This document shows positions 1 to 64,000 of a DNA stretch of 64,000 nt, one piece after another. Position numbers and translations under genes: made by a program. This DNA is from an uncultured Bacteroidota bacterium. GTDB taxonomy: Bacteria; Bacteroidota; Bacteroidia; Flavobacteriales; Flavobacteriaceae. The notes beneath the pieces are model-generated. The model had not been told where the DNA came from and did not search any database. It saw only the letters and a program-made list of their open reading frames with translations. Position 1 is the stretch's first letter; each line of letters begins with the position of its first letter. Where the stretch lies: positions 1-64,000 of the forward strand of contig CAJWHM010000005.1 of the NCBI GenBank assembly GCA_913041125.1, given 5' to 3'.

Positions 1-137
1 CTTTACAAAAATAAGCCATAGTCACCTTTTTATTAAGCTTAAAAATTAAGAATTTTATAATTTATAATGATTCTAAATAATGGCACAATTTTGTTTTATT
101 TATAAGTAATATTTAGATTTTTTTGTTTTTTAGCAAT

Positions 138-524
138 ATGGAAATATTTTTCTTGAAAAGGCTAATTTTACTCATGTTTATATTTAATATTTCTATCGGA
201 TTATCCCAAGAATCAAAATTAAACCTTAAACAAAATCCAAAAATTGATAGTCTACTAAAAAAGAAAATTTATTATGATAAAGAACGATTCGAAAATAGTT
301 ATTATACACTTCAATTGTATTACGGAAATTTAGATTTTGCTAAAGAAATTTTAAAAAAATCAAAAGAAATTTTTCCACATATACCTGTAGAAATAAATTT
401 TGAAACTCCTAATTACAAGGTTCAAGCTGGATATTATAAAGACAAATTAATTGGAATAAAAACTTTAGATACGGTGAAAAAAGTTTTTCCATCAGCTTTT
501 CTGTTACTTAAAAAAGATTTATAA
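138..524 (+). CDS. Small secreted SPOR-domain-like protein
   Basis: ORF track 123..524; ATG at 138 gives [24 protein letters not shown] signal peptide; C-terminal '[31 protein letters not shown]' resembles SPOR. Confidence 0.7.
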
Positions 525-3152
525 TGATTTTTTAATTGCAATTTCTTGGAAACACTCTAGTACATCTCCAATTTTTATATCATTATAATTTTTTATTTGT
601 AAACCACAATCATAACCTTTCGCAACTTCTTTAACATCATCTTTAAAACGTTTTAATGAAATTAGCTCCCCAGTGAAAATAACAACTCCTTCTCTAATTA
701 TTCTAATCCCAGAATTTCTAAATATTTTTCCTGATGTTACCATACAACCAGCAATAGTTCCAACTTTTGAAATTTTAAACGTTTCACGAATTTCTACAGT
801 TCCTGTTACCTCTTCTTTCATTTCTGGGGATAATAATCCTTCCATTGCATCTTTGACATCATTAATAGCATCATATATAATCGAATAAGACCTAATATCT
901 ATTTCCTCTTTCTCTGCTATAGCCCTTGCATTTCCCATAGGGCGAACATTAAAGCCAATAACTATGGCATCTGATGCAGAAGCTAATAAAACATCAGATT
1001 CAGTGATTGCACCAACGCCTTTATGTATAATATTTACTTCAATTTCACCGGTAGATAACTTTTGAAGAGAATCTGTTAATGCTTCAACTGATCCATCAAC
1101 ATCACCCTTTAGAATGATATTTAGTTCTTTGAAATCTCCTAGGGCGATTCGTCTTCCAATTTCATCAAGTGTTATATGTCTTTGAGTTCTTACACTCTGC
1201 TCACGAACAAGCTGTGTTCTTTTGGCGGCAATTTGTTTTGCCTCTCTCTCATCTTCAAGAACCATAAAAGAATCTCCAGCTTGTGGTGCTCCATCAAGCC
1301 CTAAGATAGAAACTGGAGTTGCTGGTAAAGCTAAATTAAGGTTAGCACCTCGTTCGTTGAAAATTGCCTTTACTTTACCACTTTGTTTACCAGCAAGTAT
1401 ATAATCTCCCATCTTTAAAGTTCCATTTTGAACTAAAATGGTGGAAACATATCCCCTACCCTTATCTAAAAATGCTTCAACAACTGTGCCTTTTGCTTTC
1501 CTAGAAGGATTGGCTTTTAATTCCAATAATTCAGCTTCAAGTAAAACTTTCTCTAAAAGTTCTTTAATTCCTGTTCCATTGACAGCAGATATATCTTGCG
1601 ATTGAACTTTGCCACCCCAATCTTCAACCATTAGATTCATCCCGGCAAGTGCCTCTTTAATTTTATCTGGGTTGGCATTTTGCTTGTCTATTTTATTTAT
1701 AGCAAAAACTATCGGGACTCCAGCAGCTTGGGCATGACTTATTGCTTCTTTAGTTTGGGGCATTATATCGTCATCTGCTGCTATAACAATAATTGCTATA
1801 TCTGTAACCTGAGCACCCCTTGCTCGCATAGCGGTAAAGGCTTCATGCCCTGGTGTATCAAGAAAAGTTATTTTTTCTCCATTTTCAAGAGATACTGCAT
1901 AAGCACCTATATGTTGTGTTATACCACCAGATTCACCAGCAATTACATTTTCTTCCCTAATATAGTCTAAAAGAGAGGTTTTACCATGGTCAACATGTCC
2001 CATAACTGTAACTATAGGGGCCCTGAGTTTTAAATCATCTTCCTTATCCTCCTCTTCTTCAATATTCTCTTCAAGTTCTGCTTTTTCAAAACTAACCTCA
2101 TATCCAAATTCCTCAGCAACTATAGTTAAAGTTTCAGCATCCAGGCGTTGATTCATAGTAACCATTATACCGAGGGTCATGCAAGTAGAAATAATTTCAG
2201 TAGAAGAAACACTCATCATTGTAGCAATTTCACCAACTGTAATAAATTCTGTAACCTTTAAAACCTTACTTTCTGCCTCCAGCTGAGCTATTTCATCTTC
2301 GGATTTTTGTTTATGCTGCGATCTTTTATCTCTTCTATATTTAGCTCCTTTAGATTTTGTTGATTTCCCTTGAAGTTTTTCGAGAGTCTCTCTAATTTGC
2401 TTTTGTACTTCTTCATCAGATGGCTCCTCTTTTTTTGGAGAAATAGGGGCTTTTATTCTTTTCTTATTGTTGTTTTTATGAACAGAGGGCTTTACATCTT
2501 TACTTATCCTCTTACGTTTCCTTTTACGAGCATCCTCTACAGTCTTTTCTTTTTCATTAACTTTATCTAGATTGACAGTTTCTCCAGTTTTAACTGGTCC
2601 TGATAATATTTTATACTTCGTTTTTAAAGTTTCTGAGTTTTCAACGTTGGGAGGTTTTGTCTGATCTTTTTCTTTTTGAATTAAATTTTCAGCTTTTTGA
2701 TCATCGATTGTTTTTTGGCTGGACTCACTTTCATGCTTGTTTTCATTCCTCGTTTTTAAATAATTATTCTCCTTTTTTGGTTCAGTTTTGTTAAAGGCGT
2801 TTAAATCGATTTTTCCGAGAGTTTTTGGTTTTGCAATAGCTATTTTATTTGTCTTTAACTCCTCTCTTTTAGCAATTTGATCGAGTCTCTCTTGTTCTTT
2901 TTTTTCTTGAATAATTCGTAAAGATTCTTTTTCTTTTCTTTTTTCTTCTCCAACTTCATGAGAAGCAACTTTTTTGGACTTGTCTGTTTCAAATTCATCT
3001 AAAAGAATATTGTATACAATAGTATCAATTTTGGTAGTTGGGCGAGCGTCAATATCAACTCCTTTTTGAATTAAAAATTCAACAGCTCGGTCTAGAGAGA
3101 TGTTTAATTCCCTCAAGACTTTGTTTAGTCTTATTCTGGGTTGATCAGCCAT
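519..3152 (-). CDS. infB: Translation initiation factor IF-2
   Basis: GTPase motifs [27 protein letters not shown]-2 N-domain. Confidence 0.98.
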
Positions 3153-3197
3153 ATTTATTTGTCTAGGTGCAAAAATAATAATAATTTTCGCAGTCTT

Positions 3198-4430
3198 TTA
3201 TTTATCAAATTCTTCTTTTAGGATTCTTATAACGTCCTCAACGGTTTCTTCTTCTAAATCAGTCCTCTTTATTAAGTCTGTTTTTTCAAGTTCTAAAATA
3301 CTCTTTGCCGTATCTAGGCCTACTTTTTTAAATTCTGAAATAACCCATTCCTCAATTTCGTCACTAAATTCTTTTAGTTCAATATCTTCTTCAACTCCTT
3401 CCCTAAATACATCAATTTCATAACCTGTTAACTTCCCTGCTAATCGGATATTTGATCCACCTTTACCTATAGCTTTAGAAACTTCTTCAGGATTTAGAAA
3501 GACTTCTACTTGTTTGTTTTCTTCATCAATTTTAAGTGAATTTACTTTAGCTGGGCTAAGTGCCCTAGAAATAAAAAGTTGTAAGTTATTTGTGTAATTA
3601 ACAACATCTATGTTTTCATTTCCTAACTCTCTAACAATACCGTGAATTCTTGAGCCTTTCATCCCAACACATGCTCCTACAGGATCAATTCGATCATCAT
3701 AAGAGTCAACAGCAACCTTTGCTTTTTCACCTGGAATACGTACAGCCTTTTTTATTGTAATTAATCCGTCAAAAACCTCTGGAATCTCTTGTTCAAATAG
3801 TTTCTCTAAGAATATTGGAGATGTTCTAGAAAGGATAATTCTTGGCTTATTACCTCTTAATTCAACACTTTCAATTATTCCTCTTACATTATCTCCCTTT
3901 CGGAAAAAATCACTTGGGATTTGTCTGTCTTTTGGGAGAATTATTTCATTACCATCATCATCCAATAAAATAATCTCTCTATTTCTTATGTGGTGAACCT
4001 CAGCTGTAAAAAGATCTCCTTCTCTATCTTTAAATTGTTTAAAAATATTTGTTGAATCGTGTTCAAAAATTTTTGCTACTAAATTTTGTCTTAAATACTG
4101 TATTGATCTTCTTCCCAAATCAATTAGCTTAACTTCCTCAGAAACGTCTTCTCCAACCTCAAAATCAGGTTCAATTTTCCTAGCTTCAGTTAGCGTAATT
4201 TCTTGGTTTGGATCTTCAACATTACCGTCTTCTACAACTACACGATTTCTCCAAATTTCGAGGTCTCCTTTATCTGGATTTATGATAATATCAAAATTTT
4301 CATCAGATCCAAATTTTCTTTTTAGAGTGTTCTTAAATACGTCCTCAAGTATGACCATCAGAGTAACTCGATCTATTAGTTTGTCGTCTTTAAATTCTGA
4401 AAAAGAATCAATTAAAGCGAAATTTTCCAT
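3198..4430 (-). CDS. nusA: Transcription termination/antitermination factor NusA
   Basis: NusA N-domain, S1 and KH domains (VGMKGSRI, IGKGGSNIRLA); position between rimP and infB. Confidence 0.97.
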   Translation of the reverse strand: MENFALIDSFSEFKDDKLIDRVTLMVILEDVFKNTLKRKFGSDENFDIIINPDKGDLEIWRNRVVVEDGNVEDPNQEITLTEARKIEPDFEVGEDVSEEVKLIDLGRRSIQYLRQNLVAKIFEHDSTNIFKQFKDREGDLFTAEVHHIRNREIILLDDDGNEIILPKDRQIPSDFFRKGDNVRGIIESVELRGNKPRIILSRTSPIFLEKLFEQEIPEVFDGLITIKKAVRIPGEKAKVAVDSYDDRIDPVGACVGMKGSRIHGIVRELGNENIDVVNYTNNLQLFISRALSPAKVNSLKIDEENKQVEVFLNPEEVSKAIGKGGSNIRLAGKLTGYEIDVFREGVEEDIELKEFSDEIEEWVISEFKKVGLDTAKSILELEKTDLIKRTDLEEETVEDVIRILKEEFDK

Positions 4431-4444
4431 ATTATTTATTTTTT

Positions 4445-4906
4445 TTAAACAACAACTTTTGCTTTCGTAATTTCTTTATACGAAAACGTTTTCATTTTTT
4501 CAACAGTTATTTTTCCTTTGCCAACAGGCTTTAATTCTCTTTGTTTCCATTTTATAGTGAAATCTTTATCTCTAGATTCAACTAAAGTTCCCTGAAAACT
4601 GTTTCCCGTAGGAATTTCAACTTTAAGCTTTCTGCCAATATTTTTTAAATATTGTCTACGATTAAACAATGGTTCACCAACCCCAGCCGATGTTACCTCT
4701 AAAGAAAAACCCTCTACCTCTCGATCTAAATTATGCTCTATAACTCTACTTATTTTTATACAGTCACTTAGTGAAACTTCATCATCACCATCCAAAACGA
4801 CTTTTATATTATTTTCCAAACTTATTTTTAAATCAATTAAAAATAAAGAGGGGTTTTCTTCAAGCGCTTGATTTAATAATGATTTTATTTTAGATCTTAA
4901 ATTCAT
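4445..4906 (-). CDS. rimP: Ribosome maturation factor RimP
   Basis: Family resemblance (LDREVEGFSLEVTSAGVGEPLFNRRQY...) and rimP-nusA-infB order. Confidence 0.95.
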   Translation of the reverse strand: MNLRSKIKSLLNQALEENPSLFLIDLKISLENNIKVVLDGDDEVSLSDCIKISRVIEHNLDREVEGFSLEVTSAGVGEPLFNRRQYLKNIGRKLKVEIPTGNSFQGTLVESRDKDFTIKWKQRELKPVGKGKITVEKMKTFSYKEITKAKVVV

Positions 4907-4908
4907 AT

Positions 4909-4937
4909 AAAAAAAAAGGGGACACTTAGTCTCCTCC
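4909..4937 (-). promoter_or_regulatory. Attenuator-like hairpin with U9 tract immediately upstream of rimP
   Basis: On minus strand GGAGAC-TAAGT-GTCCCC (one A/C mismatch) followed by T9, then ATATG start. Confidence 0.4.
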
Positions 4938-5051
4938 TGTATAACGTAAGAATGTTCGCAAATATAGTGTTATTTGATAAAACTCCTAATCAATTATTTT
5001 ATTTATTTACAAATTTATTTTTATGTGTTTAATGAGCATAAACTTTTTTAA

Positions 5052-6347
5052 TTGTATATTAAATTCAATATGAAAAAATTTTTATACTTCTTTTTATCAG
5101 TTGTTATTATTGTACTTATTTCTAAAGTATATCAATCCTCGCTTCCAGAGTATAGCCCAAAAAGAGATTATGTTGATTTAGAAAATGAAATTTTAAAAGC
5201 CTTTATTTTAGCCGAAGACAACAGTACAATTGAATTACCAGAAGGACATTTTCTGTTTTCTCAATCCTTAAGCCTTGATAACAAAAAGAGAGTTATTATA
5301 AAAGGAAAAGGGATGGATAAAACTGTTCTTTCGTTTAAAGGGCAAACCCAAGGAGCAGAAGGAATCAAAATAACAAATTCACAAAACATAGTCTTGCAGG
5401 ATTTTTCAATAGAAGATGCTGCAGGAGACAACTTAAAAGTTAGTGATACTGATACTCTTACTATAAAAAGGATTAGAACCGCATGGACTGGAAAAGTGTC
5501 AACTGAAAATGGAGCATATGGAATTTACCCTGTTCTTAGCTCAAACATTTTAATTGAAGAATGTGAGGCTATTGCAGCTTCAGATGCAGGTATTTATGTC
5601 GGTCAGTCTAAAAATGTTAAAATTAAAAATAACAAAGCCTATTATAATGTTGCAGGAATAGAAAGTGAAAACAGCACAAATGTTGAAATTCACAATAATG
5701 AAATTTTTCAAAATACAAGTGGCCTTTTAATATTCGATTTACCTGGTCTTACTGTTTATGGGAAAAATATAAAGGCTTTTGACAATCAGATTTTTGATAA
5801 TAATCAAATTAATTTTGGGGTCCCAGGTTCTATTGTTAGTTCTGTTCCTAAAGGGACTGGTGTGATAATTATGGCAACAAAAAATGTTGATTTTTTTAAT
5901 AATAATGTTTCAAATCACAAAACTAGTAACCTTGCAATAGTTAGTTATAAAGTTTTTGCCGCTGACAAAGATCTAGAGTCAGGATCACAGATTTCCAAAA
6001 CAGCTTCAGAAGGAATAAGATTTATAGATTCAGAATTCGAGAAAGATAAAGGTTATAATCCATATCCAGGAAGAGTTTATATTCATGATAATAAGTTTAG
6101 AAACACTTATAGATTTCCAACTCTTTCAAATGATTTTGGAAAGTTATGGTACATTAAAAATAATGCTCGAATACCAGATATAGTATATGACGGAATCCTT
6201 CCAGAAGGAATTAAACTAAATAGTAATGAAGTAAGAATTTGTGTTAAAAATAATGACAATGATTCATTTGTTTATCTTGATGCTGAGAATGAATTTATTA
6301 ATTTTTCAAATGACCTTAGCCTTTTCAATTGTGAACTTAAATTATGA
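5052..6347 (+). CDS. Secreted parallel beta-helix repeat protein (TIGR03805-like)
   Basis: N-terminal hydrophobic segment; repeated short N-I-x-I-x-x-N beta-helix turns; adjacent to diheme partner. Confidence 0.8.
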   Translation: MYIKFNMKKFLYFFLSVVIIVLISKVYQSSLPEYSPKRDYVDLENEILKAFILAEDNSTIELPEGHFLFSQSLSLDNKKRVIIKGKGMDKTVLSFKGQTQGAEGIKITNSQNIVLQDFSIEDAAGDNLKVSDTDTLTIKRIRTAWTGKVSTENGAYGIYPVLSSNILIEECEAIAASDAGIYVGQSKNVKIKNNKAYYNVAGIESENSTNVEIHNNEIFQNTSGLLIFDLPGLTVYGKNIKAFDNQIFDNNQINFGVPGSIVSSVPKGTGVIIMATKNVDFFNNNVSNHKTSNLAIVSYKVFAADKDLESGSQISKTASEGIRFIDSEFEKDKGYNPYPGRVYIHDNKFRNTYRFPTLSNDFGKLWYIKNNARIPDIVYDGILPEGIKLNSNEVRICVKNNDNDSFVYLDAENEFINFSNDLSLFNCELKL

Positions 6348-7456
6348 TAATAAATAATACAGTTTTTAAAATTTTATTTTTCATATTGTGCATTGCTTTC
6401 TCGAGATGTGATTCAAATAGTAGAAAGAGACCTTTGGCAAAAAAGGTTTCTTTAAAACCAACCATGACATTAAAAAATACTAATGAAAAAAAGAAGCTAT
6501 CAGAATATTCGTTTTTCAAAGGAAAAATATCAGACTTAGTTCCAAACAAAAATGTCTTCCCATACGAACTTAATACTCCGCTATTTTCTAACTATGCATT
6601 TAAAAAACGATTTATCTATCTACCTGATAGAACACAAATAGAATATCTAAAGGATGAAGTTTTTTCTTTTAGTAATGGTTCAATTTTGATTAAAAATTTT
6701 TTCTATCCAACTGATTTTAGGAAAGAAAAAGGTGATAAAAAAATAATAGAAACAAGATTACTTATTAAAGAGAATAATAACTGGAAAGCTTTAAACTACA
6801 TTTGGGACGAAAATCAAAATGATGCCCATCTAAATTATATAGGTACACAAACTAAAGTTTCTTGGACAGATATAAATGGAAAAAATAAATCCATCATATA
6901 CAATATCCCAAATAATAACCAATGTAAAAATTGTCATCTTAATGGGAAGATGGTAACTCCAATTGGTATTACTGCCTTTCAGCTTAATAAAAAATATTCT
7001 TCAGTTGCATTCAAAATAAATCAGCTTAAATATTTTGAAGAAAAAAATATTTTAGTTGGACTACCGGATTTTGATGAAATACCAAAATTTCCAATTTGGA
7101 ATCAGAAAAATAGTGCAAGCATTGAAAAACGTGCAAAAGCTTATCTAGACATTAATTGTGCACATTGTCATAACCCTAAAGGAAGTGCAAAAAATTCTGG
7201 ACTAGATCTGAGTTTTAATCAGAGAGATTTAAGAAAACAAGGTATTTTTAAGCCACCAGTAGCTGCTGGAAAAGGATCTGGTAATTTAAAATATAGTATT
7301 GTTCCTGGACATCCCGAGGAGTCTATATTAATTTTTAGAATGAAAAGTCAAGCACCTGGTGTTATGATGCCAGAAATTGGAAGATCTGTTGTCCATAAAG
7401 AAGGAGTGAGTCTCATTAGTGAATATATAGAAAACTTAAAAGAATCTAGTTTTTAA
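6344..7456 (+). CDS. Lipoprotein with two CXXCH haem motifs (SO2930/HNE_0200 family-like, TIGR03806-like)
   Basis: Lipobox-like LCIAFSRC; CKNCH and CAHCH motifs; 4-nt ATGA overlap with upstream gene. Confidence 0.8.
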   Translation: MIINNTVFKILFFILCIAFSRCDSNSRKRPLAKKVSLKPTMTLKNTNEKKKLSEYSFFKGKISDLVPNKNVFPYELNTPLFSNYAFKKRFIYLPDRTQIEYLKDEVFSFSNGSILIKNFFYPTDFRKEKGDKKIIETRLLIKENNNWKALNYIWDENQNDAHLNYIGTQTKVSWTDINGKNKSIIYNIPNNNQCKNCHLNGKMVTPIGITAFQLNKKYSSVAFKINQLKYFEEKNILVGLPDFDEIPKFPIWNQKNSASIEKRAKAYLDINCAHCHNPKGSAKNSGLDLSFNQRDLRKQGIFKPPVAAGKGSGNLKYSIVPGHPEESILIFRMKSQAPGVMMPEIGRSVVHKEGVSLISEYIENLKESSF

Positions 7457-7539
7457 AATTTTATAAATCAATTTACCTTCTTGAAACAAAAGATTTTAAT
7501 GTCTTTCTCAAGAATAAAAAAATTGTAATTTTAGACGCT

Positions 7540-8664
7540 ATGAAATTTCAACCCTTGGGTAATGGTCTAAATTTTACAAAATACAGCTCAAAAGAACAGA
7601 CACCTTTTGAGAGGCTGTTTGAAATTTTCAAAGAACTTATTACCCATACTTCAGGAGATTTTGATGAAGCCATTGAATGGTTAAGAGAACTTGATCAAGA
7701 ATATAAGTTGACTGATGATAATTATACGATTGATGACTTTATTGAAGACTTACTTCAAAAATCATTTGTAAAGCAAAACAATAAAGGCAATGGTGAAGGA
7801 GATGGAATGTCATTGACTCCAAAAACTGAAAAACTTCTTCGAGAACACGCATTGAAACAAATATTTGGTAAACTAAAAAAATCAAAATCCGGAAATCATA
7901 AGACAAAAAATATTGGACAGGGCGAAGAAAATACTGGAGAATTTAAAGATTACCAATTCGGAGATGCATTAGAAAAAATTGATATGACACAAAGTATCAA
8001 GAATGCTCAAATTAGGACATTAGGACATGATTTTAGACTTCAACAAGAAGACCTTGTGGTAGAGGATAGTTTCTTTAAAACACAAATGAGTACTGTTTTG
8101 ATGATTGACATCAGCCATAGCATGATTCTTTATGGAGAAGATCGTATAACCCCAGCTAAAAAAGTAGCTATGGCTTTAGCCGAAATGATTACAACTAGAT
8201 ATCCAAAAGACACTTTAGATATCCTGGTTTTTGGAAATGATGCTTGGCCTATTTCAATTAAAGAAGTTCCATATTTAAAAGTTGGGCCTTACCATACAAA
8301 TACTGTTGCGGGTTTAGAATTAGCTATGGATATATTACGAAGAAAAAAAAATAGCAACAAACAAATTTTCATGATTACAGACGGAAAACCAAGTTGTTTA
8401 AAAATGCCCGACGGTACTTATTATAAAAACAGTGTGGGTCTTGATCAAAATATTGTAGAAAAGTGTTATAATATGGCTCGAATAGCTAAAAGACTTCATA
8501 TTCAGATTACAACATTTATGATTGCGCAAGATCCTTACTTAAAACAATTTGTAAGAACCTTCACTGAAACAAATCGTGGAAAAGCTTTTTTTACAGGATT
8601 AAAAGGTTTAGGTGAAATGATTTTCGAAGATTATGAAAAAAATAGAAAAAAACGTTTAGATTAA
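7540..8664 (+). CDS. VWA-domain protein
   Basis: MIDAS motif DISHS in 'STVLMIDISHSMILYGEDRITPAKK'; next to MoxR/ChlI-like ATPase. Confidence 0.85.
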   Translation: MKFQPLGNGLNFTKYSSKEQTPFERLFEIFKELITHTSGDFDEAIEWLRELDQEYKLTDDNYTIDDFIEDLLQKSFVKQNNKGNGEGDGMSLTPKTEKLLREHALKQIFGKLKKSKSGNHKTKNIGQGEENTGEFKDYQFGDALEKIDMTQSIKNAQIRTLGHDFRLQQEDLVVEDSFFKTQMSTVLMIDISHSMILYGEDRITPAKKVAMALAEMITTRYPKDTLDILVFGNDAWPISIKEVPYLKVGPYHTNTVAGLELAMDILRRKKNSNKQIFMITDGKPSCLKMPDGTYYKNSVGLDQNIVEKCYNMARIAKRLHIQITTFMIAQDPYLKQFVRTFTETNRGKAFFTGLKGLGEMIFEDYEKNRKKRLD

Positions 8665-8670
8665 AATATA

Positions 8671-10134
8671 ATGAGTAAACCTAAAATCAATACACTTGGG
8701 GAATTAAAAAAAACAGAATATCAACCCATAAAGATTCAACAAGAGTTGTCAAAAAATTTGCGCTACAAATTGAAAAATGGTTTAAAATCTTTTGATGGTT
8801 TAATAGGATATGACAATACAGTTATTCCTGATGTGGAAAGAGCTATACTATCTGGACACAATATTAATCTTTTAGGTTTAAGAGGTCAAGCTAAAACACG
8901 TTTAGCAAGACAAATGACATACTTATTAGATGAATGGGTTCCAATTATTGCTGGATCAGAAATCAATGATGATCCATTATCACCAATTAGTAATGAATCA
9001 GAAGAATTAATTTCTAAATACGGTGATAAAACTCCTATTGAATGGCTCCACAGGGATGATCGTTTTTTCGAAAAACTTGCTACACCTGACGTAACAGTAG
9101 CTGATTTGATTGGAGATGTTGATCCTATTAAAGCTACTAACCTAAAACTTTCTTATGCTGATGAAAAAGTGATCCATTTCGGGATGATTCCAAGGGCACA
9201 CCGCTGTATATTTGTTTTGAATGAACTTCCTGATTTACAATCTAGAATTCAAGTTGCATTATTCTCTATTTTGGAAGAAAAAGAAATTCAGATTCGTGGT
9301 TTTAAATTACGTCTTCCGATTGAACCTCAAATTATTTTTACCGCAAATCCTGAAGATTATACTAATAGAGGTAGTATTGTAACACCTCTTAAGGATCGAA
9401 TTGGATCTCAAATATTAACTCACTACCCGCACTCTATTGAAATAGCCAAAGCAATTACTCATCAAGAGGTAAAAATTGATGAGAATAATATCTCAAAAAT
9501 TTATGTCCCTGAATTAGCAAAAGACATACTTGAACAAATAGGTTTTGAGGCTAGAAAAAGTAATTTTGTAGACTCAAAAAGCGGAGTTAGTGCTCGAATG
9601 AGTATAACCGCTTTTGAGAATCTGCTTAGTACTGCTGAAAGAAGAATTTTAATAACTGGTGAAAAAAACACTAGTGTTAGAATGGCTGACTTTTTGGGAA
9701 TTATACCTTCAATAAATGGAAAGATTGAGTTAGTTTACGAAGGAGAACAAGAAGGGGCAGAACAAATATCCTATCATTTAATATCTGAAGCGTGTAAAAC
9801 AATATTTCCGACTTATTTCCCAGAAATTAAAAAGTTAGAAAAAAAAGAAAATAAGGGCCCATATGATAAATTATTAGGATGGTTTTTTAGTGACAATGAA
9901 CTTTTTTTAGAAGACACACTAAGTAATTCATCATACAAAGACACCTTAGAGATGATTCCAGACATAAAAAATATTATCAAAAAACATCAACCAGATTGTC
10001 CAAAGGAAGATATCCATTTTATGATGGAATTTTTATTGTGGGGACTTGAAGCAAATAAAAAACTAAATAAATATAGAACATTAGAAGGTTTTCAATTTAA
10101 GGACTCACTTGGGAGTTACATCAGCGGCTTATAA
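8671..10134 (+). CDS. AAA+ ATPase, magnesium-chelatase subunit I/MoxR-like
   Basis: Walker A GLRGQAKT, Walker B-like CIFVLNELPDL; 6-nt gap from VWA gene. Confidence 0.85.
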   Translation: MSKPKINTLGELKKTEYQPIKIQQELSKNLRYKLKNGLKSFDGLIGYDNTVIPDVERAILSGHNINLLGLRGQAKTRLARQMTYLLDEWVPIIAGSEINDDPLSPISNESEELISKYGDKTPIEWLHRDDRFFEKLATPDVTVADLIGDVDPIKATNLKLSYADEKVIHFGMIPRAHRCIFVLNELPDLQSRIQVALFSILEEKEIQIRGFKLRLPIEPQIIFTANPEDYTNRGSIVTPLKDRIGSQILTHYPHSIEIAKAITHQEVKIDENNISKIYVPELAKDILEQIGFEARKSNFVDSKSGVSARMSITAFENLLSTAERRILITGEKNTSVRMADFLGIIPSINGKIELVYEGEQEGAEQISYHLISEACKTIFPTYFPEIKKLEKKENKGPYDKLLGWFFSDNELFLEDTLSNSSYKDTLEMIPDIKNIIKKHQPDCPKEDIHFMMEFLLWGLEANKKLNKYRTLEGFQFKDSLGSYISGL

Positions 10135-10191
10135 ATACTATGATTAGTTTTTTAAAATAATAGTTACGAAATTTGTTTGTTTAAATTTGTT

Positions 10192-11205
10192 ATGATTAAG
10201 ACTGATATTTTAATTATTGGAGCAGGCCCAGTTGGCCTATTTACTGTTTTTGAAGCAGGACTGATGAAACTAAAGTGTCATCTTATAGACGCTATTTCAA
10301 AAGCTGGTGGACAACTAACTGAAATCTATCCTAAAAAACCTATATACGATATCCCTGGATTTCCAAAAATTTTAGCTGGAGACTTAGTCGATAGACTGAT
10401 GGAGCAATCAGCGCCATTTAAACCAGGTTTCACGTTAGGGGAAAGAGCTGAATCAATTAAAAAACAAAATGATGGAAGCTTTATTGTTACAACAAATGAA
10501 GGAACAAGACACAAAGCTCCTGTAATTATTATTGCCGGTGGACTAGGTAGTTTTGAACCCAGAAAACCTAAAATTTTAAATATAGAAGTATTTGAAAAAA
10601 AAGGTGTTGAATATATGGTTAAGGACCCAAATATATTTATTGACAAAAAAGTTTTTATATCTGGAGGGGGAGATTCTGCGCTAGATTGGTGTATTTATTT
10701 TGCTGAAAAAAATAAAAAAAAGGTAGGTCTTGTTCATAGAAGTGAATCTTTTAGAGCACATAAAGACTCAGTTGAAAAAATTTACCATCTTCATGAAGAG
10801 GGAAAAATTGAATTATATACAAATGCTGAGGTAATAAAACTAAATGGAATTAACGGTCTAGATTCCATAGAAATTAGGACAAACAACAATGAAAATAAAA
10901 TAATTAAAGTTGACACTTGGTTTCCTCTTTTTGGATTATCTCCAAAATTGGGACCAATCGCAGACTGGGGACTAGAGATAGAGAAAAATGCTATTAAGGT
11001 TGACAATACCATAGATTATCAAACAAATATTCCTGGAATATTTGCAGTTGGAGACGTAAATACATATCTGGGAAAGTTAAAATTAATTCTTTGCGGTTTC
11101 CATGAAGCAACTCTTGCTGTACAATCTGCTTATAAAATTATAAATCCTGATAAACGTTATACCCTGAAATATACAACAGTTCAAGGAATACAAGGATTTG
11201 ATTAA
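10192..11205 (+). CDS. Ferredoxin--NADP reductase, thioredoxin-reductase-like (YumC type)
   Basis: GAGPVGLFTVFEAG FAD motif, ISGGGDSALDW NADP motif, FAVGDVNTY; ORF track start 10177, in-frame ATG at 10192. Confidence 0.88.
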   Translation: MIKTDILIIGAGPVGLFTVFEAGLMKLKCHLIDAISKAGGQLTEIYPKKPIYDIPGFPKILAGDLVDRLMEQSAPFKPGFTLGERAESIKKQNDGSFIVTTNEGTRHKAPVIIIAGGLGSFEPRKPKILNIEVFEKKGVEYMVKDPNIFIDKKVFISGGGDSALDWCIYFAEKNKKKVGLVHRSESFRAHKDSVEKIYHLHEEGKIELYTNAEVIKLNGINGLDSIEIRTNNNENKIIKVDTWFPLFGLSPKLGPIADWGLEIEKNAIKVDNTIDYQTNIPGIFAVGDVNTYLGKLKLILCGFHEATLAVQSAYKIINPDKRYTLKYTTVQGIQGFD

Positions 11206-11237
11206 ATAAAATAAATTTCAATTTATAAAATTTAGTT

Positions 11238-12026
11238 GTGGACTACACTATTTATCAAGTTGATGCCTTTACAGATACTCTTTTTAAAGGAAACCCAGCC
11301 TGTGTAGTTCCACTTGAAAAATGGTTAGATGATTCTATTTTATTAAATATTGCAAAAGAAAATGCAGTCCCAGAAACCGCTTTTTTTGTTAAAAATGATA
11401 AAAATATACACTTAAGATGGTTTACTCCTGACATAGAAATGGATCTTTGCGGACATGCCACACTTGCTACCGCGCATGTCATTAAAAGACACCTGAATTA
11501 TCCAAATAATCTACTGAGTTTTAGAACTCTTAGTGGTGAAGTAAAAGTTGAAGTTTCAAAAAATAAATATTTTTTAGATTTTCCATCACGAATTCCATCA
11601 AAGGCAAAACTTCCAGTAAATTTAAAACAATCATTAAATATTAAACCTAAAGAAGTTCTAAAATCAAGAGATTTTGTTCTTATATACAATGAAGAAAAGG
11701 ATATAAGAAATATCATAATTGATAGAAATACTTTTGATAAAATTGATTTAGGCACTGGTGGAGTAATAGTAACTGCAGCAGGTGAAAAGGTAGATTTTGT
11801 ATCAAGGTTTTTTACTCCTAGAGCTACTTTACTTGAGGACCCTGTAACGGGTTCAGCCCATTGCTCTTTGATTCCTTTCTGGTCCTCTTTTCTTAAAAAA
11901 AAGAAAATGGAAGCATTACAATTATCCAAGAGAGGAGGTAAGTTATACTGTGAAAATAAAAATGATCGTGTGCTTATTGGAGGAAATGCAAGGACTTTTT
12001 TTAAAGGTAAATTTCAAATTTCATAA
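11238..12026 (+). CDS. PhzF family isomerase/epimerase
   Basis: Starts GTG; 'YQVDAFTDTLFKGNPACVV', 'DLCGHATLATAHV', 'DPVTGSAHCSLIPFW'. Confidence 0.93.
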   Translation: MDYTIYQVDAFTDTLFKGNPACVVPLEKWLDDSILLNIAKENAVPETAFFVKNDKNIHLRWFTPDIEMDLCGHATLATAHVIKRHLNYPNNLLSFRTLSGEVKVEVSKNKYFLDFPSRIPSKAKLPVNLKQSLNIKPKEVLKSRDFVLIYNEEKDIRNIIIDRNTFDKIDLGTGGVIVTAAGEKVDFVSRFFTPRATLLEDPVTGSAHCSLIPFWSSFLKKKKMEALQLSKRGGKLYCENKNDRVLIGGNARTFFKGKFQIS

Positions 12027-12032
12027 AAGAAC

Positions 12033-12923
12033 CTAAATTAAATGTCTAAGATTTTTTTTAAAATAAGTTGCTGAGGTAGCAGCGCTTTCCATATCAGTTG
12101 AGGCAAAATTTCCTCCTTGTTCTATATAATAGTATTTCATGCCACTTTTTTTAGCATCAGGAAGAATCTTTGCATAATCTATAGATCCATTTCCTAATTC
12201 ACTATAGTCTCTAGTAATTTTATCCATGTCTTTAATATGCCACATAACATATCGGCCAGGATGTTTATCTACTAACTCTTTTGGTGTTTTTCCAGAATGT
12301 ATAACCCAATACATATCCATTTGAAGTTTTACCAAATTTTTGTCTGTTATTTTCATTAAAATTTCATGCCCAGTAGTACCTCCCCAATTTTGAAATTCAT
12401 ATCCATGATTGTGATATGCAAATCCAAGTCCTGCAGATTTGACTAACTCTCCTATTAAATTTAGTTTATCCGCCAAAACTTTAAAACTTTCTGGATTTCT
12501 CCTTTCTGGATGAACCCATGGCCATGTAATAAAAGGGGCGTTTAATTTCTTAGATGCTGAAATACAATGATCAACAAACCATTTTAATTCATCATCTGAT
12601 GAATTAAAATATTCAGAAAATCCGAAATGACCACTGGTCGTTGTTAAATTCAAATCATCTAAAATTTCTTTAAATTCAGGTATTTTGAAACCATAAATCT
12701 TTTTTGTCTTAGGATTGAATCCATATGTTTCAAAATCTTCATAACCCATTTTTTTTAATTTTTTCAAAGTATCTACAGGATCTTTTGCTAGGGCATCACG
12801 AACTGTAAAAAGTTGAAGACCCATTTTATATTTGGGAGTTGCAGAATACAAAATTTGGGGGACTCCAGCAAAGGTAACCCCAGCCAAAGTAGTCATTTGA
12901 TTTATAAAACTTCGCCTACTCAT
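12033..12923 (-). CDS. Sugar phosphate isomerase/epimerase (xylose-isomerase-like TIM barrel) with twin-arginine-like signal
   Basis: MSRRSFINQMTTLAGVTFAG leader; 'LGFAYHNHGYEFQ', 'QMDMYWVIHSG', 'MWHIKDMD'. Confidence 0.88.
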   Translation of the reverse strand: MSRRSFINQMTTLAGVTFAGVPQILYSATPKYKMGLQLFTVRDALAKDPVDTLKKLKKMGYEDFETYGFNPKTKKIYGFKIPEFKEILDDLNLTTTSGHFGFSEYFNSSDDELKWFVDHCISASKKLNAPFITWPWVHPERRNPESFKVLADKLNLIGELVKSAGLGFAYHNHGYEFQNWGGTTGHEILMKITDKNLVKLQMDMYWVIHSGKTPKELVDKHPGRYVMWHIKDMDKITRDYSELGNGSIDYAKILPDAKKSGMKYYYIEQGGNFASTDMESAATSATYFKKNLRHLI

Positions 12924-13033
12924 TTATTCTTGTTTCTATAAACATATTAAATTTTGATAATTAAATTGGACCATGAAAGGAGAAAAATGTAACTTGAAAG
13001 TCAATATTTGAATTTTAAACGACTATAATTTTT

Positions 13034-14422
13034 ATGAAATTTCTTGATGATGCGGAGCCTTTTCGAATAAAAATGGTTGAACCCATAAAAAAAACAACAC
13101 GAGAAGAAAGAGAAAAACTTGTTAAAAAAGCTGATTATAATATCTTTAAAATTCCTGCTGAAAATGTTTTTATCGATATGCTTACGGATAGTGGCACTTC
13201 AGCAATGAGTAGCAAACAATGGGGAGGAATAATGACAGGTGACGAATCTTATGCTGGAAGTTCAAGTTTCTATCATTTAAGAGATTCTGTTCAAGACATT
13301 ATGGGATTCCCATATGTACAACCCACTCATCAAGGAAGAGCTGCAGACTTTATAATGTCTCAGCTTTATGCCTCAAAGGGTGGTTATATTCTTGGCAATC
13401 TACATTTTGATAGTTTTAAAGGTCACTCAGAAATTGCGGGCTCAATTCCCATAGATTTGATTATTGAAGAGGGTCGCACGGCAAATTCTAATCCACACCC
13501 TTTTAAAGGAAACATGGATATAGAAAAATTAAAAAATTTTATTGATGAAAAAGGAAAAGAAAATATTCCCTTAATTATAATAACAGTAACTTCTAATGGT
13601 AACGGTGGTCAACCAGTTTCTATGGAAAACATTAGGACTGTTTCAAAAATAGCCAAAACAAATCAAATACCTCTAATGATTGATGCAGCTCGTTTTGCAG
13701 AAAATTGTTATTTCATTAAAAAAAGAGAAAATGGTTATGAAAATAAATCCATTAAGGAAATAGCAAATGAATTATTTTCTTATGCAGATGGATGTGTTAT
13801 GAGTTCAAAAAAAGACGGTCTAGTTAATATTGGAGGATTTATTTGTACAAAACATGAAGAATTATTCCCAATGATCAACCAATTGGCAATAATCAATGAA
13901 GGTTTTGTTACCTATGGAGGCATGAGCGGAAGAGATTTAGAAGCACTAGCCATTGGACTTCAAGAGGGTATAGATGAAGAATATTTAAAATATAGAATCG
14001 AGCAGGTACAATATCTAGGTGAAGAATTATCAAAAAAAGGAATTCCAATAATTTTACCAACAGGTGGTCATGGCGTTTATGTAGATGCACAAAAATTTTA
14101 TCCTCATATTCCTCAAAGTGAATTTCCTGGACAAGCTCTTGTTGTTGAGTTATACAAAACAGCAGGTGTCAGGGGAGTTGAGTTGGGCTCTTGTGCATTT
14201 TCTAAAAAAAATAAAGAAACTGGTGAGATTATTTATCCTGATTTAGAACTTGTAAGGTTAACTGTGTCTCGAAGAGTTTACACGAATAGGCACATGGATG
14301 TTGTAATAAACGCTCTTGATGATGTTTTTAAGAGAAGAGATCAAATGAAGGGCTTAAGGCTCACCTATGAAGGGCCAATTATTAGCTTAAGACATTTTAC
14401 TGCCAAATTTGAAATGATATAG
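13034..14422 (+). CDS. tnaA: Tryptophanase-type PLP beta-eliminating lyase (tryptophanase/tyrosine phenol-lyase family)
   Basis: Full-length family similarity; PLP lysine region 'FSYADGCVMSSKKDGLVNIGG'; C-terminal RHFTAKFEMI. Confidence 0.9.
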   Translation: MKFLDDAEPFRIKMVEPIKKTTREEREKLVKKADYNIFKIPAENVFIDMLTDSGTSAMSSKQWGGIMTGDESYAGSSSFYHLRDSVQDIMGFPYVQPTHQGRAADFIMSQLYASKGGYILGNLHFDSFKGHSEIAGSIPIDLIIEEGRTANSNPHPFKGNMDIEKLKNFIDEKGKENIPLIIITVTSNGNGGQPVSMENIRTVSKIAKTNQIPLMIDAARFAENCYFIKKRENGYENKSIKEIANELFSYADGCVMSSKKDGLVNIGGFICTKHEELFPMINQLAIINEGFVTYGGMSGRDLEALAIGLQEGIDEEYLKYRIEQVQYLGEELSKKGIPIILPTGGHGVYVDAQKFYPHIPQSEFPGQALVVELYKTAGVRGVELGSCAFSKKNKETGEIIYPDLELVRLTVSRRVYTNRHMDVVINALDDVFKRRDQMKGLRLTYEGPIISLRHFTAKFEMI

Positions 14423-14429
14423 TAGAATT

Positions 14430-15587
14430 ATGAATACATCTTCTTTTAACTTCTTTACCCCAACAAAACTTATTTTTGGCCCAGGAAAACTAAACGATTT
14501 AAAGGAGATAGCTCCAAATTATGGGCAAAAATGTCTTATTGTTTCAAGACCTAAAAAAGGCTCTCTAAAAAACACATACTTAAGGATAGAAAAACTTTTA
14601 AATTCAGTTGATATTGAAGTCTTTTACTTTGATGAAATTGTTCCAAATCCAACTTTAGAAGGAATAAATAAAGGAGTTGCTATTGCAGCAGAAAATAAAG
14701 TTGATTTTATTTTAGGAGTTGGAGGTGGATCTGTAATGGATTCAGCTAAACTAATTGCTCTATTATATGAATCAAAAGGTGTCATTGATTGGAAAGCTGC
14801 TTTCTCGAATTATGACCATCCTTTTTCATTTATAAAATCAAAGCCCTCCAGTTTACCATTCTTAGCTGTCTCAACTACATCTGGAACAGGATCACAGTGT
14901 ACTCAAGCGGCTGTAGTGAGTGATACAAAAAATAAAGAAAAAATTACTCTTTTTCATCTAGATCTATTCCCTAAAGCTGCAATAATAGATCCTGAATTAA
15001 TGCTAACAGTTCCAGATAGAGTTACGGCTGCAACAGGATTTGATGCTTTCACACATGCTTTTGAAAGTTATCTTGGAGGTAGAACATCCCCACTTACTGA
15101 ACAGCTTTCTCTTCAGTCAATCAAATTAGTAATAGAGAATTTACCAAAGGCAATAAATGAGCCTAACTCTATTGAATATCGAACAAGTCTTGCATGGGCT
15201 GATACAATTGCAGGTATTTGTTTATCCAATGGCGGTGCTGACATTCCACATCCTTTAGGTGAGATAATCGGTGGCATCTGTCAAAGAATACCTCATGGAG
15301 AAACCTTAGCTATGGTTTATCCTAAGTTTCTCAACTATAAGAAGAATATCGCAATAGATAAATTTGAAACAATTGCAAATTATTTAGGACTTGAAAAAAA
15401 ACCTGAAGCTTTTGTGAATAAGGTTATTGAGTTATTAAATATTACTTCTTTGTCTGAATCTCTTGAAAAGGCAGAAATCAATGATTTGGAAAAAAATGAA
15501 ATTCTCTCTCATCCTTTATTAAAAAATTTAGATCCAAAAAACGAACAGACCATCTTTGATATAATGAATCACAGTATTAACCCTTAA
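14430..15587 (+). CDS. Iron-containing alcohol dehydrogenase
   Basis: GVGGGSVMDSAK; metal ligand motif GFDAFTHAFESY, HPLGE, PHGETLAMVYP. Confidence 0.95.
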   Translation: MNTSSFNFFTPTKLIFGPGKLNDLKEIAPNYGQKCLIVSRPKKGSLKNTYLRIEKLLNSVDIEVFYFDEIVPNPTLEGINKGVAIAAENKVDFILGVGGGSVMDSAKLIALLYESKGVIDWKAAFSNYDHPFSFIKSKPSSLPFLAVSTTSGTGSQCTQAAVVSDTKNKEKITLFHLDLFPKAAIIDPELMLTVPDRVTAATGFDAFTHAFESYLGGRTSPLTEQLSLQSIKLVIENLPKAINEPNSIEYRTSLAWADTIAGICLSNGGADIPHPLGEIIGGICQRIPHGETLAMVYPKFLNYKKNIAIDKFETIANYLGLEKKPEAFVNKVIELLNITSLSESLEKAEINDLEKNEILSHPLLKNLDPKNEQTIFDIMNHSINP

Positions 15588-15595
15588 TAAGACTA

Positions 15596-16297
15596 ATGAA
15601 AAAAATAAAAATAGCAGCAGGATTAGCTCATGTAGATTATGGTCATATTGCAGATTTAGTCAAAAAAGCAACTTCCGCAGGTTCAGATTATATACATTCT
15701 GATGCTGCCGATATGCACGATTTAAAAAACATGCAACTTATGGGAGGACATCAAATTATTGATGGAATTAGAAAACATACAGATCTTCCTATAGAATGTC
15801 ATATTTACACAAAAACTTGTGATCTTTTATTCATAGATAAACTGGCTGAAGTTGGAACAAATATGTTAATTCTACCTGCTGAACATTTTATTGGTGCGCC
15901 ACTTGCTTACATAATTAATTGGTGTAGAGAACGCTCAATGAAAATTGGTTTAACTGTTGGACTATACACCCCTTTATCTTTTGTCGAAGAATCAATATAT
16001 GATATCGATCGTCTCCATATTGTAGTACACGGAGTTGATGAAACTGACGGAAAAGATAATTGGGGTTGGAGAAGGTCATGCTTAGATTTATTAAAAAGAG
16101 CAAGAAAATTAGTAGATGAAAAAAATCCTAAATGTGAAATTGCAATTGATGGAGGAATAAGGGCTGATAATCTAGCTCCATTAGTTTCATGTGACCCCGA
16201 TGTAATTGTGTTATCGTCAGCTATTTTCAAAGATACTGATGGAATTCATACTGCATTAAAAAAATGTAGAAATGCCATTGAAAAAGCTCAGAATTGA
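15596..16297 (+). CDS. Ribulose-phosphate 3-epimerase-like TIM barrel, divergent
   Basis: Conserved candidate metal ligands IHSD, ECH, IDGGI; canonical NPGFGGQ loop absent. Confidence 0.8.
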   Translation: MKKIKIAAGLAHVDYGHIADLVKKATSAGSDYIHSDAADMHDLKNMQLMGGHQIIDGIRKHTDLPIECHIYTKTCDLLFIDKLAEVGTNMLILPAEHFIGAPLAYIINWCRERSMKIGLTVGLYTPLSFVEESIYDIDRLHIVVHGVDETDGKDNWGWRRSCLDLLKRARKLVDEKNPKCEIAIDGGIRADNLAPLVSCDPDVIVLSSAIFKDTDGIHTALKKCRNAIEKAQN

Positions 16298-16313
16298 ATA
16301 AAAAATAAATCAA

Positions 16314-16742
16314 ATGGAACCTTCGTTTATATTGCTTGATCAAAATTTTAAAAATAAATCAGAAGCATTAATAAATCTAGTTGAAATTCTGCATAATAAT
16401 GGTTGTTTGAATAACAAACAAAAATATCTTAAATCCATTATTGAAAGAGAAAAAATTCTATCAACTTATTGTGGCCATAATATTGCTATCCCACATGCGA
16501 TTTCAAAAGCTGTTGAGAAAATAAGCTATGGCTTCTGTAGAACAAATAGTATGGAATGGGATAAAAATGATGATCCCGTTAAATACATTTTAATACTTGC
16601 TATACCTGATATTGAAAAAAAAAGTGATAATTATCATATTGACCTAATGTCCCAAGTTGCAAGTATAGCTCTGGAGGAAGATGTCAGAAATATTTGGGAA
16701 AAAGCTATAACCGAAAAAGAAATTTTAAAAACATTTCAATAA
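16314..16742 (+). CDS. PTS fructose/mannitol-type EIIA domain protein
   Basis: Phosphorylatable His in 'GHNIAIPHAIS'; length and position in PTS operon. Confidence 0.88.
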   Translation: MEPSFILLDQNFKNKSEALINLVEILHNNGCLNNKQKYLKSIIEREKILSTYCGHNIAIPHAISKAVEKISYGFCRTNSMEWDKNDDPVKYILILAIPDIEKKSDNYHIDLMSQVASIALEEDVRNIWEKAITEKEILKTFQ

Positions 16743-16753
16743 TAACTTTTAAT

Positions 16754-17815
16754 ATGAATTTTTGGAAAGATACAGTTAATATTTTTAAAGAAACTGGAAC
16801 TCATTTTAGAACAGGAGTATCCTACATGCTACCAATCCTTCTCATTGGTGGAATGGTAGGTAGTTTAGCAGTGTTAGGTGGAGGTGATTATTCAGATGGT
16901 TCTATTTGGAAAATATTTAAAGACGTTGGAGCTATAGGATTGAAATATTTTGTCCCTATTATGGCAGCTTACACTGCATACAGTATTTCTGATACACCCG
17001 GTATTGCTCCTGGCTTTATTGTAGGAATTTTAGCTCAACAAATAGATACTGGATACTTAGGTGCTCTTCTTGGAGGAATTCTAGTTGGATATACAACCTA
17101 TATGTTAATGAAATTAGATCTGCCTGAGATAATTCAAAGTACTTGGGGATTTATAGCACCTGTTTTTAGTACACTAATTGTAGTAATATTTATGGTCTAC
17201 TTACTTGGCCCTCCCATAGCTTGGCTTATGGAATCTATTTCTTCTTTTTTATCAAGCCTTGGTGAAGAAGGTTCTGCTATAATGGGTGGAGTGATGGGTT
17301 TTCTTGGAGGAATTGATTATGGAGGCCCATTTAGTAAAACTCAAAGTACTTTTGCAACAGCTGTAATGGACTTAGATCTTTATGTGCCTTTAGGTATTTG
17401 TGGAAGCATAGTAATCATTCCCCCATTAGGAATGTGTTTAGCTACTTTTTTACAACCTAAATTGTACACAAAAGTTGAAAGAAAATATGCGAAAAGCTCA
17501 TGGATATATTCAATTATTGGTGGCTTTACAGAAATTGTTATCCCACTCGCCGTTGGTGATCTAGTTCGTGTTACAATAGCAACTGTTTTAGGATGTACAG
17601 TTGCTGGAACTATCGCTGGAATCTTTTTATTGGAATTAAGTACTCCTGTTCTTGGAATTGCTCAATGGTTTTTTTATGATAAACCATTAGTATTTGTAAT
17701 TTGTGTTGTCGTAGGATCTCTAATTACAGCTCTTACAGCAAATTTTTTAAAAAGCATTAACAAAAGAGACATCGATGCCCTTGACGCTGCTGATACTGAA
17801 ATTAACAAAACCTAA
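16754..17815 (+). CDS. PTS fructose-type EIIC permease
   Basis: Polytopic; 'FRTGVSYMLPILLIGGMVGS', 'GGIDYGGPFSKTQS'; ORF track start 16694 overlaps EIIA, so ATG 16754 (MNFWKDTV) preferred. Confidence 0.9.
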   Translation: MNFWKDTVNIFKETGTHFRTGVSYMLPILLIGGMVGSLAVLGGGDYSDGSIWKIFKDVGAIGLKYFVPIMAAYTAYSISDTPGIAPGFIVGILAQQIDTGYLGALLGGILVGYTTYMLMKLDLPEIIQSTWGFIAPVFSTLIVVIFMVYLLGPPIAWLMESISSFLSSLGEEGSAIMGGVMGFLGGIDYGGPFSKTQSTFATAVMDLDLYVPLGICGSIVIIPPLGMCLATFLQPKLYTKVERKYAKSSWIYSIIGGFTEIVIPLAVGDLVRVTIATVLGCTVAGTIAGIFLLELSTPVLGIAQWFFYDKPLVFVICVVVGSLITALTANFLKSINKRDIDALDAADTEINKT

Positions 17816-17826
17816 TTTAAATTTTT

Positions 17827-18138
17827 ATGAAAATAGCCTTAGTAACTGCATGTTTAGCAGGAGTAGCCCACAGTAAGATGGCTTCTTTAGCTCTTAAAAA
17901 AGAAGCTCAAAAAAGAGGATATGAAATTTGTATTGAAGAACAAGGTGGACATAAAATCCCAACTAGAATATCAAACGAAGAAATAGAGCAATCTGATGTT
18001 GTTATAATTGCGAAAATGGTTTCTATTTCAGGTAAAGATAGATTTAAAGGAAAAAAAATTTTAGAAGTTAGTGTTAATGAGGCTGTGAGAAAGCCTGTTT
18101 TAATAATTGATAAAGCAGAACAACTAATCAAAGATTGA
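17827..18138 (+). CDS. PTS fructose-type EIIB
   Basis: N-terminal phospho-Cys motif VTACLAGVAHSKMA (canonical family form VTACPTGIAHT). Confidence 0.9.
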   Translation: MKIALVTACLAGVAHSKMASLALKKEAQKRGYEICIEEQGGHKIPTRISNEEIEQSDVVIIAKMVSISGKDRFKGKKILEVSVNEAVRKPVLIIDKAEQLIKD

Positions 18139-18141
18139 TTA

Positions 18142-18405
18142 ATGATAAGTCTAGCTATAAATATCAAAGATGAAATTGGTTTTCATGCAAGAACTGCGTC
18201 ACTATTTGCCAAGAAAGCTTCAAAATTTGAATCTGAAATTTTTATTGAATTTAAAGGAAAAAAGGTAAATGCTAAAAGCACATTATCAATAATGACCCTA
18301 GGGGTTAAATCTAATGATGAAATTGTTCTTATAACAAATGGAAATGATGAGAAAGAAGCACATAATGCTTTAATCTCATATATTGAAAATAATTTTAATG
18401 ATTAA
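18142..18405 (+). CDS. HPr family phosphocarrier protein
   Basis: His-15 motif GFHARTASLF; Ser-46 region NAKSTLSIMTLG. Confidence 0.92.
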   Translation: MISLAINIKDEIGFHARTASLFAKKASKFESEIFIEFKGKKVNAKSTLSIMTLGVKSNDEIVLITNGNDEKEAHNALISYIENNFND

Positions 18406-20039
18406 AACATATCAAAACACTTAAAGGAATAGTAGCTAGTTCAGGTATAGCGATTGGTAAAGCGAAGTTTATTGTAGATAATAAATCTATTGAAATATTT
18501 AATAAATATAGTACTGAAAGTGAAGCTGAATTAATTCGGTTTAGAAAGGCTATTATAGAAGCAACAAAAAAAAATAGATCTTATAAAAAAAAGATTTTTT
18601 CTTCACTTTCTTCTCAAGAATTAGAAATTTATGATGCATACGAGAGTATAATTAATGATCCTGATGTTATTGATCAAACAATTGAAATAATTAAAAGGGA
18701 TAAATTTTCAGCTGCATTTGCATATTTTAATGTTGCTCAAAACTTTATTAATGAACTTAAAAAAATTGATGATCCCTATCTTAAACAAAGAGCCCAAGAC
18801 ATCGAAATGATTTCAAAATTAGTTATTGAAATTTTAGAAGATAAAAAAAAATCACCGTCGAAGATTAACATTCCATCTATTGTAGTAGCCGAAAAAATTA
18901 ATCCTAATACTCTTGCAGAATTGGAATCAAAAAATTTAATTGGCCTAATAACAAGTAAGGGCGGGCTTACTGACCATACTTCAATTATTGCTAAAGCTAT
19001 GGGTGTCCCCTACCTTATAAATGTGGAAAATGCATCTGAAAAAATAAAGAATGGAGATTTTTTAATTATTGACAGTAATGAAAAAAGTGTAAAAATAAAT
19101 CCTGAAAAAGAAACAATTTTAAAATATAAAAAAATAATATCTGATCAAGAGATTAAGAATAGAAAACAGCTTTTAAATTCAAAAGACAAAGCTTTTACTA
19201 AATCTGGAAAAACTATAAATATTATGGCTAATGTTGGGTCATTAGAAGATGGCAAAAAAGCTTTTGAATATGGGGCAGACGGTATAGGATTATTAAGGAC
19301 AGAGCTTTGTTTTATAAATAGTAGTGTTGTTCCAGAGGAAGAAACACATTATAAAACTTATAAAAAGATACTTGAAACTATCCCAGAAAAAAAATGTACT
19401 CTTCGTTTGCTAGACTTTGGTACAGATAAGAAAGTTTCTTATTTACCTGTTTCTAATGAGCAGAATCCAGCCATTGGCAATAGAGCTCTAAGGCTTGGTT
19501 TTATGTATTACGAAAGTCTTTTAAAGCCTCAAATAAGATCATTCCTTAGACTATCAAAGATATTCGAAATCAAGATTCTCTGTCCCATGATTACAACGCC
19601 TAATGATTTGATTCAAGTTATAGATGCGATAAAACAAGAACAAGAAGAATTAAATTTATTAGGTGAAGAAATAAATGAAATTCCCGAAATTGGTATAATG
19701 GTTGAAGTTCCTAATGTGGCAATGAATCCTTTAGATTTTGTTTCAACCGCAGACTTCTTTTCATTTGGGACTAATGATTTAGCTCAATTTTTAATGGCTG
19801 CTGACAGAACTAATGAAATGGTATCACATTATTTAGAACAAGCAAATCAAACCGTTGTTAAATTGATAAAAGACTTTGCTAAAGCACTAAAACCTTACAA
19901 AAAAGAGATAAGTATATGTGGAGAATTAGCATCTAATCAATCTTATTTAAAAGAATTTATTGATTTAGGACTTAGTAGTTTGAGTGTAACTCCTAGTCAA
20001 ATTCCAAAAATCAAAACAAAAATTTTATCACTTATATAA
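18398..20039 (+). CDS. ptsI: PTS enzyme I (PEP-protein phosphotransferase), apparently frameshifted at the extreme 5' end
   Basis: ORF track begins at 18807, but the EI reading frame is open from 18402 (LKHIKTLKGIVASSGIAIGKA...). Phospho-His motif GGLTDHTSIIAKAMG; LRTELCF; no ATG/GTG/TTG in frame between 18402 and 18807. Confidence 0.85.
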
Positions 20040-20114
20040 TTTTTAAAATGCATTCTATAAAAAATAACCCTAAATATTATTTATTTTTAAATTAAAACAA
20101 ACCTATTTATACAA

Positions 20115-21800
20115 ATGAATAATGATTATGATGCTATAGTGGTTGGATCTGGAATTAGTGGTGGATGGGCTGCAAAAGAATTTTGTGAAAAAGGATTGAA
20201 AACCCTTGTTATTGAAAGAGGTCGTATGGTAAAACACATAGAAGATTATACAACTATGAATAAAGATCCATGGGATATGAAATTTGGGGGGAGATCTTCA
20301 CAAGAGGTATTAAAGGATTATAATAAACAAAGAAGGTGGGGAGTTAATGAGGGTAACAGGCATTTTTACAATAAAGACTCCGAATATGATTACGACGAGG
20401 ATAAACCATTTGACTGGATCCGTGGTACTCAAGTTGGAGGTCGTTCTTTAATATGGGGAAGACAAACTTATAGGTGGAGTGACGATGATTTTGAAGCAAA
20501 TTTAAGAGATGGTATAGCTGTGGATTGGCCTGTTCGATATAAAGAAATTGCTCCCTGGTATTCATATGTAGAAAAATTTATTGGTGTAAGTGGTGAGCCT
20601 CTTAACTTACCTCATCTTCCAGATAGTGAGTTTTTACCTGCTATGGAACTGAATTGTGTGGAAAAAGAATTACGTAATTCTATAGCTAAAAACTACTCAA
20701 ATCGATTTCTTACAATTGGAAGAGTGGCTCATATAACAAAGGGAAGTAAAGATGGAGCTGGAAGAAATGCTTGTCAGTATAGAAATCGATGTGACAGAGG
20801 ATGTCTTTTTGGGTCTTATTTTAGTTCGAATTCCTCTACCCTTCCCGTTGCAGAAAAAACAGGTAATCTTACACTAAGAACTGATTCAATTGTAACTAAT
20901 ATCATTTATAATGATGAAACCAAAAAAGCAACAGGTGTAAGAGTCGTTGACACTCACACAAAAAAAATATCAAAATTTAATGCAAAAGTTATTTTTTTAT
21001 GTGCTTCGTCAATGGCATCTACAGCAATATTATTAAACTCTAAATCAAATCGTTTTCCAGATGGATTAGGAAATGACTCAGGTGAATTAGGACATAATAT
21101 AATGGATCACCAGTTAGGGAGTGGTGCTTCGGGAAAATTTGATGGATACAATGACAAATATTATTATGGTCGAAGACCTAATGGATTTTATATTCCAAGA
21201 TTCCGTAATATAGGTGGAAAAGAAAAAGGAGTTAATTTTTTGAGAGGTTATGGTTACCAGGGAGGTGCAGGAAGAGGTGATTGGTCAGAAAGTATAGCTG
21301 AGCTTGGGTATGGATCTGAATTAAAAAAGGCATTATTAAAACCAGGCAATTGGACTATTGGAATGGGAGGTTTTGGTGAAGTATTGCCATATCACGAAAA
21401 CAAAATGTATTTAGATTATAATAAAATTGACACTTTCGGTTTACCTAAAATTGTTTTCGATGCTGAATTTAAAGAAAATGAAATAAGAATGAAAGAGGAT
21501 TGGAAAATTCAAGCGGCAGAAATGTTAGAAAAAGCGGGTTGTAAAGAAGTGACAATTTTTGATTCAAACGCTCCCATTGGAAAAGGCATACACGAAATGG
21601 GAACAGCTAGAATGGGAAAAGATCCAAAAACATCTGTTCTTAATAAATATAATCAAATACATAGTGTCCCTAATGTTTTTGTTACTGATGGTGCTTTTAT
21701 GACTTCTTCAGGAACACAAAACCCATCATTAACATATATGGCTTTTACTGCAAGAGCTGTTAATTATGCTGTTAATGAATTAAAAAAAATGAACTTATAA
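20115..21800 (+). CDS. GMC family oxidoreductase
   Basis: N-terminal VGSGISGGWAAKEF dinucleotide fold; C-terminal HEMGTARMG...NVFVTDGAFMTSSGTQNPSLTYMA. Confidence 0.93.
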   Translation: MNNDYDAIVVGSGISGGWAAKEFCEKGLKTLVIERGRMVKHIEDYTTMNKDPWDMKFGGRSSQEVLKDYNKQRRWGVNEGNRHFYNKDSEYDYDEDKPFDWIRGTQVGGRSLIWGRQTYRWSDDDFEANLRDGIAVDWPVRYKEIAPWYSYVEKFIGVSGEPLNLPHLPDSEFLPAMELNCVEKELRNSIAKNYSNRFLTIGRVAHITKGSKDGAGRNACQYRNRCDRGCLFGSYFSSNSSTLPVAEKTGNLTLRTDSIVTNIIYNDETKKATGVRVVDTHTKKISKFNAKVIFLCASSMASTAILLNSKSNRFPDGLGNDSGELGHNIMDHQLGSGASGKFDGYNDKYYYGRRPNGFYIPRFRNIGGKEKGVNFLRGYGYQGGAGRGDWSESIAELGYGSELKKALLKPGNWTIGMGGFGEVLPYHENKMYLDYNKIDTFGLPKIVFDAEFKENEIRMKEDWKIQAAEMLEKAGCKEVTIFDSNAPIGKGIHEMGTARMGKDPKTSVLNKYNQIHSVPNVFVTDGAFMTSSGTQNPSLTYMAFTARAVNYAVNELKKMNL

Positions 21801-21824
21801 ATTTAATACAATTAGTGATTAATT

Positions 21825-23258
21825 ATGAACAAAAAAATTCTAACCCTACTTTCTTTATTAGTATTGGCATCTTGTCAAGATAATACCCTTTTTTTTGAAG
21901 AAAGTTTTATAATTGATAATATAAATTTAATTGATCCTATTGAAGGTTTAATTCCAAACCAAACAGTTGTTATTAAGGGAAATAAAATTATAGAAATTTA
22001 TAACTCAAAAGAAATTAACCTTTCTCAAAAAAATAATATTTATTCTGGAGATGAAAAATATCTAATTCCTGGATTATGGGATGCTCATATTCATTTTGCC
22101 TTTGAAAAAGATCTCGCATCAAGTATGCCAAATTTGTTTCTTTACTATGGAATTACAAGTTTAAGAGACACGGGTGGACCGATTGAATTTGTGGATCAAT
22201 TCAAACAGAATGCTTTAAAAAATCCCAAAACAAAAAGTCGTGTCAAAATTGCTGGTCCACTATTGGACGGTAAATATAATGTTTATGATGGTAGTGACAT
22301 TACTCACCCAGTTCTCTCAATAAAAAATATTGATGAATCCCAATTGAAAAAAAATATAGAAGATTTGGTTGACTTAAAGGTCGACTTTCTTAAAGCATAT
22401 GAAATGTTAAGTCCAAAACAATTTAAAGTTTTAATGGATTTATCTAAAAAACATAATTTAAAAGTAACAGGACATGTGCCATTAAGTATGGATGTAATTT
22501 CTGTTTCAAATCTTGGTTTAAATAGTATAGAGCACTTTAGAAACATTGAGCTCTCAATGACAAATTTAGATCAAGAGCTTTTAAAAGAAAGACTCAGTCT
22601 TTTAAAAAATAAGTCATCTTTAAGTGGAGCAAAACTAAGATCTAAGCTTCATGATAAACAACGAATGCGCTCTATATATAATTTAGATTCTTCGAAAATA
22701 AAAGAAGTTGTTTCTACTTTGTCAAAGAATAATACATGGCAGATCCCCACATTGAAATTATATAAAAACTTTGCATACAAAAATTACAAAAATCAAGAAT
22801 ATTTAAGATCACTAGACATATTACCTGAAACCTCTAAAATAGCTTGGAAAAAAAGAATAAATAAAATCAGTTTAGATCAAAGCAAACAGATGAAAGATTA
22901 TACTGATTGGTCAAAAAACATGGTGAAATTTATGCATGAAAATGATATAAAATTTATGGCTGGAACCGACACTCCTATTGGATTTCTGGTTCCAGGACTA
23001 AGTTTACATCAAGAAATTCAAGAACTGAATGAAGCTGGATTAAACACTTTAGAGGCATTACAAACTGCTACAATAAATCCATCAATTTATTTTAACCTTC
23101 AAGACTCTCTTGGAAGAATAAAAAATAATTACGTTGCTGATCTTATAATTTTAGCTAAAAATCCATTGGAAGATATAAGAAATACGAAAAGTATTTTAGC
23201 TGTCATTAAGGATGGAAATTATTTAGACAGAAATTATTTAGATTCAATTGTTAGGTGA
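21825..23258 (+). CDS. Amidohydrolase family lipoprotein (imidazolonepropionase-like)
   Basis: Lipobox LVLASC; 'LIPGLWDAHIHFAF', 'VTGHVP', 'MAGTDTP'. Confidence 0.88.
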   Translation: MNKKILTLLSLLVLASCQDNTLFFEESFIIDNINLIDPIEGLIPNQTVVIKGNKIIEIYNSKEINLSQKNNIYSGDEKYLIPGLWDAHIHFAFEKDLASSMPNLFLYYGITSLRDTGGPIEFVDQFKQNALKNPKTKSRVKIAGPLLDGKYNVYDGSDITHPVLSIKNIDESQLKKNIEDLVDLKVDFLKAYEMLSPKQFKVLMDLSKKHNLKVTGHVPLSMDVISVSNLGLNSIEHFRNIELSMTNLDQELLKERLSLLKNKSSLSGAKLRSKLHDKQRMRSIYNLDSSKIKEVVSTLSKNNTWQIPTLKLYKNFAYKNYKNQEYLRSLDILPETSKIAWKKRINKISLDQSKQMKDYTDWSKNMVKFMHENDIKFMAGTDTPIGFLVPGLSLHQEIQELNEAGLNTLEALQTATINPSIYFNLQDSLGRIKNNYVADLIILAKNPLEDIRNTKSILAVIKDGNYLDRNYLDSIVR

Positions 23259-24310
23259 TTAATTTCTATTTTTTGTTATCTACTCTTTTAAAAAGAGTAA
23301 AAATTATATATCTCTTAATACCAACTTTAAGTTTTTCTCAGGTTGGTACATTAAATGCTTTCGATAACAGAGATATCTCAAGCTTATATATCAACACGAA
23401 AAGTGAAAAAGAAATTTTACTTGGCGAACCCTATTATACTCCATTAATAAATGGATATAGATACAATGCCCAAATTGATAAAATAGTCGATTCTTTAAAT
23501 AATATTTTATATGTTGATAAAATAAAACTTGGAGAATTAAATTTTATTAAGAAAGAATACTATAAAAGATGGAGTAAAAAAAAATCAATTGGATATCTAA
23601 TAGAAAATAAAAATGGAGATTATGTAAGGGTTCAAAAAAAAATAAATAGTAATTATAATCCAAGATTAAATACTGATTCAAATAAAAAATTTGAAGAGAG
23701 AATAACATACTTCCGATTAATTGATAATAAAATCAAACAAATAAAAAAAAATGAGGATTCATTTTTTCACTATTATATTTTTGTTGGATTAAATAGTTCA
23801 CAGCTGAATATATATTCTGATCAGGATTTTGCATACAGGAATTCAACTTATTATGGACTAGGATTAACTTTTCCACTAAAAAGTAAATTTAGTTTTAAAA
23901 ATAATGTATTATACTCCAAAAATGGAAACAAAAAGTGGTATACAACTGAAAATGAAACCGGAAGAGAAAAAATCGTTTATAATACTTTGGGATTAGAATT
24001 ATTAGTAAATAAAAAATTTAATTTTTTCAATTTTTTTACTGGATTAAGAACAGATTATGCAGCTAAAAGGGAACGAATTCTGTTAAGTAGAAAATGGTAT
24101 GGATTTAGCTTTAGAGATGATTATACAAAATTAGATAATACAATTATAAAATTTAATCCATTGAGTGTAACATTTGGTTTTTCATTTGAAGTATTAGAAT
24201 CGATTGAGTTTGAAATTAAAAATGTACTTAGCTTATCTAATCTTAGTGCTAATTCCACTAATAGTATAAAATTATTTGCTATACAGAATGGATTTGTATA
24301 TATTTTTTAA
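23255..24310 (+). CDS. Hypothetical protein, possible outer-membrane beta-barrel
   Basis: GTG start overlapping previous stop; hydrophobic leader ending LSFSQ; alternating aromatic/beta-rich C-terminal half ending in Phe. Confidence 0.5.
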   Translation: MINFYFLLSTLLKRVKIIYLLIPTLSFSQVGTLNAFDNRDISSLYINTKSEKEILLGEPYYTPLINGYRYNAQIDKIVDSLNNILYVDKIKLGELNFIKKEYYKRWSKKKSIGYLIENKNGDYVRVQKKINSNYNPRLNTDSNKKFEERITYFRLIDNKIKQIKKNEDSFFHYYIFVGLNSSQLNIYSDQDFAYRNSTYYGLGLTFPLKSKFSFKNNVLYSKNGNKKWYTTENETGREKIVYNTLGLELLVNKKFNFFNFFTGLRTDYAAKRERILLSRKWYGFSFRDDYTKLDNTIIKFNPLSVTFGFSFEVLESIEFEIKNVLSLSNLSANSTNSIKLFAIQNGFVYIF

Positions 24311-24342
24311 TCAATATTTTATTCGTTATATATTGATTAAAA
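24305..24342 (+). terminator. 13-bp perfect inverted repeat overlapping the stop of the 23255 ORF; candidate terminator
   Basis: TTTTAATCAATAT (24305-24317) / ATATTGATTAAAA (24330-24342). Confidence 0.4.
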
Positions 24343-24362
24343 CCCATTAGATATATAAGTAC

Positions 24363-24390
24363 AAAGGGATAACTTTATTGTTATCCCTTT
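24363..24390. terminator. Hairpin between 23255 ORF and tRNA-Gln; possible bidirectional terminator
   Basis: AAAGGGATAAC...GTTATCCCTTT inverted repeat. Confidence 0.5.
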
Positions 24391-24399
24391 ATCATTTGT

Positions 24400-24471
24400 T
24401 GGCCTACTAGGGATCGAACCTAGACTCTTCTGAACCAAAATCAGACGTGTTGCCAGTTACACCATAGGCCA
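24400..24471 (-). tRNA. tRNA-Gln(TTG)
   Basis: Reverse complement TGGCCTATGGTGTAACTGGCAACACGTCTGATTTTGGTTCAGAAGAGTCTAGGTTCGATCCCTAGTAGGCCA; 7-bp acceptor stem; anticodon loop TTTTGGT; TTCGATC T-loop. Confidence 0.95.
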
Positions 24472-24613
24472 AGAGTGGGCAAATTTACATGAAAGTTTTT
24501 TGTACACCAACTTTTGAATAAAAATAAGATTACAAAAAAAACACATATTATATATTTAAAGAGCGTAAAACTCTTGTAAGGTCGTATTCCTTCCTTGATT
24601 TATTGTTAAATTC

Positions 24614-27600
24614 GTGGCAAGAAATGAAAAACTTTTCATGAGCGAAAAAACATATCGAATTTGGAATCTTAGTCTGGGATGGTTTTGTTTTTCCATTGCT
24701 TTATTTGTTTTTGGAAGCACTGTTGAACCAACTGCGAGTTTTTGGGATGCAGGAGAATATATCGCAACCTCTGCTAAACTTCAAATAGGTCATCCCCCAG
24801 GAGCACCTTTTTTTCAAATGATGGGAGCATTTTTTGCTCTTTTCGCGACAAGTCCTGAAAAAATTGCATTAATGGTAAATTATATGTCTGTATTTTCATC
24901 GGCATTTACAATACTTTTTCTTTTTTGGACTTTAACATTATTATTGAAAAAAATTCCAAGCTTTAAATCTCTTGAAACAATTTCTGAACGGTTTGGTTTT
25001 TTTGGAAGTGCATTAGTAGGATCTCTTACTTTTTGTTTTTCTGATAGTTTCTGGTTCAATGCCGTTGAAACAGAGGTATATGCAATGGCTACCATGATCT
25101 TATCTATTCTTTTTTGGATGGGTTTAAAATGGGAGGATGAAATGAATACTCCTAGAGGAGACAAGTGGTTATTAATGATTTCATTTGTAATTGGTCTTTC
25201 TTTTGGAGTACACTTTATGGGGCTTTTAACAATACCTGCTATTGGAATGATATATTATTTTAAAAATTATAAAAAGATTACAATAAAAGGATTTATTTAT
25301 GCGAATCTTATTTCAACAGCTATCCTTCTTGTAATATTTAAACTTTTACTTCCTTCAACGCTTGCATTTTTTGGTAAAGCTGAAGTTTTCTTTGTAAATA
25401 CTATTGGTCTTCCATTTAATAGTGGAACTATAATTGCTGCATTAATCATTATCACAATTTTTTATTACTCCCTAAAATTTACAAGAGAAAAAAATCTAGT
25501 GAATTTGAATACTGGAATTTTAGCAATTTTATTTGTATTAATTGGTTTTTCTTCATGGATAATGATTCCTATTCGAGCAAATGCAAACACTGTTATTAAT
25601 GAAAATTCTCCTTCAGATGCAAGACAGCTTCTTGCATATTATAACATGGAACAGTATCCAGAAACAAAACTATTTTATGGACCAATGTTTTCAGACATTT
25701 ATGCGGGTCAAGATCCTAACCAACCATACATAGATGATAAACCTAAATATGAAAGAGACTATAAAGCTGGAAAGTATAAAATTGTAAATTTTTGGGAAGA
25801 TGCAAGGTACAATTCAAATAGTGCTCATAATGGAATATTACCAAGATTATGGAGTAGTGAACATGCTGGAAACTACATTAATTTCACGGAACCATTAGAT
25901 TTTAAAATAAAATCTGAATATCGTTCAAATAATCAATTAAAAAGTAGGATAACTCAGTTTAAAGAAGAAGTTGCGAATGGCTCAGTTGATGGTGATCAAT
26001 ATCATGAGTTTCTAAAAAACTTTAGCCCATACCTTGACATTGAGAAACCTTCATTTTTTTCAAACTTGAAATTTTTTATTGAATATCAGTTAGGATATAT
26101 GTACCTGAGGTATTTTATGTGGAATTTTACTGGAAGACAAAATGATGAACAGGGAGAATACAACATTTTAGATGGAAACTGGATCAGTGGTATTCCATTT
26201 ATAGATGAAATTAGATTGGGTAACCAAGCAGAAGTAAATGATGACGCTTTAAACAATAAGGCTAGAAATACCTATTTTTTTCTTCCTTTTATTTTAGGTC
26301 TTATTGGCCTTTCTTTTATATACAAACAGGATCCTAAGCGTTTTTGGATTTTGATGTTATTTTTCTTGTTTACTGGGGTTGCATTAAAAGTGTATCTAAA
26401 CGAACGCCCTTTTGAACCTAGAGAAAGGGATTATGCTTTGGTTGGATCTTTTTATGTTTTTGCTATTTGTGTAGGAATGGGATGCATGAGCTTGATACGT
26501 TCAACTCAAAATTATTTTAAAATTAAATTTATTCAACCTTTAGTAATTTTCCTTTGTTTATTGGCAGTACCATTACTTATGGCATTTCAAAACTGGGATG
26601 ATCATGATCGTTCAAATAGATATACAGCTCAATCACTTTCTAGAGCGTATCTTCAATCAATACAAGAAGACAAAGGAGCAATAATTTTTACTATTGGCGA
26701 TAATGATACTTTTGCATTATGGTATGCTCAAGATATTGAAGGATACAGAACAGATGTAAGGACAATTAATTCAAGTCTCTTAGGTACTGACTGGTATATA
26801 GATCAAATGAAAAGAAAAACCTACGAAAGTGAGCCCATACCGTCCCAAATGACTCATGAATTATATGCTTACGGTGTTAGAGATGTTATTCGTTATCAAC
26901 CCGTTCTCGATTCTGTTCGTTGGGAAATTAAAGACTTTATGAATTGGGTAGCAAGTGATCACCCAAGGACTAAAATTAAAGATTTTTTACTTAAATCAGG
27001 GCGTGATCCAAATCAACTCCCCAAGAGTCAACAAGAAAGTGTCTTTTATCCAACAAATAAAATTCGTGTTCCAGTAAATAAAGAAAATGTTTTAAAAAGT
27101 GGTATTGTTAAACCTGAAGATGCTGACAAAATTTTACCATACATTGACATAAATCTTCCTGAAACAGCCATCTTAAAAAATCAAATGATGATGTTGGATA
27201 TATTAGCAAACAATGACTGGAAAAGACCTATTTATTTTACCGGTGGTAGCTATTCAGATTCAGAATATATGTGGATGAAAAAATATCTTCAATTAGAGGG
27301 ATTGGTTTATAAACTTGTTCCCATAAAAACTGACTTAGGGAAAGAAAACCCATATTTAATGGGGCGGATAGACAGTGAATTAATGTACGATATTGTCATG
27401 CAATGGGATTGGGGCAATTCCGATCGTACAGATATATATCATGACCCTGAAACAAGAAAAAATAGTATTTCTTTTAGAAGTAATATTGCAAGGCTATCTG
27501 AAAAATTAATAAATGAGGGCAAAATTGAAAAAGCAAAAAACGTCATGGACTTAGCTATCGATAAGATGCCTATAGACTACTTTGGTTATTATAGTTTATT

Positions 27601-28186
27601 AGTTCCTTTTGTAGACGGTTATTATAGAATTGATCAGATTGAAAAAGCTCAAGATTTATCAAAAAGAATTGCATTTAAATATTCTGATAGATTAAATTAT
27701 TTTAGTTCTCTTTCACCTGACACGCAATATAGACTAGGTGAAGAAATAATAACTGAGATTGAAAGATATAGGGCATTAATTGAAGCTGACTTAAAACATG
27801 CTGGGAAGTCAGATTTAAAAAGTTCTTTGAGTCAATTTCTTGAATCTATAGATGCATTTAAGTTTCTATATGGTGATTATGAATTTTATACAAGTCTAAT
27901 TGATGTAGTGGAAGGGTTTTACTTATCTGAACAAACAAAATTAGCTCAAAGTCTTAGTAGAAAAATAGCAGATCAGTACAGTGAACGTATGGAATTATAT
28001 TCACAATTTTCACCATCTAATCAACTTCAAATTCAAGATCGAATTAAGAAAGAATGGTCCTCTTATAATTATTTTCTACAGATAGTTAATTCTTTTGATG
28101 ATAGTGAATTTTTCAAAAATTTAGAAAATCAATACAACAAAAATGTATCTCTTTTCAATACTGAACTAGATAGTTTAAAAAATTAA
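24614..28186 (+). CDS. DUF2723 polytopic membrane protein
   Basis: 'GSTVEPTASFWDAGEYIATSAKLQIGHPPGAPFFQMMGAFF' and 'FEPRERDYALVGSFYVF' are typical; start may be ATG 24641. Confidence 0.88.
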   Translation: MARNEKLFMSEKTYRIWNLSLGWFCFSIALFVFGSTVEPTASFWDAGEYIATSAKLQIGHPPGAPFFQMMGAFFALFATSPEKIALMVNYMSVFSSAFTILFLFWTLTLLLKKIPSFKSLETISERFGFFGSALVGSLTFCFSDSFWFNAVETEVYAMATMILSILFWMGLKWEDEMNTPRGDKWLLMISFVIGLSFGVHFMGLLTIPAIGMIYYFKNYKKITIKGFIYANLISTAILLVIFKLLLPSTLAFFGKAEVFFVNTIGLPFNSGTIIAALIIITIFYYSLKFTREKNLVNLNTGILAILFVLIGFSSWIMIPIRANANTVINENSPSDARQLLAYYNMEQYPETKLFYGPMFSDIYAGQDPNQPYIDDKPKYERDYKAGKYKIVNFWEDARYNSNSAHNGILPRLWSSEHAGNYINFTEPLDFKIKSEYRSNNQLKSRITQFKEEVANGSVDGDQYHEFLKNFSPYLDIEKPSFFSNLKFFIEYQLGYMYLRYFMWNFTGRQNDEQGEYNILDGNWISGIPFIDEIRLGNQAEVNDDALNNKARNTYFFLPFILGLIGLSFIYKQDPKRFWILMLFFLFTGVALKVYLNERPFEPRERDYALVGSFYVFAICVGMGCMSLIRSTQNYFKIKFIQPLVIFLCLLAVPLLMAFQNWDDHDRSNRYTAQSLSRAYLQSIQEDKGAIIFTIGDNDTFALWYAQDIEGYRTDVRTINSSLLGTDWYIDQMKRKTYESEPIPSQMTHELYAYGVRDVIRYQPVLDSVRWEIKDFMNWVASDHPRTKIKDFLLKSGRDPNQLPKSQQESVFYPTNKIRVPVNKENVLKSGIVKPEDADKILPYIDINLPETAILKNQMMMLDILANNDWKRPIYFTGGSYSDSEYMWMKKYLQLEGLVYKLVPIKTDLGKENPYLMGRIDSELMYDIVMQWDWGNSDRTDIYHDPETRKNSISFRSNIARLSEKLINEGKIEKAKNVMDLAIDKMPIDYFGYYSLLVPFVDGYYRIDQIEKAQDLSKRIAFKYSDRLNYFSSLSPDTQYRLGEEIITEIERYRALIEADLKHAGKSDLKSSLSQFLESIDAFKFLYGDYEFYTSLIDVVEGFYLSEQTKLAQSLSRKIADQYSERMELYSQFSPSNQLQIQDRIKKEWSSYNYFLQIVNSFDDSEFFKNLENQYNKNVSLFNTELDSLKN

Positions 28187-28197
28187 TTTATTGTAGA

Positions 28198-28497
28198 TTA
28201 ATCAATATGATCTTTTAGAAGACTAATTAAAGTATTAGCATCCTGTTCACCACTTTGACGCCAAACCATTTCACTGAATTTATATATCATTAGAGTGGGT
28301 AATACTTTAACTCTTAGTGCTTCAGATAACTGTTGGTTTTTGTCAACATCAATTTTAATTACTTTTCCTTTGTCTCCTAAGGCAGCAGCAACGTCTTTTA
28401 AAACAGGATTCATATCCTGAGATTCCGATTCTTGGCTTCTAAAAAAAGCAAGTAAAATTGGAATTTTTTCATCTAATAATTCACCAAATTTTGACAT
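28198..28497 (-). CDS. Thioredoxin-fold protein lacking CXXC
   Basis: Thioredoxin alignment (ILLAFF....NPVLKDVA...IDVDKNQQLSEALRVKVLPTLMIYK) with CGPC replaced by ESES. Confidence 0.82.
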   Translation of the reverse strand: MSKFGELLDEKIPILLAFFRSQESESQDMNPVLKDVAAALGDKGKVIKIDVDKNQQLSEALRVKVLPTLMIYKFSEMVWRQSGEQDANTLISLLKDHID

Positions 28498-28535
28498 TAT
28501 CTGAATTTATAATATAGCAAATGTAAAAAAATTGA

Positions 28536-29762
28536 TTAAATCCTAGATTCTGTCTTTGATAATGTGATAACAGAAACCTCCGGCCAAATTCCTACTCGAC
28601 CTGGATAAGCTAAATATCCAAAACCACGATTGACATTTAAAAGTTGTTTTTTATCCTCATAAATTCCAGCCCAATGTTTATATCTCCATTTAACTGGACT
28701 CCATTTTATCCACCCCGGTATTTCAATACCAAATTGCATTCCATGGGTATGACCACTTAAAGTAAGTTGAATTTTAAATGGATGGGGTAAAACTTTTGCT
28801 TCCCAATGGGAGGGATCGTGGGATAACAAAATTTTAAAATCATTAGAATCTACTTTTTTTAATGCTTTATTCAGATCTCCTGATTGTCTAAAACCGGATC
28901 CCCAATTTTCAACTCCAATAAGTGCAATTCTTTGTCCATCTTTCTCTATGAAATGAGAATCATTTAATAATAACTTCCAACCCATTTTTGAATGTGCCTC
29001 ATAAAGCATTTGCATATTATTTATTTTATCCTCCTTAGTTTCCCATCTCATATAGTCACCATAATCATGATTTCCTAAAATCGAGTAAACTCCTTGTTTG
29101 GCATTAATTTTTTTAAATGTATCAATCCAAGGATAGATTTCATCAGCACGATTATTAACTAAATCACCTGTAAACAATACTAAGTCAGCTTCTTGAGAAT
29201 TAATTAAATCTACACCATATTGTACTTTTTTTTGATTATCAAAACTACCACTGTGAATATCTGAAATTTGTACAATTTTATATCCATCAAATGCATCGGG
29301 TAAGTCATCATATTTTAATTTATATGAAAGTACTTTATAATTATATTTACCCCTGTACATACCATATAATAAAGAAACAAAAGGTATTGCTGCAATACCA
29401 ATTGCTATTTGTGATATTATTTTTCTTCTTTCTGGTAGAAATTTTGTTTCACCGGGCATTTTTGTGAAAAATGAATATATTCCTTGTGGTACTCTTAATA
29501 TATCTTCACCTAAAAGTATAATTGTAATTAAGGCCTGAAAAGTAAAAAGAGAAATAAAAAAACCAATGGCATACATTAAGTGAGGTTCAGTTTGAGTACT
29601 ACGCTCAATAATTACAGTGTGAAATAAAAGATTCCCAATTACTAATATAACTACGATAACATATAAAAAAAGAATCAATTTATTTGATATAGTCGTTTTT
29701 ATCGCTTGAAAACTATAGTATTGAAAAAGAATTAAAAATAAAAGAGAAATAATCCAGCGCAT
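28536..29762 (-). CDS. Membrane-anchored metallophosphoesterase (YkuE/YaeI-like)
   Basis: 'IVQISDIHSGS', 'LFTGDLVNN', 'ILGNHDYG', 'LSGHTHGMQ'. Confidence 0.93.
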   Translation of the reverse strand: MRWIISLLFLILFQYYSFQAIKTTISNKLILFLYVIVVILVIGNLLFHTVIIERSTQTEPHLMYAIGFFISLFTFQALITIILLGEDILRVPQGIYSFFTKMPGETKFLPERRKIISQIAIGIAAIPFVSLLYGMYRGKYNYKVLSYKLKYDDLPDAFDGYKIVQISDIHSGSFDNQKKVQYGVDLINSQEADLVLFTGDLVNNRADEIYPWIDTFKKINAKQGVYSILGNHDYGDYMRWETKEDKINNMQMLYEAHSKMGWKLLLNDSHFIEKDGQRIALIGVENWGSGFRQSGDLNKALKKVDSNDFKILLSHDPSHWEAKVLPHPFKIQLTLSGHTHGMQFGIEIPGWIKWSPVKWRYKHWAGIYEDKKQLLNVNRGFGYLAYPGRVGIWPEVSVITLSKTESRI

Positions 29763-29807
29763 TTACAATTTTTTGGCAAAGGTAATGAGTTATATAAAAA
29801 TAAAAGA

Positions 29808-31130
29808 TTACTTACCTCCTATATCTCTGGCTATATTAAGTGCCTTACTGTCAGATAAACTTGCTATGAAGCAACATACATTTAGTAAAGTTTCGTATAA
29901 TGTATTACCTATCAATCGGTTCTCCTCTGGAACTAAAGAAAGAATTAGTTTGTCGTATGTATTAACTTTTCCTTCAAAACTATTCACTGCTGCTTTGGAA
30001 AAATTTTCTAATAAAATTGTGATTGCTCTATGACCTACAACCTCTTTTTTAATAACTTCTTTAGAATTATAAACTTTATTGATACTTACTTTAATAATAT
30101 CTTCAATTTGAGCCTTGTATTTACTTTTTTCCATTAGACTTACTCCAAAGTCACCAGACAAAATTTTAGACTCATTTTTAATAAATATCTTAACAGCATC
30201 TTGAATCAAACTGTTTATTGCTAGAGATCTTAAATAACTTAGTCGTTGAGTTTTATATGTAAGTTTGGCATACTTTTTAGAATCAATAAAGTCACGTACC
30301 AAATTGATTAGATATTCTAAAGCATAATCTTCAGATATCCATCCTAAATTAATACCATCTTCAAAGTCTATTATTGTGTAACATATATCATCAGCTGCCT
30401 CTACTAAGTAAGTCAATGGATGCCTTAATATTTTTGAATTTTTTACAAGAGATAATTCTTCAGCAACCTCTTTGTATGTTGTTTTTTGTGTCTGAAAAAA
30501 ACCATATTTTTTATCGGCAACATGACTCGTCGGTTTTATTGGTAAACTTGCTTTTGGATACTTGACAAATGTTCCTAGTGTAGAATAACTTAATCTTAAA
30601 CCCCCTTTAGTTCCCGGTTTAGATTCAGTTAGAATTTTTAGACCATTTGCATTGCCCTCAAAATCGCAAAGATCCTGATATTCCTCCGGTTTAAGTTTTG
30701 TGCGATAAATTTCACCTTTCCCTGACTTAAAATAATTTCCAATTGCTTTTTCACCACTATGCCCAAAAGGGGGATTACCAATATCATGAGCTAATGATGC
30801 TGCAGCTGTTATCGCACCAAAATCATTTGCCTGATACCCAAGAGAATCTTTTAAATTTGGGTACTTGTCTAATATAGCTTGTCCAGCCATTCTTCCAATG
30901 CTTCTACCAACAACAGAAACCTCCAAACTGTGTGTTAATCTTGTATGAACAAAATCTGTATTTGAAAAGGGGATTACTTGTGTTTTGTCTTGCAAGCTTC
31001 TGAATTCATTTGAAAAAACAATTCTGTCATAATCAACTTCAAAACCTAAACGAAGATCATTTTGCTCAATTCTCAACCGCTTACTTTTATCACCAAATCT
31101 TCTTAATGATAATAATGATTCCCAATTCAT
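29808..31130 (-). CDS. dgt: Deoxyguanosinetriphosphate triphosphohydrolase
   Basis: HD motifs 'FVHTRLTHSLEVSVVGRSIG', 'ASLAHDIGNPPFGHSGEKAI'. Confidence 0.93.
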   Translation of the reverse strand: MNWESLLSLRRFGDKSKRLRIEQNDLRLGFEVDYDRIVFSNEFRSLQDKTQVIPFSNTDFVHTRLTHSLEVSVVGRSIGRMAGQAILDKYPNLKDSLGYQANDFGAITAAASLAHDIGNPPFGHSGEKAIGNYFKSGKGEIYRTKLKPEEYQDLCDFEGNANGLKILTESKPGTKGGLRLSYSTLGTFVKYPKASLPIKPTSHVADKKYGFFQTQKTTYKEVAEELSLVKNSKILRHPLTYLVEAADDICYTIIDFEDGINLGWISEDYALEYLINLVRDFIDSKKYAKLTYKTQRLSYLRSLAINSLIQDAVKIFIKNESKILSGDFGVSLMEKSKYKAQIEDIIKVSINKVYNSKEVIKKEVVGHRAITILLENFSKAAVNSFEGKVNTYDKLILSLVPEENRLIGNTLYETLLNVCCFIASLSDSKALNIARDIGGK

Positions 31131-31307
31131 ATAACAAATTTACCAAATCTATATTCGTATGTTAACAGAAGTTTACTAAAAATAAAATTTGATAATATTT
31201 TCTTAAAGATTTTGTTTCAAAAATTAACTTTTTGATAATTTTTTGGTTGTAAAGCATATGTAATTTTGGAAAAATTAATAACCCTTTTAAACCAAATCTT
31301 ATATAAT

Positions 31308-32621
31308 ATGAAAAATAAAAACCTACTTATTTTCTTGCCCCTATTAACTTTATTTTTAAACTGTTCCGAAGAAGAACCAGTTGTTGAATATATAACTGTT
31401 ACAGAAACTATAACTGTTAATGAAACAAGTACAGTTGAAGTTGATCCTTTTGCTGACTCTACACTTGAAGGTAACATTACCGAGGACACCACTTTAGATG
31501 CTTCTAAAATATGGCTACTAAAGGGGAGAGCTGCTGTAGAAGATGGAGTAACTCTAACTATTCCAGCAGGTACAATTATTAAAGCTGCATCTGGAACAGG
31601 AGCTGATGCTTCAACATTAATAGTTGCTAGAGGTGGAACTATGATTGCAAACGGAACAGCTGATAATCCAATCATAATGACTGCTGTTGCTGACAATATT
31701 CAAGTTGGAGGCACTTATCCAGATAGTGGACCCGCACTAAATGTTGATACTAGAGGTTTATGGGGAGGACTTTTAATATTAGGTAAAGCTCCTTGTTCCT
31801 TTAAAAGTGATGTAACTGAACTTCAAATTGAAGGAATACCAACCTCTGATACTAATGGTCTTTACGGTGGATCTATTGCTGATGATAACTCAGGTTCTTT
31901 ACAATACATCTCTATTCGCCATGGAGGAGCTGAAATTGGTGAAGGTAATGAAATAAACGGTCTTACATTAGGAGGTGTTGGATCAGAAACTACAATTAAC
32001 CACATCGAAGTATTAGGTAATGTTGACGATGGTATTGAATTTTTTGGAGGTACTGTCAATGCTACAAACCTTCTTATATGGGGACAAGGTGACGATGCTA
32101 TTGATATCGATCAAGCATATGCTGGTACAATTGATGGAGCATTAGTTGTCTTAACTGCTGCCTCAGATCATGGCTTTGAAATTGACGGCCCTGAAGGATC
32201 TGCTCCAGGAAGATTTACCCTTAAAAATGCAACAGTGATTGGAGCTACTGATGACTGTGATGCTGAAGGTGTAGATGGTGAAATGGCTGATTTTCGAAAA
32301 GGTGCTACGGGTGATGTCTTAAATGTTCTATTCAAAGACTTTGCTGGTGGTAAAGATGTGGAATTAGACGCCAGTGCTGATGCTGCAACATATTCAGCAG
32401 GAACTTTAACATTTGCAAACATAGATGTATTACACCCTGTAGATGACGATGGTAATTTATGTTCAGATGTTGAAACTGTAAATAAAATTTTCGATGACCG
32501 TTCAGATGAAAGCTCTTTTGAAAGCGATGCAAATACATTTGCAGAAGTAGTTACAGAGCAGCAAGATGGAAACGGATTATCAGATGAATCAATATTTTCG
32601 TGGACTTTTTACAAAAGATAA
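31308..32621 (+). CDS. Surface lipoprotein with predicted beta-helix
   Basis: Signal MKNKNLLIFLPLLTLFLNC lipobox; repetitive beta-rich sequence; immediately upstream of a TonB receptor; ORF track start 31266. Confidence 0.75.
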   Translation: MKNKNLLIFLPLLTLFLNCSEEEPVVEYITVTETITVNETSTVEVDPFADSTLEGNITEDTTLDASKIWLLKGRAAVEDGVTLTIPAGTIIKAASGTGADASTLIVARGGTMIANGTADNPIIMTAVADNIQVGGTYPDSGPALNVDTRGLWGGLLILGKAPCSFKSDVTELQIEGIPTSDTNGLYGGSIADDNSGSLQYISIRHGGAEIGEGNEINGLTLGGVGSETTINHIEVLGNVDDGIEFFGGTVNATNLLIWGQGDDAIDIDQAYAGTIDGALVVLTAASDHGFEIDGPEGSAPGRFTLKNATVIGATDDCDAEGVDGEMADFRKGATGDVLNVLFKDFAGGKDVELDASADAATYSAGTLTFANIDVLHPVDDDGNLCSDVETVNKIFDDRSDESSFESDANTFAEVVTEQQDGNGLSDESIFSWTFYKR

Positions 32622-32646
32622 CAGCAAACATACATAACTCAAAAAG

Positions 32647-32676
32647 AAAATGCCTGGCTTATTTGCCAGGCATTTT
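32647..32676 (+). terminator. Intrinsic terminator after surface lipoprotein gene
   Basis: AAAATGCCTGGC-TTATTT-GCCAGGCATTTT perfect 12-bp stem. Confidence 0.85.
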
Positions 32677-32710
32677 CTATACATAATAGTCAATAAATAA
32701 TATAATTCAA

Positions 32711-35548
32711 ATGAATATAAAAATCATACGTATAATCTCAGTTCTATTTTTCTCAATATTAAGAACCTACAGTCAGTATGGTATTACTGGAACCGTGATT
32801 GATGGTGATTTTAATGAACCTCTTCCTTTTGCAAATGTCTTAGTAAAAGAAACTGGTGATGGAGTAACAACTGATTTTGATGGGAAATATACAATTGAAT
32901 TATCATCAGGAAATTATACTTTGATTTTTTCTTTTGTTGGTTATGAGACTAAAGAAATTACTAACATTAAGGTTTCTGGAGATAACTACACTATAACTGA
33001 TATTGTATTAAATTCTGTTGCTCAGGGTTTGGAAGAAGTAGTTGTAACGGTTGATGCTAGAAGAAATACTGAATCATCAGTGTTAGAAATTCAAAGAAAA
33101 TCAGCAAGTTTACTTGACGGTATCTCAGCACAGGCATTTAGAAAAATTGGCGCTAACGATATTGCGAGTGCTGTTAAAAATGTTCCCGGCGTATCTGTTC
33201 AAGGAGGAAAATTTGTTTACGTCAGAGGGCTTGGAGATCGATATTCTAAATCAATTTTAAATGGTGTTGATATACCAGGATTGGATCCTGACAGAAATAC
33301 TATACAAATGGATCTTTTTCCAACAAATCTTCTTTCAAATGTTTTGGTAATTAAATCAGCAAGAGCAGATTTACCAGCTGATTTTACTGGAGGGGTAATC
33401 AATATAATTACTAAAGACTTTCCAACTAATGAAGAATTATCTATTTCAATTGGAACATCATTTAATCCCAATATGCATTTTAGGGAAAACTACCTTACCT
33501 ACGAAGGGGGACAAACAGACTTTCTAGGATTTGATGACGGGACTAGAAAGAACAAAATTTTCAACTCATTTCTAGGAAACTTTTTTGATCCTAGATTAAA
33601 TAATTCGATAACTAGCCTAACCTATGTAAATAAAATTTCAAATCAATTTGACCCACAAATGGCTCCAACAGACGATATAAGTGGGATGAATTATAATTTT
33701 AATATTTCTTATGGAAATCAAATAAAATTTGAAAATGGTCATTCGTTTGGTTATTTAGGCTCACTTTCTTACAGAAAAGAACAATCAATTTATGAAAACT
33801 CACAGGATAACATTTTCAACTTTAGTCCTGACAGGTCAGAACTAAACTTTGAAGAAAATAGACTTCAATTTGGAACTATTGGAGGTGAAAATGTTATAGC
33901 TAGTGGTTTATTAGGGATAACATACAAGACAGATAAGTCAAAGTATAGAATTAATACTCTTCATATTCAAAATGGTGAAAGTACATCAGGAAGATTTAGA
34001 CAACTTACAAGATTTTCAGATTTTATTGATTTTAATAAATTTAATTTAGAATATAATGAACGTTCAATTACCAATGGAATAATTTCCGGTTTACATAATT
34101 TAAATGAATCCAAATTTAAAGTTGAGTGGACTATCTCTGGAACGCTTGCAAAAGTTCACGACAAAGATGTTCGTAATACAACTTTTCAGGATGAAGAAGG
34201 AATTTTTAGCTTTCAAGAAAATACAGAACCTAAAAGGATATGGAGAACTCTTGATGAATATAATTTAGTTGGTAAAGTAGATCTTTCAAAACGTTTTAAA
34301 TTTTTAAATGAAGATGCTATTTTAAAATTTGGAGTGTACGGTTCTAAAAAAGAAAGAGATTTTTCAATTGCACAATATTCAGTAAGTAGTAATTATACAT
34401 CCGAACGTGACTGGGCAAATTATGGTGGAGATCCAAATCAATTATTTAATCCAGTTAATTTAATTTCACCTTCAAATGATAGAGGGACATATATTAATCC
34501 TCAAACTACAATTAGACAAGATGCAAATATTTTTAATGCAACTCAACAAAATCTTGCAGCATACATATCAAATGAATTTAATTTATCTTCAAAACTAAAG
34601 TGTATCATTGGTTTTCGATTTGAAAACTATCAAGTATTTTATACAGGAGAAAATAGTCAATTAGGACAAATACTCAATGATGAAAGAATCATTAATGAAA
34701 ATAATTTATTCCCCTCAGCAAATTTTATATATAATTTAAAGGAAGAGAAAAACTTAAGACTAGCTTATTCATTAACAACTGCCAGACCAAGTTTTAAAGA
34801 AGCTTCTATAGCCGAAATTTATGATCCTCTTTCAAACTTATTCTTTATTGGCAATATTGACATTAAACCCTCTTACATTGATAACTTTGATATTAGATAT
34901 GAATCTTTTGGTGAAAATGCTCAACTATTTGCCATGAGTCTATTTTATAAAAAACTAACAGACCCTATTGAAATTGGATTTGTTGCTGCATCCACATCTA
35001 ATTATAAGCCGTTAAATCTTGAAAATGCAGATGTATATGGATTTGAAATTGAATTAAGAAAAAAAATGAGTAATTGGATTTCAGGACTTAAAAACTTTAA
35101 TTTAAATTTTAATGGATCATACATTATATCTGATGAGAAATATAGTGAAGATGAATTAGCTCTTAGGACTTTAGGTTTGAGAGAGGGTGAAACATTAGGG
35201 GATTCGAGACCTTTACAAGGTCAATCTCCTTACCTTGTAAATGCTGGATTTGACTATAATAATATTGAAAAAGGGTTTCGTGGAGGACTCTATTTTAATG
35301 TGCAAGGAAAAACCCTAGAAGTAGTTGGTGATGGATTTTATCCTGATGTATACACAATGCCATTTAACAGTTTAAATTTGAATTTAAATAAACAGTTTAA
35401 AAATAACACCAGTTTAACATTAAGGGTAAGAAATTTACTTAATGATGAAAGAGAAAGTTTATTTGAGGGATATGGAGGGACTACTGAATATTTTAGATAT
35501 AGAAATATAGGCAGAACCTTTTCTCTAGGCTACTCAATTAAATTTTAA
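32711..35548 (+). CDS. TonB-dependent receptor with CarboxypepD_reg-like N-terminal domain
   Basis: 'GTVIDGDFNEPLPFANVLVKETGDGVTTDFDGKYTIEL', plug 'VKNVPGVSVQGGKFVYVRGLGDRYSKSILNGVDIPG'; C-terminal aromatic SIKF. Confidence 0.93.
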   Translation: MNIKIIRIISVLFFSILRTYSQYGITGTVIDGDFNEPLPFANVLVKETGDGVTTDFDGKYTIELSSGNYTLIFSFVGYETKEITNIKVSGDNYTITDIVLNSVAQGLEEVVVTVDARRNTESSVLEIQRKSASLLDGISAQAFRKIGANDIASAVKNVPGVSVQGGKFVYVRGLGDRYSKSILNGVDIPGLDPDRNTIQMDLFPTNLLSNVLVIKSARADLPADFTGGVINIITKDFPTNEELSISIGTSFNPNMHFRENYLTYEGGQTDFLGFDDGTRKNKIFNSFLGNFFDPRLNNSITSLTYVNKISNQFDPQMAPTDDISGMNYNFNISYGNQIKFENGHSFGYLGSLSYRKEQSIYENSQDNIFNFSPDRSELNFEENRLQFGTIGGENVIASGLLGITYKTDKSKYRINTLHIQNGESTSGRFRQLTRFSDFIDFNKFNLEYNERSITNGIISGLHNLNESKFKVEWTISGTLAKVHDKDVRNTTFQDEEGIFSFQENTEPKRIWRTLDEYNLVGKVDLSKRFKFLNEDAILKFGVYGSKKERDFSIAQYSVSSNYTSERDWANYGGDPNQLFNPVNLISPSNDRGTYINPQTTIRQDANIFNATQQNLAAYISNEFNLSSKLKCIIGFRFENYQVFYTGENSQLGQILNDERIINENNLFPSANFIYNLKEEKNLRLAYSLTTARPSFKEASIAEIYDPLSNLFFIGNIDIKPSYIDNFDIRYESFGENAQLFAMSLFYKKLTDPIEIGFVAASTSNYKPLNLENADVYGFEIELRKKMSNWISGLKNFNLNFNGSYIISDEKYSEDELALRTLGLREGETLGDSRPLQGQSPYLVNAGFDYNNIEKGFRGGLYFNVQGKTLEVVGDGFYPDVYTMPFNSLNLNLNKQFKNNTSLTLRVRNLLNDERESLFEGYGGTTEYFRYRNIGRTFSLGYSIKF

Positions 35549-35562
35549 TATCTTCAATTTTA

Positions 35563-37821
35563 ATGGACAACGCTTACTTATTTATAGTAGTTTTACTATG
35601 CTTATTGGCAATCGGTGACTTGATTGTTGGTGTAAGTAACGATGCTGTTAATTTCCTAAGTTCTGCTATTGGCTCAAAAGTATTCTCCTTTAGAAATATT
35701 ATGATTTTTGCGAGTTTAGGTATATTATTTGGGGCCATGTCTTCAAGTGGAATGATGGAAGTGGCAAGAAAAGGAATTTTCAATCCTGCGGCTTTTTACT
35801 TTGATGAAATCATATACATTTTTATGGCAGTTATGATGACCGATATTTTGTTATTGGATTTTTTCAATACAATTGGTCTTCCAACATCTACAACTGTTTC
35901 AATAGTATTTGAATTATTGGGAGCTGCAGTTGTTATGGCAATTATTAAAATTTTCGAGTCTGATCAATTACTTTCTGATTTATCATCTTACATAAATACA
36001 GAAAAGGCAACTCAAATAATTTTAGGTATTTTACTTTCTGTATTTGTTGCATTTACTATTGGAGCACTAGTTCAATGGATTTCTAGGGTAATTTATACTT
36101 TTGAATTTGAAAAAAAGTCTCACTTCTTAAATAGCTTTTTTGGTGGATTATCGCTTACTGTTATCTTCAACTTTATTCTTGTCAAGGGTATTAAAGGTTC
36201 TCCCTACTCCAAAATGGAACTTTATATTTTGGATTACCAAACTATAAATAGTTTTGTTGAAAATAATTTATTTATTGTTCAATTTTCAAGTTTTATTTTT
36301 TGGTTTGTTTTTTCAATTTTAATTATAAAGTTATTAAGATGGGATATATATAAAGTTATAATAGGTGTGGGTACTTTTGCTTTGGCTCTTGCTTTTGCAG
36401 GTAATGATTTAGTCAATTTTATTGGTGTGCCTATTGCTGCATACCAATCTTATGAAGCTTGGGTAGTTTCTGGAACTCCTGCACAAAGTTATAGTATGGT
36501 TCAATTAAGTCAAGCAGTGGCTACTCCAACCCTTTTTCTTTTTCTCTCAGGGGTAATTATGATCTTAACATTATGGTTTTCTTCAAAAGCTAAAAAAGTA
36601 GTTAAAACATCACTTGACTTATCAAATCAAAATAATACAAGAGAACGTTTCAAACCAAATTTTATATCAAGAGCAATAGTTCGTTTTTTTACTAGTTTTA
36701 ATAGTCAGATTGTAAAATTTATCCCTCAAAAATCAATTTTAGCTTTAAATAGGTCTTTTACTCCAATAAAACTAAATAATAATCAAAACCTTCCTGAATT
36801 TGATAAACTTAGAGCAAGCATTAACTTAGTTGTAGCTGCTGTATTAATTTCTTTGGCAACATCTTTAAAGCTTCCTTTATCAACTACTTATGTAACATTT
36901 ATGGTTGCGATGGGGACATCATTAGCTGACAGAGCTTGGAGTTCAGATAGTGCAGTATATAGAGTCTCAGGAGTTATAAATGTTATTGGTGGGTGGTTTT
37001 TAACTGCTATTAGCGCATTTGCTGTAGGTGGAATTATTGTATATCTAATAAATTTAGGGGGTGTTCAAGTGGTAGCTGTTATAATCTTTATCATTTTATT
37101 AATAATCGGAAAAAACTATATAAATCATAAAAAAGAAAACAAATTAAGTCTAGAAGAAGATAAAGCTCTTATTATTGAAAGTAATTCTTATAAAGACGTG
37201 ATTGATGAAACTGGCTCCACAATAGAGCTAGTCCTTAAAAAAAGCATTAAAATATATCATATACTTATAGAAGGGTTATCTAAAAATGATGATGAGCCAC
37301 TAAAAAAAGCAAAAAAGAATACTAAGAAACTTAATGATGACATTGAAGATCTAAGAAATAGCTTGTTTTACTTTATTAGAAATTTGGAGGATAAATCAGT
37401 TTCAGCAAGTACTTTTTATATTACTCTTTTAGGTCATTTACATGATCTCTCAGAAGATTTGATTTACTTAAGTAAAATTAGTTACGATCATGCAGCAAAT
37501 AACCACAGAAAACTTACGTTTGTTCAGTTAAAAGAGTTGTTGCTTATAGAAGAAAATATAATTAGAATTTTCAAAAATAATAAAGGAGCTTTTAATTCAA
37601 ATAAAGCTTTGAATGAGTTTGAAGAAATTCTAATAGTTAAAAATGACGCTATTGAGGTTATTGATTCGAAAATTAATACTCAAATTGAGAGAACTAGACA
37701 AGAGGAGATAAGTCCGAAAAATACTACCCTGTATTTTAATTTTCTAATTAGAACTAAAGATTTGATTACTCACAAATTTGAACTAGTAGAAAAATATTAT
37801 AGTGTAGTTAGAAAATTATAA
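35563..37821 (+). CDS. Inorganic phosphate transporter, PiT family, with C-terminal PhoU-like extension
   Basis: 'GVSNDAVNFLSSAIGS', 'GNDLVNFIGVPIAA', 'LPLSTTYVTFMVAMGTSLADRAW'; helical C-terminal ~250 aa. Confidence 0.9.
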   Translation: MDNAYLFIVVLLCLLAIGDLIVGVSNDAVNFLSSAIGSKVFSFRNIMIFASLGILFGAMSSSGMMEVARKGIFNPAAFYFDEIIYIFMAVMMTDILLLDFFNTIGLPTSTTVSIVFELLGAAVVMAIIKIFESDQLLSDLSSYINTEKATQIILGILLSVFVAFTIGALVQWISRVIYTFEFEKKSHFLNSFFGGLSLTVIFNFILVKGIKGSPYSKMELYILDYQTINSFVENNLFIVQFSSFIFWFVFSILIIKLLRWDIYKVIIGVGTFALALAFAGNDLVNFIGVPIAAYQSYEAWVVSGTPAQSYSMVQLSQAVATPTLFLFLSGVIMILTLWFSSKAKKVVKTSLDLSNQNNTRERFKPNFISRAIVRFFTSFNSQIVKFIPQKSILALNRSFTPIKLNNNQNLPEFDKLRASINLVVAAVLISLATSLKLPLSTTYVTFMVAMGTSLADRAWSSDSAVYRVSGVINVIGGWFLTAISAFAVGGIIVYLINLGGVQVVAVIIFIILLIIGKNYINHKKENKLSLEEDKALIIESNSYKDVIDETGSTIELVLKKSIKIYHILIEGLSKNDDEPLKKAKKNTKKLNDDIEDLRNSLFYFIRNLEDKSVSASTFYITLLGHLHDLSEDLIYLSKISYDHAANNHRKLTFVQLKELLLIEENIIRIFKNNKGAFNSNKALNEFEEILIVKNDAIEVIDSKINTQIERTRQEEISPKNTTLYFNFLIRTKDLITHKFELVEKYYSVVRKL

Positions 37822-37824
37822 AAG

Positions 37825-38184
37825 TTAGTCATCTTTAGATGCAATTAATTTTGCATCACCCCACTTAATGGCGCTTTGGACTTCATTATTCTTATAGTCA
37901 ACTTCTAATAATTGTCCATTATTCCAAAAAAACCAACGATCAACTTTGTTTCCCTTAAAAAAAACACCTTTGGATTTTTTTGCCCCATTGATATCAAAAC
38001 TTTGCCATACTCCATGGTTTTTACCATCAAGTAAAAAACCTGTTTGAGCAAGTTGCCCATTTTCGTAATACTCTGAAAATTTTATTAATTCTCCCTCTTG
38101 GATGTAAGTTTTCCTTAACCCATTTTCCTGAGCTATTATAGTCCCAAATCCTAACAAAAAGAAAAAAAGTAAGCTTTTCATCAT
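37825..38184 (-). CDS. MORN-repeat/YwqK-like secreted protein
   Basis: 'YYENGQLAQTGFLLDGKNHGVWQSFDINGAKKSKGVFFKGNKVDRWFFWNNGQ'; signal from MMKSLLFFFLLGFG; ORF track start 38241. Confidence 0.75.
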   Translation of the reverse strand: MMKSLLFFFLLGFGTIIAQENGLRKTYIQEGELIKFSEYYENGQLAQTGFLLDGKNHGVWQSFDINGAKKSKGVFFKGNKVDRWFFWNNGQLLEVDYKNNEVQSAIKWGDAKLIASKDD

Positions 38185-38297
38185 TATAGTTTTTTGATTA
38201 CTTAACACAAAGTTAATAATAAAAATATAATTATGTAACATTTGGTTAACATTAAATTAACATAAGAATATAATATGCTGATTTACAGATAAATAAA

Positions 38298-38317
38298 AAA
38301 GCCCTGAAAAGGGCTTT
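38298..38317 (-). terminator. Intrinsic terminator downstream of nrdA
   Basis: On minus strand AAAGCCC-TTTTCA-GGGCTTTTTT. Confidence 0.8.
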
Positions 38318-38341
38318 ATAGTTTAGATATGGAATAATAAT

Positions 38342-40780
38342 TTAGGAACCACACATAAGACAGTCATCATCTTCACTATCCTTTGCTTGTGAAAGCATTT
38401 GTTTTAATTCCTGAGGAGAAAGCGGTTCTACAGGAATAGGCGTTGATTCATTTTTTGACTGAGTGGTCTTACTATTTGTGGCAACCTCTACTTTTGATGT
38501 ATTTTCTTTCGACTTATTATCAAGAGTAAATTTGATTGCGTCAACTGCTGATTTTGTTCTTAAATAATACATTCCTGTCTTAAGTCCAGACTTCCATCCG
38601 TAGAAATGCATCGAAGTAAGCTTTGCCATAGTAGCTCCTTCCATAAATAGATTTAAGGATTGTGATTGATCAATAAAATAACCTCTGTGACGTGACATGT
38701 CTATAATATCTTTCATACTCATCTCCCAAACAGTTCTGTACAACTCTTTTATATTTTCAGGGATGGTTTCTATATTTTGAATGGATCCATTATTCCTCAT
38801 CAGTTCTTGCTTCATCTCTTCATTCCAAAGTCCTAATTGTACAAGATCTTCTAACAGATGCTTATTAACAACAATAAATTCTCCTGATAATACTCTTCGA
38901 GTATAAATGTTTGAAGTATAAGGTTCAAAACATTCATTATTACCGAGAATTTGCGATGTACTTGCTGTTGGCATTGGTGCTACAAGTAAAGAATTTCTTA
39001 CACCATGTTTTTTTACTTTTTTTCTTAATCCTGACCAATCCCATCTTCCACTTAGGTCCTCATCTTTAATTCCCCAAAGATTGTGCTGAAACTCACCTTT
39101 TGATATTGGAGAACCCTTATATGTTTGGTAAACTCCGTCTTTTTTGGCTTCTTGAACCGATGCGGTAACTGCAGCAAAATAGAGAGTTTCAAAAATTTCT
39201 TGATTTAGTTCTTTTGCTTTATCAGATGTAAAAGGTAACCTAAGCATAATGAATGTGTCTGCTAAACCTTGAACACCAAGGCCTACTGGACGATGTCTGA
39301 AATTTGAGTTCTCAGCCTCTTTAACAGGATAAAAATTTCTGTCAATCACTCGGTTTAAATTCTTTGTCACGCGAACTGTGACATCGAAAAGAGATTTGTG
39401 ATCAAAGTTTCCATCCTTAACAAACATTGGTAGTGCTATAGAGGCTAAATTACATACAGCTACTTCATCAGATGATGTATACTCAAGAATTTCCGTACAT
39501 AAATTTGATGATCTGATAGTTCCTAAATTTTTTTGATTTGACTTACGGTTTGCCGAATCTTTGTAAAGCATATACGGTGTGCCAGTCTCAATTTGAGATT
39601 CTAAGATTTTCTCCCAGAGTTCTCGGGCTTTTATGGTTTTTCTTCCTCGGCCCTCTGATTCGTATTTTTGATATAATTCATCGAACTCATCACCGTGTAA
39701 ATTATATAAGTCTGGACACTCGTTTGGACACATTAATGTCCAATTAGAATCTTCCTCTACTCTTTTCATAAATAAATCAGGAGTCCACATAGCATAAAAT
39801 AAATCTCGTGCCCTCATTTCTTCTTTTCCGTGATTTTTTTTAAGCTCTAAAAAATCAAATATATCAGCATGCCAAGGCTCAACATAAATAGCAAAAGAGC
39901 CTTTTCTTTTTCCACCACCCTGATCGACATATCGTGCCGTGTCATTGAATACTCTAAGCATAGGGACTATTCCATTAGATGTACCATTAGTCCCAGCAAT
40001 ATAAGATCCTGTCGCTCTTACATTATGAATTGATAGACCAATGCCTCCTGCAGATTGAGAAATCTTAGCAGTTTGTTTAAGGGTGTCATAAATTCCATCA
40101 ATGCTGTCTTCTTTCATAGTTAGAAGAAAACAAGAAGACATCTGTGGCTTGGGAGTTCCTGAGTTAAATAAAGTAGGTGTTGCGTGAGTAAAATAACGTT
40201 TGGACATTAATTCATAAGTCTCCAATGCAGATTCAATATCATCTAAGTGAATTCCTATAGAAACTCTCATTAGCATGTGTTGTGGTCTTTCAACTATTTT
40301 ACCATTTAACTTCAACAAATAAGAACGCTCTAATGTTTTGAATCCAAAAAAATCATAACCAAAGTCACGATTGTAGATAATACTGGAATCTAATTTATCT
40401 GCATTTTTTTTAATTATTTTATATACTTCATCTGAAAGTAAAGGTGCTTTTTTTCCTGTTCTAGGGTTTATGTAGTTATATAAATCCTCCATTGTTTCTG
40501 AAAAGGATTTTTTAGTGTTTTTGTGTAAATTGGAAACTGATATACGTGCAGCTAATTTGGCATAATCAGGATGTGTAGTAGTCATAGTAGCAGCAATTTC
40601 TGCAGCTAAGTTATCTAGCTCAGAAGTTGTTACGCCATCATAAAGTCCCTCAATCACACGCATCGCTACTCTTACTGGGTCTACAAGTGGGTTTAGACCA
40701 TAATTAAGTTTACGAATTCTCGCTGTAATTTTATCAAACATGATGGGCTCCTTTCTGCCATCTCTTTTTACTACAAACAT
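38342..40780 (-). CDS. nrdA: Ribonucleoside-diphosphate reductase alpha subunit (class I)
   Basis: N-terminal ATP-cone, 'NLCTEI', '[24 protein letters not shown]', C-terminal CLMCGS. Confidence 0.97.
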
Positions 40781-40853
40781 ACTTTATTCTTTAAGGTTTC
40801 GATTTTTATAATTTATGGTTAATAAACATTGATATTAGTAAACGGATTTTTAC

Positions 40854-41831
40854 CTAAAAATCCGCATCAAAACTAATCTTCTCGTCTTTCTTTTCGTTAT
40901 TTAAAACACCTGCTTTTTGATACTCACCAACTCTCTTCTCAAAGAAATTTGTCTTTCCCTGAAGGGAAATCATATCCATAAAATCGAAAGGGTTACTAAC
41001 GTTGAATTCTTTTTCTAATCCCAATTCTACTAAAAGCCTATCGGTAACAAATTCAAGATATTGAGTCATTAATTTAGCATTCATGCCAATTAGACTAATC
41101 GGAAGGGATTCAGTAATAAATTCACGTTCAATATTAAGTGCATCTAGGAGTATTTCTTTTATTCTTTTAGGAGGTACTTTATTAACTAAATGATTATTAT
41201 GAAGGTGTACAGCGAAATCACAATGGACCCCCTCATCTCTTGAAATTAATTCATTTGAAAAAGTTAGGCCCGGCATCAAACCCCGCTTTTTTAACCAAAA
41301 AATTGAACAAAAGGCCCCTGAGAAAAATATACCCTCAACCGCTGCAAAGGCAATTAATCGTTCAGCAAATGAATCAGACTCAATCCATCTTAAAGCCCAG
41401 TCTGCCTTCTTTTTTATTGCTGGAAATACCTCGATTGCCTTAAACAATTTATCTTTTTCTGTATCATCTTTAACATAGGTGTCAATAAGAAGCGAATATG
41501 TTTCTGAATGTATGTTTTCCATCATAATTTGAAAACCATAAAAAAACTTAGCTTCAGAATACTGAACTTCGTTAACGAAGTTTTCAGCTAAATTTTCATT
41601 CACAATTCCATCCGATGCCGCAAAAAAAGCAAGAATATGTTTTATAAAATATTTTTCATCATCATTAAGCTTTGAATTCCAATCAGTGAGATCTTGATGT
41701 AAATCAATCTCCTCGGCAGTCCAAAAACTAGCCTCCATTTTTTTATACCATTCCCAAATATCATGATGTTGTATTGGAAAAATAACAAATCGGTTTTCAT
41801 TTTCTTGGAGAATAGGTTCTATAGCTGCCAT
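40854..41831 (-). CDS. nrdB: Ribonucleoside-diphosphate reductase beta subunit
   Basis: '[17 protein letters not shown]', '[24 protein letters not shown]', '[15 protein letters not shown]'. Confidence 0.97.
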
Positions 41832-41915
41832 CTACATTTTAATTTTATTGGTTAAATTATTCTGATTTTTACTCTAACAAAGATTCTAAATTGTAATCAA
41901 AATTGAAAGAGCAAC

Positions 41916-41924
41916 TTTTCCACA
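41916..41924 (+). promoter_or_regulatory. DnaA-box-like 9-mer upstream of nrdB
   Basis: TTTTCCACA matches TTWTNCACA consensus. Confidence 0.3.
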
Positions 41925-42055
41925 ATGGAGCTTAGTTTTTAACAAAAAAAATAAAAAGGGCTTTTTTTGTAGAAAAAAATAATTTTTTAACTATATGATT
42001 TTCAATTAATTAAAAAATTACATCTCTGTAAACCCTTAAAAACATTACAAATATT

Positions 42056-42622
42056 CTAAAAAGTGTTTTTTGAAATTCTTTCTAAGGAATTAAACCAACT
42101 AATTCCAAATTTTCTAATTAGAGCTTTTTTTACAAATTTATATACAGGAATTTTTAATGATTTACCCAATTTACATGCATCAGAACAAATTGACCAACTA
42201 TGATAGTTTATTGCAGTAATTTGATCATACTCGTTAATTCTTACAGGATATAAATGACATGAAATAGGTTTCTGAAAATCAATAACACCTTTATTGTATG
42301 CTTTTTCAATTCCACATGATGCAATGCCGTCTTTCGAAAAAACCGTAAATGCACATTCTTTCCGATTAATCAATGGCGTTTCAAGTTCATCGTTATATCC
42401 CTTTACAAAAACACCTTGTTTTTCAATGGCCTCTATACCTTTTTTACTAAGAAATGGTTTAATTTTTTTAAAATTCTTTTTTAAATATTTGATTTCATTT
42501 TTTTCAAGTGGAGCTCCAGCTTCTCCCGATACACAACACTCACCTTTACACTTGGATATATTGCAAACAAACTCTTCAGCTAATAAGTCATCTGAAATGA
42601 TTGTATCACCAATTGAAATCAT
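42056..42622 (-). CDS. DUF3109 family Cys-rich protein
   Basis: 'CNISKCKGECCVSGEAGAPL', 'KECAFTVFSKDGIASCGIEKAY', 'PISCHLYPVRI'. Confidence 0.85.
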   Translation of the reverse strand: MISIGDTIISDDLLAEEFVCNISKCKGECCVSGEAGAPLEKNEIKYLKKNFKKIKPFLSKKGIEAIEKQGVFVKGYNDELETPLINRKECAFTVFSKDGIASCGIEKAYNKGVIDFQKPISCHLYPVRINEYDQITAINYHSWSICSDACKLGKSLKIPVYKFVKKALIRKFGISWFNSLERISKNTF

Positions 42623-42696
42623 CTTTTTTTAAAAAAATTAATTATTAAAAATGTGTTTTTAATATAATGAATTTAGATTTGCAAATATTTATAATT

Positions 42697-43266
42697 ATGA
42701 TAATTATTAAAGAAATTTTTACAGCTAGTATAATATTATTTGCAGTTATTGACATCATTGGAAATATACCGTTAATCATATCTTTAAGAGAAAAAGTTGG
42801 TCATATTCAATCTGAAAAGGCATCCCTTACAGCTGCAATTATTATGATTGGGTTTTTGTTTATTGGTGAAGAAATTCTTAAGCTTATTGGAATTGATATT
42901 AACTCATTTGCTGTAGCAGGTTCTTTTGTGATTTTTTTTTTAGCATTAGAGATGATATTAGGCATTACTATTTACAGAGATGAAGCTCCTGAAACTGCCT
43001 CAATTGTTCCTCTTGCATTTCCAATGATAGCTGGAGCTGGAACAATGACATCTCTTTTATCCTTACGTGCTGAATACCATGTTATAAATATTATCTTAGC
43101 GATAATAATTAACATTGTTTTTGTTTACATTATATTGAAATCTTCAAAGCATATTGGAAACTGGTTAGGTAAATCTGGAATAAATATAATTAGAAAGGTA
43201 TTTGGAATAGTTTTGCTTGCTATTGCAGTGAAGTTATTCACTTCAAACATTGGTAAACTATTGTAA
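42697..43266 (+). CDS. MarC family integral membrane protein
   Basis: 'FAVIDIIGNIPLIISL', 'VPLAFPMIAGAGTMTSLLSL'; ORF track start 42667. Confidence 0.88.
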   Translation: MIIIKEIFTASIILFAVIDIIGNIPLIISLREKVGHIQSEKASLTAAIIMIGFLFIGEEILKLIGIDINSFAVAGSFVIFFLALEMILGITIYRDEAPETASIVPLAFPMIAGAGTMTSLLSLRAEYHVINIILAIIINIVFVYIILKSSKHIGNWLGKSGINIIRKVFGIVLLAIAVKLFTSNIGKLL

Positions 43267-43279
43267 AAAAAATCAAAAC

Positions 43280-43480
43280 ATGAAAATTTTACTATATGTC
43301 CTAATGATCATATCGATAGGGCTATGTATTTTTAATCTTATACAAATTGACTGGGAGAATCCTCTTAGAGATAAGAGCAGTGTTGCCGTTATTGGTGTAA
43401 TTGCTTCTGCAAGTTCTTTTTTATTGATTTTAATTCTAATTGTATCAAAAAAAATAGCTCAAATACACAAAAAAAAATAA
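43280..43480 (+). CDS. Small hypothetical membrane protein
   Basis: Two predicted TM segments; 13 nt after marC; ORF track start 43250 overlaps marC, ATG 43280 preferred. Confidence 0.65.
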   Translation: MKILLYVLMIISIGLCIFNLIQIDWENPLRDKSSVAVIGVIASASSFLLILILIVSKKIAQIHKKK

Positions 43481-45070
43481 TTATTTTTTTGTTTCTAAAA
43501 TTGCTCTATTTACAAATGGATCAGTTTGATTTATAATTCTATAAAAAATATTTTCATTGAAAAGTTGCAGGGCTATATGAGCTTTAATTGAGTTTAAAAT
43601 GGTACTCTCAAATTTATTATCGACTTTGATTGGTAGACTATATTCTTTTGAAAATCTCTTAAATGAAGAAATAAATTCATCCTTATTTGGTAGTTCCTCA
43701 TTAAAAAATTTTGCAGCGCTATCAAAATTGTAATTTTTTGAATTTTTGTCAAGTTCTAAAAAGACAAAAAGATCAAAAATATTTGAACTTATAATATTTT
43801 TGATCCATATTTCATCTTCATCTACTTCGCTTGATATATATATGTCAGGGGTAATACCTCCTCCTCCATAAACTTTTCTTCCTTGTGGTGTGGTGAAAAT
43901 TAAACTATCATTTAAAGGAATATTATTTGGGTTTTGCATCTCCCCTGTTTTGTAACGGTTATGTATTTCAGCATAATAATCTTTTCGGCTTGAGGAGTCG
44001 TATGGTCTCTGTATTGATCTACCTGTAGGAGTGAAATAGCGAGCAGTTGTTAGTCTTATTTGATCTCCTAATCCAAGAGGCATTTGTTGTTGAACTAATC
44101 CTTTACCAAATGTCCTTCTTCCAATAATTAGACCTCTATCATTATCCTGTATAGCTCCTGCTATAACTTCACTTGCTGAAGCTGAATCCTCGTCAACTAA
44201 AATAAAAAGATTCCCTTTTTCAAAAATACCATTAGCAGAAGAAATAGTTTTTTCTCGTTTTCCGTTATTTGCTTCTACTATAACAATTGGTTTATTTGCA
44301 GCCAAAAAATCATCTGCAATCTGTTTTGCTGGTAGAAGATATCCTCCAGGATTACCCCTCAAGTCTAAAACAAGATTTCCCATTTCTTGATTTATAAGTG
44401 ATAAAATATTTTTCTTGAATTCTAAATACGTAGTTTGTGTAAAACGATTAATCTTAATATAACCTGTATTATTGTTTATCATATAAGAAGCATTGATACT
44501 TGGAAGAGGTACTGGACCTCTTACAATATCAAATTCAATAATTGAGTCTAGTTTTCTTCTGTAAATTGTTAAGTGAACAGGTGTTGTAGAATTACCCTTT
44601 AATCTAGAAACAATTTGTTCACTTGTTAATTTTTTTTGATAGAGTGTATCTTTATCTGCAATTAGAATTCTATCACCAGCTAATAATCCTGCTTTTTCAC
44701 TAGGTCCATCTTCCAGGACTCTTGTTACAGAAACGGTATCTTGTAAAATACGAAATTGAACACCTATTCCATAAAAGTTTCCTTGCATACTTTCAGCTAT
44801 AGATTTACTCTGAACTGCAGGTATATAAACAGAATGAGGGTCTAATTCGTCCACAATATCTTCTATAACAACACTTACTAAACTATCGGTATTTATTTTA
44901 TCAACGTAATCCTCTGACAAATATGTAATTAATTTATTGAGCTTATTAATGCTTGAATTACCATATTTTTTAGAAACTGGTTTTTCAAAATTAGAACCAA
45001 ATAAAAATCCAATCGCTATCGAAAGAAATATAATTAGTATTAAAAATATTGTGTTACTATAATTCCTCAT
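43481..45070 (-). CDS. S41 family C-terminal processing peptidase (CtpA-like)
   Basis: PDZ 'YGIGVQFRILQDTVSVTRVLEDGPSEKAGLLAGDRI'; 'NLVLDLRGNPGGYL'; catalytic 'VDEDSASASEVIAGAIQDNDRGLIIGRRTFGKGLVQ'. Confidence 0.95.
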   Translation of the reverse strand: MRNYSNTIFLILIIFLSIAIGFLFGSNFEKPVSKKYGNSSINKLNKLITYLSEDYVDKINTDSLVSVVIEDIVDELDPHSVYIPAVQSKSIAESMQGNFYGIGVQFRILQDTVSVTRVLEDGPSEKAGLLAGDRILIADKDTLYQKKLTSEQIVSRLKGNSTTPVHLTIYRRKLDSIIEFDIVRGPVPLPSINASYMINNNTGYIKINRFTQTTYLEFKKNILSLINQEMGNLVLDLRGNPGGYLLPAKQIADDFLAANKPIVIVEANNGKREKTISSANGIFEKGNLFILVDEDSASASEVIAGAIQDNDRGLIIGRRTFGKGLVQQQMPLGLGDQIRLTTARYFTPTGRSIQRPYDSSSRKDYYAEIHNRYKTGEMQNPNNIPLNDSLIFTTPQGRKVYGGGGITPDIYISSEVDEDEIWIKNIISSNIFDLFVFLELDKNSKNYNFDSAAKFFNEELPNKDEFISSFKRFSKEYSLPIKVDNKFESTILNSIKAHIALQLFNENIFYRIINQTDPFVNRAILETKK

Positions 45071-45494
45071 TAAATAAATTAATTTGAGTTAAAGACACAC
45101 CTGCTCTTTTTAAAAATTCTAGTCCACTAGTGTCTTTATACTTTTTAGAATAAACTACTCTGATGATTCCTGCTTGATGTATTAGTTTACTACATTCTCT
45201 ACACGGAGACAAGGTTATGTATAGAGTAGCCCCTTTGCATGATTGAGTTGAAGAGGCCACTTTTAGAATTGCATTTGCCTCTGCGTGAAGGACATACCAT
45301 TTGGTATAATGTTCCTCATCTTCACAAATATTTTCAAATCCAGACGGTGTGCCATTATATCCGTCAGAAATAATCATCCTATCCTTAACAATTAAAGCAC
45401 CAACTTTTTTTCTTTCACAATAAGAAAGTTGTCCCCAAATTTTAGCCATTTCCAGGTAAGCCTTGTCATGCTTTTCTTGTTTGTTTTTTTTCAT
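45057..45494 (-). CDS. dCMP deaminase (ComEB-like)
   Basis: Zn motifs 'HAEANAIL' and 'SPCRECSKLIHQ'. Confidence 0.92.
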   Translation of the reverse strand: MKKNKQEKHDKAYLEMAKIWGQLSYCERKKVGALIVKDRMIISDGYNGTPSGFENICEDEEHYTKWYVLHAEANAILKVASSTQSCKGATLYITLSPCRECSKLIHQAGIIRVVYSKKYKDTSGLEFLKRAGVSLTQINLFNEEL

Positions 45495-45528
45495 TTTTGC
45501 TAAGGTAATATTTCGAATTTAATATGAT

Positions 45529-46107
45529 TTAAATTCGTTCAAAAATCATTGATATCGCTTGAGATATTATTAGAGCACCCACTAAGAGTTGCCAACTATT
45601 TCTTTCTTGTCTTAAAATATTAATAACAATCAAACTGATTACTAAAACATTAAAAACAATAATAATTTGTGCAAATTCAACACCTAAAGCAAAGGAAAAA
45701 AGTGAAAAACTTACGTTTTCATCTGTTATAAGCATTTTGAAATATCTTCCAAAACCCAAACCATGAATAATGCCAAATATGACAGTAGTTGATGATAGAA
45801 AATATCCTTTATGGAAAGAGCTATTTTGTAATTTTGTGAAAATTAATGGAACAGAATTTAATGCTATTGTTATAGGGATTAATAATTCAACCCAATATGA
45901 TGAAATAGGAATGTCAGCATAAAAATTTCCTATCAAAGAGATTGTGTGCCCAAGTGTAAAAAGTGTTACCCACCATAATAGTTTTTTTCCTTGACGAAAA
46001 GTATAGGGTATTGCTAAAGTAATTATAAAATATAAGTGGTCTAATCCGTCTAAGTCTAGCACATGCCAGAATCCAAGTTTTAAATAAAACCATAATAAAT
46101 CTATCAT
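45529..46107 (-). CDS. HupE/UreJ family membrane protein
   Basis: 'GFWHVLDLDGLDHLYFIITLA', 'FTLGHTISL', 'FGIIHGLGFG'. Confidence 0.82.
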   Translation of the reverse strand: MIDLLWFYLKLGFWHVLDLDGLDHLYFIITLAIPYTFRQGKKLLWWVTLFTLGHTISLIGNFYADIPISSYWVELLIPITIALNSVPLIFTKLQNSSFHKGYFLSSTTVIFGIIHGLGFGRYFKMLITDENVSFSLFSFALGVEFAQIIIVFNVLVISLIVINILRQERNSWQLLVGALIISQAISMIFERI

Positions 46108-46826
46108 ATTGCCCTAGCTTTTTGAATTTCCTCATATGCTTTTTGAACCTCTTGAAATTTTTCTTTGGCTCCCTTTATTAATGCAGGATCTTTTGATCTT
46201 AGTTTATCAGGATGGTATTTTTTAACCATTTCACGGTATGCTTTTTTGACTTCATCATTTGTAGCATTAGAAGAAATTTCCAAAATCTTGTAGGCTCTAT
46301 CAGTTTCTTGAATAAACATTGCTTTAATACTTTCAAAGTCTGAATGTCTTAATCCTAGAGCACTTGCAATTTGATCTATTTTTATAAGTTCACTTTTAGA
46401 GATCACACCATCAGCGTTAGCTACTCCAAATAGAAAATGAAGTACTTGTAAACGTGTTTCATAGGGTGTCTTATAAACAAATATTCTAGCCAACTCATTT
46501 ATATTTTGAACCTCCTTTTTTATTTCCGCATTAAATGTGTCAAAAATTAGTGATGCTTGGTCTTTTCCATAATTAGTTATGAAAAAATTTCTTACAAATT
46601 GAAGTTCTTGAGATTTAATTTGACCATCTGCTTTAATCACAGTTGCTGAGAGAGCTAATAGATTTAGTTGTAAGATTCTTGGATCTCTAGTAGAAATTTT
46701 TGTTTGGAATAAAGAATTATTCCCATTATTAATTTTTTCTATTATACCCCCAATAAAAAATCCTAATAGTGCACCTGGAAACCTAAAAAAATAATAACCC
46801 AAAAAAGCAGCAAACCACTTTATCAT
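46104..46826 (-). CDS. TerB/DnaJ-domain protein (DjlA-like)
   Basis: Central TerB-like helical domain; C-terminal J-domain 'EISSNATNDEVKKAYREMVKKYHPDKL'. Confidence 0.88.
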   Translation of the reverse strand: MIKWFAAFLGYYFFRFPGALLGFFIGGIIEKINNGNNSLFQTKISTRDPRILQLNLLALSATVIKADGQIKSQELQFVRNFFITNYGKDQASLIFDTFNAEIKKEVQNINELARIFVYKTPYETRLQVLHFLFGVANADGVISKSELIKIDQIASALGLRHSDFESIKAMFIQETDRAYKILEISSNATNDEVKKAYREMVKKYHPDKLRSKDPALIKGAKEKFQEVQKAYEEIQKARAI

Positions 46827-46917
46827 TTTTTTTAATTATTTTACAAAATTGCCAAATTAAATTGGCCTTTCAAAACCTTTAAATTCCTTTAATTTATATC
46901 TTTGAAAAAAAATAATT

Positions 46918-47328
46918 ATGTATCCTGCTGAAATTGTAAAACCGATGCGAGAAGAGTTAACTAATATTGGATTTGAAGAGCTAACAACTTCTGATGATGT
47001 CTCAAATGCCTTAACAAAAAAAGGAACTACCTTAATTGTAGTTAATTCTATTTGTGGATGTGCTGCTGCAAACGCTCGTCCTGGTGTTCATTACTCTTTA
47101 CAAAATGAAAAAACTCCGGACTATCTTGTTACTGTTTTTGCCGGCGTAGATACAGAGGCTACAAAAAGTGCAAGAGATATGATGGTCCCTTTTCCTCCAT
47201 CTTCACCAAGTATTGGATTATTTAAAGACGGTGCTCTAGTTCATATGATTGAGCGTCACCATATTGAGGGAAGACCAGCAGAACTAATTGCAGAGAATTT
47301 AAAAGCAGCATATAACAGCCACTGCTAA
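46918..47328 (+). CDS. BrxA/BrxB family bacilliredoxin
   Basis: CGC active site in 'VVNSICGCAAANARPGV'. Confidence 0.93.
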   Translation: MYPAEIVKPMREELTNIGFEELTTSDDVSNALTKKGTTLIVVNSICGCAAANARPGVHYSLQNEKTPDYLVTVFAGVDTEATKSARDMMVPFPPSSPSIGLFKDGALVHMIERHHIEGRPAELIAENLKAAYNSHC

Positions 47329-47357
47329 AGTTTTGCCTAAATTTTTATACAAATCTG

Positions 47358-48092
47358 ATGTATAAATTTTTGAGTTATCCACTATCAGTAATATTTTATT
47401 TTTTCTTTGGATCACTACTTATAACTTTTCATTGTATTCAGTGGCTAAATTTCTATTTTTTTGGATATACCGCTCATAAAAAAAGTGTTGATTTATTAAA
47501 TTTCTTCATAATAAAATCTCTTTCAATATTGAGAACAAAAATTATATTTGAAAATAAAAATCAACTTCCTAAAAATAATAGTATAATTTTTGTTGCTAAT
47601 CACCAGAGCACCTATGATATTCCACCACTAATCTGGTATTTGAGAGATTATCATGTAAAATTTATAAGTAAAAAAGAATTAGGAAAAGGAATTCCCAGTA
47701 TTTCATTTAACTTGAGAAATGGAGGTTCAGTGCTTATTGATCGTAAAAAACCAAAAGAAGCTATTGAATCAATTAAAGCTTTTGCAAAAGAAATCTCAAA
47801 AAAAAAATATTCAGTTGTTATTTTTCCTGAGGGTACAAGATCCAAAAAAGGAGAGATGAAAAAATTTCATGCTTCAGGTCTAAAAACATTGATGAAAAGT
47901 TTACCTAAAGCTATTATAGTTCCAGTTAGTATTAATAATTCGTGGAAACTTGCAAAAAATAATTATTTCCCAATCCCAATTGGTACTAAAATAATTTTTA
48001 AGCTCCATGAATCAATTGAAAACAATTCAAATCAATTAGATTCTAACATAATAAAAATAGAATCAACTATCAAAAAGGCTATTAATAATTAA
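47358..48092 (+). CDS. plsC: 1-acyl-sn-glycerol-3-phosphate acyltransferase
   Basis: HX4D 'VANHQSTYDIP'; 'FPEGTRSKKGEMKKFHASGLK'. Confidence 0.92.
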   Translation: MYKFLSYPLSVIFYFFFGSLLITFHCIQWLNFYFFGYTAHKKSVDLLNFFIIKSLSILRTKIIFENKNQLPKNNSIIFVANHQSTYDIPPLIWYLRDYHVKFISKKELGKGIPSISFNLRNGGSVLIDRKKPKEAIESIKAFAKEISKKKYSVVIFPEGTRSKKGEMKKFHASGLKTLMKSLPKAIIVPVSINNSWKLAKNNYFPIPIGTKIIFKLHESIENNSNQLDSNIIKIESTIKKAINN

Positions 48093-49561
48093 TTATCTAT
48101 TTGAGGGAGAGTTATTGTGAAAGTTGTTCCTTTATTTTTCTTGGAAACATATTGTATTTCTCCACCATGGGATTCAATAATGCTTTTAACAATCCCTAAC
48201 CCCAAACCCATTCCAGAAGTTTTAGTAGTAAATTTTGGTTCAAAAATTTTATCTTTTATTTGATCTGGAATTCCATTTCCATTATCCATTATAGAAAGAA
48301 TAGTTTTACCAGGTTCAGTATTTAATTGTATTCCTATTTGTGGATTTCTAGTTTTCGGAACTGACTGAAGAGCATTTTGTACAAGATTGGTAATTACTCG
48401 AATCCATTGTGTTTTATCTAATAAGTGAAAGACATGAGCTTTGTCAGATGAAAAAACAATTTTTTCTTTATCAAAAATATTAACTGTTGTTTTTGTAATT
48501 TCTACTAAATCATATTTTTTCATTTTTGTTTTTGGAAGACTAGCAAAATTAGAAAATGCCTCAGCTACATCAGTCATCGTATCAATCTGTTGAATTAATA
48601 AATTGGTAAACTCATTTAATTTATTTTGATTATCTGTATCATTAGGATCAAAATATTTTTGAAAACTTTGAATAGTTAAACGCATTGGCGTTAACGGATT
48701 TTTAATTTCATGAGCGACCTGTCGGGCCATCTCTTGCCAAGCTTGTTGACGTTCTGTTTTAGCTAATTTTTCAGCACTTTCAGCCAAATCATCTATCATT
48801 TTATTGTAAGAGTTTACCAAACTATCAATTTCTCTTGTAGCATTTTTTAGATGAATTTTTTCATTCTTTTTTTCTAGACGCATCTTACCCATTCTAACCT
48901 TTATTGTGTCGAGCGAGCGTGTAACATACCTAGACAAAAAATAAGCTATAAAAATTACACCTACTAAAAGTAGAATGTAAATCTGATAAAGATTTTCTAT
49001 AAATGTGTTTAACTCATTTTCAGAAAAAGAAATATCCTCAAAATATGGGAAAAATAATATAGCATATGCTCGATTTAGATCATCTCTTAAAATCTTATAT
49101 GAGGCATGAAAATTATCTATTTCAGATTTATAGTGCTCTATATAACTTCCATCTTTTGAGCTTTTAATTTTCTCTAATAATTCTCTACTTAAATTATAAT
49201 TATTAGCTACGACTTCAAGAGGAGAATGATAAATAAATAACGGATTCCCCTCAAGATTAAAAAGTGAATATTGAATATTATGAATTGTATTTATTTTTTC
49301 AAAATCTGAACTAAATTCGTTCCAAACTTCAAAAGGTTTATTTATCAAGTTATGTTTTTCTGCTAAATAATCAATATGTCTTATAATTTGGATTTCTTTG
49401 CGAGTTAGCCTACCTAGATGATAATTTTCTCTTTGAGACTCATATTGTATTGTTGTAGTTCCTAAAATCATTAATCCTGCAATAACAAGCATCCCAATCA
49501 TAACAATAAAAAGACGAGTTCTAAATGATGTCCGCTTTGGTATTCTAAATTTTAAAGTCAT
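48089..49561 (-). CDS. Sensor histidine kinase with HAMP domain
   Basis: 'QVAHEIKNPLTPMRLTIQSF'; 'LVQNALQSVP'; 'GMGLGLGIVKSIIESHGG'. Confidence 0.93.
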   Translation of the reverse strand: MTLKFRIPKRTSFRTRLFIVMIGMLVIAGLMILGTTTIQYESQRENYHLGRLTRKEIQIIRHIDYLAEKHNLINKPFEVWNEFSSDFEKINTIHNIQYSLFNLEGNPLFIYHSPLEVVANNYNLSRELLEKIKSSKDGSYIEHYKSEIDNFHASYKILRDDLNRAYAILFFPYFEDISFSENELNTFIENLYQIYILLLVGVIFIAYFLSRYVTRSLDTIKVRMGKMRLEKKNEKIHLKNATREIDSLVNSYNKMIDDLAESAEKLAKTERQQAWQEMARQVAHEIKNPLTPMRLTIQSFQKYFDPNDTDNQNKLNEFTNLLIQQIDTMTDVAEAFSNFASLPKTKMKKYDLVEITKTTVNIFDKEKIVFSSDKAHVFHLLDKTQWIRVITNLVQNALQSVPKTRNPQIGIQLNTEPGKTILSIMDNGNGIPDQIKDKIFEPKFTTKTSGMGLGLGIVKSIIESHGGEIQYVSKKNKGTTFTITLPQIDN

Positions 49562-50094
49562 TCGTCTTTTCTTATCTTATTGTATATTCTAATACCCAAA
49601 ATTAAAAGCAAACCTAAAGCTATTAAACCTGTTAAGCCCCATATCCAGCTGAGACTATCTTTTAGAATAACCAAAAAAACAATTGAAAACAGTAAAATAG
49701 TGGCTCCTTCATTCCATATTCTAACATACATACTGCTATATTTAATTTGATCTTTCTGTAGTTTTAAAAACATTTTGTGAGTTTTTAAATGATAAAATAT
49801 CAATAGTACAACAAAAGTAATTTTTATATGCATCCATCCTTGCGAAAGCCAAGAGGGAACCAGTAAAACAAGCCAAATAGCGAATAAAATTGACAATATT
49901 GCAGAAGGCCATGTGATAATATACCACAGTCTTCTAGCCATAATTTTTAATTGTGGTATTAGAATATCTGCTTCTTTTTTTACTTTTTTATTTGCTTCAA
50001 TATGATAAATAAATAGTCTAGGAATGTAAAATAATCCTGCAAACCATGTGATTACAAAAATTAAATGTAAAGCTTTTATATAATTGTAGTACAA
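49558..50094 (-). CDS. hemJ: Protoporphyrinogen oxidase HemJ
   Basis: 'YNYIKALHLIFVITWFAGLFYIPRLFIYHIEA', 'RRLWYIITWPSA', 'GWMHIKITFVVLLIFYH'. Confidence 0.85.
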   Translation of the reverse strand: MYYNYIKALHLIFVITWFAGLFYIPRLFIYHIEANKKVKKEADILIPQLKIMARRLWYIITWPSAILSILFAIWLVLLVPSWLSQGWMHIKITFVVLLIFYHLKTHKMFLKLQKDQIKYSSMYVRIWNEGATILLFSIVFLVILKDSLSWIWGLTGLIALGLLLILGIRIYNKIRKDE

Positions 50095-50100
50095 TAAGTT

Positions 50101-53100
50101 TTATTTTACTGTTAAATAGTCAAGATTTAGACTTGCAAATTCTTCATTGAAGTATTTTAAATCTTTTGATACTAATTTTTGATATTTTAAAATATGATTT
50201 TCTACTTCAGCCGTTAATTCTTTTCTTACTAATTCATCTTGATTAGTGGGTGGAAAATCATTGCTGGTTACCAAACTATTTAAATGCCCTAATTTATTGG
50301 TCAATTTTATAGGAAAGTTAAGAGGGTCCTGCCTACTTCTATTTTTTGTTTGATAAAGAGCTTTTTCAATTTCAGTTAATGACGAGTTTAATTGTTTTGC
50401 TTTCTCAACCAAATTAATTACGCTTTCATTTTCTGAAAAATTGGAATCAAATTCCTCTAACTTTTTTCTTATCTGTCGAATATTTTTAATTGCTTTGTGG
50501 GCTTTATCCACTGTGGCATTAACTTTATTAACAAAATCAAATTGAAGTCTCATTTGAGAAATAGACACTTCCGATCTTGGATCAGGTAAGATTTCAAATT
50601 CTTGTTCTTGACTTTCACCATTTTTTTCTAGAACAACTTTGTATTTACCTGGAACAGCTTTAGCTCCTGAAAAAGAGGCAGACCAAAATATCATACTATC
50701 TAGTATTTCTGCCCCTTCATATAAAGTATTCCAAACAAAAGTATTACCCCCTGTTTTAATTTCTAATTTATCAATCTCATCATTGCTTTTGTATGTTTTA
50801 ATTATTGTTCCATCTTGTTCTTTAAAATGTATAGACAACTCATCTTTATCTGGACTAAAGTTTTTTACATTAAAATGAACAATTACCCCATTGGGTAAGT
50901 TTGTTCCTTCTGTGAGTGTTTCTTTACCTCCTCTACCACGAGTTCTATAACTTGTTTTGGGTTTGAATAAGTTTATCTCTTCGTTTACAGTATTTTGATC
51001 TATTTGATGTAAAACTGTTAAATCGTCTAGGGCCCAAATGCTTCTACCTTGTGTAGCTACAATCAGACTATTTTCTTTAATTGTTAGATCAGTTATTGGA
51101 ACTATTGGAAGGTTAAGCTGAAATGAATTCCAAGAATTACCATCATCAAAAGAAATATACATTCCTGACTCAGTTCCTGCATAAAGTATTCCTTTTTTTT
51201 CTGGGTCTGCTCTTAAAACTCTTGTAAAGTGTTCTGATTTAATTCCATTTGTAATTAGGCTCCATGTTTTTCCATAATCTGAAGTTTTGTATAGATATGG
51301 CTTGAAATCACCTGTTTTATATAACGTTCCTGCTACATAACAAACTGCTGGATCAAACGGGGAAGGTTCAATGCTATTTATCATTAGCCATTTTGGCATG
51401 TTTGAGGGAGTTACATTTTCCCAATTATTTCCGCCATCTTTTTTTAAATGTATCAACCCGTCATCACTTCCTACCCACATTAATCCTTCTTTTATTGAGG
51501 ATTCATTAGCAGCAAAAATCGTACAATAATATTCTACACCTGTATTATCTTGTGTTATTGGACCTCCTGAAGATTTTAACTTTTTTGGGTCATTACGTGT
51601 TAAATCTGGACTTATTATTTCCCAACTTTGACCCTCATCTTCAGAAACATGTACATGGTTTGAAAAAGTATATAATTTTTTAGGGTCATGTTTACTAAAA
51701 TGAATCGGGAAATTCCATTGAAATCGATATTTCATTCCTTCCGCTCCATATCCCATAGGGTTATCAGGCCAAACATTTATACCTCTTTCAGAATTTGTTT
51801 TGTGATTTACCCTTGTTAAATAACCTCCATAACTTCCACCATAAACTATATCATTATCGAGTGGATCAATTGCTAAATGAGCTGACTCACCTCCAGCTGT
51901 TGGCTCCCAATCGTCTTCTGAAATTCCTCCCCCTGACGATCGATAATTTACTCTTAATGTTGAATTATCTTGTTGAGCAACATAAATTCTAAAAGGAAAT
52001 GAATTATCTGTTGTTACCCTATAAAATTGTGCTGTTGGCTGGTTATGGTATGTTGTCCATGTTTCGCCACCATTAAATGAAATTTGGGCTCCACCGTCAT
52101 CGGCAATTATCATTCTTTGATTATCCTCAGGAGCAATCCATAGATCATGATGATCACCGTGAGGAGCATTATTACTTTTAAATGTTTTGCCCCCATCTTT
52201 TGATTTATGATACGAAACATTCATAACATAAACAATATCTTCATCTTTTGTATCAGCATATATTTTAGAATAATACCATGCCCTTTGTCTTAATTCTCTG
52301 CTATCATTGATATGACTCCAAGTTGATCCTCCATCTTCAGATCTATATATACCTCCCTTTTCTTGATTTTCAACGATTGCCCACACTCTTTGTGTGTTAA
52401 CAGGTGATACAGTTACTCCAATTATGCCTAAAGTTCCTTCTGCGAAACCTTCATTAATACTTATTTTTGTCCAATTTTCCCCCTGATCAACACTCTTCCA
52501 AAGCGCAGATCCTTCTCCCCCACTATTAAGGCTATATGGGGTTCTATTTACCCTCCAGGTTGCAGCATAAAGAGTTCTTGAATTTGAAGGATCCATAACT
52601 AACTCAACTACTCCAGAATGATTATTTGAAAATAAAACTTTTTCCCACGTTTTTCCACCATCTTTACTTTTGTATACACCTCTATCAGATGTAGGCTTAT
52701 ATATATTACCTAATACTGCCGCATAAACTATATTATGATTATTTGGATCTATTACAATTCTAGGAACATGTCTTGATTTTGGTAATCCAGAAAAATTCCA
52801 TGTTTTTCCCGCATCAACACTTTTCCATATACCATACCCTGAAGAGACATTACCCCTTAGAGTAACTTCACCTCCACCTACATAAATTACATTATTATCG
52901 CTTTTGGAAACTGCTACTGACCCTATACTTCCTCCAAAGTATCCGTCCGATATATTTTCATAAGACTGGCCTCCATCTTCCGTTTTCCAAACTCCACCAC
53001 CTGTTGCTCCAAAATAAAACAAATTAGGGTTTCCAGGAACCCCAGTAACAGCAGCTGAACGACCACCTCTATGAGGTCCTAGTGAACGATACTTGATAGA

Positions 53101-53235
53101 CTCATAAGTAGATTCCGGATAAGTAATTTTATTTTTATTTGCTCTTTTTCTAGATTGGGCTTCTAAAGAATTGTATGTTATAAATAAAAGATATATAGTA
53201 AATAAAATTTTAGCTTTTAGATCAAAAATTTTCAT
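50101..53235 (-). CDS. BNR/VPS10-like beta-propeller secreted protein
   Basis: Many 'W[K/R]S.DGG.TW' Asp-box repeats; 'GPHRGGRSAAVTGVPGNPNLFYFGATGGGVWKTEDGG'. Confidence 0.9.
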   Translation of the reverse strand: MKIFDLKAKILFTIYLLFITYNSLEAQSRKRANKNKITYPESTYESIKYRSLGPHRGGRSAAVTGVPGNPNLFYFGATGGGVWKTEDGGQSYENISDGYFGGSIGSVAVSKSDNNVIYVGGGEVTLRGNVSSGYGIWKSVDAGKTWNFSGLPKSRHVPRIVIDPNNHNIVYAAVLGNIYKPTSDRGVYKSKDGGKTWEKVLFSNNHSGVVELVMDPSNSRTLYAATWRVNRTPYSLNSGGEGSALWKSVDQGENWTKISINEGFAEGTLGIIGVTVSPVNTQRVWAIVENQEKGGIYRSEDGGSTWSHINDSRELRQRAWYYSKIYADTKDEDIVYVMNVSYHKSKDGGKTFKSNNAPHGDHHDLWIAPEDNQRMIIADDGGAQISFNGGETWTTYHNQPTAQFYRVTTDNSFPFRIYVAQQDNSTLRVNYRSSGGGISEDDWEPTAGGESAHLAIDPLDNDIVYGGSYGGYLTRVNHKTNSERGINVWPDNPMGYGAEGMKYRFQWNFPIHFSKHDPKKLYTFSNHVHVSEDEGQSWEIISPDLTRNDPKKLKSSGGPITQDNTGVEYYCTIFAANESSIKEGLMWVGSDDGLIHLKKDGGNNWENVTPSNMPKWLMINSIEPSPFDPAVCYVAGTLYKTGDFKPYLYKTSDYGKTWSLITNGIKSEHFTRVLRADPEKKGILYAGTESGMYISFDDGNSWNSFQLNLPIVPITDLTIKENSLIVATQGRSIWALDDLTVLHQIDQNTVNEEINLFKPKTSYRTRGRGGKETLTEGTNLPNGVIVHFNVKNFSPDKDELSIHFKEQDGTIIKTYKSNDEIDKLEIKTGGNTFVWNTLYEGAEILDSMIFWSASFSGAKAVPGKYKVVLEKNGESQEQEFEILPDPRSEVSISQMRLQFDFVNKVNATVDKAHKAIKNIRQIRKKLEEFDSNFSENESVINLVEKAKQLNSSLTEIEKALYQTKNRSRQDPLNFPIKLTNKLGHLNSLVTSNDFPPTNQDELVRKELTAEVENHILKYQKLVSKDLKYFNEEFASLNLDYLTVK

Positions 53236-53298
53236 AATAAGTTTTTCTGTGTATAATAAAAATATAAAATTTAATTTATTCCCATATTCAAGGGTATC

Positions 53299-54663
53299 TT
53301 AAATTAGTTCTTTTCTAATCGAACGATTAAGAAAATAAATTGTGACCAAAGTAGAAAGCAAATCAGCGATTGGAAATGAAAGCCATACACCATCTATACC
53401 AATGTATGGAGGTAGTAAAAATAACAAGGGAATGAAAAAAAAACCCTGTCTACTCAAAGTTAAAAGTAAAGCTGGCTTTGCTTTGCCAATAGCTTGAAAA
53501 TAAGCAGCACCAATTAGCTGAATCCCAATTATTGGTAATGCCATAAATACATATCTTAATGCCATTGGCGTTTGCTCTGATACAATGACATCCTTTGAAA
53601 AAATTTGAGGTATAAAATCTGAGTAGAAAAAAATTAAAAGAAAAACGATAGTTGCTAATACACTTGAATATAATATGGACGTATTAATTATATTTCTAAC
53701 TCTCAACCAGTTTTTTGCTCCATAATTATATCCAGCTATAGGCAGAAAACCTTGTGTTATACCAAAAATTGGAAACGTAGCAAACATAAGCATTCTACTT
53801 ATTATAGCATAAACAGTGATTGAAGATTCTCCTCCAATTGTAAATAAAATATTATTTACTAATAGAACCGTTAAACTAACCATTGCCTGTCTAACTAAAG
53901 TAACAGAACCAAGTGAAGTGATTTGTAAAACCGTATTATAATTTATGAAAAAGTTGGACAATTTTGGTCTAAGAATAGATTGCCCTGATAGAAAAAAGTA
54001 AATTATGTAAGTTGCACATACACCATATGAAAGTGAAGTTGCCCAAGCAGCACCCATCATTCCCATATCAAAAACCTTTATTAAAATATAATCTAATGTT
54101 AAATTAGAAATAGAGGGTAATAACATAGCATACATAGCATTTTTTGGTTTACCTTCTGCCCTAATGGTATTATTTGCCATCATACAAAAAGCTAAAACGG
54201 GGACACCATACATTACGATAACATAATATGTTTTAGCAAAAGAAAAAAGTGATCCCTTCCCACCAAAAATTGGGATGATTTGATTTACAAAAAATAAGCC
54301 AAAAATAACAACTAGTATAGTTATTAAAAACGTAAGTGTAATTTGATTTCCAAATGTTTGTTCAGCTTTTACAATATTTTTTTCTCCTAAACTTCTGGAT
54401 ATTATTGAAGCACCTCCTACACCAATTGCCATTCCAAGTGCAGCAATAAAAAAAGATACCGGTAGAACAACATTAATAGCTGCAATTGCTTCTGAGCCTA
54501 TCCATTGTCCAACAAAAATAGTATCAATTAAAATATTCAGTGACATTACAAGTATACCAATAGATGCTGGAATGGCTTGTTGAATTAAAAGATTTGATAT
54601 TGGAAGAGTTCCTAAAAGCTGAGTATTTGAAGTCTTCATTATTAGTTTTTCATATGAGCCCAC
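53299..54663 (-). CDS. MATE family efflux transporter
   Basis: 12 TM; 'IPASIGILVMSLNILIDTIFVGQWIGSEAIAAINVVLPV'. Confidence 0.93.
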   Translation of the reverse strand: MGSYEKLIMKTSNTQLLGTLPISNLLIQQAIPASIGILVMSLNILIDTIFVGQWIGSEAIAAINVVLPVSFFIAALGMAIGVGGASIISRSLGEKNIVKAEQTFGNQITLTFLITILVVIFGLFFVNQIIPIFGGKGSLFSFAKTYYVIVMYGVPVLAFCMMANNTIRAEGKPKNAMYAMLLPSISNLTLDYILIKVFDMGMMGAAWATSLSYGVCATYIIYFFLSGQSILRPKLSNFFINYNTVLQITSLGSVTLVRQAMVSLTVLLVNNILFTIGGESSITVYAIISRMLMFATFPIFGITQGFLPIAGYNYGAKNWLRVRNIINTSILYSSVLATIVFLLIFFYSDFIPQIFSKDVIVSEQTPMALRYVFMALPIIGIQLIGAAYFQAIGKAKPALLLTLSRQGFFFIPLLFLLPPYIGIDGVWLSFPIADLLSTLVTIYFLNRSIRKELI

Positions 54664-55673
54664 TCATCAATCCACCTACTTAATACGTTTACCCAATCTT
54701 CTCTATCATTGATGCATGGTATAACATGAAGATGTTTTCCCCCTTTGTCTTCAAAATCTTCTGTTGCTTCCATTCCAATTTCTTCAAGAGTCTCTAAACA
54801 ATCTGAAACAAAAGCAGGAGTTGCAATAGCTAAATCTTTTGTCCCTGATTTAGCAAATTTTTCAACAGTTTTATCGGTATATGGTTTTAGCCATGATCCT
54901 AAAATAGAAACTCTAGATTGAAAACTTGTTGAAAAAGAACCCTCCTTTAATTCTAAATATTCTGCAACTTTCAAAGAAGTCATTTCACATTGATGCCTAT
55001 AGCAAAATTTGTGTGCCGGGGAATTTTCAAAACAACACTCTCCATTAATTTTACAATGCGATTTTGTGACATCAGATTTTCTTATATGTCTTTCGGGTAC
55101 TCCGTGATAAGAAAACAATAAATGTTCCCAATTTTTCCCTTCAATTGCTTCTTGAATAGAATTACCCAAAACTCTAATATAGTCAGGATGGTTATAAAAT
55201 GGTGGCAAAGAAGTTAGTTCTATTTCAGGATAATATTTTTTTTGAATTTCCTCTGCTAGGACTAAAATAGTTTCAGTTGTTGCCATTGCAAACTGTGGAT
55301 ATAATGGAATAATTAAAACCTCTTTAACTCCTTTGTTGTGAAGAACTTCAATTCCATTTTTGATTGATGGATTTCCATATCTCATCGCCAAAACAACTGG
55401 AATTGAAACTTTGTTTTGAACTTTCTTTTGAAGCCTTTCTGAGAGAACTATGAGCGGTGAACCTTGATCCCACCATATTTTTTTATATGCTTTCGCTGAT
55501 TTTTTAGGTCTTGTTTTTAAAATAATGCCTTTAACCAGAAAAGATCTAAACCATTTTGGAAGGTCTATTACCCTTTCGTCCATTAAAAATTCTTCTAAAT
55601 AATTTCTAACATCATTTGTGTTTGTGCTATCTGGAGAACCCAAATTCACAAGTAGAACACCTTTCATTTGCAT
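54642..55673 (-). CDS. hemH: Ferrochelatase
   Basis: 'GVLLVNLGSPDSTNTNDVRNYLEEFLMDERVID', 'LLFSYHGVPERHIRKSD', 'PAFVSDCLETLEEI'. Confidence 0.97.
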   Translation of the reverse strand: MQMKGVLLVNLGSPDSTNTNDVRNYLEEFLMDERVIDLPKWFRSFLVKGIILKTRPKKSAKAYKKIWWDQGSPLIVLSERLQKKVQNKVSIPVVLAMRYGNPSIKNGIEVLHNKGVKEVLIIPLYPQFAMATTETILVLAEEIQKKYYPEIELTSLPPFYNHPDYIRVLGNSIQEAIEGKNWEHLLFSYHGVPERHIRKSDVTKSHCKINGECCFENSPAHKFCYRHQCEMTSLKVAEYLELKEGSFSTSFQSRVSILGSWLKPYTDKTVEKFAKSGTKDLAIATPAFVSDCLETLEEIGMEATEDFEDKGGKHLHVIPCINDREDWVNVLSRWIDEWAHMKN

Positions 55674-55678
55674 TTTTT

Positions 55679-56560
55679 TTACGAAGATACTGATCCTAAA
55701 TATTTCTTAGGTGTAGTTCCATATTTCTTTTTAAAAGCGGCAATAAAATGACTTGAAGTACTATATCCTAATTTTAATCCAACTTCATTAACATTATACT
55801 TTTGAGAATCAAGCATTCTTCTTGCTTCTTGCATCTTATGTTCTAATAAGTATGCAAATACAGTATCTCCATATACTTGTTTAAATCCTTGTTTAAGTTT
55901 TTTCAATGGAAGACCAATTTCTAAAGCTAATGCATCTAAAGAAGGAGGATCAATCATTCGATCTAAAATAATGTCTTTTGCGTTTCTGATTTTTTGAACA
56001 TTTTGTTCATCAATTAAGAAAGGACATTGCTCAATTGAGGAATCATCGTTCTTATTGAAATAGAGACTTAGAAGTTCATAAATTTTACCCTTAAAATAAA
56101 GGGATTTCATACTATCATGAACTCGAGCTTGTAATATTTGGCTAAGCACTACTGCGATTGATGAAGTAAAAGGCAAATTATCGTAATATTTTTTTGAACT
56201 ATTTTCTGGACTTAAAAAAGATATATGATTCGCATCAGAAGAAAAAAGTGAATGGAATTTAGCTATAGAAATCAGTATGCTTATCATCCAAGTTTCTGGA
56301 GTTAATTCGACATTTATAGGTAAAGGTTTTTGAGGATTATAAAGCAGCATGGAATGATTTTCTTGAACTTGAAAAGTATAATTACCTTGATTAAATATGA
56401 AGTTAGTTTGACCTTTTAGACAAAAATGGAATTGTATAACGTCCTTATTAACATCCTTTTTTTTATTAACTAAAATATCACTATCGTTTTTTGTTCTTAA
56501 AACAACAAATCCATTTTCAATTTTAGTTTCACTAAATGAACTTATATCGTTATTTTCCAT
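55679..56560 (-). CDS. AraC family transcriptional regulator (PchR-like)
   Basis: C-terminal HTH 'MQEARRMLDSQKYNVNEVGLKLGYSTSSHFIAAFKKKYGTTPKKYLG'. Confidence 0.92.
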   Translation of the reverse strand: MENNDISSFSETKIENGFVVLRTKNDSDILVNKKKDVNKDVIQFHFCLKGQTNFIFNQGNYTFQVQENHSMLLYNPQKPLPINVELTPETWMISILISIAKFHSLFSSDANHISFLSPENSSKKYYDNLPFTSSIAVVLSQILQARVHDSMKSLYFKGKIYELLSLYFNKNDDSSIEQCPFLIDEQNVQKIRNAKDIILDRMIDPPSLDALALEIGLPLKKLKQGFKQVYGDTVFAYLLEHKMQEARRMLDSQKYNVNEVGLKLGYSTSSHFIAAFKKKYGTTPKKYLGSVSS

Positions 56561-56739
56561 AAAAAAGTTTATTAAATATTAGTATACAACACTTAATTAT
56601 TTAAACAAAAATATAATTTTTTGAATATCTGGACAGTGAAATAAAATCCAAAAACCTAAATAGATATTTTAAAACTTTTTATCGTTATTTTTTATATAAT
56701 CTCTATATTATTTTTGTTTCGGAATTTGATTTAGCTTTA

Positions 56740-57966
56740 GTGGAACAGTACGATTTCTTTGTTGTAGGTATAAGCTATAAAACCGCAGATATAAATGTTA
56801 GGGGTAAATTTAGCCTTAATGACACCCAACAACATGCATTATTCTTGGATGCAAAAAAATCAAATATAAAAGACCTCTTAGTTATAAAAACATGCAACAG
56901 GACGGAACTTTATGCGTGGACCAATGATTTAGATTTTCTTATTGACTTATTATGTAAGCATAGTGATGGGAACAGAAAACTCTATGATACCATAGGTTAT
57001 AATTACACAGGAGAAAAAGGAATTTCACACCTATTTCGTGTTGGTTCAGGACTTGAAAGTCAAATACTTGGTGATTTTGAGATTATAGGTCAAATTAAAC
57101 AAAGTTTTTATCGTTCAAAAAAAATGGGGCTAGCAAATGGATACTTAGAAAGATTAATCAATTCTGTTATTCAGTCTAGTAAAAGAATTAAAACAGAAAC
57201 TTCTATTTCAACTGGAGCCACTTCAGTAGCATTTGCTTCAGTCCAATATATTTTAAGTCATGTAAAAAATATTTCCAATAAAAATATCTTGCTTTTTGGA
57301 ACAGGTAAAATAGGTGCTAATACATGTGAAAATCTAGTAAAACACACACAAAATGATCATATCACTTTAATCAATCGAACCAAAGAACGTGCAGAAAAAA
57401 TTGGTAGTAAATTTCCGGTTATTGTAAAACCTTATTCCGAGTTAACATCAGCAATATATGATGCAGATATATTAATTGTTGCCACTGGAGCACAAGCACC
57501 AACAATAAGTAAAGATTTAATTCTTAATAGTAAGCCTTTACTTATTCTAGATTTATCAATCCCAAGAAATGTATCATTAGAAATAACTGATATAGAAAAT
57601 ATCAGCGTTGTTCATCTGGATGAGCTTTCTCAAATTACAGATGAGACTTTTGAAAAACGAAAAAAACTTATTCCTAAGGCAGAAAAAATTCTAAATGAAG
57701 TAAAAAATGAATTTTTGACTTGGTTTAAACATCGAAAATATATTCCTGCGCTTAATGCTTTTAAAGAAAAAATTGTTTTTTCAAAGAAAGAAAAATTTGA
57801 ATTAGAAAAGTATATTAACCACTGTTTTGGTTACCAGCAAAAACAACAAATCGCACAAAAAATAACAGGACAAATAGCAGCCTATATTCGTGAAAATCCA
57901 AATAATGCAAAACAAACAATTGAACTAATTGAAGATATTTTTGAACTTGATCCAAAGAATCTGTAA
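56740..57966 (+). CDS. hemA: Glutamyl-tRNA reductase
   Basis: GTG start; 'VGISYKTADINVRGKF', 'VIKTCNRTELYAW', 'SGLESQILGDFEIIGQIKQ'. Confidence 0.97.
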   Translation: MEQYDFFVVGISYKTADINVRGKFSLNDTQQHALFLDAKKSNIKDLLVIKTCNRTELYAWTNDLDFLIDLLCKHSDGNRKLYDTIGYNYTGEKGISHLFRVGSGLESQILGDFEIIGQIKQSFYRSKKMGLANGYLERLINSVIQSSKRIKTETSISTGATSVAFASVQYILSHVKNISNKNILLFGTGKIGANTCENLVKHTQNDHITLINRTKERAEKIGSKFPVIVKPYSELTSAIYDADILIVATGAQAPTISKDLILNSKPLLILDLSIPRNVSLEITDIENISVVHLDELSQITDETFEKRKKLIPKAEKILNEVKNEFLTWFKHRKYIPALNAFKEKIVFSKKEKFELEKYINHCFGYQQKQQIAQKITGQIAAYIRENPNNAKQTIELIEDIFELDPKNL

Positions 57967-57971
57967 TAAGA

Positions 57972-58877
57972 ATGGTGCGTATAGGAACTAGAAAAAGTGC
58001 TCTTGCAATTTGGCAAGCTAATCAGGTTAAAAACGGATTGGAAAAAAATGGTTATTCATCCATTTTAATTCCAATTGAAAGTACTGGGGATAAAGAATTA
58101 AGTAAACCTATATATGAGATAGGTGTGCAAGGAGTTTTCACAAAAAACCTAGACCAGGCTCTTTTGGACAAAAAAATAGATATTGCTGTCCATAGCCTAA
58201 AAGATGTGCCGACATTATTACCTAAAGAAATTGAAATCTCAGCATGTCTAAAACGAGGACTAGTAAATGATGTCTTAGTTTATCATCCCAATTTTTTAAA
58301 CTGGGAAGAAAGCAACTCTGTTGGAACAAGTAGCTTAAGAAGAAAAGCACAATGGTTAAGAAAATACCCTAACCACATAATTGAAAACTTAAGAGGAAAT
58401 CTTGAAACTCGTCTAGAAAAAATGAAAAAATCAAGTTGGGGAGGAGCTATTTTTGCTCAAGCTGGCCTTGATCGTTTGAATTTGTTAGATGAAAAATTTT
58501 TAGTTTTAGACTGGATGATTCCTGCGCCCTCTCAAGGAATTATTGGGATAACTTCATTAATTCAAAACAAAAATATTTCTAAAATTGTTAAAAAAATTAA
58601 TTGTACTAAAACTTATTTGTGTGCAGGTATAGAACGCAATTTTCTTAGAACTTTAGAAGGCGGCTGTACTGCACCCATTGGAGCAAATGCTTTTATTGAC
58701 AAAGAAGTTGTTTATTTTAAATATGGATTGTTTTCTTTGGATGGTAAAAAAGCGATAATTGATGAATGCAAAATATCAATTGACGGGCTAAATAATGCTG
58801 GAGAAAATATTGCTGAAAATTTATTGAAAAATGGTGGTTCTAATTTGATGAGAGAAATAAAAAGTCAAATGAAATGA
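57972..58877 (+). CDS. hemC: Porphobilinogen deaminase (hydroxymethylbilane synthase)
   Basis: 'RIGTRKSALAIWQANQV', 'IAVHSLKDVPT', 'FLRTLEGGCTAPIGA'. Confidence 0.97.
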   Translation: MVRIGTRKSALAIWQANQVKNGLEKNGYSSILIPIESTGDKELSKPIYEIGVQGVFTKNLDQALLDKKIDIAVHSLKDVPTLLPKEIEISACLKRGLVNDVLVYHPNFLNWEESNSVGTSSLRRKAQWLRKYPNHIIENLRGNLETRLEKMKKSSWGGAIFAQAGLDRLNLLDEKFLVLDWMIPAPSQGIIGITSLIQNKNISKIVKKINCTKTYLCAGIERNFLRTLEGGCTAPIGANAFIDKEVVYFKYGLFSLDGKKAIIDECKISIDGLNNAGENIAENLLKNGGSNLMREIKSQMK

Positions 58878-59545
58878 GATTACTTTCTACCAAAATTTTA
58901 GATTTAAACTTTAAATTTCAAATAGCTCAAATAGGTATTTCTATATTTGAGCATCCTTTTATAAAAATTAATTCAATCCCATTAAAAAATTTTAAATTCC
59001 AGTCATCATTTATTTTTTCGAGTCAAAATGCTGTAAAGATTGCATTTGAAAATCCTCAAATAAAAAAACAGATAGGAGGCAAAAGATACTTTTGTGTTGG
59101 AGAGAAAACTAAAGCCCTACTTGAAAAAAATGGACAAAAAGTAATTAAAATGACTCATAATGCTTCTGATTTAGGTTTTCACATAATTAAGACCTACAAA
59201 AATGAAACCTTTTCTTTCTTTTGCGGGAAACTTCGAAGACATGAAATAGAATCATTGTTAGCAAAAGAAAAAATAAGTCTTCAAATACATGAAATTTATA
59301 ATACAATTTACAATTCAAAAAAATTTGACAATCAATTTGACGGTGTTTTATTTTTTAGCCCTTCTGCAGTAAACAGTTTTTTTAAAAAAAATAATTGGTC
59401 TTCAAAAGTTCATGCATTTTCTATAGGCAAAAGCACTTCGAAAACTTTAGAAAAATTTACAAGGGATTTTACAGAAGCAAAAAAACCAAATGAAAATGAA
59501 TTACTATCAATTCTTAATAGTCATTATTTAAAACATTATGCTTAA
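58874..59545 (+). CDS. hemD: Uroporphyrinogen-III synthase
   Basis: Weak family similarity plus overlap with hemC and hemE; '[14 protein letters not shown]', '[14 protein letters not shown]'. Confidence 0.85.
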
Positions 59546-60560
59546 AAATGATCTTTTTTTAAAAGCCCTGAATGGTGAAAAAGTAAAACGCCCTCCAGTT
59601 TGGATGATGCGCCAAGCCGGTCGTTATTTACCTGATTTTATGACATTAAAAAATAAATATGATTTTTTTACACGTTGTCAAACTCCAGAATTAGCAACAA
59701 AAATTACTTTAATGCCTATCGAACAAATTGGCCCTGATGCAGCAATATTATTTAGTGACATATTAGTTGTTCTTCAAGCTATGCAAATGACCGTGGAAAT
59801 GAGAGACAATATTGGGCCTTGGATACCAAATCCCGTAAGGTCCCAATCTGATATTGACAAATTAATTATTCCAAATATCAATGAACACTTAGGATATGTA
59901 ATGGAGGCAATTAAAATGACTAAAACAGAACTCAATCAGAGGGTCCCGCTAATTGGCTTTGCTGGCTCACCATGGACTTTATTATGTTATGCTGTTCAAG
60001 GACAAGGTTCAAAAAATTTTGATAAGGCAAAGGCTTTTTGTTTTAGTCAAACTAATGAAGCTCATAGTTTACTTCAAAAAATTACAGATACAACGATTCT
60101 ATATCTTAAAGAAAAAGTTGCTTGTGGTGTAAATGCTATTCAAATATTTGATTCATGGGGTGGATTGCTTTCACCAGAAGATTATAATATTTTTTCGTGG
60201 CCCTACATTCAACAAATAATTGATGCTCTTAAAAATGAGATACCTACGATTATATTTGGAAAAGGATGTTGGTTTGCCTTACATCAAATGGGGAAGTCAG
60301 GAGCGGCTGCTCTTGGAGTAGATTGGACTTGTTCAGCTAAAAATGCAAGATATCTTTCTGGAGGACAAATTACTCTTCAAGGAAATTTTGATCCATCTAG
60401 ATTGTTATCTCCCATAACTGAGATAACAGAAGCTGTATACAAAATGATAAACGAATTTGGTAAAGATAGATATATAGTCAATTTAGGTCACGGTATATTA
60501 CCCAATATTCCTGTAGACCATGCAAAAGCTTTTGTCGATGCAGTAAAATCATATTATTAA
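59538..60560 (+). CDS. hemE: Uroporphyrinogen decarboxylase
   Basis: '[17 protein letters not shown]', '[19 protein letters not shown]', '[11 protein letters not shown]'. Confidence 0.98.
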
Positions 60561-60569
60561 TTTATTGCA

Positions 60570-61472
60570 ATGAAAAATAAATTTTACAAATATTTACAAT
60601 TACTGCAAGATAATTTTACCAATGAATTTGAAAAAATTGATGCTAAAGCTAAATTTAATGAGGATATTTGGATTCGCCCTGAAGGTGGTGGTGGAAAAAC
60701 AAGAATAATTGAAAATGGAGGTGTAATAGAAAAAGGGGGTGTAAATATCTCTTCAGTCCATGGTCCTCTTCCTGAAAGTATGCAAGAGTACTTTAAAGTT
60801 GAAAATGTAGATTTCTATGCATGTGGATTAAGTTTAGTAATCCATCCAAATAATCCAATGGCACCGACTGTTCATGCTAACTGGAGATATTTTGAGATGT
60901 ATGATAAAAATGGAAAAATAATTGACCAGTGGTTTGGTGGAGGTCTTGATCTAACACCATATTATTTTTTCAAAGAAGATGCTGAACATTTTCACAAAAC
61001 CTGTAAAGATGTTTGTGATCAATTCAACACAGAATATTACAATAAATTCAAACAAGAATGTGATTCATATTTTTTCAATAAACATAGAAATGAAGCTAGG
61101 GGTGTAGGGGGCTTATTTTTTGACTATCTTAAAGAAGACAAAAACAACACCCTTGAAGATCATTATAAATTCATAATTAGTGTAAGCAAATCGTTTTTAA
61201 CTGCATATGTCCCAATACTAAAAAAAAGAATGAATTTGATATACACTGATGAACAAAAAAACTGGCAAGAAATGAGAAGAGGAAGATATGTAGAATTTAA
61301 TCTTGTTCATGACAAAGGGACAATTTTTGGATTAAGGACAAATGGGAGAATAGAAAGTATTTTGATGAGTCTGCCTCCAAAAGTTCAGTGGAAATATAAT
61401 TTTAAACCCAAAAAAGGTTCGGCTGAAGAAAAACTTTTGAAAATATTGAAATCCCCTAGAAATTGGATCTAA
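60570..61472 (+). CDS. hemF: Oxygen-dependent coproporphyrinogen-III oxidase
   Basis: 'HPNNPMAPTVHANWRYFEM', 'WFGGGLDLTPYYFF', 'RRGRYVEFNLVHDKGT'. Confidence 0.97.
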   Translation: MKNKFYKYLQLLQDNFTNEFEKIDAKAKFNEDIWIRPEGGGGKTRIIENGGVIEKGGVNISSVHGPLPESMQEYFKVENVDFYACGLSLVIHPNNPMAPTVHANWRYFEMYDKNGKIIDQWFGGGLDLTPYYFFKEDAEHFHKTCKDVCDQFNTEYYNKFKQECDSYFFNKHRNEARGVGGLFFDYLKEDKNNTLEDHYKFIISVSKSFLTAYVPILKKRMNLIYTDEQKNWQEMRRGRYVEFNLVHDKGTIFGLRTNGRIESILMSLPPKVQWKYNFKPKKGSAEEKLLKILKSPRNWI

Positions 61473-61535
61473 GATTTATTTTAGCTAAAAGAAATAGATT
61501 AATTTGTAATTTGAAAATCAAATAATAACAGAATT

Positions 61536-62849
61536 ATGAACACACTTGATATACTATTTGTTCTGCCACTGTTGATTATTTTCTCTTATTTATTTGATGC
61601 TTTTGCGAGAAGAACAAAATTTCCTTCTGTCATTTTACTTATGCTTACAGGAATAATAATTCGTTTTTTTATATCATTTACTAATTATGATAATTTTTCT
61701 TTTTTAGATAATCTTATTCCTGTTTTAGGTACAATTGGTCTAATTTTAATTGTATTGGAAGGAGCGATTGAATTAGAAATTACTGTAGAAAAATTGCCAT
61801 TAATCTTTAAAGGCTTTTTATCAGCTCTAATTATTCTTTTGGCTAATATTTTTGCTTTACAATTTTTATTTAAAAAAACATTCTCAATGGAAGAATACAG
61901 TTCTGTCTTGTTTGCCATTCCCCTTGCAATAATCAGTAGTGCGGTTGCTATTCCCTCAGCTTCAAGTCTACTTAAACGCGATCAGGAGTTTGTAATTTAT
62001 GAATCTACATTTTCTGATATTTTAGGCATTATGATTTTTAATTATTGTTTACTTCAAGCTGAGAATGGAAAAACATTTTTAGGTTTGGAATCACTAATCT
62101 CACTTGGTTTTCAAATTTTAGGTGTAATTCTAATTTCCATTTTCATTACTTATATTCTTTTTAGACTAATACAACAAATTGAGAATAAAGTAAAATTTTT
62201 TTTAATTTTAGCTTTGCTTATTTTGGTTTATGCCTTTGGAAAATTAATGCATTTACCTGCACTAGTTACCATTTTTATTTTCGGAATTTTCATTAGCAAT
62301 GTAAAAACTTTATTACCTAGTTTCTTAAGAAGAAATCTTGATTTAGAAGAGAAAGAAAAAGAACTCAAAGAATTTCATACACTTACAGCCGAATCAACTT
62401 TTTTAGTAAGAACATTTTTCTTTTTATTTTTTGGTTTTTCTATCCAGATTTTGGATTTTTTAAGTATAAAAACACTAGTGTATGGCATAATTATTTTCTT
62501 TGTTATGTTCTTGATTAGATATATATATTTTTCAGCAACTTCATTAAAATTAAGACCAAGTTCTTTAGTATATATGTCTCCAAGAGGATTAATTAGTATT
62601 TTACTATTTATACAGCTTAAGGATGTCTCTTTTTTTGAAATGGAAGAAAATCCAATAAATGAGCAAATTCTTTTAATTGTAATATTAAGTTCTATGTTAA
62701 TAATGCTTTTAGGGACTTTGAATAAAAAAAGAAAGTCTGAAGAAGAAGAAACAGATTTATTTGAAGAGGGGGCTCCTTTTTCTTTAGAAACTGATCATAA
62801 TAATCCTTCATTATCAAAAGAAGATGATGAAAATCAATTAATAGAATAA
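61536..62849 (+). CDS. Cation:proton antiporter (CPA family)
   Basis: Polytopic; 'AIPLAIISSAVAIPSASSLLKRDQEFVIYESTFSDILGIMIFNY'. Confidence 0.85.
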   Translation: MNTLDILFVLPLLIIFSYLFDAFARRTKFPSVILLMLTGIIIRFFISFTNYDNFSFLDNLIPVLGTIGLILIVLEGAIELEITVEKLPLIFKGFLSALIILLANIFALQFLFKKTFSMEEYSSVLFAIPLAIISSAVAIPSASSLLKRDQEFVIYESTFSDILGIMIFNYCLLQAENGKTFLGLESLISLGFQILGVILISIFITYILFRLIQQIENKVKFFLILALLILVYAFGKLMHLPALVTIFIFGIFISNVKTLLPSFLRRNLDLEEKEKELKEFHTLTAESTFLVRTFFFLFFGFSIQILDFLSIKTLVYGIIIFFVMFLIRYIYFSATSLKLRPSSLVYMSPRGLISILLFIQLKDVSFFEMEENPINEQILLIVILSSMLIMLLGTLNKKRKSEEEETDLFEEGAPFSLETDHNNPSLSKEDDENQLIE

Positions 62850-62850
62850 A

Positions 62851-63822
62851 ATGTACCCAATTCATAGAAATAGAAGATTAAGAAGTAGTGAAAGTCTTAG
62901 AATTCTTTTGCAAGAAACGTATTTAAGTCATAATGACTTTATTGTCCCTCTTTTTATTATTGAGGGTAATAATCGAGAAGAAAAAATTCCTTCTATGCCT
63001 GGTTATAATAGAATGAGTGTAGATTTATTATCTAAACATGTTAAAAACCTTTGGAACTTAGGGCTAAAAGCAATTTTACTTTTTGTAAAAATTTCAGATA
63101 ATTTTAAAGATAATAAAGGTGATGAAGCACTTAACCCAGATGGATTAATGCAAAGAGCAATTAAAGAAATAAAAAACTCTGTCCCAGAAATGATAGTTAT
63201 GACAGATGTTGCACTTGATCCATATTCTTCATATGGTCACGATGGTATTGTAGAGGAGGGGAAAATATTAAATGATGAAACCATTGACGTTCTTTCTAAA
63301 ATGGCTTTATCACATGCTCTTTGTGGAGCTGATGTAGTTGCTCCTAGTGATATGATGGATGGCAGAATTCTTAAAATAAGAAAGGAACTTGAATCAGCAA
63401 ATTTATATGATACTGTTATTATGAGCTACAGTGCAAAATATGCATCTAGCTTTTATGGCCCTTTTAGAGATGCTCTAAACTCTGCACCAGGTTTTGGGGA
63501 CAAAAAAACATATCAAATGGACTTCAGAAATCGAAAGGAGGCTGTTATTGAAACTAAAAGAGATCTAGAAGAAGGTGCTGATATTGTTATGGTTAAACCA
63601 GGATTAGCATATTTAGACATAATTAGGGACTTAAAAGAAGAAATAAATGCACCCATAGCAGCTTATCAAGTAAGTGGAGAATATTCTATGCTCAAGGCTG
63701 CTTCTGAAAAAGGATGGATTGATCATGATCAAATTATGATTGAGCAACTTTTAAGTTTTAAAAGGGCTGGAGCTAACTTAATTGCATCTTATTTTGCAGA
63801 AGAAATTGCAAAAATTATCTGA
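62851..63822 (+). CDS. hemB: Delta-aminolevulinic acid dehydratase
   Basis: 'HRNRRLRSSESLR', 'MTDVALDPYSSYGHDGI', 'VMSYSAKYASSFYGPFRDA', 'MVKPGLAYLDI'. Confidence 0.97.
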   Translation: MYPIHRNRRLRSSESLRILLQETYLSHNDFIVPLFIIEGNNREEKIPSMPGYNRMSVDLLSKHVKNLWNLGLKAILLFVKISDNFKDNKGDEALNPDGLMQRAIKEIKNSVPEMIVMTDVALDPYSSYGHDGIVEEGKILNDETIDVLSKMALSHALCGADVVAPSDMMDGRILKIRKELESANLYDTVIMSYSAKYASSFYGPFRDALNSAPGFGDKKTYQMDFRNRKEAVIETKRDLEEGADIVMVKPGLAYLDIIRDLKEEINAPIAAYQVSGEYSMLKAASEKGWIDHDQIMIEQLLSFKRAGANLIASYFAEEIAKII

Positions 63823-63876
63823 TGCTAAAGAGTCTTTTGAATTAGCTAAGCACTGATACATTATTATCCAATAAAT

Positions 63877-64000
63877 CTATCGCTCCGGATTAAAAGAATT
63901 TAAATCTAAACTACTTGTTTTATCAGAAATTAATTCGGTAACTAGTTTTCCTGTAGCTGGTCCTAAACTCCATCCCATCATTGAATGTCCTGTCGCTAGA
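63877..64000 (-). CDS. FAD-dependent oxidoreductase (DAO/DadA-like), C-terminus only, runs off window
   Basis: Minus-strand translation ...LATGHSMMGWSLGPATGKLVTELISDKTSSLDLNSFNPER*. Confidence 0.8.
   Translation of the reverse strand, partial: LATGHSMMGWSLGPATGKLVTELISDKTSSLDLNSFNPER

Follow-up and report, generated by a model that had tools for sequence, protein, structure and literature searches.

In the DgpA-DgpBC/CGD systems, an oxidoreductase forms a 3-oxo sugar and a metal-dependent, sugar-isomerase/epimerase-like TIM barrel subsequently cuts the bond between sugar and aglycone without a glycosidase (PMC8563793, PMC10539306). Their likeness to the cassette described here lies in the proposed reaction logic only: they rely on an oxidoreductase of the Gfo/Idh/MocA family and on a heterodimeric CGD whose Mn ligands differ, and they act on unphosphorylated plant C-glycosides, whereas the cassette encodes an iron-type alcohol dehydrogenase (Fe-ADH) variant and an RPE-type barrel, has no beta subunit and has a substrate proposed to be phosphorylated; no Pfam match to a Gfo/Idh/MocA oxidoreductase or to CGD alpha/beta was found in it. 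The cryptic PTS operon sgc (sgcRBCAQEX) of E. coli encodes RPE-like and peptidase-like proteins, and frw (frwABCD, fsaB, gldA) brings together a related EIIC/EIIB, a dehydrogenase of the Fe-ADH type and a transaldolase-family enzyme. However, both clusters are without the lyase, HPr or a separate EI and have other partner genes, and SgcE, which keeps a shorter RPE-like loop, is not an orthologue of the RPE-like protein of the cassette. In the fructosamine routes gfr and fra, sugar-amino-acid conjugates are imported by a PTS, but the cassette is without a deglycase and differs in its PTS family and its lyase.

The cassette lies in a window of 64,000 nucleotides from an uncultured member of the Flavobacteriaceae (contig CAJWHM010000005.1). 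An earlier note, made from the letters of the window, had described a plus-strand unit of eight genes with short gaps, and this was confirmed by the coordinates (13034..20039, intergenic gaps of 3-16 nt) and by Pfam matches to all the named families:

13034..14422, plus strand, tnaA-like PLP beta-eliminating lyase of the tryptophanase/TPL family, in a clade of its own (PF01212; PRK13238 subfamily, 673.7 bits)
14430..15587, plus strand, iron-type alcohol dehydrogenase, variant subfamily minus one canonical metal-ligand His (PF00465/PF25137; subfamily alignment)
15596..16297, plus strand, RPE-like metal-dependent TIM barrel, marker of the cross-phylum pathway (PF00834; catalytic residues; AF2 model)
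16314..16742, plus strand, PTS EIIA, fructose family (PF00359)
16757..17815, plus strand, PTS EIIC, fructose family, closest NCBIfam model PRK10478 (PF02378; TIGR01427, 186.9 bits, above the cut-off of 157.55)
17827..18138, plus strand, PTS EIIB, fructose-like (PF02302; PRK10474)
18142..18405, plus strand, HPr (PF00381), single copy in the genome
18411..20039, plus strand, Enzyme I with a probable ATC start at 18411 (PF00391/PF02896; TIGR01417, 347 bits for the ORF from 18807), single copy

The five PTS proteins constitute a complete PEP:sugar relay, as all phospho-relay motifs are present in the translations (AIPHA in EIIA, TAC in EIIB, GFTE in EIIC, GFHAR in HPr, GGLTDH and CGE in EI). EIIA, EIIB and EIIC belong to the fructose family according to PF00359 and to TIGR01427, both of which are matched above cut-off; TIGR00848, TIGR00829 and PRK10474 also match, each below its own cut-off. 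HPr and PEP-utilizers_C occur once each in the genome, which is 79% complete, and a search of it for a second PTS, as called for in the earlier note, detected none. With a GC content of 0.316 compared to 0.307 for the window, the cassette does not stand out as foreign in base composition.

Although Bacteroidetes were reported to lack a PTS (PMC2405797), the identical eight-gene order was found in the genus of this genome and in a second genus, and it also occurs in Maribacter and other Flavobacteriaceae. The order is therefore far from chance. Among the carriers is the sponge isolate Maribacter halichondriae, whose PTS was annotated as fructose type (PMC10942906). Gain and loss affect the cassette as a whole: in one relative (L208) a deletion scar of tnaA/EI remains, and in another (L209) the site is empty. 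One further Flavobacteriaceae copy (L058) has the PTS without adjoining tnaA and Fe-ADH. Conserved order, gain and loss as a block and the presence of its own HPr and EI support the idea of a self-contained, portable unit, and full-strength EIIC matches, limited to 4 of 301 Flavobacteriaceae genomes, bear out its supposed rarity in the family. Here, a whole PTS moves with a single catabolic route, and the two come and go together. In a survey of HPr across the phylum, the listed Flavobacteriaceae had no HPr apart from this genome, but the survey is uninformative for Bacteroidia, because most matches lay outside the class; a plasmid search returned a single Photobacterium record and nothing else.

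The RPE-like protein resembles Rpe and D-allulose-6-phosphate 3-epimerase in its fold and in its metal and acid-base residues. Its AF2 model (pLDDT 92.6) has RPE structures as best fold matches, and H34, D36, H69 and D185, which align with the His, Asp, His and Asp of Rpe, are invariant in 32 sequences. The phosphate loop NPGFGGQ of Rpe is however replaced by GVDETDGKDNWGWR, the equivalog score of 90.3 bits falls below the cut-off of 212.6, sequence identity with the genus's canonical Rpe is as low as 23-28%, and the genome encodes such a canonical Rpe separately. As the phosphate loop is lost while the metal and acid-base residues are kept, the substrate, judged from sequence, is probably not the normal pentulose-5-phosphate. 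In the Fe-ADH subfamily alignment GFDAFTH and HGE are kept, but GAxxPHPLxE replaces the H..(3)..H motif and the canonical position four residues before PHPL is not His, leaving the Asp and three His ligands of iron-dependent alcohol dehydrogenases incomplete.

The lyase shares with TnaA and TPL the fold, the PLP Lys and the carboxylate-binding Arg. When aligned to E. coli TnaA and to TPL, it carries the tryptophanase-type Asp at the position of TPL Thr124 and His in LRHFTA, and the positions of TPL Thr124, Arg381 and Phe448 are occupied by Asp, Leu and His. In contrast to both enzymes, it scores under the tnaA and TPL equivalog cut-offs (528.6 against 825.8 and 596.2 against 750 bits), has the motifs FD[ST]F, GF[VI]T and [VI]SRR and clade-specific pocket changes, and falls into a separate cross-phylum clade (support 100/99) that does not include the phylum's other tryptophanases. 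The earlier note had left its membership in the pathway in doubt, which has to be revised: almost every Bacteroidota copy retains the lyase, and its clade accompanies the RPE-like/Fe-ADH pair in Bacillota; because of this conservation and the clade, a passenger gene was rejected. Many clusters of Bacillota and every Vibrio cluster lack the lyase, so the amino acid handled there may be one other than tryptophan.

The RPE-like gene (rpeL) and Fe-ADH form a core common to Bacillota, Vibrio/Photobacterium and Bacteroidota, while the import module is interchangeable and of three kinds: a fructose-type PTS with its own HPr/EI, a glucose-type PTS, or an oligopeptide (Opp) ABC transporter with an APH-type kinase, for which a comparison with the PDB gave no match. 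Peptidases are the usual companions of the core; clusters with the glucose-type PTS contain an M20 PepV-like dipeptidase, and those with Opp and kinase contain M29-like, M3 and Xaa-Pro-type peptidases and tnaA. In other phyla Tal/Tkt/RpiA or transaldolase genes are partners of the core as well, and no glycosidase was recognised among the annotated cluster genes. A literature search found no paper on this gene set, and the pair, with its swappable modules for import and phosphorylation, suggests an undescribed pathway shared by several phyla.

Of 301 Flavobacteriaceae genomes, the 4 with full-strength EIIC all encode a secreted HExxHxxGxxH metalloprotease and none of the 297 others does, a match based on two genera only. 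Within the genus the protease was found in 10 of 16 rpeL-positive genomes compared to 2 of 23 others (p=9e-4); several of the six rpeL-positive genomes without it are incomplete. Its structure prediction, built from only three sequences (mean pLDDT 46), was set aside.

We tentatively favour, at somewhat below even chances, that the cassette serves the phosphorylating catabolism of a sugar-amino-acid conjugate derived from proteins or peptides. The metalloprotease, encoded elsewhere in the genome, would help to free the conjugate, which the EI-HPr-EIIA-EIIB-EIIC relay would bring in and phosphorylate on its sugar part. The Fe-ADH variant would oxidize the phosphorylated sugar, and the RPE-like protein, keeping its enediolate-forming residues, could use the new carbonyl to split sugar and amino acid in analogy to the 3-oxo route of C-glycoside deglycosidases, so that no glycosidase would be needed. 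The sugar phosphate would enter the pentose-phosphate pool, as suggested by the Tal/Tkt/RpiA or transaldolase genes that accompany the core in other phyla, and the lyase would convert the freed amino acid to pyruvate, ammonia and an aromatic leaving group. Conserved order, block loss, swappable import, peptidases, the lack of a recognised glycosidase among the annotated cluster genes, the protease link, the tryptophanase-type lyase clade, the AroP-like permease beside one of its members and the RPE residues count for this conjugate. Against it stand the clusters without the lyase, the copy L058 and the rpeL-positive genomes without the protease; moreover, a pentulose phosphate would match the Tal/Tkt/RpiA partners more simply than a freed hexose would, a phospho-glycosidase outside the cluster could equally be expected, and Pfam finds none of the known C-glycoside-cleaving proteins in the cassette. 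The leading single candidate, speculative and rather unlikely to be the exact substrate, is C-mannosyl-tryptophan (C-Man-Trp) derived from animal proteins, which is found in ascidians and marine sponges and on which a bacterial mixture grows by a mechanism stated to be unknown (PMC8433626, PMC12990085). In the equally speculative full scheme, a PTS or Opp plus kinase would yield the 6-phosphate, Fe-ADH variant and RPE-like protein would cut the sugar-indole C-C bond and a dedicated tryptophanase would remove the amino acid, across Bacteroidota, Bacillota and Vibrionaceae. The literature searched contained no described bacterial degradation pathway for such a nutrient and no pathway genes for C-Man-Trp. 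If C-Man-Trp is the substrate, the cassette would supply the genes behind a degradation for which an enrichment culture is the sole known source (PMC8433626, PMC12990085) and enzymes for a human kidney-function marker thought not to be degraded by the body.

The earlier note had proposed a non-fructose ketose, polyol or sugar acid, with the dehydrogenase and the epimerase-like enzyme acting on the phosphorylated product. In a PTS pathway of this sort, comparable to E. coli sgc or frw, the RPE-like protein would be a 3-epimerase on the phosphorylated ketose, Fe-ADH would act on an intermediate that is a polyol or an aldehyde, and the lyase would give pyruvate and ammonia in an unrelated reaction. 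An unusual free substrate of this kind is now less likely and to be regarded as doubtful: the RPE fold and catalytic residues, the Tal, Tkt, RpiA or transaldolase partners, the PTS, RPE-like protein and peptidase-like gene of sgc and the related EIIC/EIIB with FsaB and GldA of frw speak for it, but the altered phosphate loop and a lyase of its own clade that accompanies the pathway do not, and it does not account for the frequent M20, M3, M29-like and Xaa-Pro-type peptidases, the ABC transporters for peptides, the lyase for aromatic amino acids and the secreted metalloprotease that goes with the PTS, all of which a sugar-amino-acid conjugate explains better. An ordinary fructose PTS is very improbable, even though EIIABC belong to the fructose family and the Maribacter halichondriae PTS carries this annotation (PMC10942906). 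As the earlier note had pointed out, no 1-phosphofructokinase (FruK) is present in the cassette, and the four PfkB proteins of the 79%-complete genome all score far below the TIGR03828 cut-off; together with the pairing of the core with quite different PTS types or none in other phyla, this supports its view of a non-fructose role.

Two further routes start from conjugates of another kind or open them differently. PTS-fed fructosamine pathways are known from Salmonella (fra, gfr), and peptide import, peptidases and an enediolate-forming enzyme would suit a route that breaks down glycated (Amadori/Heyns) amino acids or peptides, the RPE-like protein enolising a 1-amino-1-deoxyketose 6-phosphate with release of the amine. 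This is nevertheless improbable: the cassette gives no Pfam match to a SIS deglycase of the FrlB/FraB type, the lyase has tryptophanase-type residues and its own clade, and Maillard products are unexpected for free-living pelagic flavobacteria. Tryptophanase/TPL enzymes accept O- and S-substituted Ser and Cys, and the lyase itself might open the conjugate by beta-elimination of a phosphorylated O-glycosyl-serine or S-glycosyl-cysteine, the sugar phosphate then passing to Fe-ADH and the RPE-like protein. Such a reaction would account for the missing glycosidase and agrees with the retained PLP and carboxylate residues and the clade-specific pocket changes, but it is a little less probable still, as the lyase is missing from many core-bearing clusters, the indole-type Asp and His are kept and one member of the clade adjoins a permease closest to AroP in the absence of sugar genes.

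In EI the reading frame is open from position 18402 onwards, but the first ATG comes at 18807, and about 135 initial codons contain no ATG, GTG or TTG. A frameshift or pseudogene was rejected because the same absence is conserved in relatives. Judged from these sequences, translation of EI may start at a conserved ATC or ATT, in the present gene probably at the ATC at 18411; an EI without ATG, GTG or TTG start was observed in 16 of 25 loci.

The eight genes at 13034-20039 are all encoded on the plus strand, 3-16 nt apart, and profile matches agree with the families assigned in the earlier note: a tryptophanase (TnaA)-like lyase, an iron-type alcohol dehydrogenase (Fe-ADH), an RPE-like barrel, EIIA, EIIC, EIIB, HPr and EI. 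Phospho-acceptor motifs were seen in the translations of all five PTS parts. The organism's own genome, which is 79% complete, has one HPr and one EI C-terminal domain, so that no complete second PTS was found there, and none of its four PfkB kinases is near the 1-phosphofructokinase cut-off, in line with the gene's reported absence; one is above the ribokinase cut-off, one is nearest to KDG-kinase models and two remain unassigned.

Two genes flank this cassette in the window:
12033-12923, IolE-like TIM barrel
20115-21800, GMC oxidoreductase

Both were rejected as members and are regarded as neighbours, because they remain syntenic where the cassette is absent.

At full strength, EIIC was found in no more than 4 of the 301 genomes of Flavobacteriaceae, which belong to two genera and are joined by two further weak and partial matches; for this family the suspected rarity of PTS genes thus holds. 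Within the genus, 16 of 39 genomes encode the RPE-like protein in addition to the canonical Rpe. Apart from loci truncated at a contig end, almost every locus has the same gene order, while the flanking genes vary between groups. One exception, L058 (Flavobacteriaceae, 71 kb contig), has the RPE-like and all PTS genes without adjacent tnaA or Fe-ADH, both of which are present in its near relative L059. The closest cassette-free relative, whose GMC neighbour is 94% identical, retains a scar (L208:5866-6303, G330:C2) in which tnaA codons 28-73 are fused to EI codons 441-544 between intact flanks, and in another cassette-free genome the iolE-like and GMC genes lie side by side. The cassette is therefore gained or lost as a block, in keeping with a portable unit, which argues for a single pathway. 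The lyase, whose membership had been doubted, is kept in the constant order, L058 excepted. In Flavobacteriaceae bacterium NBU2977, transposase-like fragments were seen by eye soon after the EI gene (L068:15038-15793).

The RPE-like family was scanned against 85,488 genomes, giving orthologues in Bacillota (mostly 69-77% identity) and Vibrio/Photobacterium (~60%). Its regular partner across phyla is Fe-ADH; the import module varies. In Bacteroidota, Bacteroidales L077 and Salinivirgaceae L075 among them, it is the fructose-type PTS together with a dedicated HPr and EI. In most Bacillota and Vibrio its place is taken by an EIIBC (+EIIA) of glucose/alpha-glucoside type, accompanied by a PepV-like M20 dipeptidase. 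The loci of Acidaminobacter L071 and Lachnospiraceae L185/L186 encode an oligopeptide ABC transporter together with Xaa-Pro-type amidohydrolases and an APH-type kinase, with M3 and M29-like peptidases added in the two Lachnospiraceae. That transporter plus kinase can stand in for the PTS suggests that a phosphorylated intermediate matters; that a peptide importer plus peptidases can do so suggests a substrate attached to an amino acid or peptide. Among the downstream partners are an FSA/TalC-type transaldolase or, in Vibrio, Tal, Tkt and RpiA, hinting at product entry into the pentose-phosphate pool.

The RPE-like AF2 model (pLDDT 92.6) has RPE as nearest structures, and its four catalytic/metal residues are invariant; the RPE phosphate loop and APSIL motif are both replaced. 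The Fe-ADH subfamily has one canonical metal-binding His replaced. Judged by these residues, both enzymes are predicted to keep their general chemistry with altered substrate contacts.

In the TnaA-like protein the PLP, carboxylate and catalytic residues are kept in the alignment. It is tryptophanase-like at the three positions that distinguish tryptophanase from tyrosine phenol-lyase (TPL): Asp at TPL Thr124, no Arg381, and His in LRHFTA. The copies in the cassettes of Bacteroidota and Bacillota group in a clade (100/99) apart from the phylum's other tryptophanases, with clade-specific changes near the ring pocket, and a lone Neobacillus member is flanked by a regulator-like gene and an aromatic-type permease. 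Residues, clade and permease together suggest that the released amino acid is probably tryptophan or a derivative. A similar regulator-like protein of ~210 residues, without NCBIfam assignment, adjoins cassette-type tnaA in four Bacillota:
L185:3077-3733
L186:7078-7740
L187:7683-8321
L080:7728-8354

A secreted, signal-bearing metalloprotease (~540 residues, HExxHxxGxxH and a second HExxH motif, weak Reprolysin_3 match) adjoins the cassette in L063, L011/L070 and L075. Two of its copies have these coordinates:
G000:C19:9285-10895 (L139), elsewhere in the own genome
L063:14564-16174, adjoining the cassette

Among the 301 family genomes it was found in exactly the four with full-strength EIIC, own genome included, and in none of the others, these carriers representing two genera only. 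Within the genus it accompanies the RPE-like protein in 10 of 16 genomes versus 2 of 23 without (p=9e-4, inflated by relatedness).

We infer the substrate, site of oxidation, cleavage step and fate of the sugar as follows. Tentatively, at somewhat less than even chances, the substrate would be a protein-derived sugar–amino-acid conjugate, the reading that fits the parts best. It would be phosphorylated on its sugar, then oxidised, and then cleaved by an enediolate-forming metal enzyme. This logic is analogous to the cleavage of C-glycosides, in which a metal TIM barrel acts by way of a 3-oxo sugar (PMC8563793, PMC10539306). Among known conjugates C-mannosyl-tryptophan is the leading candidate, though rather unlikely in itself; it would fit the lyase, the peptidases, this cleavage logic and the absence of a recognised glycosidase among the annotated genes of the clusters. 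It is present in ascidians and sponges, and bacteria grow on it by an unknown mechanism (PMC8433626, PMC12990085). The sponge isolate Maribacter halichondriae carries the cassette; its describers named fruA, ptsH, ptsI, hxlA and tnaA as unique to this strain but did not link them (PMC10942906). Of these, hxlA probably corresponds to the RPE-like gene.

EI has a complete reading frame, open from 18402; the ORF call places the start at 18807 because no earlier ATG, GTG or TTG is in frame. These codons are missing upstream of the conserved GI.AS motif of ptsI in 16 of 25 loci (window 18402-18420; L049-L057, L060-L062, L066-L068), and each of these 16 carries ATC or ATT five codons ahead of the motif, near the HPr stop, possibly a near-cognate start with translational coupling.
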